Below are positions 1-53,587 of a stretch of DNA of 53,587 nucleotides, one piece after another. The stretch comes from Rubrivivax sp. Lineage in GTDB: Bacteria > Pseudomonadota > Gammaproteobacteria > Burkholderiales > Burkholderiaceae_C. The position numbers and the translations under genes are program-made. The stretch is from positions 1-53,587 of the forward strand of contig JAHBZS010000035.1 of NCBI GenBank assembly GCA_019635285.1. Direction: 5' to 3'. The notes under the pieces are model-generated. The model did no database searches, was not told the DNA's origin, and was given only the letters and a program-made list of their open reading frames with translations. The stretch's first letter is position 1. Each line of letters begins with the position of its first letter.

Positions 1-134
1 TCGCAGGGGTGGCTGTTGCCGCCGACCGCTATGCGCCGGGAGCATGCACAAGTCCGTACCGTTGATCGCCAATCCGCATCGACCTCAGGAGGCAGAATCG
101 GCGCCGGCGCATGGGCGCCACGAAGGGGCGATGC

Positions 135-1064
135 ATGAGGATTCGCGAGCTGGCCAGCGGCCTGCAGTTCCCCGAAGGGCCGGTGGCGATGGACGACGGC
201 TCGGTGCTGCTGGTGGAGATCGCGCGCGGCACGCTCAGCCGCGTCACGACCGACGGCCGGGTGCAGGTGGTAGCGCGCTTGGGCGGCGGGCCCAACGGCG
301 CGGCCATCGGCCCCGACGGCGCGGTGTACGTGTGCAACAACGGCGGCTTCGAATACACCACCGAGGCCGACGGCTGCTTGCGCCCCACCGGCCAGGCCCG
401 CGACTACGACGGCGGGCGCGTCGAACGCGTGAACCTGGCCACCGGGCGCTTCGAGCGCCTGTTCGATACCGTGGAGGGCGTGCCCCTGCGCGGGCCGAAC
501 GACATCGTCTTTGCGGTCGACGGTAGCTTCTACTTCACCGACCTGGGCAAGTCGCGTGCGCTGGACATGGACCATGGCGGCGTATTCCATGCGCCGGCCG
601 ATGGCGGCGCGCCGCGCGTCATCGCCAGGCCGGCGCTGACGCCAAACGGCGTGGCGCTGTCACCGGATGGCCGGACGCTGTACTACGCGGAGACCGCGGG
701 CGCGCGGCTCTGGGCCTTCGACCTCGACGCGTCGGGCCAGGTGCGCCGGCAGCCCTGGCCGTCGCCGCACGGTGGGCGCCTGCTGGCGGCATCGCCGGGC
801 GGGCAGCTGCAGCGCTTCGACTCGATGGCGGTCGACGCCTTCGGCAACCTGCACGTGGCGACGCTGTTGCACGGTGGCATCACCGTCGTGTCGCCCGACG
901 GCGCACGCTGGCACCATGTGCCGCTGCCCGACCGCTACGTCACCAACCTTTGTTTCGGCGGGCGCGACCGGCGCACGCTGTACGTCACGCTGTCGGGCAG
1001 CGGCCGGCTCATCGCCATCGACGGCTGGCCGACGGCCGGGTTGATGCTGGCATTCAATGTCTGA
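135..1064 (+). CDS. SMP-30/gluconolactonase/LRE family protein
   Basis: A protein of 309 residues of the SMP-30/gluconolactonase (six-bladed beta-propeller) family, whose members hydrolyse sugar lactones or related esters with one divalent metal ion. Family landmarks are visible: LQFPEGPVA near the N-terminus (metal-binding Glu), RGPNDIVFA, LTPNGVALSPDG and FDSMAVDAFGN (metal-binding Asp). An in-frame ATG exists at 111, but the ATG at 135 is preferred because AAGGGG lies 6 bases before it and the family fold begins at once with MRIRELASG. No signal peptide is seen, so it is probably cytoplasmic. It converges on the broken enolase-superfamily gene, and the pair could belong to sugar-acid catabolism; that link is inference. 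The true substrate cannot be read from the sequence. Confidence 0.85.
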   Translation: MRIRELASGLQFPEGPVAMDDGSVLLVEIARGTLSRVTTDGRVQVVARLGGGPNGAAIGPDGAVYVCNNGGFEYTTEADGCLRPTGQARDYDGGRVERVNLATGRFERLFDTVEGVPLRGPNDIVFAVDGSFYFTDLGKSRALDMDHGGVFHAPADGGAPRVIARPALTPNGVALSPDGRTLYYAETAGARLWAFDLDASGQVRRQPWPSPHGGRLLAASPGGQLQRFDSMAVDAFGNLHVATLLHGGITVVSPDGARWHHVPLPDRYVTNLCFGGRDRRTLYVTLSGSGRLIAIDGWPTAGLMLAFNV

Positions 1065-1086
1065 AGCCTGACGACGAAAGGGTCGG

Positions 1087-2204
1087 TCAGCCGCGCGGCG
1101 GGGTGGGCGCGCCGCCGAGGCACTCGTACGGCGCCAGCCGCGGCCAGTCGAACACCACGCCGATGCCCGGCACATCCGGTGCCACGGCCAGCCGCTGCTC
1201 GACCTGCAACGGCCGCTGCGTGTACTGGTCGATCGGAAACGAATGCACCTCCAGCCAGCCGGCGTGCGGCTGCGCCGCCATCAGGCTGACATGCAGTTCC
1301 TGCATGCCATGGCTGCACACGGGCAGGCCGACTTCGCCGGCGCGACGCGCCACCTGCAGCCAGCCGGTGATGCCGCCGCAGTTCGAGGCATCGGGCTGGA
1401 TCCATGACAGCCTGGCATGGCGCAAGGCCAGCTCGAACTCGGCCATCGTGTGCAGGTTTTCGCCCATCGCCAGCGGCATGCCGGTGGCCGCCGCGATGCG
1501 GCCGTAGGCGGCGTAGTCGTCGGGCAGCGTCGGCTCTTCGAACCACAGCAGGTCGAAGGGCGCGAAGGCGCGCGCCGCGGCGATGGCCTGCGCTTCGTCC
1601 AGCGCATAGTTGGCATCGACCATCAGCGCGGCATCGGGGCCGATGGCTTGGCGCACCGCGGCCACGCGCGCCACGTCCTCGGCCAGATCGGGCTTGCCGA
1701 CCTTGATCTTCACGCCGTCGAAGCCGCGCGCCAGGTGGCCGCGCACGCTGTCCACCAGCCGGGGCAGCGGGTAGTCCAGGTCGATGCCGCCGACATAGGC
1801 GCGGCAGCGGTCGCCCGCGCCGCCGGCCATGCGGCGCAGCGATTGGCCGCTGCGCCTGCCGCGCAGGTCCCACAGCGCGATGTCGATGGCCGAGATGGCG
1901 AAGCCGGCGATGCCGCCGCGGCCGACGTAGTGCAGGTGCCACTGCATGTCGTCGTGGAGCTGCTCCACCGGCTCGGCGTCGCGGCCCCGCAGCCATGGCG
2001 CCAGGTCGTGCTCGATCAGCGCCTGGATGGCGGCCCGCCGCGCCCGCCGGTGTAGGTGTAGCCGGTGCCTTCGCTGCCGTCGCTGCAGCGCACGGTGGCG
2101 GTCACCAGCTCGAAGTGGGTGTGCGCGCCGTGTTTGGCATCGACCAGGGTTTCGGCCAGCGGCACGCTGAAGCGCCGCGCCTGCAATGATGCGATGGCCG
2201 CCAT
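1087..2204 (-). pseudogene. Enolase-superfamily dehydratase/racemase (mandelate racemase type), frameshifted
   Basis: Two reading frames together make one mandelate racemase/muconate lactonizing enzyme family protein. The N-terminal part (start ATG at 2204) reads to [11 protein letters not shown] and then runs into a stop at about 2016. The C-terminal part continues in another frame from [18 protein letters not shown] to the stop at 1087. One base missing near 2030-2046, in a run of G and C, explains this; restored, the protein would be about 372 residues, normal for the family. The barrel residues are all there: GVKIKVGK (Lys-x-Lys base), MVDANYA, WFEEP and MGENLH (metal ligands), and the [19 protein letters not shown] pair typical of the mandelate racemase subgroup. 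It starts 11 bases after the CoA transferase stop, so the two are probably co-transcribed. Either a recent pseudogene or a sequencing error; the intact active site favours a very recent change or an error. Confidence 0.8.
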
Positions 2205-2215
2205 GCGTCAGCGCC

Positions 2216-3454
2216 TCAGACGATGCGCTGCTGGCGCAGCGTGTCGATCTGCGCCTGGCTCAGGCCCAGCACCTGCTCCAGCACCTCGGTGGTGTGCTGC
2301 CCCAGCAGCGGCGGCGGCAGTTCGTAGCGCACGGGCAAGTCGCCGAAGCGCATCGGGCTGGCCAGCAGCGACAGCGGCCCGCTGGCGTGCTGCATCGACA
2401 CGCGCATGCCGCGGTGCTGCACCTGCGGGTCGTCGAACACCTGGTCGATGTTGTTGATCGGGCCGCAGGGCACGTTGTTCGCCTCCAGCAGTTCGATCCA
2501 TTCGTGCATGGTCCGCGTCAGCATCAGCTCGGCGACCATGCCGCACAGCAGCGCCCGGTTGGCGCCGCGTGCGGTGCCGATCTTGAAGCGCGCGTCCTCG
2601 GCCCATTCGGGCTTGCCCACCGCCTGGCAGAAGCTCCTGAACTGGCCGTCGTTGGCCACCGCCAGGATCAGGTAGCCGCCTTTGCAGGCGAACACCTGGT
2701 AGGGCACGATGTTCGGATGGCCGTTGCCCAGGCGCTGCGGCACCTCGCCGGAGACGAACCAGTTGAGCGTCTGGAACGAGGTCAGCGCGATCAGGCAGTC
2801 CAGCAGCGCGATGTCGATGTGCTGGCCGCGGCCGCTGATGTGGCGCTGCTCGATGGCGCCCAGGATGGCGCTGGTGGCGTACATCGCGGTGATCAGGTCG
2901 GCCACGGCCACGCCCACCTTCATCGGCCCGGCGCCGGGCTGGCCCTCGGGCACGCCGGTGATGCTCATCAGCCCGCCCATGCCCTGGAAGACGAAGTCGT
3001 AGCCGGGCCGCGGCGCATAGGGCCCGGTCTGGCCGAAGCCGGTGATCGAGCAGTACACCAGCCGCGGGTTCAGCGCCGACAGGCTGGCGTAGTCCAGCCC
3101 GTAGCGCGCCAGCGTGCCGACCTTGTAGTTCTCGACCACGATGTCGCATTTTTCGGCCAGCTGGCGGATGAGTTGCTGGCCCGGCGCGCTGGCCAGGTCG
3201 ACGGTGATCGACTTCTTGTTGCGGTTGGCCGACAGGAAGTAGGCCGAATCGCCGCGGTCCGCGGGGCTGGCCTTGACGAAGGGCGGCCCCCAGGCGCGGG
3301 TGTCGTCGCCGTCGCCGGGCTTTTCCACCTTGATGACCTCGGCGCCCATGTCGGCCAGGTTCTGCGTCGCGAACGGGCCGGCCAGCACGCGCGACAGGTC
3401 GAGCACGCGCAGGTGGGACAGGGGGCCGGGGCGTTTGGCGGCGGTGGCGCTCAT
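2216..3454 (-). CDS. CoA transferase family III (CaiB/BaiF type)
   Basis: A 412-residue family III CoA transferase. These enzymes move coenzyme A between carboxylic acids through an aspartyl-CoA intermediate. Visible family blocks are [28 protein letters not shown] at the N-terminus (residues 17-44), [27 protein letters not shown] and [13 protein letters not shown]. By comparison with Asp169 of formyl-CoA transferase, the nucleophile should be Asp186 in [10 protein letters not shown]. The frame is open further upstream to 3550 through a tandem repeat, but the ATG at 3454 fits the family start ([20 protein letters not shown]). It leads a leftward pair with the enolase-superfamily gene, suggesting catabolism of an organic acid as its CoA ester. 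Substrate unknown. Confidence 0.9.
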
Positions 3455-3490
3455 CGGTGGTCTCGTCGTGGTCCTTTCAGGCAATGCTAA

Positions 3491-3550
3491 GGGACGCCAA
3501 GGGACGCCAAGGGACGCCAAGGGACGCCAAGGGACGCCAAGGGACGCCAA
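3491..3550. repeat. Six perfect copies of a 10-bp tandem repeat
   Basis: The unit gggacgccaa occurs six times without a mismatch, followed by a decayed part-copy (ggggtgcc). It lies in the 150-base gap between the divergent CoA transferase and phosphatidylserine decarboxylase genes. The 10-bp unit is close to one DNA helix turn and contains no stop codon in any of the six frames, which explains spurious open frames here. Perfect copies suggest recent expansion. Confidence 0.95.
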
Positions 3551-3604
3551 GGGGTGCCGGGGCGCTCCCTACAATCGCGCGCACTCCGCCACCTGCCCCC
3601 GACG

Positions 3605-4495
3605 ATGCTCGACGACCGCCTGGCCGTAGTGCCGCAATACCTGCTGCCCAAGGGGCTGCTGACGCGCGTCATGGGGCGCCTGGCGGGGGCGCCGCGCGGC
3701 GCGGCGACGACCCGCGTGATCCGCTGGTTCGTGCGCCGCTACGGCGTGGACATGAGCGAGGCGGCCCAGCCGGACCTTGCCGCCTATGCCACCTTCAACG
3801 ACTTCTTCACGCGGGCGCTGAAGCCGGGTGCGCGGCCGCTGGCGCAGGCCGACCTGGTCTGCCCGGTGGACGGCGCGATCAGCCAGTTCGGCCGCATCCG
3901 CGGCGACCAGATCTACCAGGCCAAGGGCCACGACTACAGCACGCAGGCGCTGCTCGGCGGCGATGCCGCGCTGGCCGCGGCCTTTGCCGACGGGCATTTC
4001 GCGACGCTGTACCTGAGCCCCAAGGACTACCACCGCATCCACATGCCCTGCGCCGGCACGCTGCGGCGCATGATCCACGTGCCCGGCGAGCTGTTCTCGG
4101 TGAACCCGACCACGGCGCGCGGCGTGCCCGGGCTGTTTGCGCGCAACGAGCGCGTGGTCTGCCTGTTCGACGGCGCGCACGGCCCTTTCGTGCTGGTGCT
4201 GGTCGGCGCCACCATCGTCGGCAGCATGGCCACCGTGTGGCACGGCGTGGTCAACCCGCCGCGGCCGGGCACCGTGCGCGACTGGCGCTACGAGGACAAG
4301 CCGGTCGAGCTGGCGCAGGGCGCCGAGATGGGGCGCTTTCTGCTCGGCTCGACCGTGGTGCTGCTGTTCCCGTCCGGCGGCTTGCAGTTCAACCCGGCGT
4401 GGATGCCCGGCGGCGCCGTCCGCATGGGGCAGATGATGGCGCGCCGCTGGGTCGCCCGGGCGGTCACTCGGGAAGACGCCCCAGGCCGTACATGA
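3605..4495 (+). CDS. psd: Phosphatidylserine decarboxylase
   Basis: A 296-residue phosphatidylserine decarboxylase, which makes phosphatidylethanolamine from phosphatidylserine at the inner membrane. The proenzyme cleaves itself at the LGST motif, between Gly248 and Ser249, and the serine becomes the pyruvoyl group. Asp89 in CPVDG and His146 in DYHRIHMP correspond to the other conserved catalytic residues. FNDFFTRALKPGARP near residues 64-78 is also typical. Length is normal for the proteobacterial type. The ATG at 3605 is chosen over in-frame codons upstream because MLDDRLAVVPQYLLPK is the usual family start. Its 3' end overlaps the convergent binding-protein gene by 32 bases. Confidence 0.95.
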   Translation: MLDDRLAVVPQYLLPKGLLTRVMGRLAGAPRGAATTRVIRWFVRRYGVDMSEAAQPDLAAYATFNDFFTRALKPGARPLAQADLVCPVDGAISQFGRIRGDQIYQAKGHDYSTQALLGGDAALAAAFADGHFATLYLSPKDYHRIHMPCAGTLRRMIHVPGELFSVNPTTARGVPGLFARNERVVCLFDGAHGPFVLVLVGATIVGSMATVWHGVVNPPRPGTVRDWRYEDKPVELAQGAEMGRFLLGSTVVLLFPSGGLQFNPAWMPGGAVRMGQMMARRWVARAVTREDAPGRT

Positions 4496-5333
4496 CCTCC
4501 AGGATCGGCGCCGGCCGGCCCAGCGCCGCGAACCAGCGGTTGTAGATCTCGGGCAGTGCCGGGCTCTTGTAGATCTGCGACAGCGCGGCGTCGACCGCCT
4601 GCTTCATGGCCCAGTCGCCGCGCGGCAGCACGATGGCATAGGGCTCGAAGGACAGCGGGTCGCCCAGCAGCGCCAGCGCCTTGGCGTCCTTGGCGCGCGC
4701 CACCAGGCCGACCAGCAGCACGCGGTCGCTGGCCAGCGCGTCGATGCTGCCGCCTTCCAGCTGCGCCAGGCCCTCTTCGCGCGTGGCCACCGGCACCACC
4801 GTGGCGGTCACCACCTTGGCCTTCAGCGCCTCGTTCAGCGCGCGCTCGTTGCTGGTGCCGGGGATCACGGCGATCTTCTTGTTCGCCAGGTCCAGCAGCG
4901 ACGTGCCCGGCGTCGACGCGCGGATCAGCAGCCCGGTGCCGTCGATGAAGGTCAGCGACGAGAAGCCCACCTCCTTCATGCGGCCCAGCGTCACCGTGGT
5001 GGCGCCGCATTCCATGTCGGCCTGGCCGGCGTTGATGGCGCTGAAGCGCGTCTGCGCCGTCACCGGCACCCACTTGACCTGCAGCGGCACCACGCCGACC
5101 TGCTTCTCGATCACGCCGATGACGCTGCGGCACAGCTCCACCATGTAGCCGGTGGGCTTCTTCTCGTTGTCCTCGAAGGAGAAGGGCGTGGCGTCGGTGC
5201 GGTAGGCGACCTGGATGGTCTTGGTCTCCTGGATCTTCTTCAGCCGGCCCTCGAAGGGCGCGGTGGCCATCTGGGCCAGGGCCAGGGCCGGCGCCAGGCA
5301 GAGCGCGGCCACGGCGGTGTGCAAGCGGGACAT
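4464..5333 (-). CDS. Amino-acid ABC transporter periplasmic binding protein (family 3)
   Basis: A 289-residue extracellular solute-binding protein of family 3, the type that delivers polar amino acids to ABC permeases. A signal peptide is clear (MSRLHTAVAALCLAPALALA, then QMATA). The mature part has the expected two-lobe pattern: IQVAYRTDATPFSFEDNEKKPTGYMVELC, then NAGQADMECGATTVTLGRMKEVGFS (ligand lobe) and IAVIPGTSNERAL. Such proteins are often glutamate/aspartate binders, but the ligand is not certain. No permease or ATPase genes lie beside it, so it is an orphan or works with a distant transporter. The last 32 bases overlap the end of psd on the other strand. The ATG at 5333 is chosen because the signal peptide starts there. 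Confidence 0.88.
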   Translation of the reverse strand: MSRLHTAVAALCLAPALALAQMATAPFEGRLKKIQETKTIQVAYRTDATPFSFEDNEKKPTGYMVELCRSVIGVIEKQVGVVPLQVKWVPVTAQTRFSAINAGQADMECGATTVTLGRMKEVGFSSLTFIDGTGLLIRASTPGTSLLDLANKKIAVIPGTSNERALNEALKAKVVTATVVPVATREEGLAQLEGGSIDALASDRVLLVGLVARAKDAKALALLGDPLSFEPYAIVLPRGDWAMKQAVDAALSQIYKSPALPEIYNRWFAALGRPAPILEVMYGLGRLPE

Positions 5334-5435
5334 GGGAACTCCTCGGTGTGAAGTGCGTCGGTGGCCCATCGCGTCGCGCGGGCCGCGCATTCTAGGAGCG
5401 TAGGCGTGCACGCTCCCAGAGCCGGGCTCGGCCCG

Positions 5436-6398
5436 TCAGTCCAGCTTCGAGTGCCCGCGCGATTCGCGCGCCGCGATCCACAGCGTGGCGGCGCAGATCA
5501 CCGCGCCGCCGATCAAGGTGCTGCTGCTGGGCCGGTCGGCGAACACCGCCCAGCCGATCAGCGTGGCCCACACCAGGTCGAGGAACTTCACCGACTGGGT
5601 GGCCGAGATGTCGGCCACGTGGAACGAGCGCGTCAGGCAGTAGTGGCCCGCGCTGCCGAGCATGCCGCACAGCAGGAAGCCGGCCCACTGCAGCGGCGTC
5701 AGCGCCTGCCAGTTGAGCAGCGCCAGCGGCAGGCTGAACAGCGTCACCGTCAGCGCCTGCCAGACCAGGATCACGCCGGTGCTTTCGTAGCGCGTCAGCC
5801 CCTTGGTGAGCAGGAAGGAGGCGGCGAACATCGGCGCCGAGGCCAGCATCACCAGGTTGTAGAAGCCGCCGCTGCCGCCGAGCTTGGGGCCGACGACGAT
5901 GAGCACGCCGACGAAGCCGATGCCCGACGCCAGCCAGCGCTCCCAGCGCATCGGCTCCTTGAAGAAGATGTAGGCGCCGATCATGATGAAGATCGGCCCG
6001 GTGAAGCCGATGGCCGTCATGTCCGCCAGCGGAATCTTCGGCAGCGCCGCGAACCACAGCAACAGCCCCAGCGTGTGGAAGCCTCCGCGCAGGAACTGCC
6101 CGCCGATGTTGCGGGGCCGATAGGCCGCCAGCCCGCTGCGCCAGACCAGCGGCACCAGCACCAGCAGGCCGAACAGGTAACGCAGGAACTGCGCCTGGAA
6201 CGGGTCGAGCTGCATCGCCAGGCCGCGCATCAGCGCGTTGAGCACGCTGAACACCGCGCCGGAGGCGGCCGACCACAGCAGGCCCTGCACGGTGGGGTCG
6301 AGCCGGCGCAGGCGGTGGCCGGTGAGCGCGATGCGGCGTTGCAGCGCGCCGCGCCGCGGCCGGCGCGGGGCACCCGGCGGGGTCAGCGCGGCGGTCAC
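5436..6398 (-). CDS. EamA/DMT-family inner-membrane exporter
   Basis: A membrane protein of about 320 residues of the drug/metabolite transporter superfamily, with the ten-helix, two-EamA-repeat layout. The first repeat runs from GLLWSAASGAVFSVLNALMRGLA to YIFFKEPMRWERWLASGIGFVGVLIVVGP (the conserved FxEP/W element), the second from LVMLASAPMFAASFLLTKGLTRYE to WAVFADRP. Members export amino acids or metabolites; no substrate can be assigned. The start is uncertain: no in-frame ATG lies before the first helix, so GTG at 6398 is proposed; an out-of-frame ATG lies at 6436. It is divergent from the small exported protein at 6487. Confidence 0.85.
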   Translation of the reverse strand: MTAALTPPGAPRRPRRGALQRRIALTGHRLRRLDPTVQGLLWSAASGAVFSVLNALMRGLAMQLDPFQAQFLRYLFGLLVLVPLVWRSGLAAYRPRNIGGQFLRGGFHTLGLLLWFAALPKIPLADMTAIGFTGPIFIMIGAYIFFKEPMRWERWLASGIGFVGVLIVVGPKLGGSGGFYNLVMLASAPMFAASFLLTKGLTRYESTGVILVWQALTVTLFSLPLALLNWQALTPLQWAGFLLCGMLGSAGHYCLTRSFHVADISATQSVKFLDLVWATLIGWAVFADRPSSSTLIGGAVICAATLWIAARESRGHSKLD

Positions 6399-6486
6399 AG
6401 GCGCAGCGCCCGCGCGGCGGTGGAAGGCGGTGTCATGGAGGCGAAACCAGGCAGCGGACGATGATAGATTCGATCCGCCGAAACCC

Positions 6487-6927
6487 ATGACACCTACGCT
6501 ACACGTCCGTGCGCGTCGATGGCTGGCCGCGCTGCTGCTGGCTGCCGGCGCGAGCAGCCACGCGCAGACGACGCCGCCGGACAAGCATGCCGCGGCGCTG
6601 CAGGCCTGCCCGGCGGTGGGGCGCGAGATCGTCGACCTGGACCGGCTGGCCAAGGGGCTGGAGCATTCCGACGCGGTGGGGCTGTTCGAGAAAGTGCGGC
6701 TGAAGTCGGCCATCGACGACCTGCTGGGCCGGCTCAAGGCCTACCACGGCGGTGCGCGCCGCTTCAGCCTGGAGCAGTTGCAGGAGCAGTACGACCTGCT
6801 GATGATGCGCATCGCCACCCAGCTGCAGGACAAGGACGCGCTGCTGCACGGCCAGCTCTGCAACGCCTGGGACTCGATCTGGGCGACGCTGCAGGACCGC
6901 AAGACCTTCCAGGAGAAGTTCTCATGA
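6487..6927 (+). CDS. Hypothetical exported protein
   Basis: A 146-residue protein that I cannot assign to a known family. It begins with a signal peptide (MTPTLHVRARRWLAALLLAAGASSHAQ), so it should be periplasmic. The mature part is rich in charged residues and predicted helices (DLDRLAKGLEHSDAVGLFEKV and the QLQEQYDLLMMRIATQLQDKD stretch). It contains two cysteines (ACPAVGR and LCNAWDS) that could form a disulfide. Its stop overlaps the next start (ATGA at 6924-6927), so it is translated with the small lipoprotein that follows. The pair may act together at the cell envelope; function unknown. Confidence 0.75.
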   Translation: MTPTLHVRARRWLAALLLAAGASSHAQTTPPDKHAAALQACPAVGREIVDLDRLAKGLEHSDAVGLFEKVRLKSAIDDLLGRLKAYHGGARRFSLEQLQEQYDLLMMRIATQLQDKDALLHGQLCNAWDSIWATLQDRKTFQEKFS

Positions 6928-7199
6928 GGCGGGCCTGGGGGCCGCTGGCCGCCGGCCTGGTGCTGGCCGCCTGCCAGACGCCGCCCAGCCACGAGCAGCT
7001 GGTCGACGAGCAGCTGGACGCCATCGTCGACGCCCAGGCGCCCGACTGCGGCACCGTGCGGGTGCATCAGCGCCGGCAGCGATTGGACTATCACGTGGTC
7101 TGCCAGTCCGGCGCCGCGTACCGCGTGCGGGTGCGCGCGGACGGGCGCGTCGAGGTCACGCCCGAGGCCACCCCCGAGGCCGCCCCCGCACCGCGCTGA
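6924..7199 (+). CDS. Small hypothetical lipoprotein
   Basis: A 91-residue protein with a lipoprotein signal: MRRAWGPLAAGLVLAAC, where LAAC is a good lipobox and Cys17 would carry the lipid. The mature part is short, with two further cysteines (APDCGTVRV and YHVVCQSGA) and a low-complexity tail of repeated PEA units. Translation is coupled to the preceding exported protein by an ATGA overlap. I do not recognise the family. The diguanylate cyclase gene starts 97 bases downstream, so co-transcription is possible but not shown. Confidence 0.7.
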   Translation: MRRAWGPLAAGLVLAACQTPPSHEQLVDEQLDAIVDAQAPDCGTVRVHQRRQRLDYHVVCQSGAAYRVRVRADGRVEVTPEATPEAAPAPR

Positions 7200-7296
7200 G
7201 CCCGGGATCGACCCCGCGCCGGCCGCGCTGCCGGTGCCGAAAATTTGCGTGCCGGCCGGCCTCAAGACGGCCATGCTTGGGGCCGATATCCGCTCG

Positions 7297-9390
7297 ATGA
7301 CCCTCCCGTGGCCCCTGGCAACTGGCACGGCCGTGTCGGCGCGACGGTGCCTGACACGTTGGTGGCCATGCATCGCCGGGCTGCTGCTGGCGCCGCCGGC
7401 CTTCGCGGCCTGCGCGCCGCCGCCGCAGATGCCGGTGGCGGCCCAGCTGCTGCTGCTGGAGCGCGACGGCCGCGCCCAACCCCAGGCCTGTGCCGCGCGC
7501 CTGGCGGCGCTGGCCGCGGCCGAAGGCACGGCCGCCGCGCAGCGCACGCAGGCGCTGCTGCTGCAAGGCTGGCTGCTGGCCGGGCTGTCCGACCCCGCCG
7601 GCACCGAGGCCGCGGCGCGCCAGCTCGAGCGGGCCGGCGAGGCCGGCGACCCGCCGCTGGCGGCGGCGGCCGCCCTGCTGGTGCGTGCGAGGCTGGCCGA
7701 GCAGAGCGGCGACACGGCACGCGCCGGCGAGCTGATCGACCAGGCGTCCGCGCGACTGCCGGGCCAGGCCGGCACGCTGGACCGGCTGCGCTTCACGTCG
7801 GCGCAGGCGCACATCCGCAATGCGGCCAGCCGGCTGCAGGACGCCATCCGCCTGGACCACCAGTCGCTGAAGCTGGCGGACGAACTGGCCGAGCCGTGGC
7901 GCCAGGCCGAGGCGCGCAACGACCTGGCCTACAGCTACTACCAGGCCGAGCAGCTGCAGCCGGCGCGCCGCCTGAGCGACGAGGCCCTGGACCTGGCGCG
8001 GCGCTCCGGCGACGCCGTCACGCTGGCGCATGTCTACACGGTGCAGGGCATCATCCTCGACGCGCTGGGCGACAAGGCCGCAGAGCGCGACGCGCTGCAT
8101 GCGGCGCTGGACCAGGCGCAGCGTGCCGGCGCCAGGTACGAGGAATCGCTGTACCTGGCCAACCTGGCCGACCACTACCTGAAAGGCGGCGACTACGCCA
8201 CGGCGCTGCGCTACGCCCAGCATGCGCTGCCGTTGACGCGCGAGCTGAAGAACCTGGGCGGCGAGACCGTGGCGTTGGCCAACATCGGTCTGGCGCAGAT
8301 CGCCTTGCGCGACATCGAGTCCGGCAAGCGCCATCTGCGCGCGTCGATCGACATCGACGAACGGCGCGGCTCGATCACCGGCGTGTCCAGCACCTACGCC
8401 GAGATGGCGCAGTTCCTGGAGCGGGCTGGCGACCTGCGCGGCGCGATCGAGGCCTGGCAGCGCCACCGCGCGCTGGCCACGCAGCTCCTGGCGCGCGACC
8501 AGCAGCAGGCCATTCTCGAGATGCAGGAGCAGTTCGACGGCGAGCGGCGCAGCCGCGAGCTGGCGCTGCTGCAGCGCGACGGGCAGATCCAGTCCGAGGA
8601 ACTGCGCGCGCTGGCCCTGGAGCAGCGGCTGTGGTGGCTGGCCGCCGTCAGCGGCGCCCTGGTCGTGCTGCTGGTGCTGCTGGGCTTGCTCCGCGTGCGC
8701 GCGACCAACCAGCAGCTGGCACGCAGCAACGCGATGCTCAAACAACAGTCCGAAGTGGACCCGCTGACCGGCCTGGCCAACCGCCGCCACCTGCAGGAGG
8801 CGGTGCGGCGACTGGGCGTCGAGGGCCGCTTCAGCGGCACGGTGCTGCTGGCCGACCTGGATCACTTCAAGCGCGTCAACGACCGCTACGGCCACGCGGC
8901 CGGCGACGCGGTGCTGGCGCAGGTGGCGCAGCGCCTGCGGCAGATGCTGCGCGACACCGACCTGATCGTGCGCTGGGGCGGCGAGGAGTTCCAGGTGGTG
9001 GTGCACGCGCTCGACAAGGACGCCGTGCAGGCGCTGGCGCAGCGCATGCTGGATGGGATCGGCGGCACGCCCTGCCTGCACGACGAGCGGCCGGTGCCGG
9101 TGAGCGTATCGATCGGCTACGCCACCTTCCCGCTGGAGCCGTCGTTGCTGGCGGTGTCGTGGGAGCGCGCGATCGGCCTGGTGGACACCGCGCTGTACCT
9201 GGCCAAGGCGCATGGCCGCAACCGCGCCTACGGCGTGCGCATGGTGCGCGCCGACGACGAGCAGCAGCTCGAGGCCGTTGGCCGGGCGCTGGAGACCGCC
9301 TGGCTGGCGGGCGAAGTCACGCTGACCTCGCTGCGCGGACCGGCCGATGCCCGGGCCGAGCCGCAGCTGGCCGAGCGCGAGTTCGCATGA
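7297..9390 (+). CDS. TPR-repeat diguanylate cyclase (GGDEF), first of a tandem pair
   Basis: A 697-residue membrane-bound diguanylate cyclase, making cyclic di-GMP from GTP. The order is: signal-like segment ending LLLAPPAFAACA, a long alpha-helical TPR-type sensor region (about residues 40-430, e.g. ARNDLAYSYYQAEQLQPAR and LANIGLAQIALRDIESG), one transmembrane helix (LAAVSGALVVLLVLLGLL, about 449-466), and a C-terminal GGDEF domain. The active-site motif is GGEEF at residues 561-565, and RDTD five residues before it is an intact inhibitory I-site, so feedback control is likely. VDPLTGLANRRHL and ADLDHFKRVND are also canonical. The ATG at 7297 is chosen as the best start for the signal segment. 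It overlaps the next cyclase by ATGA. Confidence 0.9.
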   Translation: MTLPWPLATGTAVSARRCLTRWWPCIAGLLLAPPAFAACAPPPQMPVAAQLLLLERDGRAQPQACAARLAALAAAEGTAAAQRTQALLLQGWLLAGLSDPAGTEAAARQLERAGEAGDPPLAAAAALLVRARLAEQSGDTARAGELIDQASARLPGQAGTLDRLRFTSAQAHIRNAASRLQDAIRLDHQSLKLADELAEPWRQAEARNDLAYSYYQAEQLQPARRLSDEALDLARRSGDAVTLAHVYTVQGIILDALGDKAAERDALHAALDQAQRAGARYEESLYLANLADHYLKGGDYATALRYAQHALPLTRELKNLGGETVALANIGLAQIALRDIESGKRHLRASIDIDERRGSITGVSSTYAEMAQFLERAGDLRGAIEAWQRHRALATQLLARDQQQAILEMQEQFDGERRSRELALLQRDGQIQSEELRALALEQRLWWLAAVSGALVVLLVLLGLLRVRATNQQLARSNAMLKQQSEVDPLTGLANRRHLQEAVRRLGVEGRFSGTVLLADLDHFKRVNDRYGHAAGDAVLAQVAQRLRQMLRDTDLIVRWGGEEFQVVVHALDKDAVQALAQRMLDGIGGTPCLHDERPVPVSVSIGYATFPLEPSLLAVSWERAIGLVDTALYLAKAHGRNRAYGVRMVRADDEQQLEAVGRALETAWLAGEVTLTSLRGPADARAEPQLAEREFA

Positions 9391-11483
9391 CGGCCCGGGC
9401 CTGGATGCGCGCGGCTTGGCTGGCAGCCGTCGGCCTGGCGTTCGCCGCCGGCGCACGGGCCGGCATCGGGCAGCGCATCGACCAGCTGCAGCGCCAGGGC
9501 TACGACCGGCCGGACGCGGCCTTGGCCGAACTGCGGCGCTTGCCGATCCCCGAGGCTGAGGTCGCGGCCTCGCGGCTGCGGCTGCTGGCGGCCGGCATCG
9601 TCGCCGCACAGAGCGGCCGCCAGGCCGAGGCGCAACGCTGGGCGGACGCGCTGCACCGGCAGGCGCGACGGCAGCACGACGATCAGGCCGCGGCCGCCGC
9701 CGGCCTGGTGCAGGCGCTGCTGGCGCACAACGCGGGCCGGCTGGACGTCGCCGCGGCAGGGGCCGGCAAGGTGCGTGACGCGCTGCAGCCGTATTGCCCG
9801 GTGCTGGCCCGGGCCGCGGGGCCGGGGCCGCTGCGCAGCAGCGCGGTGGTGGACATCGACGGCTTCCAGCCCGCCGCGGCGGCTTGCGAGTACCGCATCG
9901 CATGGCAGGCGCTGCAGCTGCTGCAGCAGTACGCCGTCTATACCGGCGACTGGGCCGGCGCCGACCGGCAGGCGAAGCTGGCGCGCGAACTGGCGGCCAG
10001 CGCCGGCGACGACTTTCGCGTGGCCTGGAGCACCGGCGACCTGGCCTGGATCGCGGCGCGCAGCGAAGGCATAGATGCCGCGCTGCCGCTGCTGTACCAG
10101 GCGCAACGGCTGGCCCAGCGCAGCGCCGACCCGGTGCTGCAGGCGCGCACGCGGCTGGCCGAGGCCCGGATGGCCGCGCAGCGCGGCGACCGCGAGGGCA
10201 TGCTGCGCCTGGCCGAACAGGCGTTGCCGCTGGCCAAGGCGGCGGCCTCGCCGCGCCTGGAGGCCAGCGTGCTGAGCTTCCTGAGCGACGCCTACGCCAA
10301 GCTCGGGCGGCCGGCCGAGGCGCTGCGGGCCGCGGAGCGCGGGCTGCCGATCGTGCACCGCCATCTGGACCGCCATGCCGAGCTGGCACTGGTGAACAAC
10401 GCCGGCCTGGCGAAGATCGGGCTGCAGCGCGTCGCCGAGGGCCTGAAGGACCTGCTGCATGTGGAGCACCTGACGCAGGACGCCGGGCTGAGTGCGCTGC
10501 GCGCCGAGGCGCTGCGCGAATACGACGAGGCGCTGGCCGCCGCCGGCGACGCGCGCGGCGCGCTGGCGCTGTTCCACCGCGAGCGCGAGCTCAGCGCCGA
10601 GGTCATGCGGCTCCAGCGCGAGGCCATGCTGAGCGATCTGCGGCAGGCCAACGACCGCGACCGCCAGCAGCGCCACATCGGGCTGCAGGCCCGCGACAAC
10701 CAGCTCAAGGCGGCTGCGCTGGCCAGCCAGGACCTGGCGCACCGGGTGTGGGCGGTGGCCGCGCTGCTGGTGCTGCTGTCGGCCGCGCTGCTGGCGCTGG
10801 TCTACCGGCGCGTGCGCGCCACGCAGCGGCAGCTGCAGTCCAGCCAGGCGCGGCTGCGTGTGCAGAGCGAGCGCGACCCGCTGACCAACCTGGCCAACCG
10901 GCGCCACTTCCTGTCGGTGATGCAGACCACCCGCGCGCTGGGCGGCAGCGGCTTCGAGGGCGCGCTGCTGCTGGTGGACATCGACCACTTCAAGCACGTC
11001 AACGACGGCCACGGCCATGCGGCCGGCGACCTGGTGCTGTGCGAGGTCGCCCGGCGCCTGAGCGAAGCCGTGCGCGGCGACGACCTGGTGGTGCGCTGGG
11101 GCGGCGAGGAGTTTCTGGTGCTGGCGCTGCAGGTGCCCGCCGAGCAGGCCGAGCAGCTGGCCGAGCGCGTGGTCGGCCACATCGGGCGGCGGCCGGTGGT
11201 GGTGCAGGGCAAGCCGGTGCAGGTGACCGTGTCGGTGGGCTACGCACGCTTTCCGCTGCCGCCGCACGTGCTGCCGGTGGGCTGGGAGCAGGCCATCAAC
11301 CTGGCCGACATGGCGCTGTACACCGCCAAGAACCAGGGCCGCAACCGCGCCGTGGGCATCGTCGCCGCGCAGGCACAAAGCGCACCCGAACTGCGCCACA
11401 TCGAAGGCGACTTCGACCGGGCCTGGCATGAGGGCCGCGTGACGCTGAAGGTCGCGCCCGGGCCGCTGGCACTGGCCGCCTGA
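9387..11483 (+). CDS. TPR-repeat diguanylate cyclase (GGDEF), second of a tandem pair
   Basis: A 698-residue protein with the same architecture as the gene before it: signal peptide (MTARAWMRAAWLAAVGLAFA, then AGARA), TPR-like periplasmic region, one transmembrane helix (VWAVAALLVLLSAALLALVY) and a GGDEF domain. GGEEF lies at residues 572-576, with an intact I-site RGDD five residues upstream. The GGDEF halves resemble each other closely (DPLTNLANRRHFL here, DPLTGLANRRHLQ before), while the sensor halves differ much more, as expected of an old tandem duplication. The start overlaps the previous stop (ATGA at 9387-9390), so the two are co-translated. Product and sensor signal are inferred from the family. 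Confidence 0.9.
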   Translation: MTARAWMRAAWLAAVGLAFAAGARAGIGQRIDQLQRQGYDRPDAALAELRRLPIPEAEVAASRLRLLAAGIVAAQSGRQAEAQRWADALHRQARRQHDDQAAAAAGLVQALLAHNAGRLDVAAAGAGKVRDALQPYCPVLARAAGPGPLRSSAVVDIDGFQPAAAACEYRIAWQALQLLQQYAVYTGDWAGADRQAKLARELAASAGDDFRVAWSTGDLAWIAARSEGIDAALPLLYQAQRLAQRSADPVLQARTRLAEARMAAQRGDREGMLRLAEQALPLAKAAASPRLEASVLSFLSDAYAKLGRPAEALRAAERGLPIVHRHLDRHAELALVNNAGLAKIGLQRVAEGLKDLLHVEHLTQDAGLSALRAEALREYDEALAAAGDARGALALFHRERELSAEVMRLQREAMLSDLRQANDRDRQQRHIGLQARDNQLKAAALASQDLAHRVWAVAALLVLLSAALLALVYRRVRATQRQLQSSQARLRVQSERDPLTNLANRRHFLSVMQTTRALGGSGFEGALLLVDIDHFKHVNDGHGHAAGDLVLCEVARRLSEAVRGDDLVVRWGGEEFLVLALQVPAEQAEQLAERVVGHIGRRPVVVQGKPVQVTVSVGYARFPLPPHVLPVGWEQAINLADMALYTAKNQGRNRAVGIVAAQAQSAPELRHIEGDFDRAWHEGRVTLKVAPGPLALAA

Positions 11484-11502
11484 CGCGCAGGCCGCCGCGC
11501 GC

Positions 11503-12024
11503 TCAGGTTTTCAGGCGCAGGCGGCCCAGGTAGTCGCGCTTGCCCAGCGGCATGCCGCGATGGCGCAGCAGGTCGTAGGCGGTGGTGGCGTGGAAGTAGA
11601 AGTTGGGCACCGAGAACGACAGCAGGAAGTCCTCGGCGACGAAGGGCAGGCGGCGCTCGCCGAGCTGGAACACCATGTCCTTGCCCATCAGCGCATCAAC
11701 CTCGTCGCGGCGCAGTGCGTCCAGGCCCTGACGCGCCTGCGTCACCAGCGCCTGCAGCCCCGCGAAATCCACCCCCGGCGGCGGTACGGGCGGCTTGAAC
11801 AGGCCGTCGCGCGCGGCGTTCAGCGCACCCATCGAATGGTGCGCGGCCGAGACCACCTGGAAGCTGAAGGGCAGCATGTCCGGCGCAAGACGCGCGTCGA
11901 CGATCTCGCCCAGCGGCGTGCCCTGCTGCGCGAAATGCGCCGGTGCGCGGCTCAGGATGGTGTCCAGCGCGGCGAGGCCTTGCTGGAAGTTGGCCACCGT
12001 GGCGTCGTAGAGCGTGAAGGGCAT
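11503..12024 (-). CDS. DUF1993 family protein
   Basis: A 173-residue soluble protein of the DUF1993 family, which resembles the DinB-like four-helix fold and has no settled function. Typical stretches are the start MPFTLYDATVANFQQGLAAL, the central MLPFSFQVVSAAHHS, and the C-terminal SFSVPNFYFHATTAYDLLRHRGMPLGKRDYLG. The histidines in AAHHS and FHATTAYDLLRH sit where a metal could bind in DinB-like folds, which is inference. It lies 22 bases downstream of the Soe-like membrane subunit gene and on the same strand orientation as read leftwards, but nothing ties it to that enzyme. Confidence 0.85.
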   Translation of the reverse strand: MPFTLYDATVANFQQGLAALDTILSRAPAHFAQQGTPLGEIVDARLAPDMLPFSFQVVSAAHHSMGALNAARDGLFKPPVPPPGVDFAGLQALVTQARQGLDALRRDEVDALMGKDMVFQLGERRLPFVAEDFLLSFSVPNFYFHATTAYDLLRHRGMPLGKRDYLGRLRLKT

Positions 12025-12046
12025 GACCGGTCTCCGTGGGCGCCGA

Positions 12047-12970
12047 TCATGACACGGTCTGGTAGTACAGGTTCTGCGGATGCCGGGCCTGGGCCAGGAA
12101 GAACCAGCGCTCGGCCACCAGCCCCGGCGCCTGCAGCAGCATGGCGGCGACCCAGGGCCAGGCGGCGCCGCTCACCAGGCCGACGACCAGCAGCAGCGCG
12201 GGCAGCGCGAAGCAGAACAGCAGGAAGAAGCCGCGCACCTGGCGCAGCCGGGCCGGCGTGCGGCCGTGGAAGAACTCCTGCGTGTTGAAGGCGCCGGCGG
12301 TCATGCCGCGGGAGATCTGCGCGACGCGCGGCGCGTGGATGCCGGTGGCCGACTGCAGCGTCGACCGCAGCGGCAGCCGCGCGTTGCGGGCCAGCGCGGC
12401 CAGGCGGGATACCGCCGCGGCGAGCGTGAGCGCCAGGGCGATCGGCGCGGCGGCCAGCAGCAGCGCGCGCTGCTGCTGCCACGCGGCCAGCGCGCAGGCC
12501 AGCACCAGCCCGGAGGACAGGCCGATCAGCACGAAGTTGGCCAGCGTCAGCGGCTGCGCCCATTCGGGAATGAAGCGGATGCAGGCATAGATCATCGCGG
12601 TGCACAGCCACAGCAGCGCCGCCAGCAGCAGCGCCGCCCACGGCAGCCACGGCAGGTCCCAGCCCTGGTGCAGCGCCAGCCACCAGCCGGCACACGCGGC
12701 GATGAAGGCCGGCAGCACGATGACCTCGCGCGACAGCCAGGAGGTGCGCCACATGCTGGCCGCGCGCCAGGCGCGCTCCGGCCGGCCCAGGTGGAAGACC
12801 GAGGCCACCAGCGCCGCGAGCAGCAGCACCACGGCCAGCGCCAGCGCCTGCGCCAGGAAGGCGGTGTGCATCGGCAGCGAGGCCAGTTCGGCCAGTGCCA
12901 AGGTGACGACCAGCCCCTGCGCGGCGCCGGCCAGCGTGGTGAACAGCACCACCGACCAGGCCGGCTTCAT
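12047..12970 (-). CDS. soeC: DmsC-type membrane anchor subunit (SoeC-like)
   Basis: A 307-residue membrane protein with about eight hydrophobic helices, of the DmsC family that anchors molybdenum oxidoreductases and exchanges electrons with quinones. Landmarks are VFHLGRPERAWRA (the HLGRP-type loop) and the GIHAPRVAQIS/AFNTQEFFHGR stretches near the C-terminal helices. It is the last gene of the three-gene operon and overlaps the iron-sulfur subunit gene by four bases (ATGA at 12967-12970), so stoichiometric production is likely. In a sulfite dehydrogenase it would pass electrons from the cytoplasmic enzyme to the quinone pool. The family is sure; the Soe assignment rests on the catalytic subunit and the neighbours. 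Confidence 0.75.
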   Translation of the reverse strand: MKPAWSVVLFTTLAGAAQGLVVTLALAELASLPMHTAFLAQALALAVVLLLAALVASVFHLGRPERAWRAASMWRTSWLSREVIVLPAFIAACAGWWLALHQGWDLPWLPWAALLLAALLWLCTAMIYACIRFIPEWAQPLTLANFVLIGLSSGLVLACALAAWQQQRALLLAAAPIALALTLAAAVSRLAALARNARLPLRSTLQSATGIHAPRVAQISRGMTAGAFNTQEFFHGRTPARLRQVRGFFLLFCFALPALLLVVGLVSGAAWPWVAAMLLQAPGLVAERWFFLAQARHPQNLYYQTVS

Positions 12971-13665
12971 TGGCTCTCCTCGGCCGCGGGCGTGATGCGG
13001 CGCGGCAGGTAGTGGTTGGCCGGGCGCGTGTCCCATTCGGGCATCAGCGGGTAGCCGCCGCGCGCGCGAATCGTCTGCGACACCTCGGAGTCCGGGTCGT
13101 GCACGTCGCCGAACAGCCGTGCGCCCGTGGGGCAGGCCATCACGCAGGCGGGCTTGCGCTCCTCGGGCGGCAAGGTGTCGCTGTAGATGCGGTCCACACA
13201 CAGCGTGCACTTGGTCATCACCTGGCGCGCGCCGTCGAGTTCGCGCGCGCCGTAGGGGCAGGCCCAGGCGCAGTACTTGCAGCCGATGCACTTGTCGTAG
13301 TCCACCAGCACGATGCCGTCTTCCTTGCGCTTGTAGCTGGCGCCGGTGGGGCACACGGGCACGCACGGCGGGTCCTCGCAGTGCAGGCAGCTCTTCGGGA
13401 AGTGCACCGTCTGCGTGTCGGGATAGCTGCCGGCCTCGTAGGTCTGCACGCGGTTGAAGAAGGTGCCCACCGGGTCGCTGCCGTAGGCGTCGACATCGGC
13501 CAGCGGGCCGGCCGTGCCCGAGGTGTTCCACTGCTTGCAGCTGGTCACGCAGGCATGGCAGCCGACGCAGACGTTCAGGTCGATGACCAGCGCCAGCTGC
13601 TTGGCCAGCGTCTCGGGCGGCGGCTCGGGTTCGGTCTGCACAAGCTTGCGCAACCAGGCGATCAT
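12967..13665 (-). CDS. soeB: Four-cluster ferredoxin subunit (SoeB/DmsB-like)
   Basis: A 232-residue electron-transfer subunit with the cysteine groups for four iron-sulfur clusters: NVCVGCHACVTSC, SCLHCEDPPCVPVCP, KCIGCKYCAWACPYG and the split KCTLC...PACVMACPTG. This is the DmsB/NrfC/PhsB pattern. No Tat or other export signal is present, so it should work on the cytoplasmic side together with the catalytic subunit. It overlaps its neighbours by four bases on both sides (12967-12970 and 13662-13665). It would carry electrons from the molybdenum subunit to the membrane anchor. Confidence 0.8.
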   Translation of the reverse strand: MIAWLRKLVQTEPEPPPETLAKQLALVIDLNVCVGCHACVTSCKQWNTSGTAGPLADVDAYGSDPVGTFFNRVQTYEAGSYPDTQTVHFPKSCLHCEDPPCVPVCPTGASYKRKEDGIVLVDYDKCIGCKYCAWACPYGARELDGARQVMTKCTLCVDRIYSDTLPPEERKPACVMACPTGARLFGDVHDPDSEVSQTIRARGGYPLMPEWDTRPANHYLPRRITPAAEESQ

Positions 13666-16583
13666 GGCTTGGCTCCTTTGGCGAAGTAGCGCAGCACACG
13701 CTCGCCGACGCGCGTGCCGGGCGGCGCCGGCACGGCTTTGACCTGCGGGAAGCTCTGCTGGGCGTCATCGGGCTCGGCCGGGCGCAGGCGCACGCGCACG
13801 TCGTACCAGCCGGCCTGGCCGGTGATCGGGTCGGAGTTGCTGATCGTGCCGCCGGCGAAAGGCAGCTCCTCGCTGATCAGGTGGTTGAGCAGGAAGCCCT
13901 TGCGCGACTCGTCGGCGCCGGGGGCGAGCATCCAGGCACCGTCGGCCTTGCCGATGGCGTTCCAGGTCCACACCGTGCCGGGCTCGACGGCCTCGCTGTA
14001 GCGCAGCAGGCAGCGCACCTGGCCCCAGCGGCTTTCCACCCAGCACCAGCCGCCGTCTTCGATGCCGGCGGCGCGCGCCGTCACCGGGTTGACCTGCAGG
14101 GTGTTGTGGCCGTGGATCTGGCGCAGCCAGGCGTTCTGCGAGTCCCACGAGTGATACATCGCCATCGGCCGCTGCGTCACCGCGTTCAGCGGGTAGGCCT
14201 GCAGGTCGGTGGCGGCCTCTTCCAGCGGCGCATACCAGAAGGGCAGCGGGTCGAAGTAGGTGGCGATGCGCTCACGCAGCGCCTCGGGCGGCTGCCGCCC
14301 CGCCGTCTTGCCCTGGGCCGCCAGGCGGAAGCCCTGCAGCGTGTCGGAATACAGCGCCAGCTGGATGGGGTCGTTCTTCTGGCGCCAGAACTTGTCCTTG
14401 GCGAAGTCGAGGTAGGCGCGGTTCCAGTTGCGCATGTAGTGCATGCCTTCGGGCATGTGGTACTGGAACACGCAGTTGTTCTGCGCGTACATCTCCCACT
14501 GCTTCGGGTTGGGCTCGCCGCGCAGGTGCTCGCTGCCGTCCTTGCCGCGCCAGCCCATCAGGAAGCCGATGCCCGGCAGCGACTGGAAGTTGACGACGAA
14601 GTCCGGGTAGTCCTTGAACTTGCGCGTGCCCTCGGGCGTGGTGAAGGCCGGGAACTGCAGCCGCGAGGCCAGCTCGATCAGCACCTCCTGGAAGGGCCGG
14701 CATTCGCCGGTGCGCGGCAGCACCGGCACGCGCACCGAATCGACCGGCCCGTCGAACTCGCTGATCGGCCGGTCGAGCATGCTCATCACGTCGTGGCGCT
14801 CGAGGTAGGTGGTGTCGGGCAGCACCAGGTCGGCGAGGGCCACGGTCTCGCTGGCGAAGGCGTCGCACACCACCAGGAAGGGAATCATGTACTCGCCCTG
14901 CGCGTCCTTGCGGTTGAGCATCTCGCGCACCGCCATGGTGTTCATGCTGCTGTTCCAGGCCATGTTGGCCATGAAGATCAGCAGCGTGTCGATGCGGTAG
15001 GGGTCGCCCTTGACGGCGTTGGTGATGACGTTGTGCATCAAGCCGTGCGCCGACAGCGGGTGCTCCCACGAAAACGCGTGGTCGATGCGGATCGGCGAGC
15101 CATCCGGGTTGATGGCCAGCTCCTCCGGGCTGGCCGGGAAGCCCAGCGGCGCCGAGTTGAGCGGCGTGTTCGGCTGGATCATCTCCGGCGCATTGAAGGC
15201 GCGGTAGTTGGGCACGATGTGGCGCGGGTAGGGCGCCTTGTGTCGGAAACCCCCGGGCGCGTCGATGGTGCCCAGCACGCTCATCAGCACGGCCAGCGCG
15301 CGCACCGTCTGGAAACCGTTGGAATGCGCGGCCAGCCCGCGCATCGCGTGGAAGGCCAGCGGCCGCGCCGTGGTCGTGGCGTAGGATTTTCCCCAGGCGT
15401 CGGTCCACGGGACCGGCAGCTCGAAGGCCTGTGTCAGCGCGGCGTGGCCCATCTCGAAGGCCAGCTTGCGGATGCGCTCGGCCGGGATGCCGGTGATGGC
15501 CGCCGCCCACTCGGGCGTGCACGGGGCCACGCGCTCGCGCAGCAGCTGGAACGACGGCGCCACGCGCGTGCCGTCGGCCAAGGTGTAGTGGCCTTGCAGC
15601 GCCGGATCGCAAGCGTCGGCGATGCCTTCGGGGTAGGCATTGAGCACGCGCCCGCTGCGCTGGTCCCACACCAGCTTGTTGTGCGGATGTCGCCCGTCGC
15701 CGGGCGGGCCGCGCTCGGGGTCGGGGTCGAAGGCAAACAGCCCCTGGCGCGCGCCGTCGTCCAGCACCACCAGCTGCGGCGCGTTGGTGAAGCGCTTCAG
15801 GAACGCATGGTCCAGCGTGTCGGTGCGGATCAGCTCGTGCAGCAGCGCCATGAACAGCGCGCCGTCGGTGCCGGGCTTGATGGGGATCCATTCGTCGGCG
15901 ATGGCCGAGTAGCCGGTGCGGATCGGGTTGATGCTGATGAAGCGGCCGCCCGCGCGCTTGAACTTCGACAGCGCCACCTTCATCGGGTTGCTGTGGTGGT
16001 CCTCGGCGGTGCCGATCATCACGAACAGCTTGGCGCGTTCCAGGTCCGGCCCGCCGAATTCCCAGAAGCTGCCGCCGACGGTGTAGATCATGCCGGCGGC
16101 CATGTTCACCGAGCAGAAGCCGCCATGCGCCGCGTAGTTGGGCGTGCCGAACTGGCGCGCGAACAGCCCGGTCAGCGCCTGCATCTGGTCGCGTCCGGTG
16201 AACAGCGCGAACTTCTTCGGGTCGGTGGCGCGGATGTGGCGCAGGCGCTCGGTCAGCAGCTCGTAGGCGCGGTCCCAGCTGATCGGCTCGAACTCGCCGG
16301 CGCCGCGCTCGCTGCCGGGCTTGCGCAGCAGCGGCTGCGTCAGCCGCGCGGGCGACACCTGCTTCATGATGCCCGACGCCCCCTTGGCGCAGATCACGCC
16401 CTGGTTCAGCGGGTGCTGGGGGTTGCCGTCGATGTAGCGCACGGCGCCGTCGCGCAGGTGCACGCGGATGCCGCAGCGGCAGGCGCACATGTAGCAGGTG
16501 GTGCACTTGACCTCGTTGACCGACCCCGGGGCGGGGTCCGCCAGCGGGTCGTGCCGAGGCGCCTTCGACAACAGATCGAGCAT
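13662..16583 (-). CDS. soeA: Molybdopterin oxidoreductase catalytic subunit (SoeA-like sulfite dehydrogenase)
   Basis: A 973-residue molybdopterin enzyme of the DMSO reductase family. An N-terminal [4Fe-4S] motif is complete: Cys30, Cys33, Cys37 and Cys65 (C-x2-C-x3-C-x27-C). Cys157 in HGGFCSVN is the likely molybdenum ligand, as in polysulfide/thiosulfate reductases. There is no twin-arginine signal, which sets it apart from the exported DmsA, PsrA and PhsA. The cytoplasmic SoeA subunit of SoeABC sulfite dehydrogenase has this length and layout. The three-gene order with a four-cluster ferredoxin and a DmsC-type anchor, and a TauE/SafE sulfite exporter nearby, fit that role. A different reductase function (polysulfide or another sulfur compound) is the main alternative. 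A LysR gene is divergent upstream. Confidence 0.75.
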   Translation of the reverse strand: MLDLLSKAPRHDPLADPAPGSVNEVKCTTCYMCACRCGIRVHLRDGAVRYIDGNPQHPLNQGVICAKGASGIMKQVSPARLTQPLLRKPGSERGAGEFEPISWDRAYELLTERLRHIRATDPKKFALFTGRDQMQALTGLFARQFGTPNYAAHGGFCSVNMAAGMIYTVGGSFWEFGGPDLERAKLFVMIGTAEDHHSNPMKVALSKFKRAGGRFISINPIRTGYSAIADEWIPIKPGTDGALFMALLHELIRTDTLDHAFLKRFTNAPQLVVLDDGARQGLFAFDPDPERGPPGDGRHPHNKLVWDQRSGRVLNAYPEGIADACDPALQGHYTLADGTRVAPSFQLLRERVAPCTPEWAAAITGIPAERIRKLAFEMGHAALTQAFELPVPWTDAWGKSYATTTARPLAFHAMRGLAAHSNGFQTVRALAVLMSVLGTIDAPGGFRHKAPYPRHIVPNYRAFNAPEMIQPNTPLNSAPLGFPASPEELAINPDGSPIRIDHAFSWEHPLSAHGLMHNVITNAVKGDPYRIDTLLIFMANMAWNSSMNTMAVREMLNRKDAQGEYMIPFLVVCDAFASETVALADLVLPDTTYLERHDVMSMLDRPISEFDGPVDSVRVPVLPRTGECRPFQEVLIELASRLQFPAFTTPEGTRKFKDYPDFVVNFQSLPGIGFLMGWRGKDGSEHLRGEPNPKQWEMYAQNNCVFQYHMPEGMHYMRNWNRAYLDFAKDKFWRQKNDPIQLALYSDTLQGFRLAAQGKTAGRQPPEALRERIATYFDPLPFWYAPLEEAATDLQAYPLNAVTQRPMAMYHSWDSQNAWLRQIHGHNTLQVNPVTARAAGIEDGGWCWVESRWGQVRCLLRYSEAVEPGTVWTWNAIGKADGAWMLAPGADESRKGFLLNHLISEELPFAGGTISNSDPITGQAGWYDVRVRLRPAEPDDAQQSFPQVKAVPAPPGTRVGERVLRYFAKGAKP

Positions 16584-16652
16584 GGCCGGGCTCCTTTCGC
16601 GCAGCGCATGCTAGACAGTCTCGCTGAAAAGAAAAAGCGCACAATACGCTTC

Positions 16653-17591
16653 ATGGTGATCGAAAATTTCGATCAAACAAGCGCGGCCGGCGAAGCCCCG
16701 CCGCTGCGCCTGACGCTGCGCCAGCTGGGCGTCTTCGTGGCCACGGCGCGCGCGGGCAGCACCCGCGCCGCGGCCGAGCGCGTGGCGCGCTCGCAGTCGG
16801 CGGCCAGCAGTGCCCTGGCCGATCTGGAGGCCGCGCTGGGCGCGACGCTGTTCGACCGCGTCGGCCGCCGCCTGGTGCTCAACGAAAACGGCCGCGCGCT
16901 GCTGCCGCGGGCACAGGCGCTGCTCGAGCAGGCCGGCGAGCTGCAGGGCCTGCTGGCCGCCGCGCACGGCGCGCCGCTGCGCGCGGCGGCCAGCTTCACC
17001 ATCGGCGAATACCTGCTGCCGGCCATGGTCAGCCGCTGGGCGCGCGCGCGGCCGGACAGTCCGGTGCGGCTGCGCATCGGCAACACCGCCGACGTGCTGG
17101 CGGCGGTGGCCGATTTCGCCGTGGACGTGGGTTTCATCGAAGGCCCGCAGACGCACCCCGACCTGGCGATCCATCCGTGGCTGGAGGACGAACTGGTGAT
17201 CGTCGCCGCGGCGGGCCATGCGCTGGCGCGGGGCGTGGCCACGCCCCGGCAGCTGGCGGCGCAGACCTGGGTGCTGCGCGAGGTCGGCTCCGGCACGCGG
17301 CAGGTCACCGACGCCTGGCTGATGGGCCACCTGCCCCAGGTGAGCGTCGGCTACGAGCTAGGCAGCACCGAAGCCATCAAGCGGGTGGTCGCCGAAGGCG
17401 GCGGCCTGGCCTGCCTGTCGCGCCATGCGCTGGCCGGCGACGCGTCCGGCGATGCGCGGCTGTGTGTGCTGCGCACGCGGCTGCCCGCCGCGCGCCGCCG
17501 CCTGTCCGTCGTGCTGCATCGGGGCAAGCATCTGGGCGACGTGACGCGCGCCTTCCTGCGCCACTGCGGCGCCGATCCTGCCGCGCTGTGA
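16653..17591 (+). CDS. LysR-family transcriptional regulator
   Basis: A 312-residue LysR-type regulator. The N-terminal winged helix-turn-helix is clear (LTLRQLGVFVATARAGS, then RAAAERVARSQSAASSALADLEAALGATLFDR), followed by an effector domain with SFTIGEYLLPAMV, WLEDELVIVAAAGHALA and SIG-like LGSTEAIKRVVAEGGG. The gene is divergent from the SoeABC-like operon, with 69 bases between the starts, so it very likely controls that operon. The start ATG at 16653 is supported by the lack of other usable in-frame start codons before the HTH. Its first codons contain a 19-bp perfect palindrome, which suggests autoregulation. The effector is not known; a sulfur compound would fit the context. Confidence 0.9.
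   Translation: MVIENFDQTSAAGEAPPLRLTLRQLGVFVATARAGSTRAAAERVARSQSAASSALADLEAALGATLFDRVGRRLVLNENGRALLPRAQALLEQAGELQGLLAAAHGAPLRAAASFTIGEYLLPAMVSRWARARPDSPVRLRIGNTADVLAAVADFAVDVGFIEGPQTHPDLAIHPWLEDELVIVAAAGHALARGVATPRQLAAQTWVLREVGSGTRQVTDAWLMGHLPQVSVGYELGSTEAIKRVVAEGGGLACLSRHALAGDASGDARLCVLRTRLPAARRRLSVVLHRGKHLGDVTRAFLRHCGADPAAL
16657..16675. promoter_or_regulatory. 19-bp perfect palindrome, probable LysR operator
   Basis: The sequence tgatcgaaaatttcgatca reads the same on both strands around a central base. It contains the ATC-N9-GAT form of the LysR box (T-N11-A). It lies inside codons 2-8 of the LysR gene and 74-92 bases upstream of the divergent soeA-like start. It is among the few AT-rich spots in this GC-rich region, so chance formation is unlikely. 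Binding by the adjacent regulator is inferred. Confidence 0.7.
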
Positions 17592-17697
17592 TCGCCGTCC
17601 GCGCGGTGCGGGCGCGCTCGCGCTCGCGGCGATCAGGCCGGCGCTGACGCCTTGGCGGTGCGCGCCGCCGGCAGGGGGGGCTGCGCGCGATGCGGGC

Positions 17698-18522
17698 GTG
17701 CTGCGGCATGATGCGCGCTGCCCCCCGCCAGACAGGTCCGCCATCGAACTCGCCCCACCGCTCGCCTGGCCCGTGCTCGGCGCCAGCCTGGCCGTGGTGT
17801 TCGCTGCCGGCGTGGTGCGCGGCTTTGCCGGCTTCGGCTTCTCGGCGCTGTGTGTCGCCGGCCTGTCGCTGTTCCTGCCGCCGGCCCGCGTGGTGCCGCC
17901 GATCTTCGCGCTCGAGGTGCTGGCCAGCCTGGCGCTGCTGCGCGGCGCCGTCAGGGACGTGGACTGGCGCTGGCTCGGCTGGCTGGTGCTGGGCAACGCG
18001 CTGTGCATTCCGCTGGGCGTGGCGCTGCTCGCCTTCGTCAGCGAGACGCCGCTGCGCCTGCTGATCGGCGCGTTGCTGCTGCTGGCCGCGGCGCTGCTGC
18101 GCAGCGGCTGGAAGCTGGCGCTGGTACCGACGCGCGGCGTGCGCCTGTTCACCGGGCTGGTGTCGGGGCTGGTCAACGGCGTGGCCGCCATCGGCGGCAT
18201 CGCGGTGGCGGTGCTGCTCAGCAGCACCGCGCTGGCCCCGGCCGCCATGCGCGCCACGATGATCCTGCTGTTCCTGTTCACCGACCTGTATGCGCTGGCC
18301 TGGGCGGCGGTGCTGCCCGGCGACGCGGGCCAGGAGCTGCTGGGCCCGCGCACGCTGCAGCTGGCGCTGTGGCTGTCGCCGGCCATGCTGGCGGGCATCG
18401 GCTTCGGACAGCGCGCCTTCGCCGGCGTGTCGCCGGCCGCCTTCCGCCGCCAGGTGCTGAACCTGCTGATGCTGATCGCCGGCCTGAGCGTGGCGCGCGC
18501 CCTGTGGGCGCTGGGCGGGTGA
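17698..18522 (+). CDS. TauE/SafE family membrane exporter
   Basis: A 274-residue, eight-helix membrane protein of the TauE/SafE family, whose members export sulfite, sulfoacetate or other organic anions. Both halves show the family glycine-rich helices: VVFAAGVVRGFAGFGFSALCVAGLSL early and LFTGLVSGLVNGVAAIGGIAVAVLLSS in the second half. The only good start is GTG at 17698, since no ATG precedes the first helix. It lies 106 bases after the LysR gene in the same direction and next to the SoeABC-like operon, so sulfite export is the most natural role: sulfite that is not oxidised would leave the cell. That function is inference from context. Confidence 0.85.
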   Translation: MLRHDARCPPPDRSAIELAPPLAWPVLGASLAVVFAAGVVRGFAGFGFSALCVAGLSLFLPPARVVPPIFALEVLASLALLRGAVRDVDWRWLGWLVLGNALCIPLGVALLAFVSETPLRLLIGALLLLAAALLRSGWKLALVPTRGVRLFTGLVSGLVNGVAAIGGIAVAVLLSSTALAPAAMRATMILLFLFTDLYALAWAAVLPGDAGQELLGPRTLQLALWLSPAMLAGIGFGQRAFAGVSPAAFRRQVLNLLMLIAGLSVARALWALGG

Positions 18523-18541
18523 CGCGCGTCGGCCGCGCTGG

Positions 18542-19321
18542 CTAGAGCAGGCCGCTCATGCGTTGCGCGGCCGCGCGCAGCGCCGGCAGCCGGCGCTGGG
18601 CCTCGGCCAGCGACATGCGCGCGCTGGGCGCGTGCAGCGCGAGGGCGGCGCGCGTGCGTCCGCTCGCGTCGTGCACCGGCACGGCCACGGCGATGAGCCC
18701 GGCGATGAACTCCTCGCGGTCGTTGGAATGGCCCTGCGCGGCGATGGCCTCGCACTCCGCCTTCAGCCCCTTGGCACTGGTGATGGTGTGGCGCGTCATG
18801 CGCGTCAGCGACAGCTGAGCGATCAGCGCCTCGCGCTCGGCCGCGGCCATCGCGGCCAGGAACAGCTTGCCGCTGGCCGTGCAGTGCAGCGGCACGTGCG
18901 AGCCCACGTCCAGCGTCAGCCGCAGCGGCCACTGCGCCTCGACGCGGTCGATGTACAGCACCTGCGCGCCGTCCAGCGTGGTGAGGTTGCAGGTCTCGCC
19001 GACCTGCGTCACCAGCGTGGCCAGCACCTCGTGGCGCAGGCCGCGCACCACGCCGTGGTTCAGCGTGTCGAAGGCCAGCTTGCGCAGCGCCGGGCCGACG
19101 GCGAAGCCGCGTTCGTCGATGTCGCGCGCTAGGAAGCCGCCATCCAGCAACTGCGCGCACAGCCGGTGCGTGGTCACCTTGGGCAGGCCCAGGCGCACGG
19201 ACAGCTCGGCCAGCGACAGCGCGCGCCCTTCCTGCGCCAGCAGCGACAGCAGGCGCAGGCTGCGCCCGGCCGACGAACTCGGGGCGACCAGGGCGTCGCG
19301 GTCACTGGGCGTGCGCGGCAT
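18542..19321 (-). CDS. IclR-family transcriptional regulator
   Basis: A 259-residue IclR-type regulator with an N-terminal winged helix (LSLAELSVRLGLPKVTTHRLCAQLLDGGFLARD) and a C-terminal GAF-like effector domain (CNLTTLDGAQVLYIDRVEAQ, VPLHCTASGKLFLAAM, SNDREEFIAGLIAVAVPV). It is divergent from the GMC oxidoreductase/TRAP transporter cluster, separated by 101 bases that contain a 17-bp palindrome overlapping a likely promoter. The simplest model is control of that cluster in response to its substrate, as for many catabolic IclR proteins. Whether it activates or represses is not visible. Confidence 0.9.
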   Translation of the reverse strand: MPRTPSDRDALVAPSSSAGRSLRLLSLLAQEGRALSLAELSVRLGLPKVTTHRLCAQLLDGGFLARDIDERGFAVGPALRKLAFDTLNHGVVRGLRHEVLATLVTQVGETCNLTTLDGAQVLYIDRVEAQWPLRLTLDVGSHVPLHCTASGKLFLAAMAAAEREALIAQLSLTRMTRHTITSAKGLKAECEAIAAQGHSNDREEFIAGLIAVAVPVHDASGRTRAALALHAPSARMSLAEAQRRLPALRAAAQRMSGLL

Positions 19322-19343
19322 CGACTAGGGTAAACGTTGCAAA

Positions 19344-19360
19344 CGGAACATTGTGTTCCG
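19344..19360. promoter_or_regulatory. Palindrome cggaaca-ttg-tgttccg, probable IclR operator
   Basis: A perfect inverted repeat of 7 bp with a 3-bp spacer, in the gap between the divergent IclR gene and the GMC oxidoreductase gene. The GGAAC/GTTCC half-sites resemble those reported for IclR-family operators. It overlaps the proposed -35 element of the rightward promoter, which suits repression. Binding is inferred, not shown. Confidence 0.65.
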
Positions 19361-19379
19361 AAAACCACTGACCTAGCAT
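19351..19379 (+). promoter_or_regulatory. Candidate sigma-70 promoter for the GMC/TRAP cluster
   Basis: TTGTGT (19351-19356) and TAGCAT (19374-19379) are separated by exactly 17 bases and lie 44 bases before the GMC oxidoreductase start. The match to consensus is partial, and the call rests on spacing, the local AT-richness and overlap with the palindrome. Confidence 0.35.
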
Positions 19380-19422
19380 CCGCAGAAAACCGGATCGAAT
19401 CGTTCCGGTCCGGGCACGAGGC

Positions 19423-21045
19423 ATGACGCAGGAGTTCGACTACATCGTCGTCGGGGCAGGGTCCGCAGGCTGCGTGCTGGCCGCGCGCCTGAGCGAGGAC
19501 CCGGCCACGCGCGTGCTGTTGCTGGAGGCCGGGCCGCCCGACCGCTCGCTGTGGATCCACCTGCCCATCGGCTACGGCAAGACGATGTGGAGCCCCACCT
19601 ACAACTGGTGCTTCCAGACCGACCCCGACCCCCACATGAACGGCCGCAGGATCTACTGGCCGCGCGGCAAGACGCTGGGCGGGTGCAGCTCGATCAACGG
19701 CCTGATCTACATCCGCGGCCAGCGCGAGGATTTCGACCACTGGGCGGCGCTGGGCAATGCCGGCTGGGGCTACGACGAGGTGCTGCCGTACTTCATCAAG
19801 TCCGAGGGCAACCAGCGCGGCGCCATCCCGCTGCACGGCGGCGACGGCCCGCTGAAGGTGTCGGACATCGGCGCGCGGCACGCGCTGATCGAGGCCTTCA
19901 TCGACGGCGCCCAGCAGATCGGCGTGCCACGCACCGATGACTTCAACGGCGCGCGGCAGGAAGGCGCGGGCTACTTCCAGCTCAACACCTGGAAGGGCTG
20001 GCGCTGCAGCACGGCCAAGGCCTATCTGGCACCGGCGCGGCGGCGCGGCAACCTGCAGGTGGAGACCGGGGCCCTGGCCTCGGGCGTCGACTTCGACGGC
20101 GCGCGCGCCAGCGGCGTGCGCTACCGCCAGGGCGGGGTGATGAAGTCCGCGCGCGCCCGGGCCGAGGTGCTGCTGGCGGCCGGCGCCATCCAGTCGCCGC
20201 AGCTGCTGCAGCTGTCGGGCATCGGCCCCGAAGCGCTGCTGCGCGAGCACGGCATCACGCCGCGGCACGTGCTGCCCGGCGTCGGCGAGAACCTGCAGGA
20301 CCACCTGCAGATGCGGCTGATCTTCGAATGCACCCAGCCCATCACCACCAACGACCAGCTCAACTCGTGGCTGGGCCAGCTGAAGCTGGGCTTGCAGTGG
20401 CTGCTGTTCCGCAGCGGGCCGCTGGCGGTGGGCATCAACCAGGGCGGCTGCTTCATGCGCGCGCTGCACGACGCGGCCGGCCGGCCGGTGGCGGCCACGC
20501 CGGACATCCAGTTCCACGTGGCCACGCTGTCGGCCGACATGGCCGGCGGCAAGGTGCATCCGTTCTCCGGCTTCACGCTGTCGGTGTGCCAGCTGCGGCC
20601 CGAATCGCGCGGCCACATCCGCATCCGCAGCACCGACCCCGGCGTGCCGCCGTCGATGCAGCCCAACTACCTGTCCACCGAGCTGGACCGGCGCACCGCG
20701 GTGGCGGCGGTGAAGGCGGCGCGCGCCATCGCCGCGGCGCCGGCGATGCGGCCCTACGTGAAGCGCGAGGTCAAGCCTGGCCCCGAGGCCGGTGACGATG
20801 CCGCGCTGCTGGACTACTGCCGCAACCAGGGCGCCACGATCTTCCATCCGTCGGGCACCTGCCGCATGGGCCGCGATGCGCTGGCGGTGGTCGACGAGCG
20901 CCTGCGCGTGCATGGCGTGCCCGGCTTGCGCGTCATCGACTGTTCGGCGATGCCGACGCTGGTGTCGGGCAACACCAATGCGGCGGCGGTGATGATGGCC
21001 GAGAAGGCCGCCGACATGATCCGGCAGGACGCGCGCAGGCACTGA
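19423..21045 (+). CDS. GMC-family FAD oxidoreductase (choline/alcohol dehydrogenase type)
   Basis: A 540-residue glucose-methanol-choline oxidoreductase. The N-terminal FAD-binding fold is plain (DYIVVGAGSAGCVLAARLSED, residues 6-26, with VLLLEAG after it). The GMC signatures are PRGKTLGGCSSINGLIYIRG and the second signature GAIQSPQLLQLSGIG. The C-terminal active-site region HPSGTCRMG with DCSAMPTLVSGNTNAAAVMMAEKAADMI is complete. Such enzymes oxidise alcohols to aldehydes with FAD; this branch resembles choline and aliphatic alcohol dehydrogenases. No export signal is seen. The TRAP transporter genes follow at once, so its substrate is probably what that transporter imports. Confidence 0.92.
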   Translation: MTQEFDYIVVGAGSAGCVLAARLSEDPATRVLLLEAGPPDRSLWIHLPIGYGKTMWSPTYNWCFQTDPDPHMNGRRIYWPRGKTLGGCSSINGLIYIRGQREDFDHWAALGNAGWGYDEVLPYFIKSEGNQRGAIPLHGGDGPLKVSDIGARHALIEAFIDGAQQIGVPRTDDFNGARQEGAGYFQLNTWKGWRCSTAKAYLAPARRRGNLQVETGALASGVDFDGARASGVRYRQGGVMKSARARAEVLLAAGAIQSPQLLQLSGIGPEALLREHGITPRHVLPGVGENLQDHLQMRLIFECTQPITTNDQLNSWLGQLKLGLQWLLFRSGPLAVGINQGGCFMRALHDAAGRPVAATPDIQFHVATLSADMAGGKVHPFSGFTLSVCQLRPESRGHIRIRSTDPGVPPSMQPNYLSTELDRRTAVAAVKAARAIAAAPAMRPYVKREVKPGPEAGDDAALLDYCRNQGATIFHPSGTCRMGRDALAVVDERLRVHGVPGLRVIDCSAMPTLVSGNTNAAAVMMAEKAADMIRQDARRH

Positions 21046-21110
21046 CGGTGTTCCCAGGGCGGGGCTCGCGGGCTCCGGGTTTCAACAGGCAAGCAGCAAG
21101 GAGACGCAGC

Positions 21111-22232
21111 ATGAGACAAGCAGACAACCCGAACCGGCGCCGCGCGCTGGGCGCAGGCGTGGCCGCGGCCGGTGCGCTGGTGGCCGCACCGGCCATCGCC
21201 CAGGCGGTGACGCGGCTGAAGATCCAGACCGCGGTGCCCAGCTCGAGCATCTACTTCGACCTGATGAAGCGCATGGCCGAGCGCGTGGACAAGATGTCCA
21301 ACGGCCGGCTGAAGATGGAGATGCTGCCCGACGGCGCGGTGGTCGCGGCCTTCGAGATTGCCGACGCGGTGGACAAGGGCGTGGTCGACGGCGGTTATGC
21401 GTGGACGCACTACTGGTCGGGCAAGAACACGGCCGCGGGCCTGTTCTCCAACCCTGCGGCCGGCGGCGGCACCGGCATGGACCAGCTGTCGCACGTGGCC
21501 TGGCTGTACCAGGGCGGCGGCTATGCGCTGTTCAAGAAGTTCTATGCCGACGTGCTGAAGCTCAACGTCGAGCCCTTCATGGTGCAGCCGATGGGGCCGG
21601 ACCCGCTGGGCTGGTTCAAGGCGCCGATCAATTCGCTGGACGACATGCGCAAGCTGAAGTACCGCGCGCCGCCGGGGCTGGTGGGCGAGATCTTCAAGGA
21701 GATGGGCATCAACGCCGTGGCCATGCCCGGTGGCGAGATCGTGCCGGCGGCGCAGCGCGGCGTGCTCGATGCGGCCGAATGGATCGGCCCGGCCGACGAC
21801 ATGGCGCTGGGCTTCCAGAACGTGTTCAAACACTACTACCTGCAGGGCCTGCACCAGTCCACCGACGTGGCCGAGCTGATCCTCAACAAGGCGGCGTGGA
21901 ACAAGCTGCCCGCCGACCTGAAGGCCATCGTCGAGGACGCGGCCATGTCGTCGATGACCGAGACCTACACCTTCAACGTCTACCGCAACGCGCTGGCCGT
22001 GGAAAAGCTCAAGACCGAGCACAAGGTGGCGATCCACGACACTCCGCGCGACATCTTCCCCGCGTTCATCAAGGCCACCAACGTGGTCTACGAGCGCGAG
22101 GCCGGCAAGAACCCCTTCTTCAAGGAAGTGCTGGAGTCGCAGCGCAGCTTCGCCAAGCTGGTGGTGCCGTACTGGAACAAGATCAACGGCCTGTACTACA
22201 ACCTCGGCATCGATTCGCCCAACGCCAAGTGA
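21111..22232 (+). CDS. dctP: TRAP transporter substrate-binding protein (DctP family)
   Basis: A 373-residue periplasmic binding protein of a TRAP (tripartite ATP-independent) transporter. The N-terminus has a twin-arginine-like signal (NPNRRRALGAGVAAAGALVA, then APAIAQA), so export by Tat is possible. The mature part has the DctP fold with MAERVDKMSNGRLKMEMLP, a tryptophan-rich segment YAWTHYWSGKN and KYRAPPGLVGEIFKEMG carrying the conserved arginine that grips the carboxylate. The pattern is closest to the subgroup that binds 2-oxo acids and related carboxylates. AAGGAG lies before the ATG at 21111, which settles the start. It is followed by the small and large permeases with overlaps of four bases. 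Confidence 0.9.
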   Translation: MRQADNPNRRRALGAGVAAAGALVAAPAIAQAVTRLKIQTAVPSSSIYFDLMKRMAERVDKMSNGRLKMEMLPDGAVVAAFEIADAVDKGVVDGGYAWTHYWSGKNTAAGLFSNPAAGGGTGMDQLSHVAWLYQGGGYALFKKFYADVLKLNVEPFMVQPMGPDPLGWFKAPINSLDDMRKLKYRAPPGLVGEIFKEMGINAVAMPGGEIVPAAQRGVLDAAEWIGPADDMALGFQNVFKHYYLQGLHQSTDVAELILNKAAWNKLPADLKAIVEDAAMSSMTETYTFNVYRNALAVEKLKTEHKVAIHDTPRDIFPAFIKATNVVYEREAGKNPFFKEVLESQRSFAKLVVPYWNKINGLYYNLGIDSPNAK

Positions 22233-22786
22233 ACGCCGCCGATTCGCCGCTGGCGCTGCTGGCGCGCCGCCTCGACCGCATCGCCATCGGGTCGGGGCGG
22301 CTCGCCGCCTGGCTGATCTTGCCGATGGTGCTGTCGCTGTGCTACGAGGTGGTGTCGCGCTACGTCTTCAACGCGCCCACGGAGTGGGCCTACGACATGA
22401 CCTTCATGCTCTACGGCAGCTTCTTCATGCTGGGCGCGGCGTTCACGCTGCAGCGCCGCGGCCACGTGCGCACCGATTCGTTCTACGCGGACTGGTCGCC
22501 GCGGCGCCAGGCGGGGGTGGACCTGGCCTGCTACCTGCTGATGCTGCTGCCCTTTGCCGGCGTGTTCCTGTTCGTCGGCTGGGGCTACTTCGTCAAGGCC
22601 TGGGTGACCCACGAGACCTTCGTCAGCAGCTCGTGGCAGCCGATCACCTGGCCCTTCAAGCTGATGATGCCGCTGACCGGGCTGCTGCTGCTGATCCAGG
22701 GCTTCAGCGAATGCCTGAAGTGCCTGTATGCCATCCGCTTCGGCCAGTGGCCGGATGTGCGCACCCCCAGCGAGGCCACGGCATGA
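22229..22786 (+). CDS. dctQ: TRAP transporter small permease (DctQ)
   Basis: A 185-residue membrane protein with four hydrophobic helices, the small permease of a TRAP transporter. Family features are the first-helix stretch LSLCYEVVSRYVFNAPTEWAYDM and the basic loop RRGHVRTDSFYADWSPRRQ. It starts with GTG at 22229, overlapping the stop of the binding protein gene (GTGA), and ends overlapping the large permease gene (ATGA). It links the binding protein with the large permease in the inner membrane. Confidence 0.88.
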   Translation: MNAADSPLALLARRLDRIAIGSGRLAAWLILPMVLSLCYEVVSRYVFNAPTEWAYDMTFMLYGSFFMLGAAFTLQRRGHVRTDSFYADWSPRRQAGVDLACYLLMLLPFAGVFLFVGWGYFVKAWVTHETFVSSSWQPITWPFKLMMPLTGLLLLIQGFSECLKCLYAIRFGQWPDVRTPSEATA

Positions 22787-24093
22787 GCAACGAAGTGCTG
22801 GGCCTGGTGGCACTGGGCGTGCTCTTCGCCGTCATCTTGGTCGGCTTCCCGATCGCCTTCACGCTGGGGGCGGTGGCGCTGGCCACCGGCTTCATCGCGC
22901 TGGGGCCGGTGGTCTTCGACCTGGCCGTCCTGCAGACCTATTCGGTGATGAAGGACACCGTGCTCGCGGCGATTCCCTTCTTCCTGTTCATGGGCTTCCT
23001 GCTCGAGCAGTCGGGCATCATGGAGCGGCTGTTCAACGGCATCCAGCAATTGCTGGCGCGGCTCAACGGCTCGCTGTACCTGGCGGTGCTGATCACCGCC
23101 ACCATCTTCGCCGCGGCCACCGGCATCGTCGGCAGCTCGGTCACGCTGCTGGGCGTGATGGCCGGGCCGTCGATGATCAAGAGCGGCTACGACGCCAAGA
23201 TGTCGGCCGGCGCCATCACCGCCGGCGGCACGCTGGGCATCCTGATCCCGCCGTCGGTGATGCTCATCGTCATGGGCCCGGTGGTCGGCGTGCCGGCCAC
23301 CGACCTGTTTGCCGCGGCGGTGCTGCCGGGGCTGCTGCTGTCGGGCATCTTCATCGCCTGGACCTTGCTGCGCTGCTGGCACAACCCGGCGCTGGGCCCG
23401 GCGCTGCCCGAGGAGATGCGGCCCAAGTCGCTGGGCCCGGTGATCCGCGACCTGGTGATCGGCGTGATGCCGGTGATCGCCGTCATCCTGTCGACGCTGG
23501 GCGTGATCCTGGCCGGCATCGCCACGCCCACCGATGCCGGGGCGGTGGGCGCGGCGGCGACCTTCGTGCTCACCGTCGCCTCGCGGCGCATGACGCTGGC
23601 CAAGATCCGCACCGCCGCGGTGGCGACGCTGGAGGTGTCGAGCATGATCCTGCTGCTGGTGACGGCCTCCAACCTGTTCGGCGCGGTGTTCTCGCGGCTG
23701 GGCAGCGCCGACTACCTGGCGCAGATGCTCATCGGCCTGGCGCTGCCGCCGATGGTCATGCTCGTGGTCATCCTGGCGCTGGTGTTCGTGCTGGGCTGGC
23801 CGCTGGAATGGGTGCCGATCGTGCTGATCGTCATTCCCATCGTGCTGCCCATCGTGCAGGCCGCGGGCATCGACCTGATCTGGTTCTGCACGCTGGTGGC
23901 CGTGACCTTGCAGACCGCCTGGCTGTCGCCGCCGGTGGCCTTGTCGGCCTACTTCCTGAAGGGCGTGGTGCCGCAGTGGGAGCTGAAGGACATCTACGCC
24001 GGCATGGTGCAGTTCATGATCCTGCAGCTGGTGGCCGTGGGCCTGCTGCTGATCTTCCCGAAGCTGGCGACGTGGCTGCCGACCTTGAACTGA
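22783..24093 (+). CDS. dctM: TRAP transporter large permease (DctM)
   Basis: A 436-residue permease with about twelve membrane helices that carries the substrate with sodium ions. Signature segments are GFPIAFTLGAVALATGFIALG near the start, AIPFFLFMGFLLEQSGIMERLF, the conserved GTLGILIPPSVMLIVMG, ATPTDAGAVGAAATF and the C-terminal TAWLSPPVALSAYFLKG. Translation is coupled to the small permease gene by ATGA at 22783-22786. Completes a normal P-Q-M set. Confidence 0.92.
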   Translation: MSNEVLGLVALGVLFAVILVGFPIAFTLGAVALATGFIALGPVVFDLAVLQTYSVMKDTVLAAIPFFLFMGFLLEQSGIMERLFNGIQQLLARLNGSLYLAVLITATIFAAATGIVGSSVTLLGVMAGPSMIKSGYDAKMSAGAITAGGTLGILIPPSVMLIVMGPVVGVPATDLFAAAVLPGLLLSGIFIAWTLLRCWHNPALGPALPEEMRPKSLGPVIRDLVIGVMPVIAVILSTLGVILAGIATPTDAGAVGAAATFVLTVASRRMTLAKIRTAAVATLEVSSMILLLVTASNLFGAVFSRLGSADYLAQMLIGLALPPMVMLVVILALVFVLGWPLEWVPIVLIVIPIVLPIVQAAGIDLIWFCTLVAVTLQTAWLSPPVALSAYFLKGVVPQWELKDIYAGMVQFMILQLVAVGLLLIFPKLATWLPTLN

Positions 24094-24126
24094 GGCGCGC
24101 GCCGGTCCGCTAGGATCGACGCCACC

Positions 24127-25314
24127 ATGAGCCCCAGCCCGCGCATCCCCGGCCACCGCCTGCTGCATTCCCCCGGCCCGACGCGCCTGCCGGACGAGGT
24201 GCTGCATGCGATGAGCCGGCAGCCGGTGGACCTGGCCGATGCGCGGCTGGACGCGACCATCGCCGACTGCGAAGCCGGCCTGAAGCGCCTGCTGCACACC
24301 CAGGCCGACGTGCTGATGTACACGGCCAACGGCCACGGCGCCTGGGAAGCGGTGGTCGTCAACCTGCTGGCGCCGGGGCGCCGTGCGCTGATCCCGGGCA
24401 CCGGGCATTTTTCGGAGTCCTGGGCGCTGCAGACCGAGGCACTGGGCGGCAGCGTGGTGCGCACGCCGTGGCACGAGGGCCAGCCCATCGACACGCAGGC
24501 GGTGGAGCAGGTGCTGCGCGAGGACCGCCAGCAGCGCATCGCCGCCGTCTTTGCGGTGCACACCGACACCGCCAGCGGCGTGACCAGCGATCTGGCGGCG
24601 CTGCGTGCGGCCATCGACGCTGCCGGCCACCCGGCGCTGTTCGTCGTCGACGTGGTGGCGTCGCTGGGCGTGGTGCCCTTCGACATGGACGCGCTGCGCG
24701 CCGACGTGGTGGTCGGGGCGTCGCAGAAGGGCCTGATGCTGCCGCCGGGCATGGGCTTCGTCGCCGTCAACCAGGCCGCCCTGGCCGTGGCCGAGGCCAA
24801 CCCCACGCCGCGCTTCTACTGGGACTGGGGGCGCCGCCGCGATGCGCTGTCGTACCGCAAGTTCTGCGGCACGCCGCCGATCAACCTGCTGTTCGGCATG
24901 CAGGCCGCGCTGCAGCTGATCTTCCACGAAGGGCTGGACGCGGTGTTCGCGCGCCACCGGCAGGTGGCCGGCGCGGTGCATGCCGCCGTGCAGGGCTGGA
25001 GCGAGGGCGGGGCGCTGGGCTTCTTCTGCCAGGTACCGGCATGCCGCTCGCATTCGGTCACCGCGGTGGCGGTGCGCGGCGGTGTCGACCCCGAGGCGCT
25101 GCGCACGATGGCGCGCGAGCGCTTCCAGGTGTCGCTGTCCGGCGGCCTGGGCCCGCTGGCCGGCCGCGTGTTCCGCATCGGCCACATGGGCGACATCAAC
25201 GCCACGATGGTGCTGGGCGCGCTGGCCGGTGTGGAAGCCGCGCTGCGCCTGCAGGGCATTCCCATCGGCCAGGGCGGCGTGCCGCGCGCGCTGGAGTTCC
25301 TGGCGCGCGGCTGA
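24127..25314 (+). CDS. Class V aminotransferase (alanine/serine-glyoxylate type)
   Basis: A 395-residue pyridoxal-phosphate enzyme of aminotransferase class V. The start SPGPTRLPDEVLHAM is typical of the alanine-glyoxylate/serine-glyoxylate group. YTANGHGAWEAVVVNLL, VHTDTASGVTSDL and VVDVVASLGVVPFDMD (cofactor-binding Asp) are conserved, and Lys201 in GASQKGLMLPPG is the likely Schiff-base lysine. It follows the TRAP permease by 33 bases in the same direction, so it may belong to the same IclR-controlled unit and handle an oxo acid or aldehyde derived from the imported compound. Exact substrates cannot be read from the sequence. Confidence 0.88.
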   Translation: MSPSPRIPGHRLLHSPGPTRLPDEVLHAMSRQPVDLADARLDATIADCEAGLKRLLHTQADVLMYTANGHGAWEAVVVNLLAPGRRALIPGTGHFSESWALQTEALGGSVVRTPWHEGQPIDTQAVEQVLREDRQQRIAAVFAVHTDTASGVTSDLAALRAAIDAAGHPALFVVDVVASLGVVPFDMDALRADVVVGASQKGLMLPPGMGFVAVNQAALAVAEANPTPRFYWDWGRRRDALSYRKFCGTPPINLLFGMQAALQLIFHEGLDAVFARHRQVAGAVHAAVQGWSEGGALGFFCQVPACRSHSVTAVAVRGGVDPEALRTMARERFQVSLSGGLGPLAGRVFRIGHMGDINATMVLGALAGVEAALRLQGIPIGQGGVPRALEFLARG

Positions 25315-25475
25315 GCCGGCCCGGGGGCGCGGCGCCGCACCTGGCGGCCAGCCCATGCCGCAGCACGCCTCCCAGGGTTCGTGCCAGCCCTACTCTGAAG
25401 GCTAGGCGCCAGCGGCTGAACTGCACAATGCAGCGTGGCGCCCGCGCCGGGCGCTGGTACTCCATTCAACGCCCC

Positions 25476-26657
25476 ATGCTCGCCGTATCCACTGAAGTCG
25501 CCCACCTGCTGCTGCTCTTCGGCCTGATGATCATTCCGCGCGTGGTGCAGCAGCTGCGCATTCCGGCACCGCTCACCAGCTTCGGCATCGGCATGGCGGC
25601 GGCGCTGCTGCTGGGTGCTTCGGGCCAGGACGCGATCGTCGCCCTGATGGCCACGCTGGGCATCTCGTCGCTCTTCCTCTTTGCCGGCCTGGAGATCGAG
25701 CCCGACGACCTGCAGCGATCGAAATGGCCGCTGCTCGGCCACCTGGCCATGCGTGCCTTGTCCTTCGGCGCCGTGGCGCTGGGCGTGGTGCATTTCTTCG
25801 GCATGTCCTGGCAGGTGGGGGTGCTGCTTGCGCTGGCCATCTTCACGCCGTCCACCGGCTTCATCCTCGACACGCTGTCGTCGCTGGACATCGACGAGCG
25901 CGAGCGCCACTGGGTGCGCATCAAGGCGGTCAGCGGCGAACTGTTCGCGCTGATCGTGCTGTTCGTCGTGCTGCAGTCGGGGTCGGCGCGCGGCCTGGCG
26001 CTGTCCTCGCTGGCGCTGCTGGCGATGGTCGTGGGCCTGCCGCTGCTCTACCTCGCGCTCGGGCGCTGGGTCATCCCGTACGCGCGCGGCTCCGAGTTCT
26101 CGCTGCTGGTGATGGTCGGCGTGGCCTCGGCCTACCTGACCTACAAGCTCGGCGTGTACTACCTCGTCGGCGCTTTCCTCGCCGGCTTCATCGCCCGCCT
26201 GCTGCGCGAGCGCCTGCCGGACCTGGCCTCCGACGAGAACTTGATGGCGATCCAGAAGTTCGCGTCCTTCTTCGTGCCGTTCTACTTCTTCTATAAGGGC
26301 ATGGGGGTGCCGGGCGGCGCGCTCACGCTGCAGGCGCTGGGCATCGGCCTGGTGCTGACCTTGGTGGCGCTGCCGCTGCGCGTCGGCTCGGTGTGGGTGC
26401 AGCGCCGCATCCTCCGGGGCGAGAGCTCGCTGGCCAGCCTGCGCGTCGCCGCGGCGCTGACCCCGACCTTGATCTTCACGCTGGTCATCGCCGACATCCT
26501 GCGTCAGCGCTATGCGTTGTCCGACGCCGTCTACGGCGGGCTGCTCGTCTATGCCGGCCTGGCGACGATGCTGCCTTCGCTGGTCATGGCCAAGCCGGTG
26601 GACTTCGATCTGATGCGCGATACGCCGCTGCCCGCGGTGCCGCCCCGGCCGCACTGA
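25476..26657 (+). CDS. Cation:proton antiporter (CPA2 type), no regulatory domain
   Basis: A 393-residue integral membrane protein of the monovalent cation:proton antiporter-2 family, with about twelve hydrophobic helices. The helix FLFAGLEIEPDDL near residues 66-78 and the IFTPSTGFILDTLSSL and GAFLAGFIARLLRERLPD segments are typical. It stops after the membrane domain and lacks the TrkA-N/RCK domain of KefB and KefC, so nucleotide control through that domain is absent. The ATG at 25476 fits the first helix. Likely function: K+ or Na+ efflux in exchange for protons. It stands alone between unlinked genes. Confidence 0.85.
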   Translation: MLAVSTEVAHLLLLFGLMIIPRVVQQLRIPAPLTSFGIGMAAALLLGASGQDAIVALMATLGISSLFLFAGLEIEPDDLQRSKWPLLGHLAMRALSFGAVALGVVHFFGMSWQVGVLLALAIFTPSTGFILDTLSSLDIDERERHWVRIKAVSGELFALIVLFVVLQSGSARGLALSSLALLAMVVGLPLLYLALGRWVIPYARGSEFSLLVMVGVASAYLTYKLGVYYLVGAFLAGFIARLLRERLPDLASDENLMAIQKFASFFVPFYFFYKGMGVPGGALTLQALGIGLVLTLVALPLRVGSVWVQRRILRGESSLASLRVAAALTPTLIFTLVIADILRQRYALSDAVYGGLLVYAGLATMLPSLVMAKPVDFDLMRDTPLPAVPPRPH

Positions 26658-26682
26658 ACGCACTGAACGCGCTGAACGCGCT
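26651..26682. repeat. Short 9-bp tandem repeat across the antiporter stop codon
   Basis: gcactgaac, gcactgaac and gcgctgaac follow one another, then a part-copy gcgct. The first copy contains the antiporter stop codon. Each unit carries a TGA, so the repeat gives several spare stops. It sits between the convergent antiporter and SDR genes. Probably slippage-derived; no function is evident. Confidence 0.8.
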
Positions 26683-26706
26683 CGGCGGCTTGCCGACGCG
26701 CCGGAC

Positions 26707-27540
26707 TCAGGAGCGCGGCGCGTGCCCGTGCCCGCCGTCGACGTAGAAGGTCTGCCCGGTGATCCACGCCGCCTGCTCGCTGCACAGGAAGACCACCATG
26801 TGCGCGATGTCCTCGCCGGTGCCGGCGCGGCCCAGCGGGATCTGCGCCTTGACGATGCGCTCCCACACCTCGCCGCGCGGCACGTCGTCCATGCGGCTGG
26901 TGTCGATCATGCCCGGCGCTACCGTGTTGACGCGGATGCCCTGGCGCCCCAGCTCGCCGGCCAGCACGGTGCCCAGCGTGTCGATCGCCGCCTTCGACGT
27001 GGCGTAGGCGGCGGTGTGGGGCGCGCGGTTGCGGCCGGCGATCGAGCCGATGTTGACGATCGCGCCGCCGTGCCCCAGCGCCGCCATGTGGCGGGCGAAG
27101 CAGCGCGACATGTAGAAGGTGCCGTCGAGGTTGGTGCTCAGCACGCGCTGCCATTCCGACAGCGGCAGTTCGGTGGCCGGCACGCGGTCGCTGCCGCGCG
27201 TGGAGCCGGCGTTGTTGATGACGAAGTCGACGCGGCCCCATGCGGCCAGCACCCGGTCGGCCAGGGCTTGCACGGCCTGCGCGTCGCGCACGTCGGACAC
27301 CAGCGGCAGCGCGCGGCGCCCCAGCCCGCGCACCTCGTCGGCCACCGATTCGATGTCGCGCCAGCCGGCGCGCTGCTCGTCCGCCGGGTAGGCGCTGGCC
27401 GGCTTGCCCGAGCCGGTCAGCACCACGTCGCAGCCGGCGCGCGCCAGCGCCAGCGCGATCGGCCGCCCGATGCTGCGCATGCGCCCGGCACCGGTGACCA
27501 CCGCCACCTTGCCGTCGAAACCGGTGAGTGCGTAGGCCAT
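26707..27540 (-). CDS. SDR-family oxidoreductase (FabG-like)
   Basis: A 277-residue short-chain dehydrogenase/reductase. The NAD(P)-binding motif is slightly unusual (VAVVTGAGRMRSIGRPIALALA, with an insertion in TGxxxGxG). NNAGSTRG is conserved, and the catalytic Ser-Tyr-Lys set is present in IVNIGSIAG and AAYATSKAA. PGMIDTSRMDD and YVDGGHGHAP at the C-terminus are typical. It follows the second SDR gene by 13 bases in a leftward operon with a MarC gene at its head. Substrate unknown; such pairs often act on acyl or steroid/terpenoid alcohols. Confidence 0.88.
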   Translation of the reverse strand: MAYALTGFDGKVAVVTGAGRMRSIGRPIALALARAGCDVVLTGSGKPASAYPADEQRAGWRDIESVADEVRGLGRRALPLVSDVRDAQAVQALADRVLAAWGRVDFVINNAGSTRGSDRVPATELPLSEWQRVLSTNLDGTFYMSRCFARHMAALGHGGAIVNIGSIAGRNRAPHTAAYATSKAAIDTLGTVLAGELGRQGIRVNTVAPGMIDTSRMDDVPRGEVWERIVKAQIPLGRAGTGEDIAHMVVFLCSEQAAWITGQTFYVDGGHGHAPRS

Positions 27541-27553
27541 GCCCGATCTCCAG

Positions 27554-28327
27554 TCAGCTCTTGCGCTGCAGGTCCGCGCCGCCGAGGTAGATGCGGTTCC
27601 ACACCGGCGAGATGACCAGCTCGTTGATGCACACATGCGCCGGCATCTCGGCGATGAAGCGGATGGTGCGGCCCAGGTCGTCCTCCTGCAGCATGCGCGC
27701 CATCTCTTCCTGGCTGGGCACCACCGGCCGCTTCTGCAGGATCGGCGTGGCCACCTCGCCGGGGCACAGCGAGGTGGCGCGCAGGCCGTTGGCGCCTTCC
27801 TCGATGTTGAAGGCGTGGCTCAGGGCCATCAGCGCGGCCTTGCTGGCCGTGTAGGCCGGGCCGGTCAGGTAGCCGTAGTGCCAGCCGGCGAAGCTGGCGA
27901 CGTTGATGACCGTGCCCTCGCGGCGCGCGCGCATGCCCGGCAGCACGGCCAAGGTGCAGGCCATCGCGCCGTTCAGGTTGATGGCCACCACCTCGTTGAA
28001 GGTGGCGCTGTCGGTGTGGTTCCAGTAGCGCTTGGGGTAGTTGACGCCGGCGCTGTTGACCAGGATGTCGACGCGGCCCAGCCGGGTCTGCAGGTCCTGC
28101 GCCACGCGCTCGACGGCCGCGCTGTCGGCCACGTCCAACGCGACGAAGTCGATGCGGCCCGCGGGCGCGCCCGCGGCTTCGGCCTGGCGCACCGCGGCCG
28201 CCAGCTTGGTGGCGTCGCGCCCCGAGATGACGACGCGGCAGCCCGCCTTGGCCAGCTCGATGGCGCCAGCCAGGCCGATGCCGCTGCCGCCGCCGGTGAT
28301 CCAGGCCACCTTGTCCTGCAGGCTCAT
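27554..28327 (-). CDS. SDR-family oxidoreductase
   Basis: A 257-residue short-chain dehydrogenase/reductase with standard motifs: WITGGGSGIGLAGAIELAKAG for the cofactor, NSAGVNYPKRY, the catalytic serine in VINVASFAG and AYTASKAAL. It differs clearly from the SDR gene that follows it, so the pair is not a recent duplication. Gaps of 13 bases on both sides (to the MarC gene and to the next SDR gene) point to one transcript. The C-terminal NELVISPVWNRIYLGG resembles the ending of the SDR subgroup of unassigned reductases. Substrate unknown. Confidence 0.88.
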   Translation of the reverse strand: MSLQDKVAWITGGGSGIGLAGAIELAKAGCRVVISGRDATKLAAAVRQAEAAGAPAGRIDFVALDVADSAAVERVAQDLQTRLGRVDILVNSAGVNYPKRYWNHTDSATFNEVVAINLNGAMACTLAVLPGMRARREGTVINVASFAGWHYGYLTGPAYTASKAALMALSHAFNIEEGANGLRATSLCPGEVATPILQKRPVVPSQEEMARMLQEDDLGRTIRFIAEMPAHVCINELVISPVWNRIYLGGADLQRKS

Positions 28328-28340
28328 GGAGTTGCTCCTT

Positions 28341-29024
28341 TCAAGCGATGTGGATCTCGGCCAGCAGCGACTTCATGCCGTTCCAGACGATCTGCACGCC
28401 GATGCTCAGCACCAGCAGCGCCGACAGCCGCAGCATGATCTCCATGCCCTTGGTGCCGATCCAGCCGCTGACGCGCCCCGCAAAGCGGTACACCAGCAGC
28501 AGCGACGCGGCGATCAGCGCCGAGCCGATCAGCGCGGCGGTGATCTGCAGCACGTTGCCGACCACCGTCTGCCCGTGGTGCGCGCCCAGCGTGATGGCCA
28601 CCGAGATGACGCCGGCGTCCACCGACACCGGCAGCGTCAGCGGATAGAAGGCGCGCCCCAGCGCCACCTGCCGCGCCTGCTCGGGGTCGGCCTGCGCGTC
28701 CTCGGGCTTCGGCTCGTAGTGCAGCAGGTTCCAGGCCAGCGCGCACACCACCGCGCCCCCCGCCACCTGCAGCGCGCCCACCGACAGGTCGAAGAGCCGC
28801 AGCACCAGGTTGCCCAGCAGCATCGAGCCGAACAGCAGGGCGAAGGAGTAGACCGCGATGTGCTGCGCCAGGTCGCGGCGTGTGCGCTCGTCGCAGCCCC
28901 GTGTCAGGCTCAGGAAGATCGGCACGTTGCCCGGCGGATTGACCACCGGCAGCAGCGCGCCGACGATCAGCAGCACCGCATGCAGCAACTGCAGCAGGTC
29001 GATCTCGAAGAGGCTGCCGCTCAC
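28341..29024 (-). CDS. MarC-family integral membrane protein
   Basis: A 227-residue membrane protein with six hydrophobic helices, of the MarC/UPF0056 family. VVNPPGNVPIFLSLTRGCD at the first loop and LAFYPLTLP-like AFYPLTLPVSVDAGVISVAITLG are the characteristic segments, and the C-terminal GIQ-type helix reads LVLSIGVQIVWNGMKSLL. Function of the family is unsettled; the name came from a former link with antibiotic resistance. The start is taken as GTG at 29024 (VSGSLFEIDLLQLLHAV), since no in-frame ATG precedes the first helix. It heads a leftward unit with two SDR genes. Confidence 0.82.
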   Translation of the reverse strand: MSGSLFEIDLLQLLHAVLLIVGALLPVVNPPGNVPIFLSLTRGCDERTRRDLAQHIAVYSFALLFGSMLLGNLVLRLFDLSVGALQVAGGAVVCALAWNLLHYEPKPEDAQADPEQARQVALGRAFYPLTLPVSVDAGVISVAITLGAHHGQTVVGNVLQITAALIGSALIAASLLLVYRFAGRVSGWIGTKGMEIMLRLSALLVLSIGVQIVWNGMKSLLAEIHIA

Positions 29025-29373
29025 GGTGCGTGCGCGTCGTGTCGTGGCGGCGGGTGCGTCGCGGCGACAGGGTGGGGGGCGCGTTGGGCGGCGGGCATGG
29101 GCGTACGGTGTTGAGGGCGCCAAGAATACGGCACCGCCGGCGCCGCCGTTCCTACCATCGCGCGTGCCACAGGTGCCGCCGACGACAGGAACGCCAGCGA
29201 CGAGACGCCGCCCAGCCGCGCTTTGAGCGCATCCGGCGGCCAGCAGACGGCGCCACTCGGCATGGGGCCGCGGCTCGCGACGCTGGGTGTCGGCTACAGC
29301 TTCTGAGCGGTGGCGCAGGCGCATGATGCCGGCATGCCCGGCATCATCGGCCCGGCTACATGAGGAGACGACG
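29025..29373. other. Intergenic region between divergent MarC and dioxygenase genes
   Basis: A 349-base gap with no supportable gene. It must hold both divergent promoters, which I could not define with confidence. The only clear structure is the 25-bp inverted repeat at 29323-29347, near the dioxygenase start. Confidence 0.6.
29323..29347. promoter_or_regulatory. 10-bp inverted repeat upstream of the dioxygenase, operator candidate
   Basis: ATGATGCCGG and its exact complement CCGGCATCAT flank a 5-base spacer. It ends 26 bases before the dioxygenase ATG, where a regulator could block or assist transcription, or an mRNA hairpin could form in the leader. No regulator gene lies beside it. Confidence 0.55.
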
Positions 29374-30507
29374 ATGAACGCACCCGAATCCACCCCGTCG
29401 CCGGTGCATCTGAAGGCGGTGTCGGCCGCCGGCCAGCCCGAGCCCACGCCGGCGCTGCAGCAGCTGTACCGCGGCTTCGAGCGCGAGCTGCTGGTGCCGC
29501 TGTGGACCGAGATCGGCGACCTGATGCCGCTGCACCCCAAGAGCAAGGCCGCGCCGCACCGGTGGCGCTGGGACCGGCTGGTGGCGCTGGCCGGCGAGGC
29601 CGGGCGCATCGTGCCGGTGGGCCGCGGCGGCGAGCGCCGCGCCATCGCGCTGGCCAACCCCAGCCTGGGCGGCAAGCCCTATGCGACACCGACCTTGTGG
29701 GCCGCCATCCAGTACCTGATGCCGGGCGAGGACGCGCCCGAGCACCGCCACGCGCAGCATGCGTTCCGCTTCGTCGTCGAAGGCGAGGGCGTGTGGACCG
29801 TGGTCAACGGCGATGCCATCCGCATGTCGCGCGGCGACTTCCTGCCGCAGTCCGCCTGGAACTGGCATGCGCACCACAACGCGGCCCAGGCGCCGATGGC
29901 CTGGATCGACGGCCTGGACATTCCCTTCGCCTACTACACCGAAAGCCAGTTCTTCGAGTTCGGCCGCGAGCGCCTCAGCGCCGCCGAGAAGGCCACGCCG
30001 CAGCTCAGCCGTTCCGAGCGGCTGTGGGCGTACCCGGGGCTGAAGCCGGTGTCGCAGACCGAGCCGCTGAGCGCGACGCCGCTGCTCGCCTACCGCTGGG
30101 TCGATACCGACCGCGCGCTCACCGAGCAGCTGGCGCTGGAGGCCGAAGGCCACGCGGCGACCCTGAGCCCCGGCCATGCCGCGGTGCGCTTCAGCAACCC
30201 GACCAACGGCCGCGACGTGCTGCCGACGATGCGCTGCGAGATGCACCGGCTGCGCGCCGGCGCCGCCAGCCGCACGACGCGCGAGGTCGGCTCGTCGGTG
30301 TGGCAGGTCTTCGACGGCCGCGGCACGGTGCGCGTCGGCGACCAGCGCTGGAGCGTCGACCGCGGCGACCTGTTCGTCGTGCCGTCGTGGCAGCCGCTGT
30401 CGATAGCGGCCGAGGCCGGCGCGGGCAGCTTGGACCTGTTCCGCTTCGGCGATGCGCCGATCCTCGAGGCCTTGCATGCGCACCGCAGGCAGGTCGACGC
30501 CGACTGA
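29374..30507 (+). CDS. Gentisate 1,2-dioxygenase-like bicupin protein
   Basis: A 377-residue protein with two cupin halves, of the gentisate/salicylate/1-hydroxy-2-naphthoate ring-cleaving dioxygenase family, which opens an aromatic ring between neighbouring hydroxyl and carboxyl carbons with Fe(II) and oxygen. The iron ligands in the first cupin are probably His124 and His126 (PEHRHAQHAFRF) and His165 (WNWHAHHN). The second cupin (SSVWQVFDGRGTVRVGDQRW, DLFVVPSWQPL) lacks such a histidine set, as usual. AGGAG lies a short distance before the ATG at 29374. The next pathway steps (maleylpyruvate isomerase, fumarylpyruvate hydrolase) are not in the window, so the exact substrate stays open. Confidence 0.85.
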   Translation: MNAPESTPSPVHLKAVSAAGQPEPTPALQQLYRGFERELLVPLWTEIGDLMPLHPKSKAAPHRWRWDRLVALAGEAGRIVPVGRGGERRAIALANPSLGGKPYATPTLWAAIQYLMPGEDAPEHRHAQHAFRFVVEGEGVWTVVNGDAIRMSRGDFLPQSAWNWHAHHNAAQAPMAWIDGLDIPFAYYTESQFFEFGRERLSAAEKATPQLSRSERLWAYPGLKPVSQTEPLSATPLLAYRWVDTDRALTEQLALEAEGHAATLSPGHAAVRFSNPTNGRDVLPTMRCEMHRLRAGAASRTTREVGSSVWQVFDGRGTVRVGDQRWSVDRGDLFVVPSWQPLSIAAEAGAGSLDLFRFGDAPILEALHAHRRQVDAD

Positions 30508-30554
30508 GCGGCGTCGAGCGAGCCGCCTTCCAGGCCTCAGCGTGGCGCAGGCTC

Positions 30555-33500
30555 CTAGCCTTCAGGCCGCGGCGGCAGCGGCGGCGGCGCCAGGTTGGGC
30601 CTGAGCTGCATCTGCGGCAGGGCCGGCTTGCGGCCCGCCGCCAGCTCCAGCGCCGTGGACAGCGCCGTCTCCAGCTGTCGGTCGCGGCCGGCCGCGGCGT
30701 CCTGCGGCGCGTTGTCCACCTCGATGTTCGGGTCGGTGCCGTGGTTCTCCACGCCCCAGCCGACATCGCGGAACCAGAACGAATACTCCGGCTGGGTGGT
30801 CTCGGTGCCGTCCACCAGCAGCTGGCGCGGCCAGATGCCGATGACGCCGCCCCAGGTGCGCGTGCCCACCAGCGGGCCGATGCCCATCAGCTTGAAGCCG
30901 TGCGCGAAGATGTCGCCGTCGCTGCCGGCGTGCTCGTTGCACAGCGCGACCACCGGGCCGGCGGCCGATTCCTCGGGGTAGGGCACGGTGCGGCCCCAGC
31001 GCGGCACGTTGTAGGCGATGCGCTTGCGCGCCACCTTCTCCAGCAGCAACTCGCTGACGTGGCCGCCGCGGTTGTAGCGCAGGTCGACGATCAGCGCGTC
31101 GCGGTCGCATTCGGCGCCGAAGTAGCGGTGGAACTCGGCAAAGCCGTCGGCCATCATGTCCGGCAGGTGCAGGTAGCCGACGCGTCCTTGCGACTGCGCA
31201 TGCACCCAGGCGCGATTGCGCTCCACCCATTCGCGGTAGCGCGCCGGCACTTCGTCGGGCAGGGTGCTGACCAGCACCTCGCGGCGCGTGGCGGCCGCAC
31301 CGTCGCCCGAGGCCAGCGTCAGCTCCACCTTGCAGCCGGCCTGGTTGACCAGCAGCGCCTGCGGCGGCACCTCGCGCGACACCGGCTGGCCGTTGACGGC
31401 GACGATGCGCTCGCCCACGCGGGCTTCGGCGCCCACCGCGTGCAGCGGCGAATCGGCCTGCGCGTCCCAGGAATCGCCACGCACGATGCGCGTGATCTCG
31501 TAGGAGCCGTCGGCTTCCACCAGGCGCAGGTCGGCTGCCAGATGACCCAGCGCCACCGCCGGCGGGCGGCGGTGATCGCCGTCGGATTCGTAGGCGTGCG
31601 AGGTGCCCAGCTCGCCCTGCAGCTCCCAGATCAGATCGGACAGCTCGGCGCGCGTCGCCACGCGCGGCAGCAGCGGCTCGTAGCGCTGCAGCATCGCCGG
31701 CCAGTCGACGCCGGACATGTCGGCCACCCAGAAGTGATCGCGCTGCAGCCGCCACACCTCGCGCAGCATCTGCCGCCATTCCAGCCGCGGGTCCACCGAC
31801 ACGCGCACGCGGCCCAGGTCGATCCAGCCGCTCTTGCGCGAGGGTGCGTCGCCTTCGTCGGCGCCTTCGCGCCGGTCCTCGCGATGGTCCACCGCGATGG
31901 CGCGCAACCGCTTGCCGTCGCGCAGCAGCACGGTCGCATGGTCGGCGGCCAGCTGGAAGTCATCGCAGCGGTCCATCAGCGTGTCGGCGCGCTGGCTCTC
32001 GAAGTCGAAGACCTCGAGCCGGCCGCTGCCTTCCTTGTGGCCGCCGCGGCCTTGCTGGCCTTCGATCGGCAGCACCGTCCACAGCACCTTGCCCTGCGCC
32101 GCGCCGGCCAGCTTGCCGAAGCGGCTCTCGGCCACCGGGAAGGCGACGATGCGCTGCGCGATGCCGTCCAGGTCCACCTGCAGCGGCGCCGGCGTGGCCG
32201 GCGCCTTGTCGTCGTCCTTGTCCTCCTCCTTCAGGCCCTTGGGCGCGGGCTCGAAGGGCGCCGGGCCGCCGGCGCGCAGCGCCACCAGGTAGGGCCGCGC
32301 GGCGCGCGGGAAGCTCATCTCGAACTGCACGCTGTCGTACACCGGGTCGTAGGTGCGCAGCGACAGGAAGTACAGCCAGCGGCCCTGCGGGTCGAAGCTC
32401 GGGCTGTAGTCGCGGAACTCGGGCCGCGTCACCTCGTGGCAGCGGCCGCTGGCCACCTCGCACAGCTTGATGCCGCGCTGCCGCGCCGTGGCCTGGTGGC
32501 TGTAGGCCAGCCAGCTGCCGTCGGCCGACCAGGCCAGGTCCTCGCAGCGGCCGGCGTCGCTGTGGTCGACGATGCGGCACTCGCCGCTGGCGGTGTCGCC
32601 GATGAGCAGCTGGTTGCGGTGGTTGGCGATGGCCACGCGCGTGCCCACCGGCGCGGCGCTGAGGCTGTCCACCGGGCCGTTGGGCCAGTCCAGCACGCGC
32701 ACGCCGTCGGCGCCATGCAGCTCCAGGCATTCCTCGCCGCTGGCGTCGCTGACCACGACCAGCGTCTTGCCGTCGGCCAGCCACTGGCCGTGGCGGTAGC
32801 GCACGCCGTCGGCCACGCCGTGCTGGCGCACCGCGCCTTCCCACAGCGGCATCGTGCACAGCTTGCCGCGCACGTCCAGCGCCAGGCTGTGGCCGGCCGG
32901 ATGCAGCTGCACCGCGCCGAGGTTGGCCTCGGCCGGCACGAAGCGGCGCGCCGCCTGCGTGCGTGCGCTCGGCACCTCGATCTGCAGCGCGTGGTGGGCG
33001 CCGCTGGCCGGGTCCAGCAGCCACAGGCGCGCGCCGCACTGGTAGACGATGCGCTGGCCGTCGCTCTGCGCGTTGCGCGCGTAGTAGTCGGCATGGTCGG
33101 TATGGCGGCGCAGGTCGCCGCCGTCGGGCCGGCAGGAGTACAGGTTGCCCACGCCTTCGGCGTCGGACAGGAAGTACACGCGCGCGCCGATCCACATCGG
33201 GCAGCTGAGGTTGCCCTGCAGCTCGCTCATGCGGCGGAACTGGCCGCTGCCGTCGGCGTCGATCCACAGGTGGCCGGCGGTGCCGCCGCGGTAGCGCTTC
33301 CAGCGCGCCGGGTCGGCGGTGTTGCGGCCGATGACCATGGCGCCGCCGGGCCCGAAGGACAGGTGGTTCACCTGCCCCAGGTTCAGCGCCCGCGGCGTGC
33401 CGCCCTCGGGCGCGATGGTGTAGGCCTGATGGTTGCGGAAGAAGGGCTGGCCCCAGGTGCTGGCGAACAGGATGTGGCCCTGCGGCGTCCAGCCGCGCAC

Positions 33501-33770
33501 CTGCGTGTCCGGGCCCAGCCAGGTCAGGCGCCGGGCCGGGCCACCACTGGCCGGCATCAGCGTCACTTCGGGGTTCTGCTCGTCGCGGCCGATGTAGGCG
33601 ATCCAGCGGCCGTCGGGCGACAGGCAGGGCGTGGACGGCTCCGACAGCCCTGCGGTCAGGCGCAGCGCGACGCCGCCGCCGGTGCCGACGCGCCACAGGT
33701 CGTCGTCGCTGACGAAGACCACGGTGTCGCCGTGCAGCGTGGGGTGTCTCAGGTAGGCGTTGTCGTTCAT
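30555..33770 (-). CDS. Tricorn protease homologue (S41 family)
   Basis: A 1071-residue homologue of tricorn protease, a large cytoplasmic serine peptidase that trims peptides released by other proteases. The N-terminal half is beta-propeller (repeated units such as TPCLSPDGRWIAYIG and DLAWSADGSWLAYS), followed by the PDZ-like domain and the C-terminal catalytic domain. The catalytic residues match those of the archaeal enzyme in kind and spacing: Ser724-His725 (GTSHAYES), Ser950 (NEHAGSDGD) and Glu1008 (GVENHGTDP), the last two 58 apart as in the archaeal protein. No signal peptide is present. It stands alone on this strand between unrelated genes. Should be active. Confidence 0.92.
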   Translation of the reverse strand: MNDNAYLRHPTLHGDTVVFVSDDDLWRVGTGGGVALRLTAGLSEPSTPCLSPDGRWIAYIGRDEQNPEVTLMPASGGPARRLTWLGPDTQVRGWTPQGHILFASTWGQPFFRNHQAYTIAPEGGTPRALNLGQVNHLSFGPGGAMVIGRNTADPARWKRYRGGTAGHLWIDADGSGQFRRMSELQGNLSCPMWIGARVYFLSDAEGVGNLYSCRPDGGDLRRHTDHADYYARNAQSDGQRIVYQCGARLWLLDPASGAHHALQIEVPSARTQAARRFVPAEANLGAVQLHPAGHSLALDVRGKLCTMPLWEGAVRQHGVADGVRYRHGQWLADGKTLVVVSDASGEECLELHGADGVRVLDWPNGPVDSLSAAPVGTRVAIANHRNQLLIGDTASGECRIVDHSDAGRCEDLAWSADGSWLAYSHQATARQRGIKLCEVASGRCHEVTRPEFRDYSPSFDPQGRWLYFLSLRTYDPVYDSVQFEMSFPRAARPYLVALRAGGPAPFEPAPKGLKEEDKDDDKAPATPAPLQVDLDGIAQRIVAFPVAESRFGKLAGAAQGKVLWTVLPIEGQQGRGGHKEGSGRLEVFDFESQRADTLMDRCDDFQLAADHATVLLRDGKRLRAIAVDHREDRREGADEGDAPSRKSGWIDLGRVRVSVDPRLEWRQMLREVWRLQRDHFWVADMSGVDWPAMLQRYEPLLPRVATRAELSDLIWELQGELGTSHAYESDGDHRRPPAVALGHLAADLRLVEADGSYEITRIVRGDSWDAQADSPLHAVGAEARVGERIVAVNGQPVSREVPPQALLVNQAGCKVELTLASGDGAAATRREVLVSTLPDEVPARYREWVERNRAWVHAQSQGRVGYLHLPDMMADGFAEFHRYFGAECDRDALIVDLRYNRGGHVSELLLEKVARKRIAYNVPRWGRTVPYPEESAAGPVVALCNEHAGSDGDIFAHGFKLMGIGPLVGTRTWGGVIGIWPRQLLVDGTETTQPEYSFWFRDVGWGVENHGTDPNIEVDNAPQDAAAGRDRQLETALSTALELAAGRKPALPQMQLRPNLAPPPLPPRPEG

Positions 33771-33890
33771 CGGGCTTCGGGCGTCGCCGGTCCGTCCAGG
33801 CGGGCCGGCAGTATGCCCCTTCGGCGTCGCGCTGGAGACACCGCGAGTTTGCTACCGTCCGGGGTTGAGATCCACTTTCCGGAGACCACC

Positions 33891-34970
33891 ATGAACTACC
33901 GCTGCGCCCACCGCTGGGCCTTCACCCAGTGGGGCGGGGCCCTCGCCGAGAAGAGCGACGAGCTGGCCGCGCCGGCCGGCCATGAGGTGACGGTGCGCGT
34001 GACGCACTGCGGCATGTGCCACTCGGACCTGCACATCCAGATCGGCGGCTTCGACATGGGCGGCGGCAAGCTGTCGTCGCTGGAGCGCAGCGGCACCAAG
34101 CTGCCGGTGACCATGGGCCACGAGATCGGCGGCGAGGTGGTCGAGATCGGCCCCGACGTGAGCAGCGTCAAGGTCGGCGACAAGGTCGTCGTCTATCCGT
34201 GGATCGGCTGCGGCGAATGCCCCACCTGCCTGGCCGGTAACGACCACACCTGCCCGCGCGCCATGCGCAACCTGGGGCTGCAGGCGCCGGGCGGCTATGC
34301 CGACCTGGCGCGCGTGCCGCACGAGCGCTACCTGGTGCCCATCGGCACGCTGGAGCCGGCACGCGCCGCCACCTTCGCCTGTGCCGGCATCACCGCCTAC
34401 GGCGCGGTGCAGAAGCTCGCGCCGCCGACGGCCGAGGACTATGTCGCGGTGGTCGGCTGCGGCGGCGTCGGCATGACCGCGGTGGCGCTGCTGCTGGCCA
34501 CGACGAAGGCCAAGGTCATCGCCGTCGACCCCGATCCGGCCAAGCGCGAGGCGGCGCTGAAGTACGGTGCCGTCGCGGCCTTCGACCCGACCCAGGCCGA
34601 CGCGGCCAAGGCGGTCATCAAGGCGGCCGGCGGCAACGTCGCCGGCGCGCTGGACTTCGTCGGCTCGGAGAGCAGCGTGGCGCTGTCCACCGGCGTGGTG
34701 CGCCGCGGCGGCCAGGTGGTCATCGTCGGGCTGTTCGGCGGCGAGCTGCGCATGCCGCTGCCGATGTTCCCGCTGCGCGGGCTGCAGATCATCGGCTCCT
34801 ACGTGGCCGGGCTGAACGAGCTGCGCGAGCTGATGGCGCTGGCGCAGCGCATCGAGCTGCCGCAGATTCCGTTGACCCTGCGGCCACTGAAGGACGTCAA
34901 CCAAGCGCTGGACGACCTGGCCAAGGGCCGCGTGGTCGGCCGCGTGGTGCTGCAGCCCGACGCGGCCTGA
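33891..34970 (+). CDS. Zinc-dependent alcohol dehydrogenase
   Basis: A 359-residue medium-chain dehydrogenase. The catalytic zinc ligands are in THCGMCHSDLH and TMGHEIGGEVVEIG, and the structural zinc is held by the four cysteines of GCGECPTCLAGNDHTCPR. The NAD(P) fold has VAVVGCGGVGMTAVALLLA, followed by acidic VIAVDPDPAKREAA, which favours NAD over NADP. GGAG stands 8 bases before the ATG at 33891. It oxidises or reduces alcohols/aldehydes; the real substrate is unknown. The MATE exporter gene follows after 34 bases, probably by chance. Confidence 0.92.
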   Translation: MNYRCAHRWAFTQWGGALAEKSDELAAPAGHEVTVRVTHCGMCHSDLHIQIGGFDMGGGKLSSLERSGTKLPVTMGHEIGGEVVEIGPDVSSVKVGDKVVVYPWIGCGECPTCLAGNDHTCPRAMRNLGLQAPGGYADLARVPHERYLVPIGTLEPARAATFACAGITAYGAVQKLAPPTAEDYVAVVGCGGVGMTAVALLLATTKAKVIAVDPDPAKREAALKYGAVAAFDPTQADAAKAVIKAAGGNVAGALDFVGSESSVALSTGVVRRGGQVVIVGLFGGELRMPLPMFPLRGLQIIGSYVAGLNELRELMALAQRIELPQIPLTLRPLKDVNQALDDLAKGRVVGRVVLQPDAA

Positions 34971-35004
34971 AGACCCCCGGGGGACGCACGGGCCGAGCGC
35001 GCGC

Positions 35005-36408
35005 ATGCCGGCCCCGTCCGCCGACCCGGCCGTCGCTGCGGGCGCAGGCCCCGCGGCGGACCCAGACGCACCGGCGCAGGTGCTGCTCGACGGCCCGATC
35101 CTGCGCACCTTGCTGCGCCTGGCCGCGCCCAACGTCGTGGCCATGTCGCTGAGCGTGTGCGTGGGCATCGCCGAGACCTTCTACGTCGGCCTGCTGGGCG
35201 TCACGCCGTTGGCGGCGATGGCGCTGGTGTTCCCCTTCGCCATGCTCACCGGCATGCTGTCGGCCGGCGCGATGGGCGGCGGCGTGTCCTCGGCCGTCAG
35301 CCGCGCGCTCGGCGCCGGCGACCTGGCGCGCGCCCACGCCGTGGCCAAGCATGCGCTGCTCATCGGCGTGCTGGCCGGGCTGGCCTATTCGGCGCTGCTG
35401 CTGGCGCTGCGGCGCTGGCTGTTCAGCACGCTGGGCGGCAGCGGCGCGGTGCTGGACGAGGCGCTGGCCTTCTCCCGCGTGCTGTTCGGCGGCGCGCTCA
35501 GCGTGTGGGTCTTCAACACGCTGGCCTCCATCGTGCGCGGCACCGGCAACATGCGCGTGCCGTCCATCACCATCGGCCTGGTGATGGCGCTGCAGATCGC
35601 CATCGGCGGCGGGCTCGGGCTGGGGCTCGGCCCGCTACCGCGGCTGGGCATGCCCGGGGTGGCGTCGGGGCAGATCCTGGCGATGGCCTTGGGCACGCTG
35701 TTCCTGCTGTGGTACCTGCGCCGCGGCGCCGCCCGCGTGCGCCTGGTGTGGCGCGGCATCCCGGTGCAGCGCGCGCTGTTCTGGGAGATCCTGAAGGTCG
35801 GCGCGGTGTCCTGCCTGTCGCCGCTGCAGTCGGTGTCGACGCTGGTGCTGATGGCCGGCTTCGTGGCGCACGCCGGCGTGCTGCCGCTGGCCGGCTATGC
35901 CATCGGCCAGCGGCTGGAGTTCCTGATGACCACCATCGGTTTCGGCGTCGGCATCGCGTCGATCCCGATGGTCGCCATGGCCATCGGCGCCGGGCAGGTG
36001 GCGCGGGCGCGGCGCGTGGCCTGGACCGCCGGCGCCGTGACGCTGGTGGTGGTGGGGGCGATCGGCGGGGTCGTCGCGCTGGCGCCGGACCTGTGGGGCC
36101 GCATCTTCACCCCGCAGGAAGAGGTGCTGGCCTACACGCGCCAGTTCCTGCACTGGACCGGCCCGCTGTACGGCGTGTTCGGCTTCGGGCTGACGGTGTA
36201 CTTCTCGTCGCAGGGCGCGGGCCGCATGGCCGGCCCGGTGGCCGCGGCGACCTTGCGGCTGGCGCTGGTGGCGCTGGCCGGCAGCTGGCTCACCGCGCGC
36301 GACGCACCGGCCTGGCAGCTGTTTGCGATGGCCATGCTGGCCATGGCCGTCTACGGCGGCACCTGCGCGCTGGCGCTGCGCTACGGCCGCTGGGGGCGGG
36401 CCGCGTGA
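35005..36408 (+). CDS. MATE-family efflux transporter
   Basis: A 467-residue membrane protein of the multidrug and toxic compound extrusion family, with twelve hydrophobic helices in two similar halves. Helix segments such as LLRLAAPNVVAMSLSVCVGIAETFYVGLLG and FPFAMLTGMLSAGAMGGGVSSAVSRALGAG in the first half, and LPLAGYAIGQRLEFLMTTIGFGVGIASIPMVAMAIGAGQ in the second, are typical (NorM-like polysaccharide/drug exporters). It exports toxic cations in exchange for Na+ or H+. The N-terminus is low-complexity (Pro/Ala-rich), so the exact start could be later than 35005. Confidence 0.9.
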   Translation: MPAPSADPAVAAGAGPAADPDAPAQVLLDGPILRTLLRLAAPNVVAMSLSVCVGIAETFYVGLLGVTPLAAMALVFPFAMLTGMLSAGAMGGGVSSAVSRALGAGDLARAHAVAKHALLIGVLAGLAYSALLLALRRWLFSTLGGSGAVLDEALAFSRVLFGGALSVWVFNTLASIVRGTGNMRVPSITIGLVMALQIAIGGGLGLGLGPLPRLGMPGVASGQILAMALGTLFLLWYLRRGAARVRLVWRGIPVQRALFWEILKVGAVSCLSPLQSVSTLVLMAGFVAHAGVLPLAGYAIGQRLEFLMTTIGFGVGIASIPMVAMAIGAGQVARARRVAWTAGAVTLVVVGAIGGVVALAPDLWGRIFTPQEEVLAYTRQFLHWTGPLYGVFGFGLTVYFSSQGAGRMAGPVAAATLRLALVALAGSWLTARDAPAWQLFAMAMLAMAVYGGTCALALRYGRWGRAA

Positions 36409-36426
36409 CCTGAGCGTGGCGCGCGC

Positions 36427-36663
36427 TCAGGCGCGGCCGGAACGGCGGCTGCGCGGCTGCAGCTTGTCGAGTTCGGCCAGCTGCTGCTTCAGCAGCAACA
36501 GCAGCGTGCGCGCATGCTCGACGGGGAGCCGCAGGCAGCTGCTCGGCTCGCCGTCGTCGTGCAACTTGCGGGGCAGCACCAACGCGTCGAGCCGCAGTTC
36601 CAGCAGCCCCTTGTCGTGTCTCATGGATTTCAGGCTCTGCACTTCGATGTCGTAGGGCTTCAC
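36427..36663 (-). CDS. Small hypothetical protein
   Basis: A 78-residue reading frame starting at GTG (36663), with VKPYDIEVQSLKSMRHDKGL at the front, RLDALVLPRKLHDDGEPSSC in the middle, and a coiled-coil-like tail (ARTLLLLLKQQLAELDKLQ) ending in a basic RSRRSGRA. Amino-acid composition and codon use look coding. It is convergent with the MATE gene. The frame is open upstream to 36708 but the extra part looks non-coding. I do not recognise a family; RNA- or DNA-binding through the basic tail is only a guess. Confidence 0.6.
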   Translation of the reverse strand: MKPYDIEVQSLKSMRHDKGLLELRLDALVLPRKLHDDGEPSSCLRLPVEHARTLLLLLKQQLAELDKLQPRSRRSGRA

Positions 36664-36895
36664 GCGGGGCTCCGGTCTGCAACTCGAGGGGATTGTCCGC
36701 CTTGGCATCGAGGCGCCGCCCGGATCGCACGGGACGCAGGAAACACCGAACGGTTGCGCGACAAGCCCATGAGCCCAGTAGCACTACGGGCACAGGCACT
36801 ACGGGCACAGGCGTAAGCTGGTCGCGCCTGGGAATTGCGCGCCATCAGGGCTGATGGCGGGGCTCGACAACAACAGCGACAAAAAGGGGGCGACG
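36664..36895. other. Intergenic region before the Liv-type transporter
   Basis: A 232-base gap between the divergent small protein and the binding-protein gene. It contains two copies in tandem of the 15-mer gcactacgggcacag (36781-36810) but no gene. The transporter promoter should be here; the repeat is in a suitable place to matter for it. Confidence 0.6.
36781..36810. repeat. 15-bp perfect tandem duplication
   Basis: gcactacgggcacag occurs twice without a gap, 86-115 bases upstream of the binding-protein ATG. A further partial match (gtagcac) precedes it. Perfect identity suggests recent duplication; it may be an operator pair or just slippage. Confidence 0.85.
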
Positions 36896-38107
36896 ATGCA
36901 ACGCAAGCACTCGTTCTTGCTTTCCTGGTTCTTTGCGGCGGTGCTGTCCGCCATGCCGGCCGTGTCGGCCTGGGCGCAGGACATCGTGCTCGGCGCCTCG
37001 GTGCAGTTGACGGGGCCAGTGGCCAACACCGGCCGCTATTACCGCGATGCCTACCAGATGGTCATCGACAAGATCAACGCCGAAGGCGGCGTCAAGGTCG
37101 ATGGCAAGGCGCACAAGCTGGCGCTCAAGCTGTACGACAACCAGTCGGACGTGAACCTGTCGGTACGGCAGTACACGCAACTGGTCACGCAGGACAAGGT
37201 GAACCTGCTGCTGGGCGGTTTTGCCAGCAACTTCCAGCTGGCCGATTCGGTGGTGGCCGAGAAATACCGCATCCCGATGATGCAGGGCGGCGGCGCCTCC
37301 AACGAGATCTTCTCGCGCGGCTTCAAGTACATCTTCGGCACGCTGGCGCCGGCCAGCAACTACTTCGGCAGCACCTTGCAGATGATGAAGGCGCTGAAGG
37401 ATCCGCCCAAGTCGGTGGCGCTGCTGTATGCCGACGATTCCTTCGACGTCTCCACCGCCGAGGGCACGCGCGCGCTGGCCAAGCAGGCCGGCTTCAACCT
37501 GGTGATGGACGAGCGCTACAGCAGCAACACCAGCGACTTCAGCACGCTGCTGTCGCAGGTCAAGGCCAAGAACGTGGACGCGGTGCTGGTGGCCGGCCAC
37601 GAGACGGAGATCCTCAATTTCGTGCGCAACGCCAAGAGCCTGGCCATCGCGCCCAAGATGTACTCGTTCACCGTCGGCGTGCCTAGCGAGGACTTTCGCA
37701 AGGCACTCGGCAAGGACGCCGACTACGCCTTCGGCATGACCGCCTGGCTGCCCACGGCCTCGCTGAAGGACCGCTGGTTCGGCGACGCCGAGCAGTTCGC
37801 CAAGGCCTACAAGGCCAAGTACGGTTACGACCCCGACTACCACGCCGCCTCGGGCGCAGCCGACGTGGAGGCGCTGGTGATGGCCATCGAGAAAGCCGGC
37901 AGCCTGGACCCGCAGAAGGTGCGCGACGCGCTGGCCAGCAGCCAGTTCGACAGCCTGTACGGCCCGATCGCCTTCGCTGCCAACGGGCAGATCAACCTGC
38001 CGCAACTGGTCATCCAGGTGCAGGACGGCCAGGTCGCCGAGGTCTACAACGCCAAGGGCTTCGTCACGCCGCCGAAGTACCCCATGCCGGCCTGGAACGC
38101 GCGCTGA
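36896..38107 (+). CDS. livK: Branched-chain amino-acid-type ABC transporter binding protein
   Basis: A 403-residue periplasmic binding protein of the LivJ/LivK class (type I fold). A signal peptide is evident ([20 protein letters not shown], cleaved after AWAQ). The mature part begins [23 protein letters not shown], where the Ser/Thr-rich loop that holds amino-acid ligands lies; [32 protein letters not shown] follows. An ATG at 36854 is in frame but the signal peptide places the start at 36896. It heads a five-gene transporter operon (binding protein, two permeases, two ATPases). The ligand could be a branched-chain amino acid, an amide, urea or an aromatic acid; the type alone does not tell. 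Confidence 0.9.
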
Positions 38108-38158
38108 TCCGGCCCATCGGGTGAACGACGCCGCCACGGCGCACGCTTTGGGCCCGCC

Positions 38159-39022
38159 TTGGAACTGCTCACGCAAGTCCTTGCCAACGGCCTGCTGCTG
38201 GGTGGGTTGTATGCGGTGATGGCGCTGGGTCTGGCGCTGGTGTGGGGCGTGCTCAACATCGTCAACCTGGCGCACGGCTCCTTCATCATGCTGGGCGCCT
38301 ACTGCTCCTGGCACCTGTTCCACACGCTGCACATCGACCCCTTCCTGGGGCTGCCGATCACGGCGGCGGTGATGTTCGCGGTGGGCTACGTGGTGCAGCG
38401 CGGCCTGCTGAACCTGATCGTGCGCGCGCCGATGTTCAACACGCTGCTGCTGACTTTCGGGCTGGACGTGGTGCTGACTTACCTCGCGCAGCTGGCCTTC
38501 TCGGCCGACTTCCGTGCCATCAACCCCGCCTACGCCGGCAACCAGGTGCATGTGGGGCCGGTGGTGCTGCCCGTCGTGCGGCTGGGCGCGTTCGCCGTGG
38601 CGCTGGCGCTGACCCTCGGCATGTGGCTGGCCTTGCTGCACACGCGGCTGGGGCGGGCCATTCGCGCCACGGCGCAGAACCTGGTGGCGGCACGGTTGTA
38701 CGGCGTGGAGCCGCGCCAGCTGTACGCGCTGACCTTCGCCATCGGCATCGCGCTGGCCGGCACCGCGGGGGGCCTCTACGGCACGGTGTCGCAGATCAAC
38801 CCGTACATCGGCGCGTCGCTGACGCTCAAGTCCTTTGCCATCGCCATCATCGGCGGGCTGGACAACCCGCTGGGCGTGCTGGTGGGCGGCCTGTTCCTGG
38901 GCGTGGTGGAAGCGCTGACCACGCTGTACGTCGGGCCCACTTTCGTCGACGTGGCCAGCTTCGGTATCCTGGCGCTGGTGCTGATCGTGCGGCCCACGGG
39001 CCTGCTGGGGAAGGCCGCATGA
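38159..39022 (+). CDS. livH: Branched-chain-type ABC permease LivH
   Basis: A 287-residue inner-membrane permease with about eight helices. LLGGLYAVMALGLALVWGVLNIVNLAHGSFIMLGAY at the front is the LivH hallmark, and GLDNPLGVLVGGLFLGVVEALTTLY near the end contains the family EAA-like loop. TTG at 38159 is the only plausible start near the first helix (LELLTQVLANGLLLGG). Overlaps the livM-type gene by four bases (ATGA at 39019-39022). Pairs with LivM to form the membrane channel. Confidence 0.9.
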   Translation: MELLTQVLANGLLLGGLYAVMALGLALVWGVLNIVNLAHGSFIMLGAYCSWHLFHTLHIDPFLGLPITAAVMFAVGYVVQRGLLNLIVRAPMFNTLLLTFGLDVVLTYLAQLAFSADFRAINPAYAGNQVHVGPVVLPVVRLGAFAVALALTLGMWLALLHTRLGRAIRATAQNLVAARLYGVEPRQLYALTFAIGIALAGTAGGLYGTVSQINPYIGASLTLKSFAIAIIGGLDNPLGVLVGGLFLGVVEALTTLYVGPTFVDVASFGILALVLIVRPTGLLGKAA

Positions 39023-39972
39023 AAGCCTGGCAATGGATAGCGCTTGCCGTTGCGCTGGCGGTGCTGGTGAGCCTGCCGTGGTGGGGCTCGCCGGTGCTGC
39101 TGCAGTTCGCCATCAACGCGCTGTTGCTGGCCGTGCTGGCGCAGGGCTGGAACATCATCGGCGGCTACACGGGCTACGCGTCCTTCGGCAACTCGGTGTT
39201 CTATGGCCTGGGCAGCTACGGCGTGGCGATTGCGATGGCGCAGTGGCACCTGCCGTTTGCCGTGGGCCTGGGCTTCGGCGTGCTGCTGGCGGTGGTGTTT
39301 GCGCTGCTGCTGGGCGTGCCGGTGTTGCGGCTGCGCGGGCACTACTTCGCCATCGCCACGCTGGCGCTCGCCGGGGTGATGGCGGCCATCGTCTCCAACG
39401 TGCCGCTGGCCGGCCAGAACATCGGCCTGGTGCTGCCGCCGCTGAACAACGACCGCCTGTTCTACGGCCTGTCGCTGGCGTTGATGCTCGTCGCCACCGG
39501 CGTGGTCTACTGGCTCACGCGCAGCCGCTTCGGCTTCGGGTTGATCGCCATCCGCGAGAACGAGGACGGCGCGGCGGTGATGGGCGTCAACACCACGCTG
39601 TACAAGGTGCTGGCCTTCACGCTGTCGGGCGTGCTCAGCAGCCTGGCCGGCGGCATCCACGCGTACTGGATCACCTTCATCGACCCGGAGAGCGCGTTCG
39701 ACATCGGCCTGAACGTCAAGATGATCATCATGGCCGTGTTCGGCGGCGCGGGCACGGTGCTGGGGCCGGTGATCGGCGCGTTCACGCTGTCGGCGATCTC
39801 GGAGTGGCTGTCCAGCGAGGTCACCAGCATCGCCACGCTGTTCTTCGGCGTGGTCATCATCGCCGCGGTGGTGCTGATGCCGCGCGGGCTGGCGGACCTG
39901 GCGCGCCGCGCGCGCGAGGGCACGCTCACCTGGCGCTACCTGGGCGAGAACGTGCGGGCGAACAAGCTGTGA
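39019..39972 (+). CDS. livM: Branched-chain-type ABC permease LivM
   Basis: A 317-residue permease with about ten helices. The characteristic blocks are AQGWNIIGGYTGYASFGNSVFYGLGSYGVAIA and LRLRGHYFAIATLALAGVMA in the first half, and RENEDGAAVMGVNTTLYKVLAFTLSGVLSSLAGGIHAYWI (EAA loop) and FGGAGTVLGPVIGAFTLSAISEWL later. Start ATG at 39019 overlaps the previous stop; its own stop overlaps the LivG start codon (GTGA at 39969-39972). Confidence 0.92.
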   Translation: MKAWQWIALAVALAVLVSLPWWGSPVLLQFAINALLLAVLAQGWNIIGGYTGYASFGNSVFYGLGSYGVAIAMAQWHLPFAVGLGFGVLLAVVFALLLGVPVLRLRGHYFAIATLALAGVMAAIVSNVPLAGQNIGLVLPPLNNDRLFYGLSLALMLVATGVVYWLTRSRFGFGLIAIRENEDGAAVMGVNTTLYKVLAFTLSGVLSSLAGGIHAYWITFIDPESAFDIGLNVKMIIMAVFGGAGTVLGPVIGAFTLSAISEWLSSEVTSIATLFFGVVIIAAVVLMPRGLADLARRAREGTLTWRYLGENVRANKL

Positions 39973-40721
39973 GCGCGTTGGCCGTGGACCCGGTGCTCGA
40001 AGTCCGCCACGTCACGCGGCGCTTCGCCGGCCTGGTGGCCGTGCACGACGTGAGCTTCGCGCTGGCGCCGGGCGAGGTGCTGGGCCTGATCGGCCCCAAC
40101 GGCGCGGGCAAGACCACCGTGATCAGCCTGATCAGCGGCACGCTGGAGCCGAACGAGGGCGAACTGCTGTTCGACGGCCGCGTGGTCACGCGGCTGCCGG
40201 CGTACCGGCGTGCGCGCCTGGGCATCGGCCGCACCTTCCAGATCATGCGGCCGTTCCCCGGCCTGTCGGTGCTGGACAACGTGGCCATCGGCGCGCTCTT
40301 CGGCCACCAGGGCGGGCAGGCGGATCTGGAGCGAGCGCGCGAAGCCGCACGCGAGTGCCTGGACTTCGTCGGCCTGGGCGGCTTCGCCCAGCAGCGCGCC
40401 GACGAGCTGGGCGGACCGGGCCGCAAGCGCCTGGAACTGGCCAAGGCGCTGGCCATGAAGCCGCGCCTGCTGCTGTGCGACGAGGTGATGGCGGGCCTGA
40501 ACCACGTCGAGATCGAAGAGGTCATCGCGGTGATCCGCAAGGTGCGCGAGCAAGGCATCAGCGTGCTGGTGATCGAGCACGTCATCAAGGCCATCCGCAG
40601 CCTGTCGGACCGGCTGCTGGTGCTGCACCATGGCGAGTTGATCGCCGACGGCGCGCCCGACCAGGTTCTGGCCGACGCCACGGTGGTGCAGGCCTACCTG
40701 GGCGCGAGGCGCCGGCCATGA
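39969..40721 (+). CDS. livG: Branched-chain-type ABC ATPase LivG
   Basis: A 250-residue ATPase that powers the transporter. Walker A is GPNGAGKTT (about residues 43-51) and the Walker B region LLLCDEVMAGLNHVEIEEV is present. The usual signature LSGGQ is replaced by ELGGPGRKRLELAKAL; a KRLELA-type signature followed by DEVMAGL is seen, to my knowledge, in other LivG proteins of this group and is not a sign of decay. The switch histidine is in VLVIEHVIKAI. GTG start at 39969, overlapping livM. Works with LivF as a heterodimer. Confidence 0.88.
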   Translation: MSALAVDPVLEVRHVTRRFAGLVAVHDVSFALAPGEVLGLIGPNGAGKTTVISLISGTLEPNEGELLFDGRVVTRLPAYRRARLGIGRTFQIMRPFPGLSVLDNVAIGALFGHQGGQADLERAREAARECLDFVGLGGFAQQRADELGGPGRKRLELAKALAMKPRLLLCDEVMAGLNHVEIEEVIAVIRKVREQGISVLVIEHVIKAIRSLSDRLLVLHHGELIADGAPDQVLADATVVQAYLGARRRP

Positions 40722-41452
40722 GCGCCGTGCCGGCTGGCTCCGCCGAGGCCTTGCTGCGGGTCGACCAGGTGTCGGCCGGCTACGGCCTGATGCCGGTGCT
40801 GCAGGGCCTGTCGATCGAGGTGCGGGCGGCGGAGATCGTGGCACTGGTGGGCAGCAACGGCGCGGGCAAGACCACGCTGCTGCGCGTGCTCTCGCGCCTG
40901 CTGCCCTGCACCGGCACGCTGCGTTTCAACGGCCAGGACCTGCTGCCCATGACGCCGGACCAGGCCTTCGGCCACGGCCTGGTGCAGGTGCCCGAGGGGC
41001 GCCAGTTGTTCGACCGCATGTCGGTGCAGGACAACCTGCTGATGGGCGCCTATCGCCGGCACGACAAGGCGGCGGCGGCGCAGGACCTGGAGCGCATGTA
41101 CACGCTGTTTCCGCGTCTGGGCGAGCGCCGTCGCCAGCTGGCGGGCAGCCTGTCGGGCGGCGAGCAGCAGATGTGCGCGATGGCGCGCGCGCTGATGGCC
41201 GCGCCGGTGCTGATGATGATCGACGAGATGAGCCTGGGGCTGGCGCCGGTGGTCGTCGACCAGCTGGTCGAGGTGCTGGCCCAGATCCGCCAGCACGGCG
41301 TCACCGTGCTGCTGGTGGAGCAGGACGTGCAGGTGGCGCTGGGTGCGGCCGACCGCGCCTACGTCATCGAAAGCGGCCAGGTCACGTTGGACGGCCCGGC
41401 GCGCGCGCTGGTCGACGACCCCGCGGTGCAGCAGGCCTATCTGGGCGGGTGA
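40718..41452 (+). CDS. livF: Branched-chain-type ABC ATPase LivF
   Basis: A 244-residue ATPase with standard motifs: Walker A GSNGAGKTT, Q-loop LVQVPEGRQLFDRMSVQDNL, signature SLSGGEQQMCAMARALM, Walker B VLMMIDEMSLGLAP and switch His replaced by Gln in LLVEQDVQVAL, as is normal for LivF. Start overlaps the LivG stop (ATGA at 40718-40721). It closes the five-gene transporter operon. The next gene, a large regulator, starts 87 bases later in the same direction and may or may not be co-transcribed. Confidence 0.92.
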   Translation: MSAVPAGSAEALLRVDQVSAGYGLMPVLQGLSIEVRAAEIVALVGSNGAGKTTLLRVLSRLLPCTGTLRFNGQDLLPMTPDQAFGHGLVQVPEGRQLFDRMSVQDNLLMGAYRRHDKAAAAQDLERMYTLFPRLGERRRQLAGSLSGGEQQMCAMARALMAAPVLMMIDEMSLGLAPVVVDQLVEVLAQIRQHGVTVLLVEQDVQVALGAADRAYVIESGQVTLDGPARALVDDPAVQQAYLGG

Positions 41453-41539
41453 TCCGAAGCGCCACTTGCAACCGGTGCCTGGCGCATCGGTCGGGCTTCG
41501 GCGAGGCCGGCCACACCGGCCCGCTAGACTCGTCCGATC

Positions 41540-44311
41540 ATGAATGCGCGTTCCGTGTCGCTGCCGCCAGTGCAGTTTGGCCGTTTCGAGCTGCGGCCGG
41601 CGCAGCGTGTGTTGCTGGACGGCGGCGTGCCGGTGCCATTGGGCGGGCGCGCCTTCGACGTGCTGGTGGTGCTGGCCGCGCAGGCCGGACGCCTGGTGCC
41701 CAAGAGCCAGTTGCTGGACGAGGCCTGGCCCGGCCTGGTGGTGGAGGAGGGCAACGTCGCGGCGCAGATCATGGCGCTGCGCAAGGCCCTGGGCAGCGAC
41801 GCCATCGCCACGGTGGCCGGCCACGGCTACCGCTTCACGCTGGCGGCCGAGCCGGTGGGCGCGGCCGAAGGGGCGCCGCACGCCGCCGCGTCAAGCTCGC
41901 CCGCGGCGCCCGCCATGCCCGCCGCCGCGAGGCACAACCTGCCGGCAGCCGCCACGTCCTTTGTCGGACGCACGGCGGAGATCGCGCAGATCACCGGGCT
42001 GCTGCAGACCCACCGGCTGGTCTCGCTGCTCGGCCCGGGCGGCATCGGCAAGACGCGCCTGGCGCTGCAGGTGGCCACGGGCCAGCTCGATGCACGGCAC
42101 GGCTTCGTCGATGGCGTGTGGTGGATCGAGCTGGCGCCGCTGTTCGACGCCGCGCTGGTGGCGGCCGACGCCGCCGCGCTGTGGGGCCTGCGCGCGGGGG
42201 ACGGCTCGTCGATCGAACAGGTGCTGCTGCGCCACCTGGCGCCGCGCCGGCTGCTGCTGGTGCTGGACAACTGCGAGCACCTGCGTGAAGGCACGGCGGC
42301 ATTGGTGCGCCGCATCCTGCGCCAAGCGCCCGGCGTGACGCTGCTGGCCACCTCGCGCGAATCGCTGGGCGTGCCCGGCGAGGTGGAGTTCCGCGTCGGC
42401 AGCCTGGCGCTGCCGGCCGAAGGCTCGGCGGACGCCAGCGGCGACGCGGTGCGCCTGTTCCTGGAGCGCATGCAGGCGGTGCGGCCCGGCGCGGCGCTGG
42501 CGGCCGACGAGTTGGCGGAGGTGCTGCGTGCCTGCCGGCGCCTGCAAGGCATGCCGCTTGCCCTGGAGCTGGCGGCGGCGCGCTTGCGCAGCTTGACGCC
42601 GCATGAACTGGCCGACCGGCTGGACGACTCGTTCCGCGTGCTCGGCACGACGGCCAAGGACGCGCTGCCGCACCAGCGCAGCCTGGACGCCGCGCTGGAC
42701 TGGTCGCACGATCTGCTGGCGCCCGAGGAGCGCGTGTTGCTGCGCCGTCTCGCGGTGTTTGCCGGCGGCTTCGAGCTCGAGGCGGCCGAGGCGGTGTGCC
42801 CCGTCGACGCGCTGCCCGACGCGATGACGAACGACGCCGCGGCGCACGTGGCGGTGCCGGTCGAATCGGTGGTCGATCGGCTGGACGCGCTGGTCGACAA
42901 GTCGCTGGTGCTGCCGCTGGCCGGCAGCGCGCCGCGGGCGCGCTTTCACTTGCTGGAGCCCACGCGGCAGTACGCGCTGCAGCGGCTGCGCGCCGCCGGC
43001 GAAGAGCATGCGGTGGCGGCGGCGCACGCGCGCCATGTCGCCGCCTTCGTCGCCGCCATCGCGCCCGGCCTGCGCGGGCCGGCGCAGGTGGCGGCGCGCC
43101 AGCGCATCGAGCGCGAACTGGGCAACGTGCGCGTGGCCCTGCGCACGCTGCTGGCGCAGGGCGAGCACGAGCGCTACCTGCGCCTGGCCTTCGACCTGTT
43201 CAGCTTCTGGGGCCATGCGGCGCTGCATGTGGAGGGCCTGCAGGTGCTGCTGGAGGGCCTGCGTGCCGCGGGCGACGACACGCCCGCGGCGGTCCGCGCC
43301 CGGGCCTGGTTCGCGGCCGCCGAACTGGCCGCGCAGTTGAGCGATCCGCGGTCGGTGGAGCATGCGCGCGCGGGGCTGGCCGTGGCCACGGCGGCCGGCC
43401 TGCCGGCCGAAGCCGCGCGCCTGCGCCTGGAGCTGGCCGCGTCGTTGCACCGCACCGGTGACGACTTCGAGGCCTTCCGCCGCGAGCTGGACGCCGCCGA
43501 ACTCGCGCTGGCCCAGCACCCCGGCGCGCCGTGGTGGGAACCGGAATGGGACGCCGCCTACCTGCACCTGCTGCTGGTCAGCTCGGAATGGAGCGCGCAC
43601 CCGCAGTACGAAGCGCACCAGCAGGCGGCGCTGCAGGGCTTCGAGCGTGCGGGCGACGTGGCGATGGCCGCGCTGGCGCTGGCCTACAGCGCGATGCTGG
43701 CCGGCCGCCTGGACACCGCCACGATCGTCGGCAACCTGGAGCGCACGATGGCCATGCTGGAGAGCTCGCCGTCACCGCACATCGAAGGCCACGGCGAACT
43801 GATCCTCGGCCGCGTGCTCGCCGCCCGCGGCGACGTGGAGCCGGCCGGCCGCTACCTGGCCAGCGCCATGCGCAAGCTCATCGACCTGGGCGACGTCAAC
43901 TGCTGGTCGGGCGCCTGCCGTTCGCTGGCGGCCATCCAGCTCGACCGCGGCGACGTGGGCTCCGCCTGCGAGCACCTGGAGGCGGTGCTGCGCGCGCTGC
44001 CGCAGGTGCTGTCGACGACGGCCGCCGCCGCGCAGGCGCTGGACCTGGCGGCCGCGGCGCTGCTGGCGCAAGGCCGCCTGGACGAAGCCGCGTTTGCGCT
44101 GGGCGTGGACGTGGGCCGCATCGACGACGGCGCCCGTTCCGGCCGGCCGCGCAGCGCGCGCGCCCCCGGCCCGCGGCCGCGCCACGACCCCGTGCGGCAG
44201 GCGCTGGCGCAACGCCTGGGCGCCGAAGCCGTGCAGCGGCGCGTGGACGAGGCCGCGGCGTTGCCGGCCGACGCCGCGCTGCAACGCGTCATCGGCTGGC
44301 TGCGCGGCTGA
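41540..44311 (+). CDS. OmpR-type winged-helix regulator with NB-ARC-like ATPase and TPR-like region
   Basis: A 923-residue cytoplasmic transcription factor of the signal-transduction ATPase (STAND) type. Order: a winged-helix DNA-binding domain of the OmpR/CadC type (about 8-103, with PLGGRAFDVLVVLAAQAGRLVPKSQLLDEAW and IMALRKALGSDAIATVAGHGYRF); an Ala-rich linker; an NB-ARC-like ATPase opening with SFVGRTAEIAQITGLL, Walker A LGPGGIGKTR near residue 165, Walker B RLLLVLDNCEHL near 237 and sensor TLLATSRESLGVPGE; and about 450 residues of helical repeats. Such proteins bind DNA after a ligand or nucleotide frees the ATPase. Two downstream leftward genes carry 11-bp-spaced heptamers, the target layout for this DNA-binding fold, so it is the prime candidate to control them. 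Confidence 0.88.
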   Translation: MNARSVSLPPVQFGRFELRPAQRVLLDGGVPVPLGGRAFDVLVVLAAQAGRLVPKSQLLDEAWPGLVVEEGNVAAQIMALRKALGSDAIATVAGHGYRFTLAAEPVGAAEGAPHAAASSSPAAPAMPAAARHNLPAAATSFVGRTAEIAQITGLLQTHRLVSLLGPGGIGKTRLALQVATGQLDARHGFVDGVWWIELAPLFDAALVAADAAALWGLRAGDGSSIEQVLLRHLAPRRLLLVLDNCEHLREGTAALVRRILRQAPGVTLLATSRESLGVPGEVEFRVGSLALPAEGSADASGDAVRLFLERMQAVRPGAALAADELAEVLRACRRLQGMPLALELAAARLRSLTPHELADRLDDSFRVLGTTAKDALPHQRSLDAALDWSHDLLAPEERVLLRRLAVFAGGFELEAAEAVCPVDALPDAMTNDAAAHVAVPVESVVDRLDALVDKSLVLPLAGSAPRARFHLLEPTRQYALQRLRAAGEEHAVAAAHARHVAAFVAAIAPGLRGPAQVAARQRIERELGNVRVALRTLLAQGEHERYLRLAFDLFSFWGHAALHVEGLQVLLEGLRAAGDDTPAAVRARAWFAAAELAAQLSDPRSVEHARAGLAVATAAGLPAEAARLRLELAASLHRTGDDFEAFRRELDAAELALAQHPGAPWWEPEWDAAYLHLLLVSSEWSAHPQYEAHQQAALQGFERAGDVAMAALALAYSAMLAGRLDTATIVGNLERTMAMLESSPSPHIEGHGELILGRVLAARGDVEPAGRYLASAMRKLIDLGDVNCWSGACRSLAAIQLDRGDVGSACEHLEAVLRALPQVLSTTAAAAQALDLAAAALLAQGRLDEAAFALGVDVGRIDDGARSGRPRSARAPGPRPRHDPVRQALAQRLGAEAVQRRVDEAAALPADAALQRVIGWLRG

Positions 44312-44347
44312 CGCGCGGCACGTGGCGGGCGGCCCGCGGCCGCGTCA
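44309..44347. terminator. Possible bidirectional terminator hairpin
   Basis: TGACGCG (containing the regulator stop codon) and CGCGTCA (containing the stop of the convergent gene) form a 7-bp perfect stem around a very GC-rich loop. No U-run follows on either strand, so rho-independent action is doubtful. Confidence 0.3.
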
Positions 44348-44806
44348 CTTGGAGCCGAAGTCGCGCTTGAACTTCTTCAGGTCGATCTGCAGGCCGTGGA
44401 AGATGGCGCTCCACTGGCGCGTCATGCCGGCCACCGTGACGGCTTCGCTGATCTCCTGGTCGGTGGCCCCGGCGCGGCGCGCGTCCGCCGTGTCCATGGA
44501 CACGCAGTATTCGCAAGGGATCTGCGCGGACACGGCCAGCGAGATCAGCGACCGGTACTTGGGCGGCAGCACGGTGTTCGGGCCGTACAAGCCCTTGTAG
44601 GCCGACCACAGGCCAGGCAGTGCCGCCGGCGGCAACCTGGCCATGAAGTCGGGCACCATGCCGAGCGTGGCCTGGATGTCCTGCAAGGTGGCCTCGTAGG
44701 TGGTCTGCGCGTGGGCCGGCAGCAGGGCCAGCGGGGCCACGAGCATCACCGCCGTGGCGGCGGCGCGGCGCAGGGTGCGGTGCAGGTTGGGGGCAGGGCG
44801 GTTCAT
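44345..44806 (-). CDS. Secreted carboxymuconolactone-decarboxylase-like (AhpD-fold) protein
   Basis: A 153-residue protein with a signal peptide (TLRRAAATAVMLVAPLALLPAHAQ) followed by a short AhpD/CMD-like domain. The family's redox Cys-x2-Cys is in SAQIPCEYCVSMDTADARRAGAT, with the following helix ISEAVTVAGMTRQWSAIFHGL. Members of this family include peroxidase partners and decarboxylases; most are cytoplasmic, so an exported one is less common. A frame open upstream to 44947 is not used, because the signal peptide starts at 44806 and AAGGAAGAACC lies before it. The promoter region holds three 11-bp-spaced heptamers shared with the PEP-CTERM gene. The role is uncertain: perhaps thiol-based detoxification in the periplasm. 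Confidence 0.82.
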   Translation of the reverse strand: MNRPAPNLHRTLRRAAATAVMLVAPLALLPAHAQTTYEATLQDIQATLGMVPDFMARLPPAALPGLWSAYKGLYGPNTVLPPKYRSLISLAVSAQIPCEYCVSMDTADARRAGATDQEISEAVTVAGMTRQWSAIFHGLQIDLKKFKRDFGSK

Positions 44807-44908
44807 GGTTCTTCCTTTCTGTGGGCTACGGTGGAAGCCGGGCTCGGGCCGCGGTGGCGGAGGTGTCGGCCGCCGGTGCCCACTGTCGGCCGAAGGACCG
44901 CGCGGCGT

Positions 44909-44971
44909 CTTGAAAGCGCCATGAAACCTGCATGAAGCGCGATTCATGGCGCCTGCATCGCGGCTTCATGA
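44909..44971. promoter_or_regulatory. 11-bp-spaced heptamer repeats upstream of the CMD-like gene
   Basis: CTTGAAA (44909), CATGAAA (44920) and CATGAAG (44931) recur every 11 bases, separated by gcgc and cctg. Just beyond, TTCATGG (44943), TGCATCG (44954, weak) and TTCATGA (44965) form a mirror set with the same 11-base step on the other strand. The first set lies 103 bases upstream of the CMD-like ATG. Seven-base direct repeats with 4-base spacers are the site type for OmpR/PhoB-fold activators and SARP proteins. Read leftwards, the heptamer is TTTCATG. Confidence 0.65.
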
Positions 44972-45260
44972 CCGGGCCCCATCGGGGTCCTGCGGCCCGT
45001 GCCGCGCACGCCGTCACACCCGATGGCCCGGTGATCGACATGCCCGCGTGGCGGCTGTCCCGGCGCCACCTGCAAAGCGCCGTGGACCGCTGGCCGCGCG
45101 CGGCCAGGCGCACCCGGTCCACGTCGGGTGTCGACGGCGATGCTCATGCTTCGGGTGACGCACGCCGCGCACCCGCGGGCCGGGCGCGTCGGGCCGCGCG
45201 CGCGGTGGCGCCGCCTGGCCGGCACGCGCCCGCGGCGGCGCCGCGCCTGGCCGGTGCACG
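44972..45260. other. Gene-free stretch downstream of the PEP-CTERM gene
   Basis: About 290 bases with no supportable gene on either strand. Open frames on both strands are arginine/alanine-rich products of the extreme GC content, with no start signal or recognisable protein. Together with the neighbouring repeats it makes a 575-base gap (44807-45381), unusually long for this window. I see nothing more in it. Confidence 0.5.
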
Positions 45261-45382
45261 GATGCACCTTCGCCTTCGGCTGCGGCGCGAGCGCCCTGCG
45301 GAGCGGCCGGGCGGGTGCCTATCGATGCACCTTCGCGTTCGGCGCCGGTGCGAGCGCCCTTCGGAGCGGCCGGGCGGGCGCT
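45261..45382. repeat. 63-bp imperfect tandem duplication
   Basis: Two successive copies starting gatgcacctt (45261 and 45324) share gatgcaccttcg, ttcggc, gcgagcgccct and cggagcggccgggcggg at matching places, with a period of 63 bases. The second copy runs into the stop codon of the PEP-CTERM gene. In copy two, GAGCGCCC (45352-45359) pairs perfectly with GGGCGCTC (45376-45383), so the transcript of the PEP-CTERM gene could end in a hairpin that includes its stop codon. Confidence 0.8.
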
Positions 45383-46017
45383 CAGCCTTGTTTGCGACGG
45401 CGCGTGGCCGCCAGGCCGGCCAGGCCCAGGCCCGCCAGCGCGAGGCTCGCCGGCTCCGGCACGGTCGCTTGGGTGGTGGGGCCGATCTGGACCGTGATGC
45501 GGTCGGCATGCTCGCCGCTGCCGAAGGTCCAGACGTAGGTGCCCGGGTCCAGCCCCAGGTTGGCGAAGCTGGTGTTCACGAATGTCGCCGAGCCGTACAG
45601 CGTGCCGCCTGAGGCGTAGCCTTGGGGCAAGATGATTCTCTGATCGTTAGCATCGATGCCGAAGGTCTCACCGGAACCGCTGTCTGCGAAATTCTGCCCC
45701 AGCGTGCTCGCGCCGAAGCCGCCCGGTCCGCTGAAGTTCGTCGTGGTCCAGACATCGACCTCGCCAAGGGGACCCAAGGTCGCATACGCCGTCGGCGCAT
45801 GCACGAGGGGAGGGACCATGCGGGAATCCATGTAACTGAAGTCGGAGCTGTCGATGGAGCCGCTGCCAATGGCGACCACGCCGCCGCCCATTTCGACGAA
45901 GGTGATGACCAACGAAGCCTGGGCCGCCGGTGTGGCGGCCAGCGCGGCGAGCAAGGCCGTGGCGGTGGCAACGCGGGCACGCAGCCGGTGTGAGGGGGGG
46001 TGCGGCAGCTTTTTCAT
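45382..46017 (-). CDS. PEP-CTERM sorting-domain protein
   Basis: A 211-residue exported protein. It starts with a signal peptide (MKKLPHPPSHRLRARVATAT and then ALLAALAATPAAQAS) and ends with a textbook PEP-CTERM tail: VPEPASLALAGLGLAGLAAT followed by the basic RRRKQG. Proteins with this tail are anchored in the membrane, cut by an exosortase and delivered to the outside, usually in bacteria that make exopolysaccharide. The middle part is rich in Gly, Ser, Thr and Asn and probably beta-structured, with no known domain. No exosortase gene is in the window, so it must lie elsewhere. The ATG at 46017 has GGAAGGGAG before it. Its promoter region carries the three-heptamer element. Confidence 0.9.
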   Translation of the reverse strand: MKKLPHPPSHRLRARVATATALLAALAATPAAQASLVITFVEMGGGVVAIGSGSIDSSDFSYMDSRMVPPLVHAPTAYATLGPLGEVDVWTTTNFSGPGGFGASTLGQNFADSGSGETFGIDANDQRIILPQGYASGGTLYGSATFVNTSFANLGLDPGTYVWTFGSGEHADRITVQIGPTTQATVPEPASLALAGLGLAGLAATRRRKQG

Positions 46018-46128
46018 AGGGTCTCCCTTCCTTGTCATGGGGTTCGGCATGGTCGACGTGGACCAGCGGTGGACGGCAGGCCCATCCGCGGGTCACGGTC
46101 GAAGCTTGGCCGACGCAGCGCGCGCCGT

Positions 46129-46157
46129 CATGAAAGCGCCATGAAATCTGCATGAAA
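46129..46157. promoter_or_regulatory. Three perfect CATGAAA heptamers at 11-bp steps upstream of the PEP-CTERM gene
   Basis: CATGAAA occurs at 46129, 46140 and 46151, spaced by gcgc and tctg. The whole 29-base element differs at only a few bases from that upstream of the CMD-like gene (44909-44937), including the same gcgc spacer. It lies 112 bases upstream of the PEP-CTERM ATG, against 103 for the other gene, and 159 bases before the divergent small membrane protein gene. Same location and same spacing in two promoters point to a shared regulator. Confidence 0.75.
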
Positions 46158-46315
46158 GGTCTGGCGCGGCGCCGGCGTCGCAGCCTCAGGCGCACGCCTT
46201 TCGCTCGGGTCGGCCGAGCCTTCGCGCGACGACGCCCGCAGGCTGTGTAGCATCGGCGCCGCCGGGTTGGCGCCGCCGGCTGGCGCGGCGCGGTGCATCT
46301 GGAAGCTCAGGCCGC

Positions 46316-46627
46316 ATGACCCCACACGCTCGTCCTTCGAAGGCCGCCATCGCCGCGGTTGCCGCGCTTGGCGCGCTCTCGCTGTTCGGCGGATGGATCG
46401 TCGTCTACGGCAGGGGCTTCTATGCCGATCTCGGCAAGCGCGGCAAGCACATGGTCTTCGTCGACGGCGCCCCGGCCGTGCTGATGGCGGTGCTGCAACT
46501 GCTGTGCGCGGCACTGGCATTCGCCTGGCTGCTGGAGCGATGCATGTCGACCCGCGCCGCCGTGGGGCTGGCCTGCGTGGGGGTCTTCATGCCGCCGGCG
46601 ATCTATCTCTACCTGGCGGCCGGCTAG
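46316..46627 (+). CDS. Small hypothetical membrane protein
   Basis: A 103-residue protein with three hydrophobic helices: AAIAAVAALGALSLFGGWIVVYG, LMAVLQLLCAALAFAWLL, and AAVGLACVGVFMPPAIYLYLAAG. Between the first two is a polar loop (GFYADLGKRGKHMVFVDG). The ATG at 46316 is the natural start before the first helix. It is divergent from the PEP-CTERM gene and shares a 298-base intergenic region that holds the heptamer element. I do not recognise a family. Likely an inner-membrane protein. Confidence 0.75.
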   Translation: MTPHARPSKAAIAAVAALGALSLFGGWIVVYGRGFYADLGKRGKHMVFVDGAPAVLMAVLQLLCAALAFAWLLERCMSTRAAVGLACVGVFMPPAIYLYLAAG

Positions 46628-46744
46628 CGCGCGTACGGCAGCCACCCGATGCCCGGCCATTGCATGTCTTGGGCTTGACCGCCGGCCGGCACCTTGAATC
46701 TTCTCGCACCCGGCCTCAGCCGCACCCAACCCGAGCCCCATGCC

Positions 46745-47074
46745 ATGTATTCGGCCACCTTCATCTTCGCCAAAGGCGAGTGGGACGATGAGTTCCACCG
46801 GCTCGACGACCAGATCGCCGCGGCCGCGCGCGCCACGCCGGGCTATCTGGGCGAGGACGCGTGGGAGAACCCGACCACCGGGCTGGTCTGCAACGTCTAC
46901 TACTGGGAATCGCTGGAAGCCCTGCAGCAGCTGATGCACCACCCCGCGCATCTGGAAGCCAAGTCCAAGCAGGCGCGGTGGCTGGCGGGCTACCAGGTGG
47001 TTGTCTCGCAGGTGCTGCGTGTCTATGGGGATGCGCGGCTGGGCGACAAGCTGGCCGTGACGCCGGCCGCCTGA
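46745..47074 (+). CDS. Antibiotic biosynthesis monooxygenase-like protein
   Basis: A 109-residue protein with the ferredoxin-like alpha/beta fold of the ABM family: MYSATFIFAKGEWDDEFHRL at the front, ATPGYLGEDAWENPTTG in the middle, and VYYWESLEALQQLMHHPAHLEAKSKQARW near the end, where the conserved W-x-S/D-x-x-A and H-P-x-H elements sit. Related small proteins oxidise quinols or degrade haem, but many have no known role. The frame opens at TTG 46694, but ATG at 46745 begins the fold and is preferred. It precedes the GNAT gene by 19 bases, so the two are probably co-transcribed. Confidence 0.82.
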   Translation: MYSATFIFAKGEWDDEFHRLDDQIAAAARATPGYLGEDAWENPTTGLVCNVYYWESLEALQQLMHHPAHLEAKSKQARWLAGYQVVVSQVLRVYGDARLGDKLAVTPAA

Positions 47075-47093
47075 CGCTCGGTACCCGGGCGCC

Positions 47094-47618
47094 ATGCAGA
47101 TCGACATCGCCACGCCGGCCGATGCCCCGGGCATTGCGTCGGTGCACGTGCGCGCGTGGCAGGTGGCCTACGCGCCCATGCTGGACCCGGCGTATCTGGC
47201 GGGCCTGTCCATCGACGAGCGGGCCGCCCAGTGGCGCGAGATCCTCGCCGGCCACGCATCCGAGACGCGCGTGGCGCGGGCCGGCGCAAGGGTGCTGGGC
47301 TTCGTCAGCCACGGCCGGTGTCGGGACCCCGGCGCGCCGCGATGCCGCGGAGAGATCTGGGCGCTGTACGTGGACCCGCACGCGTGGGGCCAGGGGGCGG
47401 GCAAGGCGCTGGTGCAGACCGCCGTGCAGGCGCTGGGCGCCGCGGGCCACAGCGCGGTCAGCCTGTGGGTGCTGGCCGACAATGCCCGCGGCACGGCGTT
47501 CTACGCCGCCTGCGGCTTCGCTCGGGTGCCCGGCAGCGAACAGTATTTCGAGCTCGGCGGCCGCCAGGTGCAGGAAGTGAAGTACCTGCGGCCGCTGGAC
47601 GGCGCGCCGGCCGCCTGA
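47094..47618 (+). CDS. GNAT-family N-acetyltransferase
   Basis: A 174-residue acetyltransferase. The start MQIDIATPADAPGIASVHVRAW and the acetyl-CoA-binding motif AWGQGAGKALVQTAVQAL (Q-x-x-G-x-G/A) are typical, followed by SLWVLADNARGTAFYAACGF (motif B). Such enzymes transfer acetyl groups to amines; the substrate is not predictable. Its 3' end meets the leftward VOC gene with a gap of 3 bases. Confidence 0.9.
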   Translation: MQIDIATPADAPGIASVHVRAWQVAYAPMLDPAYLAGLSIDERAAQWREILAGHASETRVARAGARVLGFVSHGRCRDPGAPRCRGEIWALYVDPHAWGQGAGKALVQTAVQALGAAGHSAVSLWVLADNARGTAFYAACGFARVPGSEQYFELGGRQVQEVKYLRPLDGAPAA

Positions 47619-47621
47619 GGC

Positions 47622-48002
47622 TCAGACCGGCTCGCTGGGGTCGAAATCCAGTTCGACCCTGGCGCCGTTGGGGTCGTGGCTGAACAGCTGCCAGGTGCCG
47701 GCGCCGGCCTGCTTGCGCAGGTCGTACTTCAGCCCGCGCTGGTCGAAGCGCGCCTTCACCGCCTTGAGGTCGCGCGCGGTGAAGGCCAGGTGGTCGATGA
47801 CGCCGGTGCGCTGCGCCGGCATCGGCCGGTCCCAGTAGATGTGCAGCACCGCCTGCGGGTTGCCTTCGGCATACAGCCAGGCGCCGGGAAAGCCCAGGTC
47901 GGGCCGCCAGCCTTCGCTCAGGCCCAGCAGGCCGCAGTAGTAGTCCAGCGTCTGCGCGCGGTCCTCGGCGGTGATGGTGAAGTGGTTCATGCCCTGGATC
48001 AT
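47622..48002 (-). CDS. VOC-family (glyoxalase/dioxygenase fold) protein
   Basis: A 126-residue metal-binding protein with two beta-alpha-beta-beta-beta units: MNHFTITAEDRAQTLDYYCGLLGL, then VIDHLAFTARDLKAVKARFDQRGL and the ending HDPNGARVELDF. His7, the His of IDHLAF and the Glu of RVELDF are the expected metal ligands. Family members isomerise, cleave or bind small molecules. It is the last of a six-gene leftward operon, 13 bases after the fused reductase, so it may act on a reactive product of that enzyme; this is inference. Confidence 0.88.
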   Translation of the reverse strand: MIQGMNHFTITAEDRAQTLDYYCGLLGLSEGWRPDLGFPGAWLYAEGNPQAVLHIYWDRPMPAQRTGVIDHLAFTARDLKAVKARFDQRGLKYDLRKQAGAGTWQLFSHDPNGARVELDFDPSEPV

Positions 48003-48015
48003 GCGTCTCTCCCGT

Positions 48016-49491
48016 TCAGGCCACCAGGATCAGCGGCCCGGTGCTGCGCCGCGATTCCAGCCGCGCATGCGCGTCGGCCGCGGCGTCGAGCGCGTGGCGC
48101 TCGATCACCGGCGCGGGCAGTGTGCCATCGGCCAGCGCGGCCCACAGCCGCGCGGCGCGCTGCTCCAGCTGCGCGCGGGTGTCGATGTAGTCGAAGACCA
48201 CCGGCCGCGAGAAGCTCAGCGACTTGGCCACCAGCTCGTTCGGGTCGATGGGCTGAAGCGCGCCGCTGGCCTGGCCCAGGCTGATCCAGTGGCCGCGGCG
48301 CGCCAGTGCGGCGAAGTTCTCGGTGCGCGCGGCGTCGCCCAGGCCGTCGACGATGACGTCGGCGCCGCCGCAGGCCTGCATCACGGCGTCGGCAAAGCGG
48401 TAGTCGCGCGTCACGATGACGTGCTCGCAGCCATGCGCGCGCGCCACCTGGGCCTTCTCGTCGCTGGACACGGTGCCCAGCACGCGCGCGCCCAGGCGCC
48501 GCGCCCAGGCGCACACCAGCTGGCCCACGCCACCGGCCGCGGCATGCACCAGCAGCCGCGTGCCGGCGCCCACGCGGCCCAGGTCGTGCAACAGCAGGTC
48601 GGCGGTCAGGCCTTTGAGCAGCAGCGCGGCGGCGTCGTCGTCTTCCACCGCGGCAGGCAGGCGCAGCACCCAATCGGCCGGCACGTTGCGCACGCTGCAA
48701 TAGGCGCCGGGCAGCGGGCCCAGGTAGGCCACGCGGTCGCCGGGCCGCAGATGGCTGACGCCGGGGCCGACATCGAGCACGCTGCCGGCGGCTTCCATGC
48801 CCAGCACTCCGGGTGCGTCGCTGCTGACCGGCAGCAGCTGCGGCATCCAGCCGCGGCGCAGGTACACGTCGAAGAAGTTGACGCCGATGGCGCGCTGGCG
48901 GATGCGCACCTCGCCGGCGCGCGGCGCCGGCACCTCGCAGTTCTCGGCTTGCAGTTCCTCGGGCCCGCCGTAGCGGCGCAGCGCGACGCACCGCGCGGGC
49001 TGGGGCAGGGCGGTGGGCATCGGCGCGCTGCCCGGCGCGCGCAGGTCGCCGCCTTCGCGCAGGTGGCGGCGCAGGCATTCGAAGCCGGCTTCGTAGACGC
49101 CGCCGGCCACCATCTGGCGCAGCTCGGCTTCCCGGCCCGGCGGCGTGGCGAAGGTCGATTCCCAATGCCAGAAGGTGCGGTTGCCGTCGGTCACCGGCTT
49201 GAGCGTCACCGTCGCCACGTAGCGCTGCAGCGGCACCGTGGCCTCGACGATGCAGTAGGTGCTCTTGTGCTCGCGGTCGTCCAGGGTCAGCAGCTGCTCG
49301 CGGATGCGGTTGCCGTCGGCCAGGCTGAAGCTGCGCACGCAGCCCACCTGGTCGCTGCTTTCATGGCGCTCGATGCGGCTCGCCTCCACCGCGTCGTGCC
49401 ACTGGTCGTGGCTGTTGAAGTCGCGCAGCACCGCCCAGACGCGCTCGATGGGCGCGTCGATGACGGTGGAGCGGACCACACGCTGTAGCAT
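48016..49491 (-). CDS. SRPBCC domain fused to a quinone-oxidoreductase (MDR) domain
   Basis: A 491-residue two-domain protein. Residues 1-150 are an SRPBCC/polyketide-cyclase-like domain (MLQRVVRSTVIDAPIERVWA, then WHDAVEASRIERHESSDQVGC), a fold with a deep pocket for a hydrophobic ligand. Residues 160-491 are a zinc-free medium-chain reductase of the quinone oxidoreductase type (VCALRRYGGPEEL-like CVALRRYGGPEELQAENCEV, NFFDVYLRRG, VHAAAGGVGQLVCAWARRLG for NADPH). The linker is LREGGDLRAPGSAPMPTALP; its Met158 codon (49020) could be an internal start giving the reductase alone. No stop separates the halves. Start ATG at 49491 overlaps the previous stop by one base (TGATG). The first domain is a paralogue of the preceding gene product. 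I know no named family with this pairing. Confidence 0.85.
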   Translation of the reverse strand: MLQRVVRSTVIDAPIERVWAVLRDFNSHDQWHDAVEASRIERHESSDQVGCVRSFSLADGNRIREQLLTLDDREHKSTYCIVEATVPLQRYVATVTLKPVTDGNRTFWHWESTFATPPGREAELRQMVAGGVYEAGFECLRRHLREGGDLRAPGSAPMPTALPQPARCVALRRYGGPEELQAENCEVPAPRAGEVRIRQRAIGVNFFDVYLRRGWMPQLLPVSSDAPGVLGMEAAGSVLDVGPGVSHLRPGDRVAYLGPLPGAYCSVRNVPADWVLRLPAAVEDDDAAALLLKGLTADLLLHDLGRVGAGTRLLVHAAAGGVGQLVCAWARRLGARVLGTVSSDEKAQVARAHGCEHVIVTRDYRFADAVMQACGGADVIVDGLGDAARTENFAALARRGHWISLGQASGALQPIDPNELVAKSLSFSRPVVFDYIDTRAQLEQRAARLWAALADGTLPAPVIERHALDAAADAHARLESRRSTGPLILVA

Positions 49492-49931
49492 CAGCGGCGT
49501 GAGAAGTGGCGCTTCAGCGCGTCCAGCCCGCCCTGGAACACGCCGTTGCCGATGAGCTCGGTCAGCTCGCGCTCGCGGCCTTCGTCGCAGTCGAATTCGG
49601 CGCTCCATTCGGCGAAGCTGCGGTTGCCGTCGGTCACCGGCGTCAGCTTCAAGGTGGCCACGTAGTTGGCCACGCCCATCGGGCTTTCCAGGATCTCGTA
49701 GACGCAACTGAACTCGTAGTCGCTCAAGGCCAGCAGCCGTTCGCGGATGGTGCCGCCGTCGCGCGTGTGGAAGTGGCGGATGCAGCCGACGCGGTCGCTG
49801 GGTTCGTGGTTCTCGATGCGGCTGTCTGCTATGCCCGGGTGCCATTGCGGCAGCGCATTGAAGTCGCGGATGCGCGCCCACACGCTGTCGGGGCCGGCGT
49901 CGATGACGCTGGAGACATAGACGCGGATCAC
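49491..49931 (-). CDS. SRPBCC-family protein
   Basis: A 146-residue SRPBCC (START/polyketide-cyclase-like) protein: IRVYVSSVIDAGPDSVWARI, WHPGIADSRIENHEPSDRVGC and VATLKLTPVTDGNRSFAEWS. The same blocks occur in the next gene's first domain, including HEPSDRVGCIR/HESSDQVGCVR and TDGNR, showing duplication. It starts at GTG 49931, three bases after the flotillin stop, and its ribosome-binding site (AAGGAG) lies inside the last flotillin codons. The fold binds lipids, sterols or polyketide-like molecules; the ligand is unknown. Confidence 0.88.
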   Translation of the reverse strand: MIRVYVSSVIDAGPDSVWARIRDFNALPQWHPGIADSRIENHEPSDRVGCIRHFHTRDGGTIRERLLALSDYEFSCVYEILESPMGVANYVATLKLTPVTDGNRSFAEWSAEFDCDEGRERELTELIGNGVFQGGLDALKRHFSRR

Positions 49932-49934
49932 CGG

Positions 49935-51629
49935 CTACTCCTTCTTCGGAGACGCCGCCGGCGGCAACGCCGCCTGCGCGCCGCTGCTGCCGCCCACCAG
50001 CCGCTGGATGTCGCCGCCTTCGATGCCGATCTCGCGCAGCAGCTGGTCGACCAGCGGCGCCTGCGCGCGGAAGCGCAGCGCGGAATTGACCAGGCCGTCG
50101 GCCAGGTTGCCGCCGTTGGCATCGCCGCCGTTGCCGCCGCCCGAGCCGCCCAGGCCGTCGACGTGCAGGATCTTGATGCCTTCGATGCGCTCCATCGGCC
50201 GCACCGATTCGCGGATGATGGCCTCTGCCTTTTCCACCAGCTTCATGCGCAGCGCCGACATGCGCGCCTCGGGCGACAGCATGTTGTGCGCCTCGTTCAT
50301 CAGGCGCTGCGCCTCGGCCTCGATCTCGGCGCGCACGCGCTGCGCCGCGGCCTTGATCTTCTCGGCGTCGGCATCGGCCTCGGCCTGCGCGCGCAGCGCG
50401 GCGCCGCGGTCGGCGCTGGCGTCCTTCTCGGCCTGCGCGGCACTCGTCAGGCGCAGCGCGTCGCGCTCGGCGGCTTGCGCCGCGGCGATCAGCTCGATGG
50501 CCTTCTTGCGCTCGGCCATCTCCACTTCGCGCGCGGTGAACACTTTTTCTTCGGCGGCCACGGCTTCGGCGCGTGCGCGTTCGGCCTCGGCCTGCGCCTC
50601 GCTCTGCGCCTTGCTTTCGCGCGCGATGGCGATGGCGCGCTGCTGCTCGGCCAGCTCCAGCGCCTGGCGGCGTTCGATCTCGGCGGCCTGGATGGCGCGC
50701 TCCTTGCCGATGCGTTCCTGCTCGATGCTCTGCTCGCTGCGGATGCGCGCCGCGTCGATGGCCTGCTTGGCCGAGATCTGCGCGCCTTCGGCCGCCTGCT
50801 CGCGCTGCGCGCGCTCGGCCGTGACCTCGGCGCGCTGGCGGGCGCGGGCGATCTCCACCTCGCGCTGCTGCGCCAGCCGCGCATGTTCGCTCTCGCGGTC
50901 GATCTCCAGGCTCAGCTTCTCGGCCTCGAGGTTCTTGTTGCGGATGGCGATCAGCGTGTCCTGCTCGACATCGTTGCGCTGCTTCTTGCGCTGCTCGATC
51001 TGTTCGGTCAGCCGCGTCAGGCCCTCGGCGTCGAAGGCGTTGCTGGGGTTGAAGAACTCCATGCCGGTCTGGTCCAGCTGCGTCAGCGACGCGCTTTCCA
51101 GCTCCAGGCCGTTTTTCGTCAGGTCGCCGGCCACCGCCTCGCGCACGCGCTTGACGTAGCTGCCGCGCTTTTCATGCAGCTCTTCCATGGTCATCTCGGC
51201 GGCGGCGGTGCGCAGTGCGTCGACGAACTTGCCTTCGACCAGCTCCTTCAGCTGCTCGGGCTCCATGGTGCGCAGGCCCAGCGTCTGCGCGGCGGCGGCC
51301 ACCGAGGCCGGCTCGGCGGCCACGCGCACGTAGAACTCGGCGATCACGTCCACGCGCATGCGGTCCTTGGTGATCAGCGCCTTGTCGCGGCCGCGGCTCA
51401 CCTCCAGGCGCAAGGTATTCATGTTCACCGGAATCACGTCGTGCACGATGGGCAGCACGAAGGCGCCGCCGTCGAGCACCACGCGCTGCCCGCCCAGGCC
51501 GGTGCGCACGAAGGCGCGCTCCTTGCTGCTGCGCAGGTACAGCCAGTGCAGCAGCCAGACGACGATGGCGACGACGATCGCGACGACGATCAGGCCGAGG
51601 ATGAAACTTCCGAAATCTGCGCCGGACAT
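49935..51629 (-). CDS. Flotillin-family membrane protein (YqiK-like)
   Basis: A 564-residue flotillin. An N-terminal membrane segment (FILGLIVVAIVVAIVVWLLHWLYL, about residues 9-32) is followed by an SPFH/band-7 domain (RTGLGGQRVVLDGGAFVLPIVHDVIPVNMNT, ITKDRMRVDVIAEFYVRV) and a long Ala/Glu-rich coiled coil (about 215-450, with repeats like QRAEVTAERAQREQAAEGAQ), then a Gly/Asn-rich stretch and a short C-terminal helix. Flotillins scaffold membrane microdomains. YqiK-type genes usually sit beside an NfeD-like gene; here none is present and two SRPBCC genes follow instead. It follows the PEP-hydrolase-like gene by 16 bases. Confidence 0.92.
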   Translation of the reverse strand: MSGADFGSFILGLIVVAIVVAIVVWLLHWLYLRSSKERAFVRTGLGGQRVVLDGGAFVLPIVHDVIPVNMNTLRLEVSRGRDKALITKDRMRVDVIAEFYVRVAAEPASVAAAAQTLGLRTMEPEQLKELVEGKFVDALRTAAAEMTMEELHEKRGSYVKRVREAVAGDLTKNGLELESASLTQLDQTGMEFFNPSNAFDAEGLTRLTEQIEQRKKQRNDVEQDTLIAIRNKNLEAEKLSLEIDRESEHARLAQQREVEIARARQRAEVTAERAQREQAAEGAQISAKQAIDAARIRSEQSIEQERIGKERAIQAAEIERRQALELAEQQRAIAIARESKAQSEAQAEAERARAEAVAAEEKVFTAREVEMAERKKAIELIAAAQAAERDALRLTSAAQAEKDASADRGAALRAQAEADADAEKIKAAAQRVRAEIEAEAQRLMNEAHNMLSPEARMSALRMKLVEKAEAIIRESVRPMERIEGIKILHVDGLGGSGGGNGGDANGGNLADGLVNSALRFRAQAPLVDQLLREIGIEGGDIQRLVGGSSGAQAALPPAASPKKE

Positions 51630-51645
51630 GGGGGTGTCTCCTTCT

Positions 51646-52476
51646 CTATCTCTCGATCTGCACGAAGCGCCGCGTGGTCTCGGTCAGCGCCACCTCGGTG
51701 GGCAGCCGCTCCATCGAGCTGGCGCCGTAGAAGCCCTGGATGCCGGGGCAGTGCTTCAGGATGTAGGCCGCGTCCTCGGGCGTGGCGATCGGCCCGCCGT
51801 GGCACAGCACGATGACCTCGGGGTTGATGGACCGCGCCAGCGCCGTCCACTCGTTGATGGGCCCGACGCAGTCGCTGAGCTTCAGCGCGGTTTCCGCGCC
51901 GATGGCGCCGCCGGTGGTCAGGCCCATGTGGCAGACGATGATGTCGGCGCCGGCCTCGGTCATGGCCCGCGTCTCGGCCGCGCTGAAGACGTAGGGCGTG
52001 GTCAGCAGGTCGAGCGCGCGGGCGCGGCGGATCATCTCCACTTCCAGGCCGTAGCCCATGCCGGTTTCTTCCAGGTTGGCGCGGAAGGTGCCGTCGATCA
52101 GCCCGACGGTGGGGAAGTTCTGCACGCCCGAGAAGCCCAGGCCGATGAGCCGGTGCAGGAATTCGTCGGGGATCATGAACGGGTCGGTGCCGTTGACGCC
52201 GGCCAGCACCGGCGTGTGCTTCACCACCGGCAGCACCTCGTGCGCCATTTCGCAGACGATCTCGTTGGCGTTGCCGTAGGCCAGCACGCCGGCCAGCGAG
52301 CCGCGGCCGGCCATGCGGTAGCGGCCGGAGTTGTAGATGACGATCAGGTCGATGCCGCCGGCTTCTTCGCACTTGGCGGACAGGCCGGTGCCCGCGCCCC
52401 CGCCGACGATCGGGCGGCCTTCGGCGATCATCGCCCGGAACTTGTCGAGTATGGTCTTGCGGGAGATCGCCGGCAT
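51646..52476 (-). CDS. Phosphoenolpyruvate hydrolase-family TIM-barrel protein
   Basis: A 276-residue protein of the PEP hydrolase/PEP mutase-like TIM-barrel family. Conserved runs are [84 protein letters not shown] and [13 protein letters not shown]. Members are nearly always encoded next to a Tm-1-like (UPF0261) protein, as here, and in plant Tm-1 proteins the two are joined as one chain. The enzymatic activity of the family is not settled. Its ATG follows the Tm-1-like stop by 7 bases. Base composition is like the rest of the window, unlike its partner. Confidence 0.9.
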
Positions 52477-52483
52477 CAGGGCC

Positions 52484-53587
52484 TCATCGGTTCGAAATGG
52501 AGAGGAAGGCCGCCACCGCGGCCTTCGCGAATTCTGGATCGTTGATGTGCAGCGGCAGGCGGATCAGCTTGCGCCGTGCCGTCTGCTTCAGGCTTGTCTC
52601 TATCGCATCGAAAAGTGCGGCGTCGGCTTGTGGATCGAAAAAGGGACCGCCCTCGATGTCGATTGCCGAGACGCCCTTTTCGGGGATAAGGAAGCGGACT
52701 TCGCCTTCGCAGCGGTTCAGCCGCCCGGCGATCCACTGCCCGATGCGCGCGCATTCGTCCGGCGTCGTGCGCATGAGTGTGACGTTGGGATTGTGCTCAT
52801 AAAAGAGCCGGCCTTTATAACGTTCGGGGATGGTCGAAGGCGCCCAGAAATTTACCATTTCCAGCGCCCCGACCGAGCCGACATAGGGCAGGCGGGTACG
52901 CGCAATCGCGCCGAAGCGGTCGTCCGTGGCAGGCAGGACGCCGCCCATCAGCAGGTCGCAGACCTCGGTCGTGGTAATGTCTATTACGCCGGCCAGCAGC
53001 CCGCTGTCAGCCAGCTTTTCCATCGACCGCCCGCCGGTGCCTGTCGCGTGGAACACCATGCAGTCATATCGATCGCGCAACTGTTCGCTGATCGCCATGA
53101 CGCAGGGCGTCGTTACGCCGAACATAGTCAGGCCGACGGCGGGTTTGCCGCCCTCGACCGATGCCGGATTGCGCGCCATGCCGGTAATCGCCTGGGCGGC
53201 GTTGTGCAATATGGTGCGGCTCAACCTGTTCAGGCCCGCGAAATCGGTCACGGACGGCATCATGATGATGTCGGAAACGTCCACATAGGGCGCGACGTCG
53301 CCGGATGCCAAAGTCGAGATCATCAGCTTGGGCACGCCGAGCGGCAGCGCACGCATTCCGCTTGTGATGATCGAGGTTCCCCCGCCGCCTCCGATTCCCA
53401 CCATGGCTGCGATATCGTCGCGGCTCGCCGCAAAGGCGGCGAACGCTGCGCCCATCGCTGTTACGGCCGCTCCGCGATCCTCGGTTCCCAGCGCCGCGGC
53501 GACGCCGTCGGGATGATGAGCCGCGACGATTTCGGCCGGAACGTCGACGCTGACGGTCGCGGCGCGAGTTCCTACGTCGACCCGCAC
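52484..53587 (-). CDS. Tm-1-like ATP-binding protein (UPF0261), N-terminus outside the window
   Basis: The 367 visible residues belong to the Tm-1-like/UPF0261 family. The start is beyond base 53587: the first visible stretch VRVDVGTR corresponds to the early VxVDVGT motif, so a few dozen residues are missing. Landmarks are [35 protein letters not shown] (nucleotide-binding glycine loop), [44 protein letters not shown] and [14 protein letters not shown]. In tomato, the homologous N-terminal half of Tm-1 binds ATP; bacterial function is unknown. It is the first visible gene of the six-gene operon. G+C is lower than in every neighbour, with many A/T-ending codons, suggesting transfer from another lineage. 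Confidence 0.92.

Follow-up and report, generated by a model that had tools for sequence, protein, structure and literature searches.

Two minus-strand promoters in a stretch of 53,587 nucleotides of a Rubrivivax sp. genome (contig JAHBZS010000035.1, hereafter the window) each carry an array of three heptameric direct repeats, and these arrays are putative operators of the wHTH-STAND regulator encoded beside them. The regulator is predicted to bind head-to-tail, overlapping the -35 region, and to activate an exported CMD/AhpD-like gene (CMD) and probably a PEP-CTERM gene; we give this reading a probability of roughly 0.84. The link between arrays and regulator, proposed in a first-pass annotation of the window, gains support from co-occurrence with an ortholog, motif-first scans, strand-specific enrichment and covariation of residue and base, all of which are comparisons of sequences. 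From the same comparisons we infer binding, activation rather than repression, control by a signal, and that the PEP-CTERM gene too is regulated.

Regulator and promoter arrays

The features of the locus are collected in Table 1. The AlphaFold2 model of the regulator (pLDDT 80.7) consists of a wHTH, an NTPase starting near residue 145 and a long helical-repeat arm, the hairpins of which span residues 489-922. Its best PDB match is 6mfv, a STAND protein with TPR, and the next is Apaf-1. The NTPase scores above the cut-off for AAA_16 and slightly below that for NB-ARC (22.9 vs 23.5 bits), and no TPR was matched by Pfam in the regulator sequence. It had been claimed that a regulator of the PhoB/OmpR or SARP fold lies next to the arrays. 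The wHTH, which is N-terminal, is indeed of the PhoB/Trans_reg_C type and its recognition helix reads EEGN, but no BTAD, the SARP domain, was found after the wHTH, the Pfam matches (E up to 0.001) being Trans_reg_C, AAA_16, NB-ARC and NACHT alone. Nor did Pfam match a receiver domain in the regulator. The description of the STAND regulator as unusual had to be abandoned since the family abounds in large STAND proteins that carry a wHTH of the PhoB type, 60 of 250 genomes having a match at E up to 1e-60. The Rubrivivax genome holds at least 11 Trans_reg_C matches (E up to 0.001), the regulator itself being outside the matches listed.

Table 1. Features of the regulator locus, in window coordinates.
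Feature	Position	Strand	Sequence or basis
wHTH-STAND regulator, 923 aa	41540..44311	+	Pfam Trans_reg_C 1.6e-11, AAA_16 2.9e-9
Regulator parts (residues)	wHTH ~11-103; NTPase ~145-300; C-terminal helical repeats ~489-922		P-loop GPGGIGKT in the NTPase
Exported CMD/AhpD-like gene, putative first target	44345..44806	-	PF02627 3.9e-17; TIGR00778 above cut-off
Probable -10 of CMD, 21 bp past the array	44882..44887	-	GACAGT, kept in G017
-35-like hexamer, overlapping third heptamer of CMD array	44906..44911	-	AAGACG; placed from its position relative to the -10 and from arrays of other genomes
Triple-heptamer array, CMD promoter	44909..44937	-	CTTCATG-CAGG-TTTCATG-GCGC-TTTCAAG
Weaker opposed array	44943..44972	+	TTCATGGCGCCTGCATCGCGGCTTCATGAC; one mismatch to consensus; partly kept in G017 (alignment, by eye)
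PEP-CTERM gene, second probable target	45382..46017	-	PF07589 7e-8
Hexamer at -10 position of PEP-CTERM promoter	46102..46107	-	AAGCTT, poor match
-35-like hexamer (predicted), overlapping third heptamer of PEP-CTERM array	46126..46131	-	ATGACG
Triple-heptamer array, PEP-CTERM promoter	46129..46157	-	TTTCATG-CAGA-TTTCATG-GCGC-TTTCATG, perfect TTTCATG x3

Both putative target genes lie on the strand on which both arrays read. The nearly identical 29-base element noted earlier at the two promoters stands, with one letter corrected in the first heptamer at 44909, which is CTTGAAA and not CATGAAA on the plus strand. The distance to the start codon, given earlier as about 100-110 bases, is 102 bp for CMD (ATG 44806) and 111 bp for the PEP-CTERM gene (ATG 46017), taking in each case the likely start. 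The spacing between -10 and -35 fits a sigma-70 layout for CMD and for the arrays of relatives, though the hexamers are poor and the -10 of the PEP-CTERM promoter is very poor. The poor -35 and suboptimal -10 suggest dependence on an activator. As to the small regulon which had been envisaged, the side of the surface protein is weakened by the poor -10 of its promoter. The signal peptide of CMD was read by eye, and a single exosortase match in the genome makes it plausible that the PEP-CTERM protein is sorted. The weaker opposed array stands back-to-back with the CMD array and no -10 was seen behind it.

Searching the window for two heptamers with up to 3 mismatches gave 4 matches, against a mean of 0.59 and a maximum of 3 in 100 dinucleotide shuffles. 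A scan of the whole genome (4,895,717 bases, 94.5% complete) for three heptamers with up to 3 mismatches returned only 2 places, both of them the known arrays, and the reversed pattern was found nowhere in this genome at the same stringency. With two heptamers and up to 1 mismatch there were 4 places in the genome, every one within the two arrays. Both arrays are less than 1.9 kb from the 3' end of the regulator gene, the first being about 600 bp from it.

The orthologous promoter in G017

A search of 61 genomes, 37 of them among the 81 of the genus, found one ortholog of the regulator (84% over 923 residues), in genome G017 on contig JAIUPH010000024.1, which is one of 3 loci from a contig scan; no further ortholog was found in 250 family genomes. 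The G017 regulator is again convergent with a CMD gene, the product of which is 84% identical to that in the window. There, an alpha/beta hydrolase gene (PF08386) precedes CMD and an array, CTTGATG-CACG-TTTCATC-GCGC-CTTCATG, lies before the hydrolase. The hydrolase is gone from the Rubrivivax genome, and the aligned block enters its 3' end by about 35 bases. The CMD leader (44807-44887) seems to retain a remnant of the hydrolase gene end still found in G017.

When the window was compared at the nucleotide level with 16 kb from the G017 contig, five alignments resulted, namely the regulator-CMD block, both promoters of the window and two short stretches elsewhere. The promoters, at 44881-44960 (76%) and 46118-46172 (80%), both align to one and the same G017 promoter, so it seems that the CMD promoter was copied and that the PEP-CTERM gene acquired the copy. 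Downstream of the array GGCCGACAGTG is common to CMD and G017, where the GACAGT lies 20 bp past the array, while the PEP-CTERM copy has AAGCTT at this place.

This last difference could mean that the PEP-CTERM array is a functionless relic of the promoter duplication, and the rarity of the PEP-CTERM protein, matched at E up to 1e-8 in just 2 of the 80 other genus genomes with G017 not among them, points the same way. However, the PEP-CTERM array is more perfect than the CMD array, and a STAND regulator in G140 likewise has an array, albeit a weak one, before a PEP-CTERM gene (TIGR02595 above cut-off). We regard a relic as rather unlikely and retain the PEP-CTERM gene as a probable target.

Arrays beside related regulators

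Scanning the genus for three heptamers with up to 3 mismatches gave matches in 10 of 81 genomes, the Rubrivivax genome included, and the reversed pattern gave 0 in all 81. The loci were inspected in 8 of the other 9 matched genomes, G068 being left out. Seven of these eight have GTTCATG or CTTCATG copies resembling duplications around start codons and were set aside as another element, the reading frames being listed for 3 of the 7; the copies have 11-bp spacing (L069-L075, in G012, G080, G088, G090, G023, G097 and G104). The locus of G062, a two-mismatch match, falls outside this group.

Perfect repeats, sought in 60 STAND loci and 500 bp upstream, gave a weak signal at lag 11 because the repeats are imperfect and differ between regulators, and motif-based scans were therefore used. 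The first motif, TTCAT x3, was taken from the Rubrivivax and G017 arrays alone and run over 59 other STAND loci, at each lag from 8 to 15. When up to 2 mismatches were allowed, 3 matches fell at lag 11 and 2 at the seven other lags together, the reversed motif giving 0; with up to 3 mismatches lag 11 (8 matches) was no better than lags 9 (13) and 12 (17). Two of the three lag-11 matches precede two genes for exported proteins next to the STAND regulator of G025; the third, in G222, lies before an SCO4226-like gene (PF14026) divergent from the STAND regulator there. All three arrays end in TTSAWGAC and are followed 21 bp after the last heptamer by a GAnAnT-like hexamer (GAAAGT, GACAAT and GAGCAT, compared with GACAGT at CMD in the window).

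A pattern from the six arrays of the window, G017, G025 and G222, run over 399 family genomes, had 4 exact matches, these being the two arrays of the window and those of G222 and G383 (same genus). When the -10 position was included there were 109 matches in 87 of the 399 genomes, 5 of them exact, 10 with one mismatch and 94 with two, and the reversed pattern gave 19. Each of the 5 exact matches (two in the window, then G222, G383 and G259) adjoins a wHTH regulator gene. The surroundings of all 109 were examined, some over no more than 1.5 kb a side or as far as the contig end. A divergent wHTH domain lies within 70 bp of 6 of the 109 (G222, G383, G382, G259, G214 and G308) compared with about 0.016 expected, our own estimate, with a Poisson tail, from some 23 wHTH matches per genome as the mean of nine genomes picked for carrying arrays; the pattern had been built partly on G222, to which G383 is related, and the genomes G214 and G308 are of one genus with different regulators. 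The convergent layout of the window recurs in G430, G154 and, across four genes, G314, and in G213, G218 and G429 a wHTH match is 0.4-1.1 kb from the array. The other 95 of the 109 had no wHTH match in the stretch examined and were taken as chance.

A period-10 version of the pattern gave 58 matches, 0 exact and 2 with one mismatch; of the 30 loci examined, 1 had a wHTH match and none had one within 70 bp. One period-10 match, in G242 (L231:3570), has four repeats before two small genes resembling membrane peptides; L231 has no wHTH match, and tblastn found none in L249.

A weight matrix applied to the divergent strand upstream of wHTH domains recovered the same layout in other letters, TTTAG in G226 and G015 and TTGAG in G195 and G211. 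Lag 10 scored too, because some real arrays step by 10 bp. The layout was generalised to a model of three TTNAG with steps of 10-11 and then 10-12 bp, GAC, 17-19 bp and GACANT, which was counted in 300 bp on 61 regulators of 59 loci, using one domain per protein. At a score of at least 16 an array was found on the divergent strand of 23/61 regulators, on the same strand of 0/61, in 1/305 shuffled sequences and in 0/122 coding windows. At a score of at least 14 the contrast was weaker (34/61, 7/61, 24/305 and 4/122, respectively). Of the 23 arrays, 14 were already known when the model was written and 9 are new; 38 of the 61 related regulators have no array scoring at least 16 in the 300 bp searched. 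Of 490 spacing combinations, 11-11-19 did best, in 5 regulators, and the same-strand count was 0 in all 490. Leaving the -10 out of the model gave 19 non-redundant arrays, and the best -10-like hexamer then lay 18-20 bp past the GAC in 10.4/19 when ties were split, against an expectation of about 1.8; another peak, of 2.95, came one turn beyond. This spacing lets the -35 fall, as NNGACN, within the third repeat and leaves a normal spacer of 17-18 bp.

The existence in the genus of GTTCATG and CTTCATG copies at 11-bp spacing lends a little credit to the idea that the arrays arose by chance or by minisatellite-like duplication. The conservation of the promoter in G017 contradicts it, as do the shuffle test, the uniqueness of the arrays in their own genome, the family scans and the generic-model counts, and we find it scarcely credible.

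Recognition helices were compared with the repeats. Five of the 61 regulators (those of G211, G199, G195 and G201, and one of G017 that is its second STAND regulator) have His before the Asn of the recognition helix, and in every one of the five the free position is G throughout the three repeats (TTGA). Regulators of the Asn type with arrays scoring at least 14 have two or more G in 1/21 cases; with two further loci added the comparison is 5/5 vs 1/23 (Fisher 6e-5), a value to be read with the knowledge that four of the five His-type regulators have a target family in common (starts compared; a weak AurF match, below cut-off) and are thus not independent. Arrays of this kind also accompany wHTH regulators that lack a STAND part (G259, G308 and G214), so the code would not be STAND-specific.

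Given these results we lean somewhat towards one grammar for family wHTH domains with STAND/TPR sensors, consisting of three TTNAG at 10-11 bp, GAC, about 18 bp and GACAGT, usually before a divergent gene. The third base of each repeat, the free one, would be read by a residue of the recognition helix, EEHN going with G and EENN or EEGN mostly with C, T or A. A shared operator layout would yield a predicted target promoter and strand for each regulator, and the His-TTGA covariation offers a specificity code that can be tested. If correct, such a protein-DNA code would predict the local targets of a large and poorly characterised regulator family from genome sequence.

A response regulator of the OmpR/PhoB type encoded elsewhere might bind the arrays instead. 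These proteins share the wHTH fold, and another wHTH match is found 1.1 kb (G213) or 2.2 kb (G154) upstream of an array. However, the arrays in the Rubrivivax genome lie only beside the STAND regulator, and both the divergent-strand enrichment beside STAND regulators and the covariation with their recognition helix count against this alternative, which we hold to be very unlikely.

Putative mode of action, known systems and targets

If the adjacent regulator does bind the arrays, its wHTH domains would line up head-to-tail along one face of the DNA, each on its own 11-bp repeat. The protomer on the third repeat would overlap the poor -35 (NNGACN), 17-18 bp before the GACAGT-type -10, and could take over the part of the -35 in recruiting sigma-70 RNA polymerase. 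The change of the regulator to an oligomeric, active form would follow a signal perceived through its C-terminal repeats and ATPase. The targets would be the convergent CMD, joined in the sister species by the hydrolase, and, as a probable further one, the PEP-CTERM gene. The overlap of the third heptamer with the -35-like hexamer could be read as repression by covering the -35. The poor promoter hexamers speak for an activator, two of the repeats are upstream of the -35 and a solved relative, AfsR, is described in PMC10936776 as activating from a site overlapping the -35, so repression seems improbable and activation is preferred.

The array geometry matches that of PimR and AfsR operators. 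According to PMC5930380, PimR, a SARP-LAL regulator of Streptomyces, has three direct heptamer repeats set 4 bp apart in the promoter of its target gene, which is the geometry of both arrays in the window, and its second operator has 10-bp units, as several arrays here likewise do. The heptamer of PimR, however, reads CGGCAAG, and the main PimR operator lies off the -35 (PMC5930380), whereas here the third repeat overlaps the predicted -35; PimR also has a SARP domain and is actinobacterial, and the BTAD part of such a domain was not found in the regulator here. AfsR (PMC10936776) combines a DNA-binding domain with ATPase and TPR in a comparable manner and uses 11-bp direct repeats at a promoter with a poor -35 and suboptimal -10, as here. 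It differs in its BTA domain and in having two repeats, centred at -29.5, instead of three. In SARP sites the 3' repeat is 8 bp from the -10 (PMC10936776), unlike the arrays here, which end about 21 bp before it (21 bp at CMD; 18-20 bp from the GAC in 10.4/19). Response regulators of the PhoB/OmpR type have the wHTH fold too, and mycobacterial PhoP is described with 7-bp direct repeats and a 4-bp spacer (PMC4832192); the present regulator has a STAND ATPase and helical repeats in place of a receiver domain. A search of listings of open-licence papers turned up no binding sites reported for wHTH-STAND proteins of proteobacteria. The wHTH of the regulator also has NCBIfam similarity to HilA/EilA, far under the family cut-off. 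The HilA box consists of direct repeats at an 11-bp period, and HilA is not known to have a STAND ATPase.

A different control of PEP-CTERM genes is known from Aquincola, which we take to be a relative of the present genome. RpoN and PrsK-PrsR control a PEP-CTERM gene there, as reported in PMC9850573. This type of control employs a -24/-12 sigma-54 element, and the first-pass annotation had named such a promoter as an argument against the proposed regulon; none was found at up to 2 mismatches in 43450-46493, and control by sigma-54 was rejected for this gene. The PEP-CTERM array suggests a route of control for a surface protein besides RpoN.

The genes under such arrays include alpha/beta hydrolases in G017 and G314 (PF00561 in the latter), SCO4226-like proteins in G383 and G430 (by eye) as well as in G222, and exported small proteins, and PEP-CTERM genes occur in the window and in G140. 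A lipoprotein family is common to G008, with a STAND regulator, and G308, with a wHTH-TPR regulator (35% identity). Alike small exported proteins with no Pfam family are found under such arrays in two genera, in G430 (L230) and G025 (L054). In G314 (L137:7094-10675) an array stands before a run of four genes, one of them for a TIR-domain protein (PF13676). The run is convergent with a STAND regulator, on the divergent side of which there is another array.
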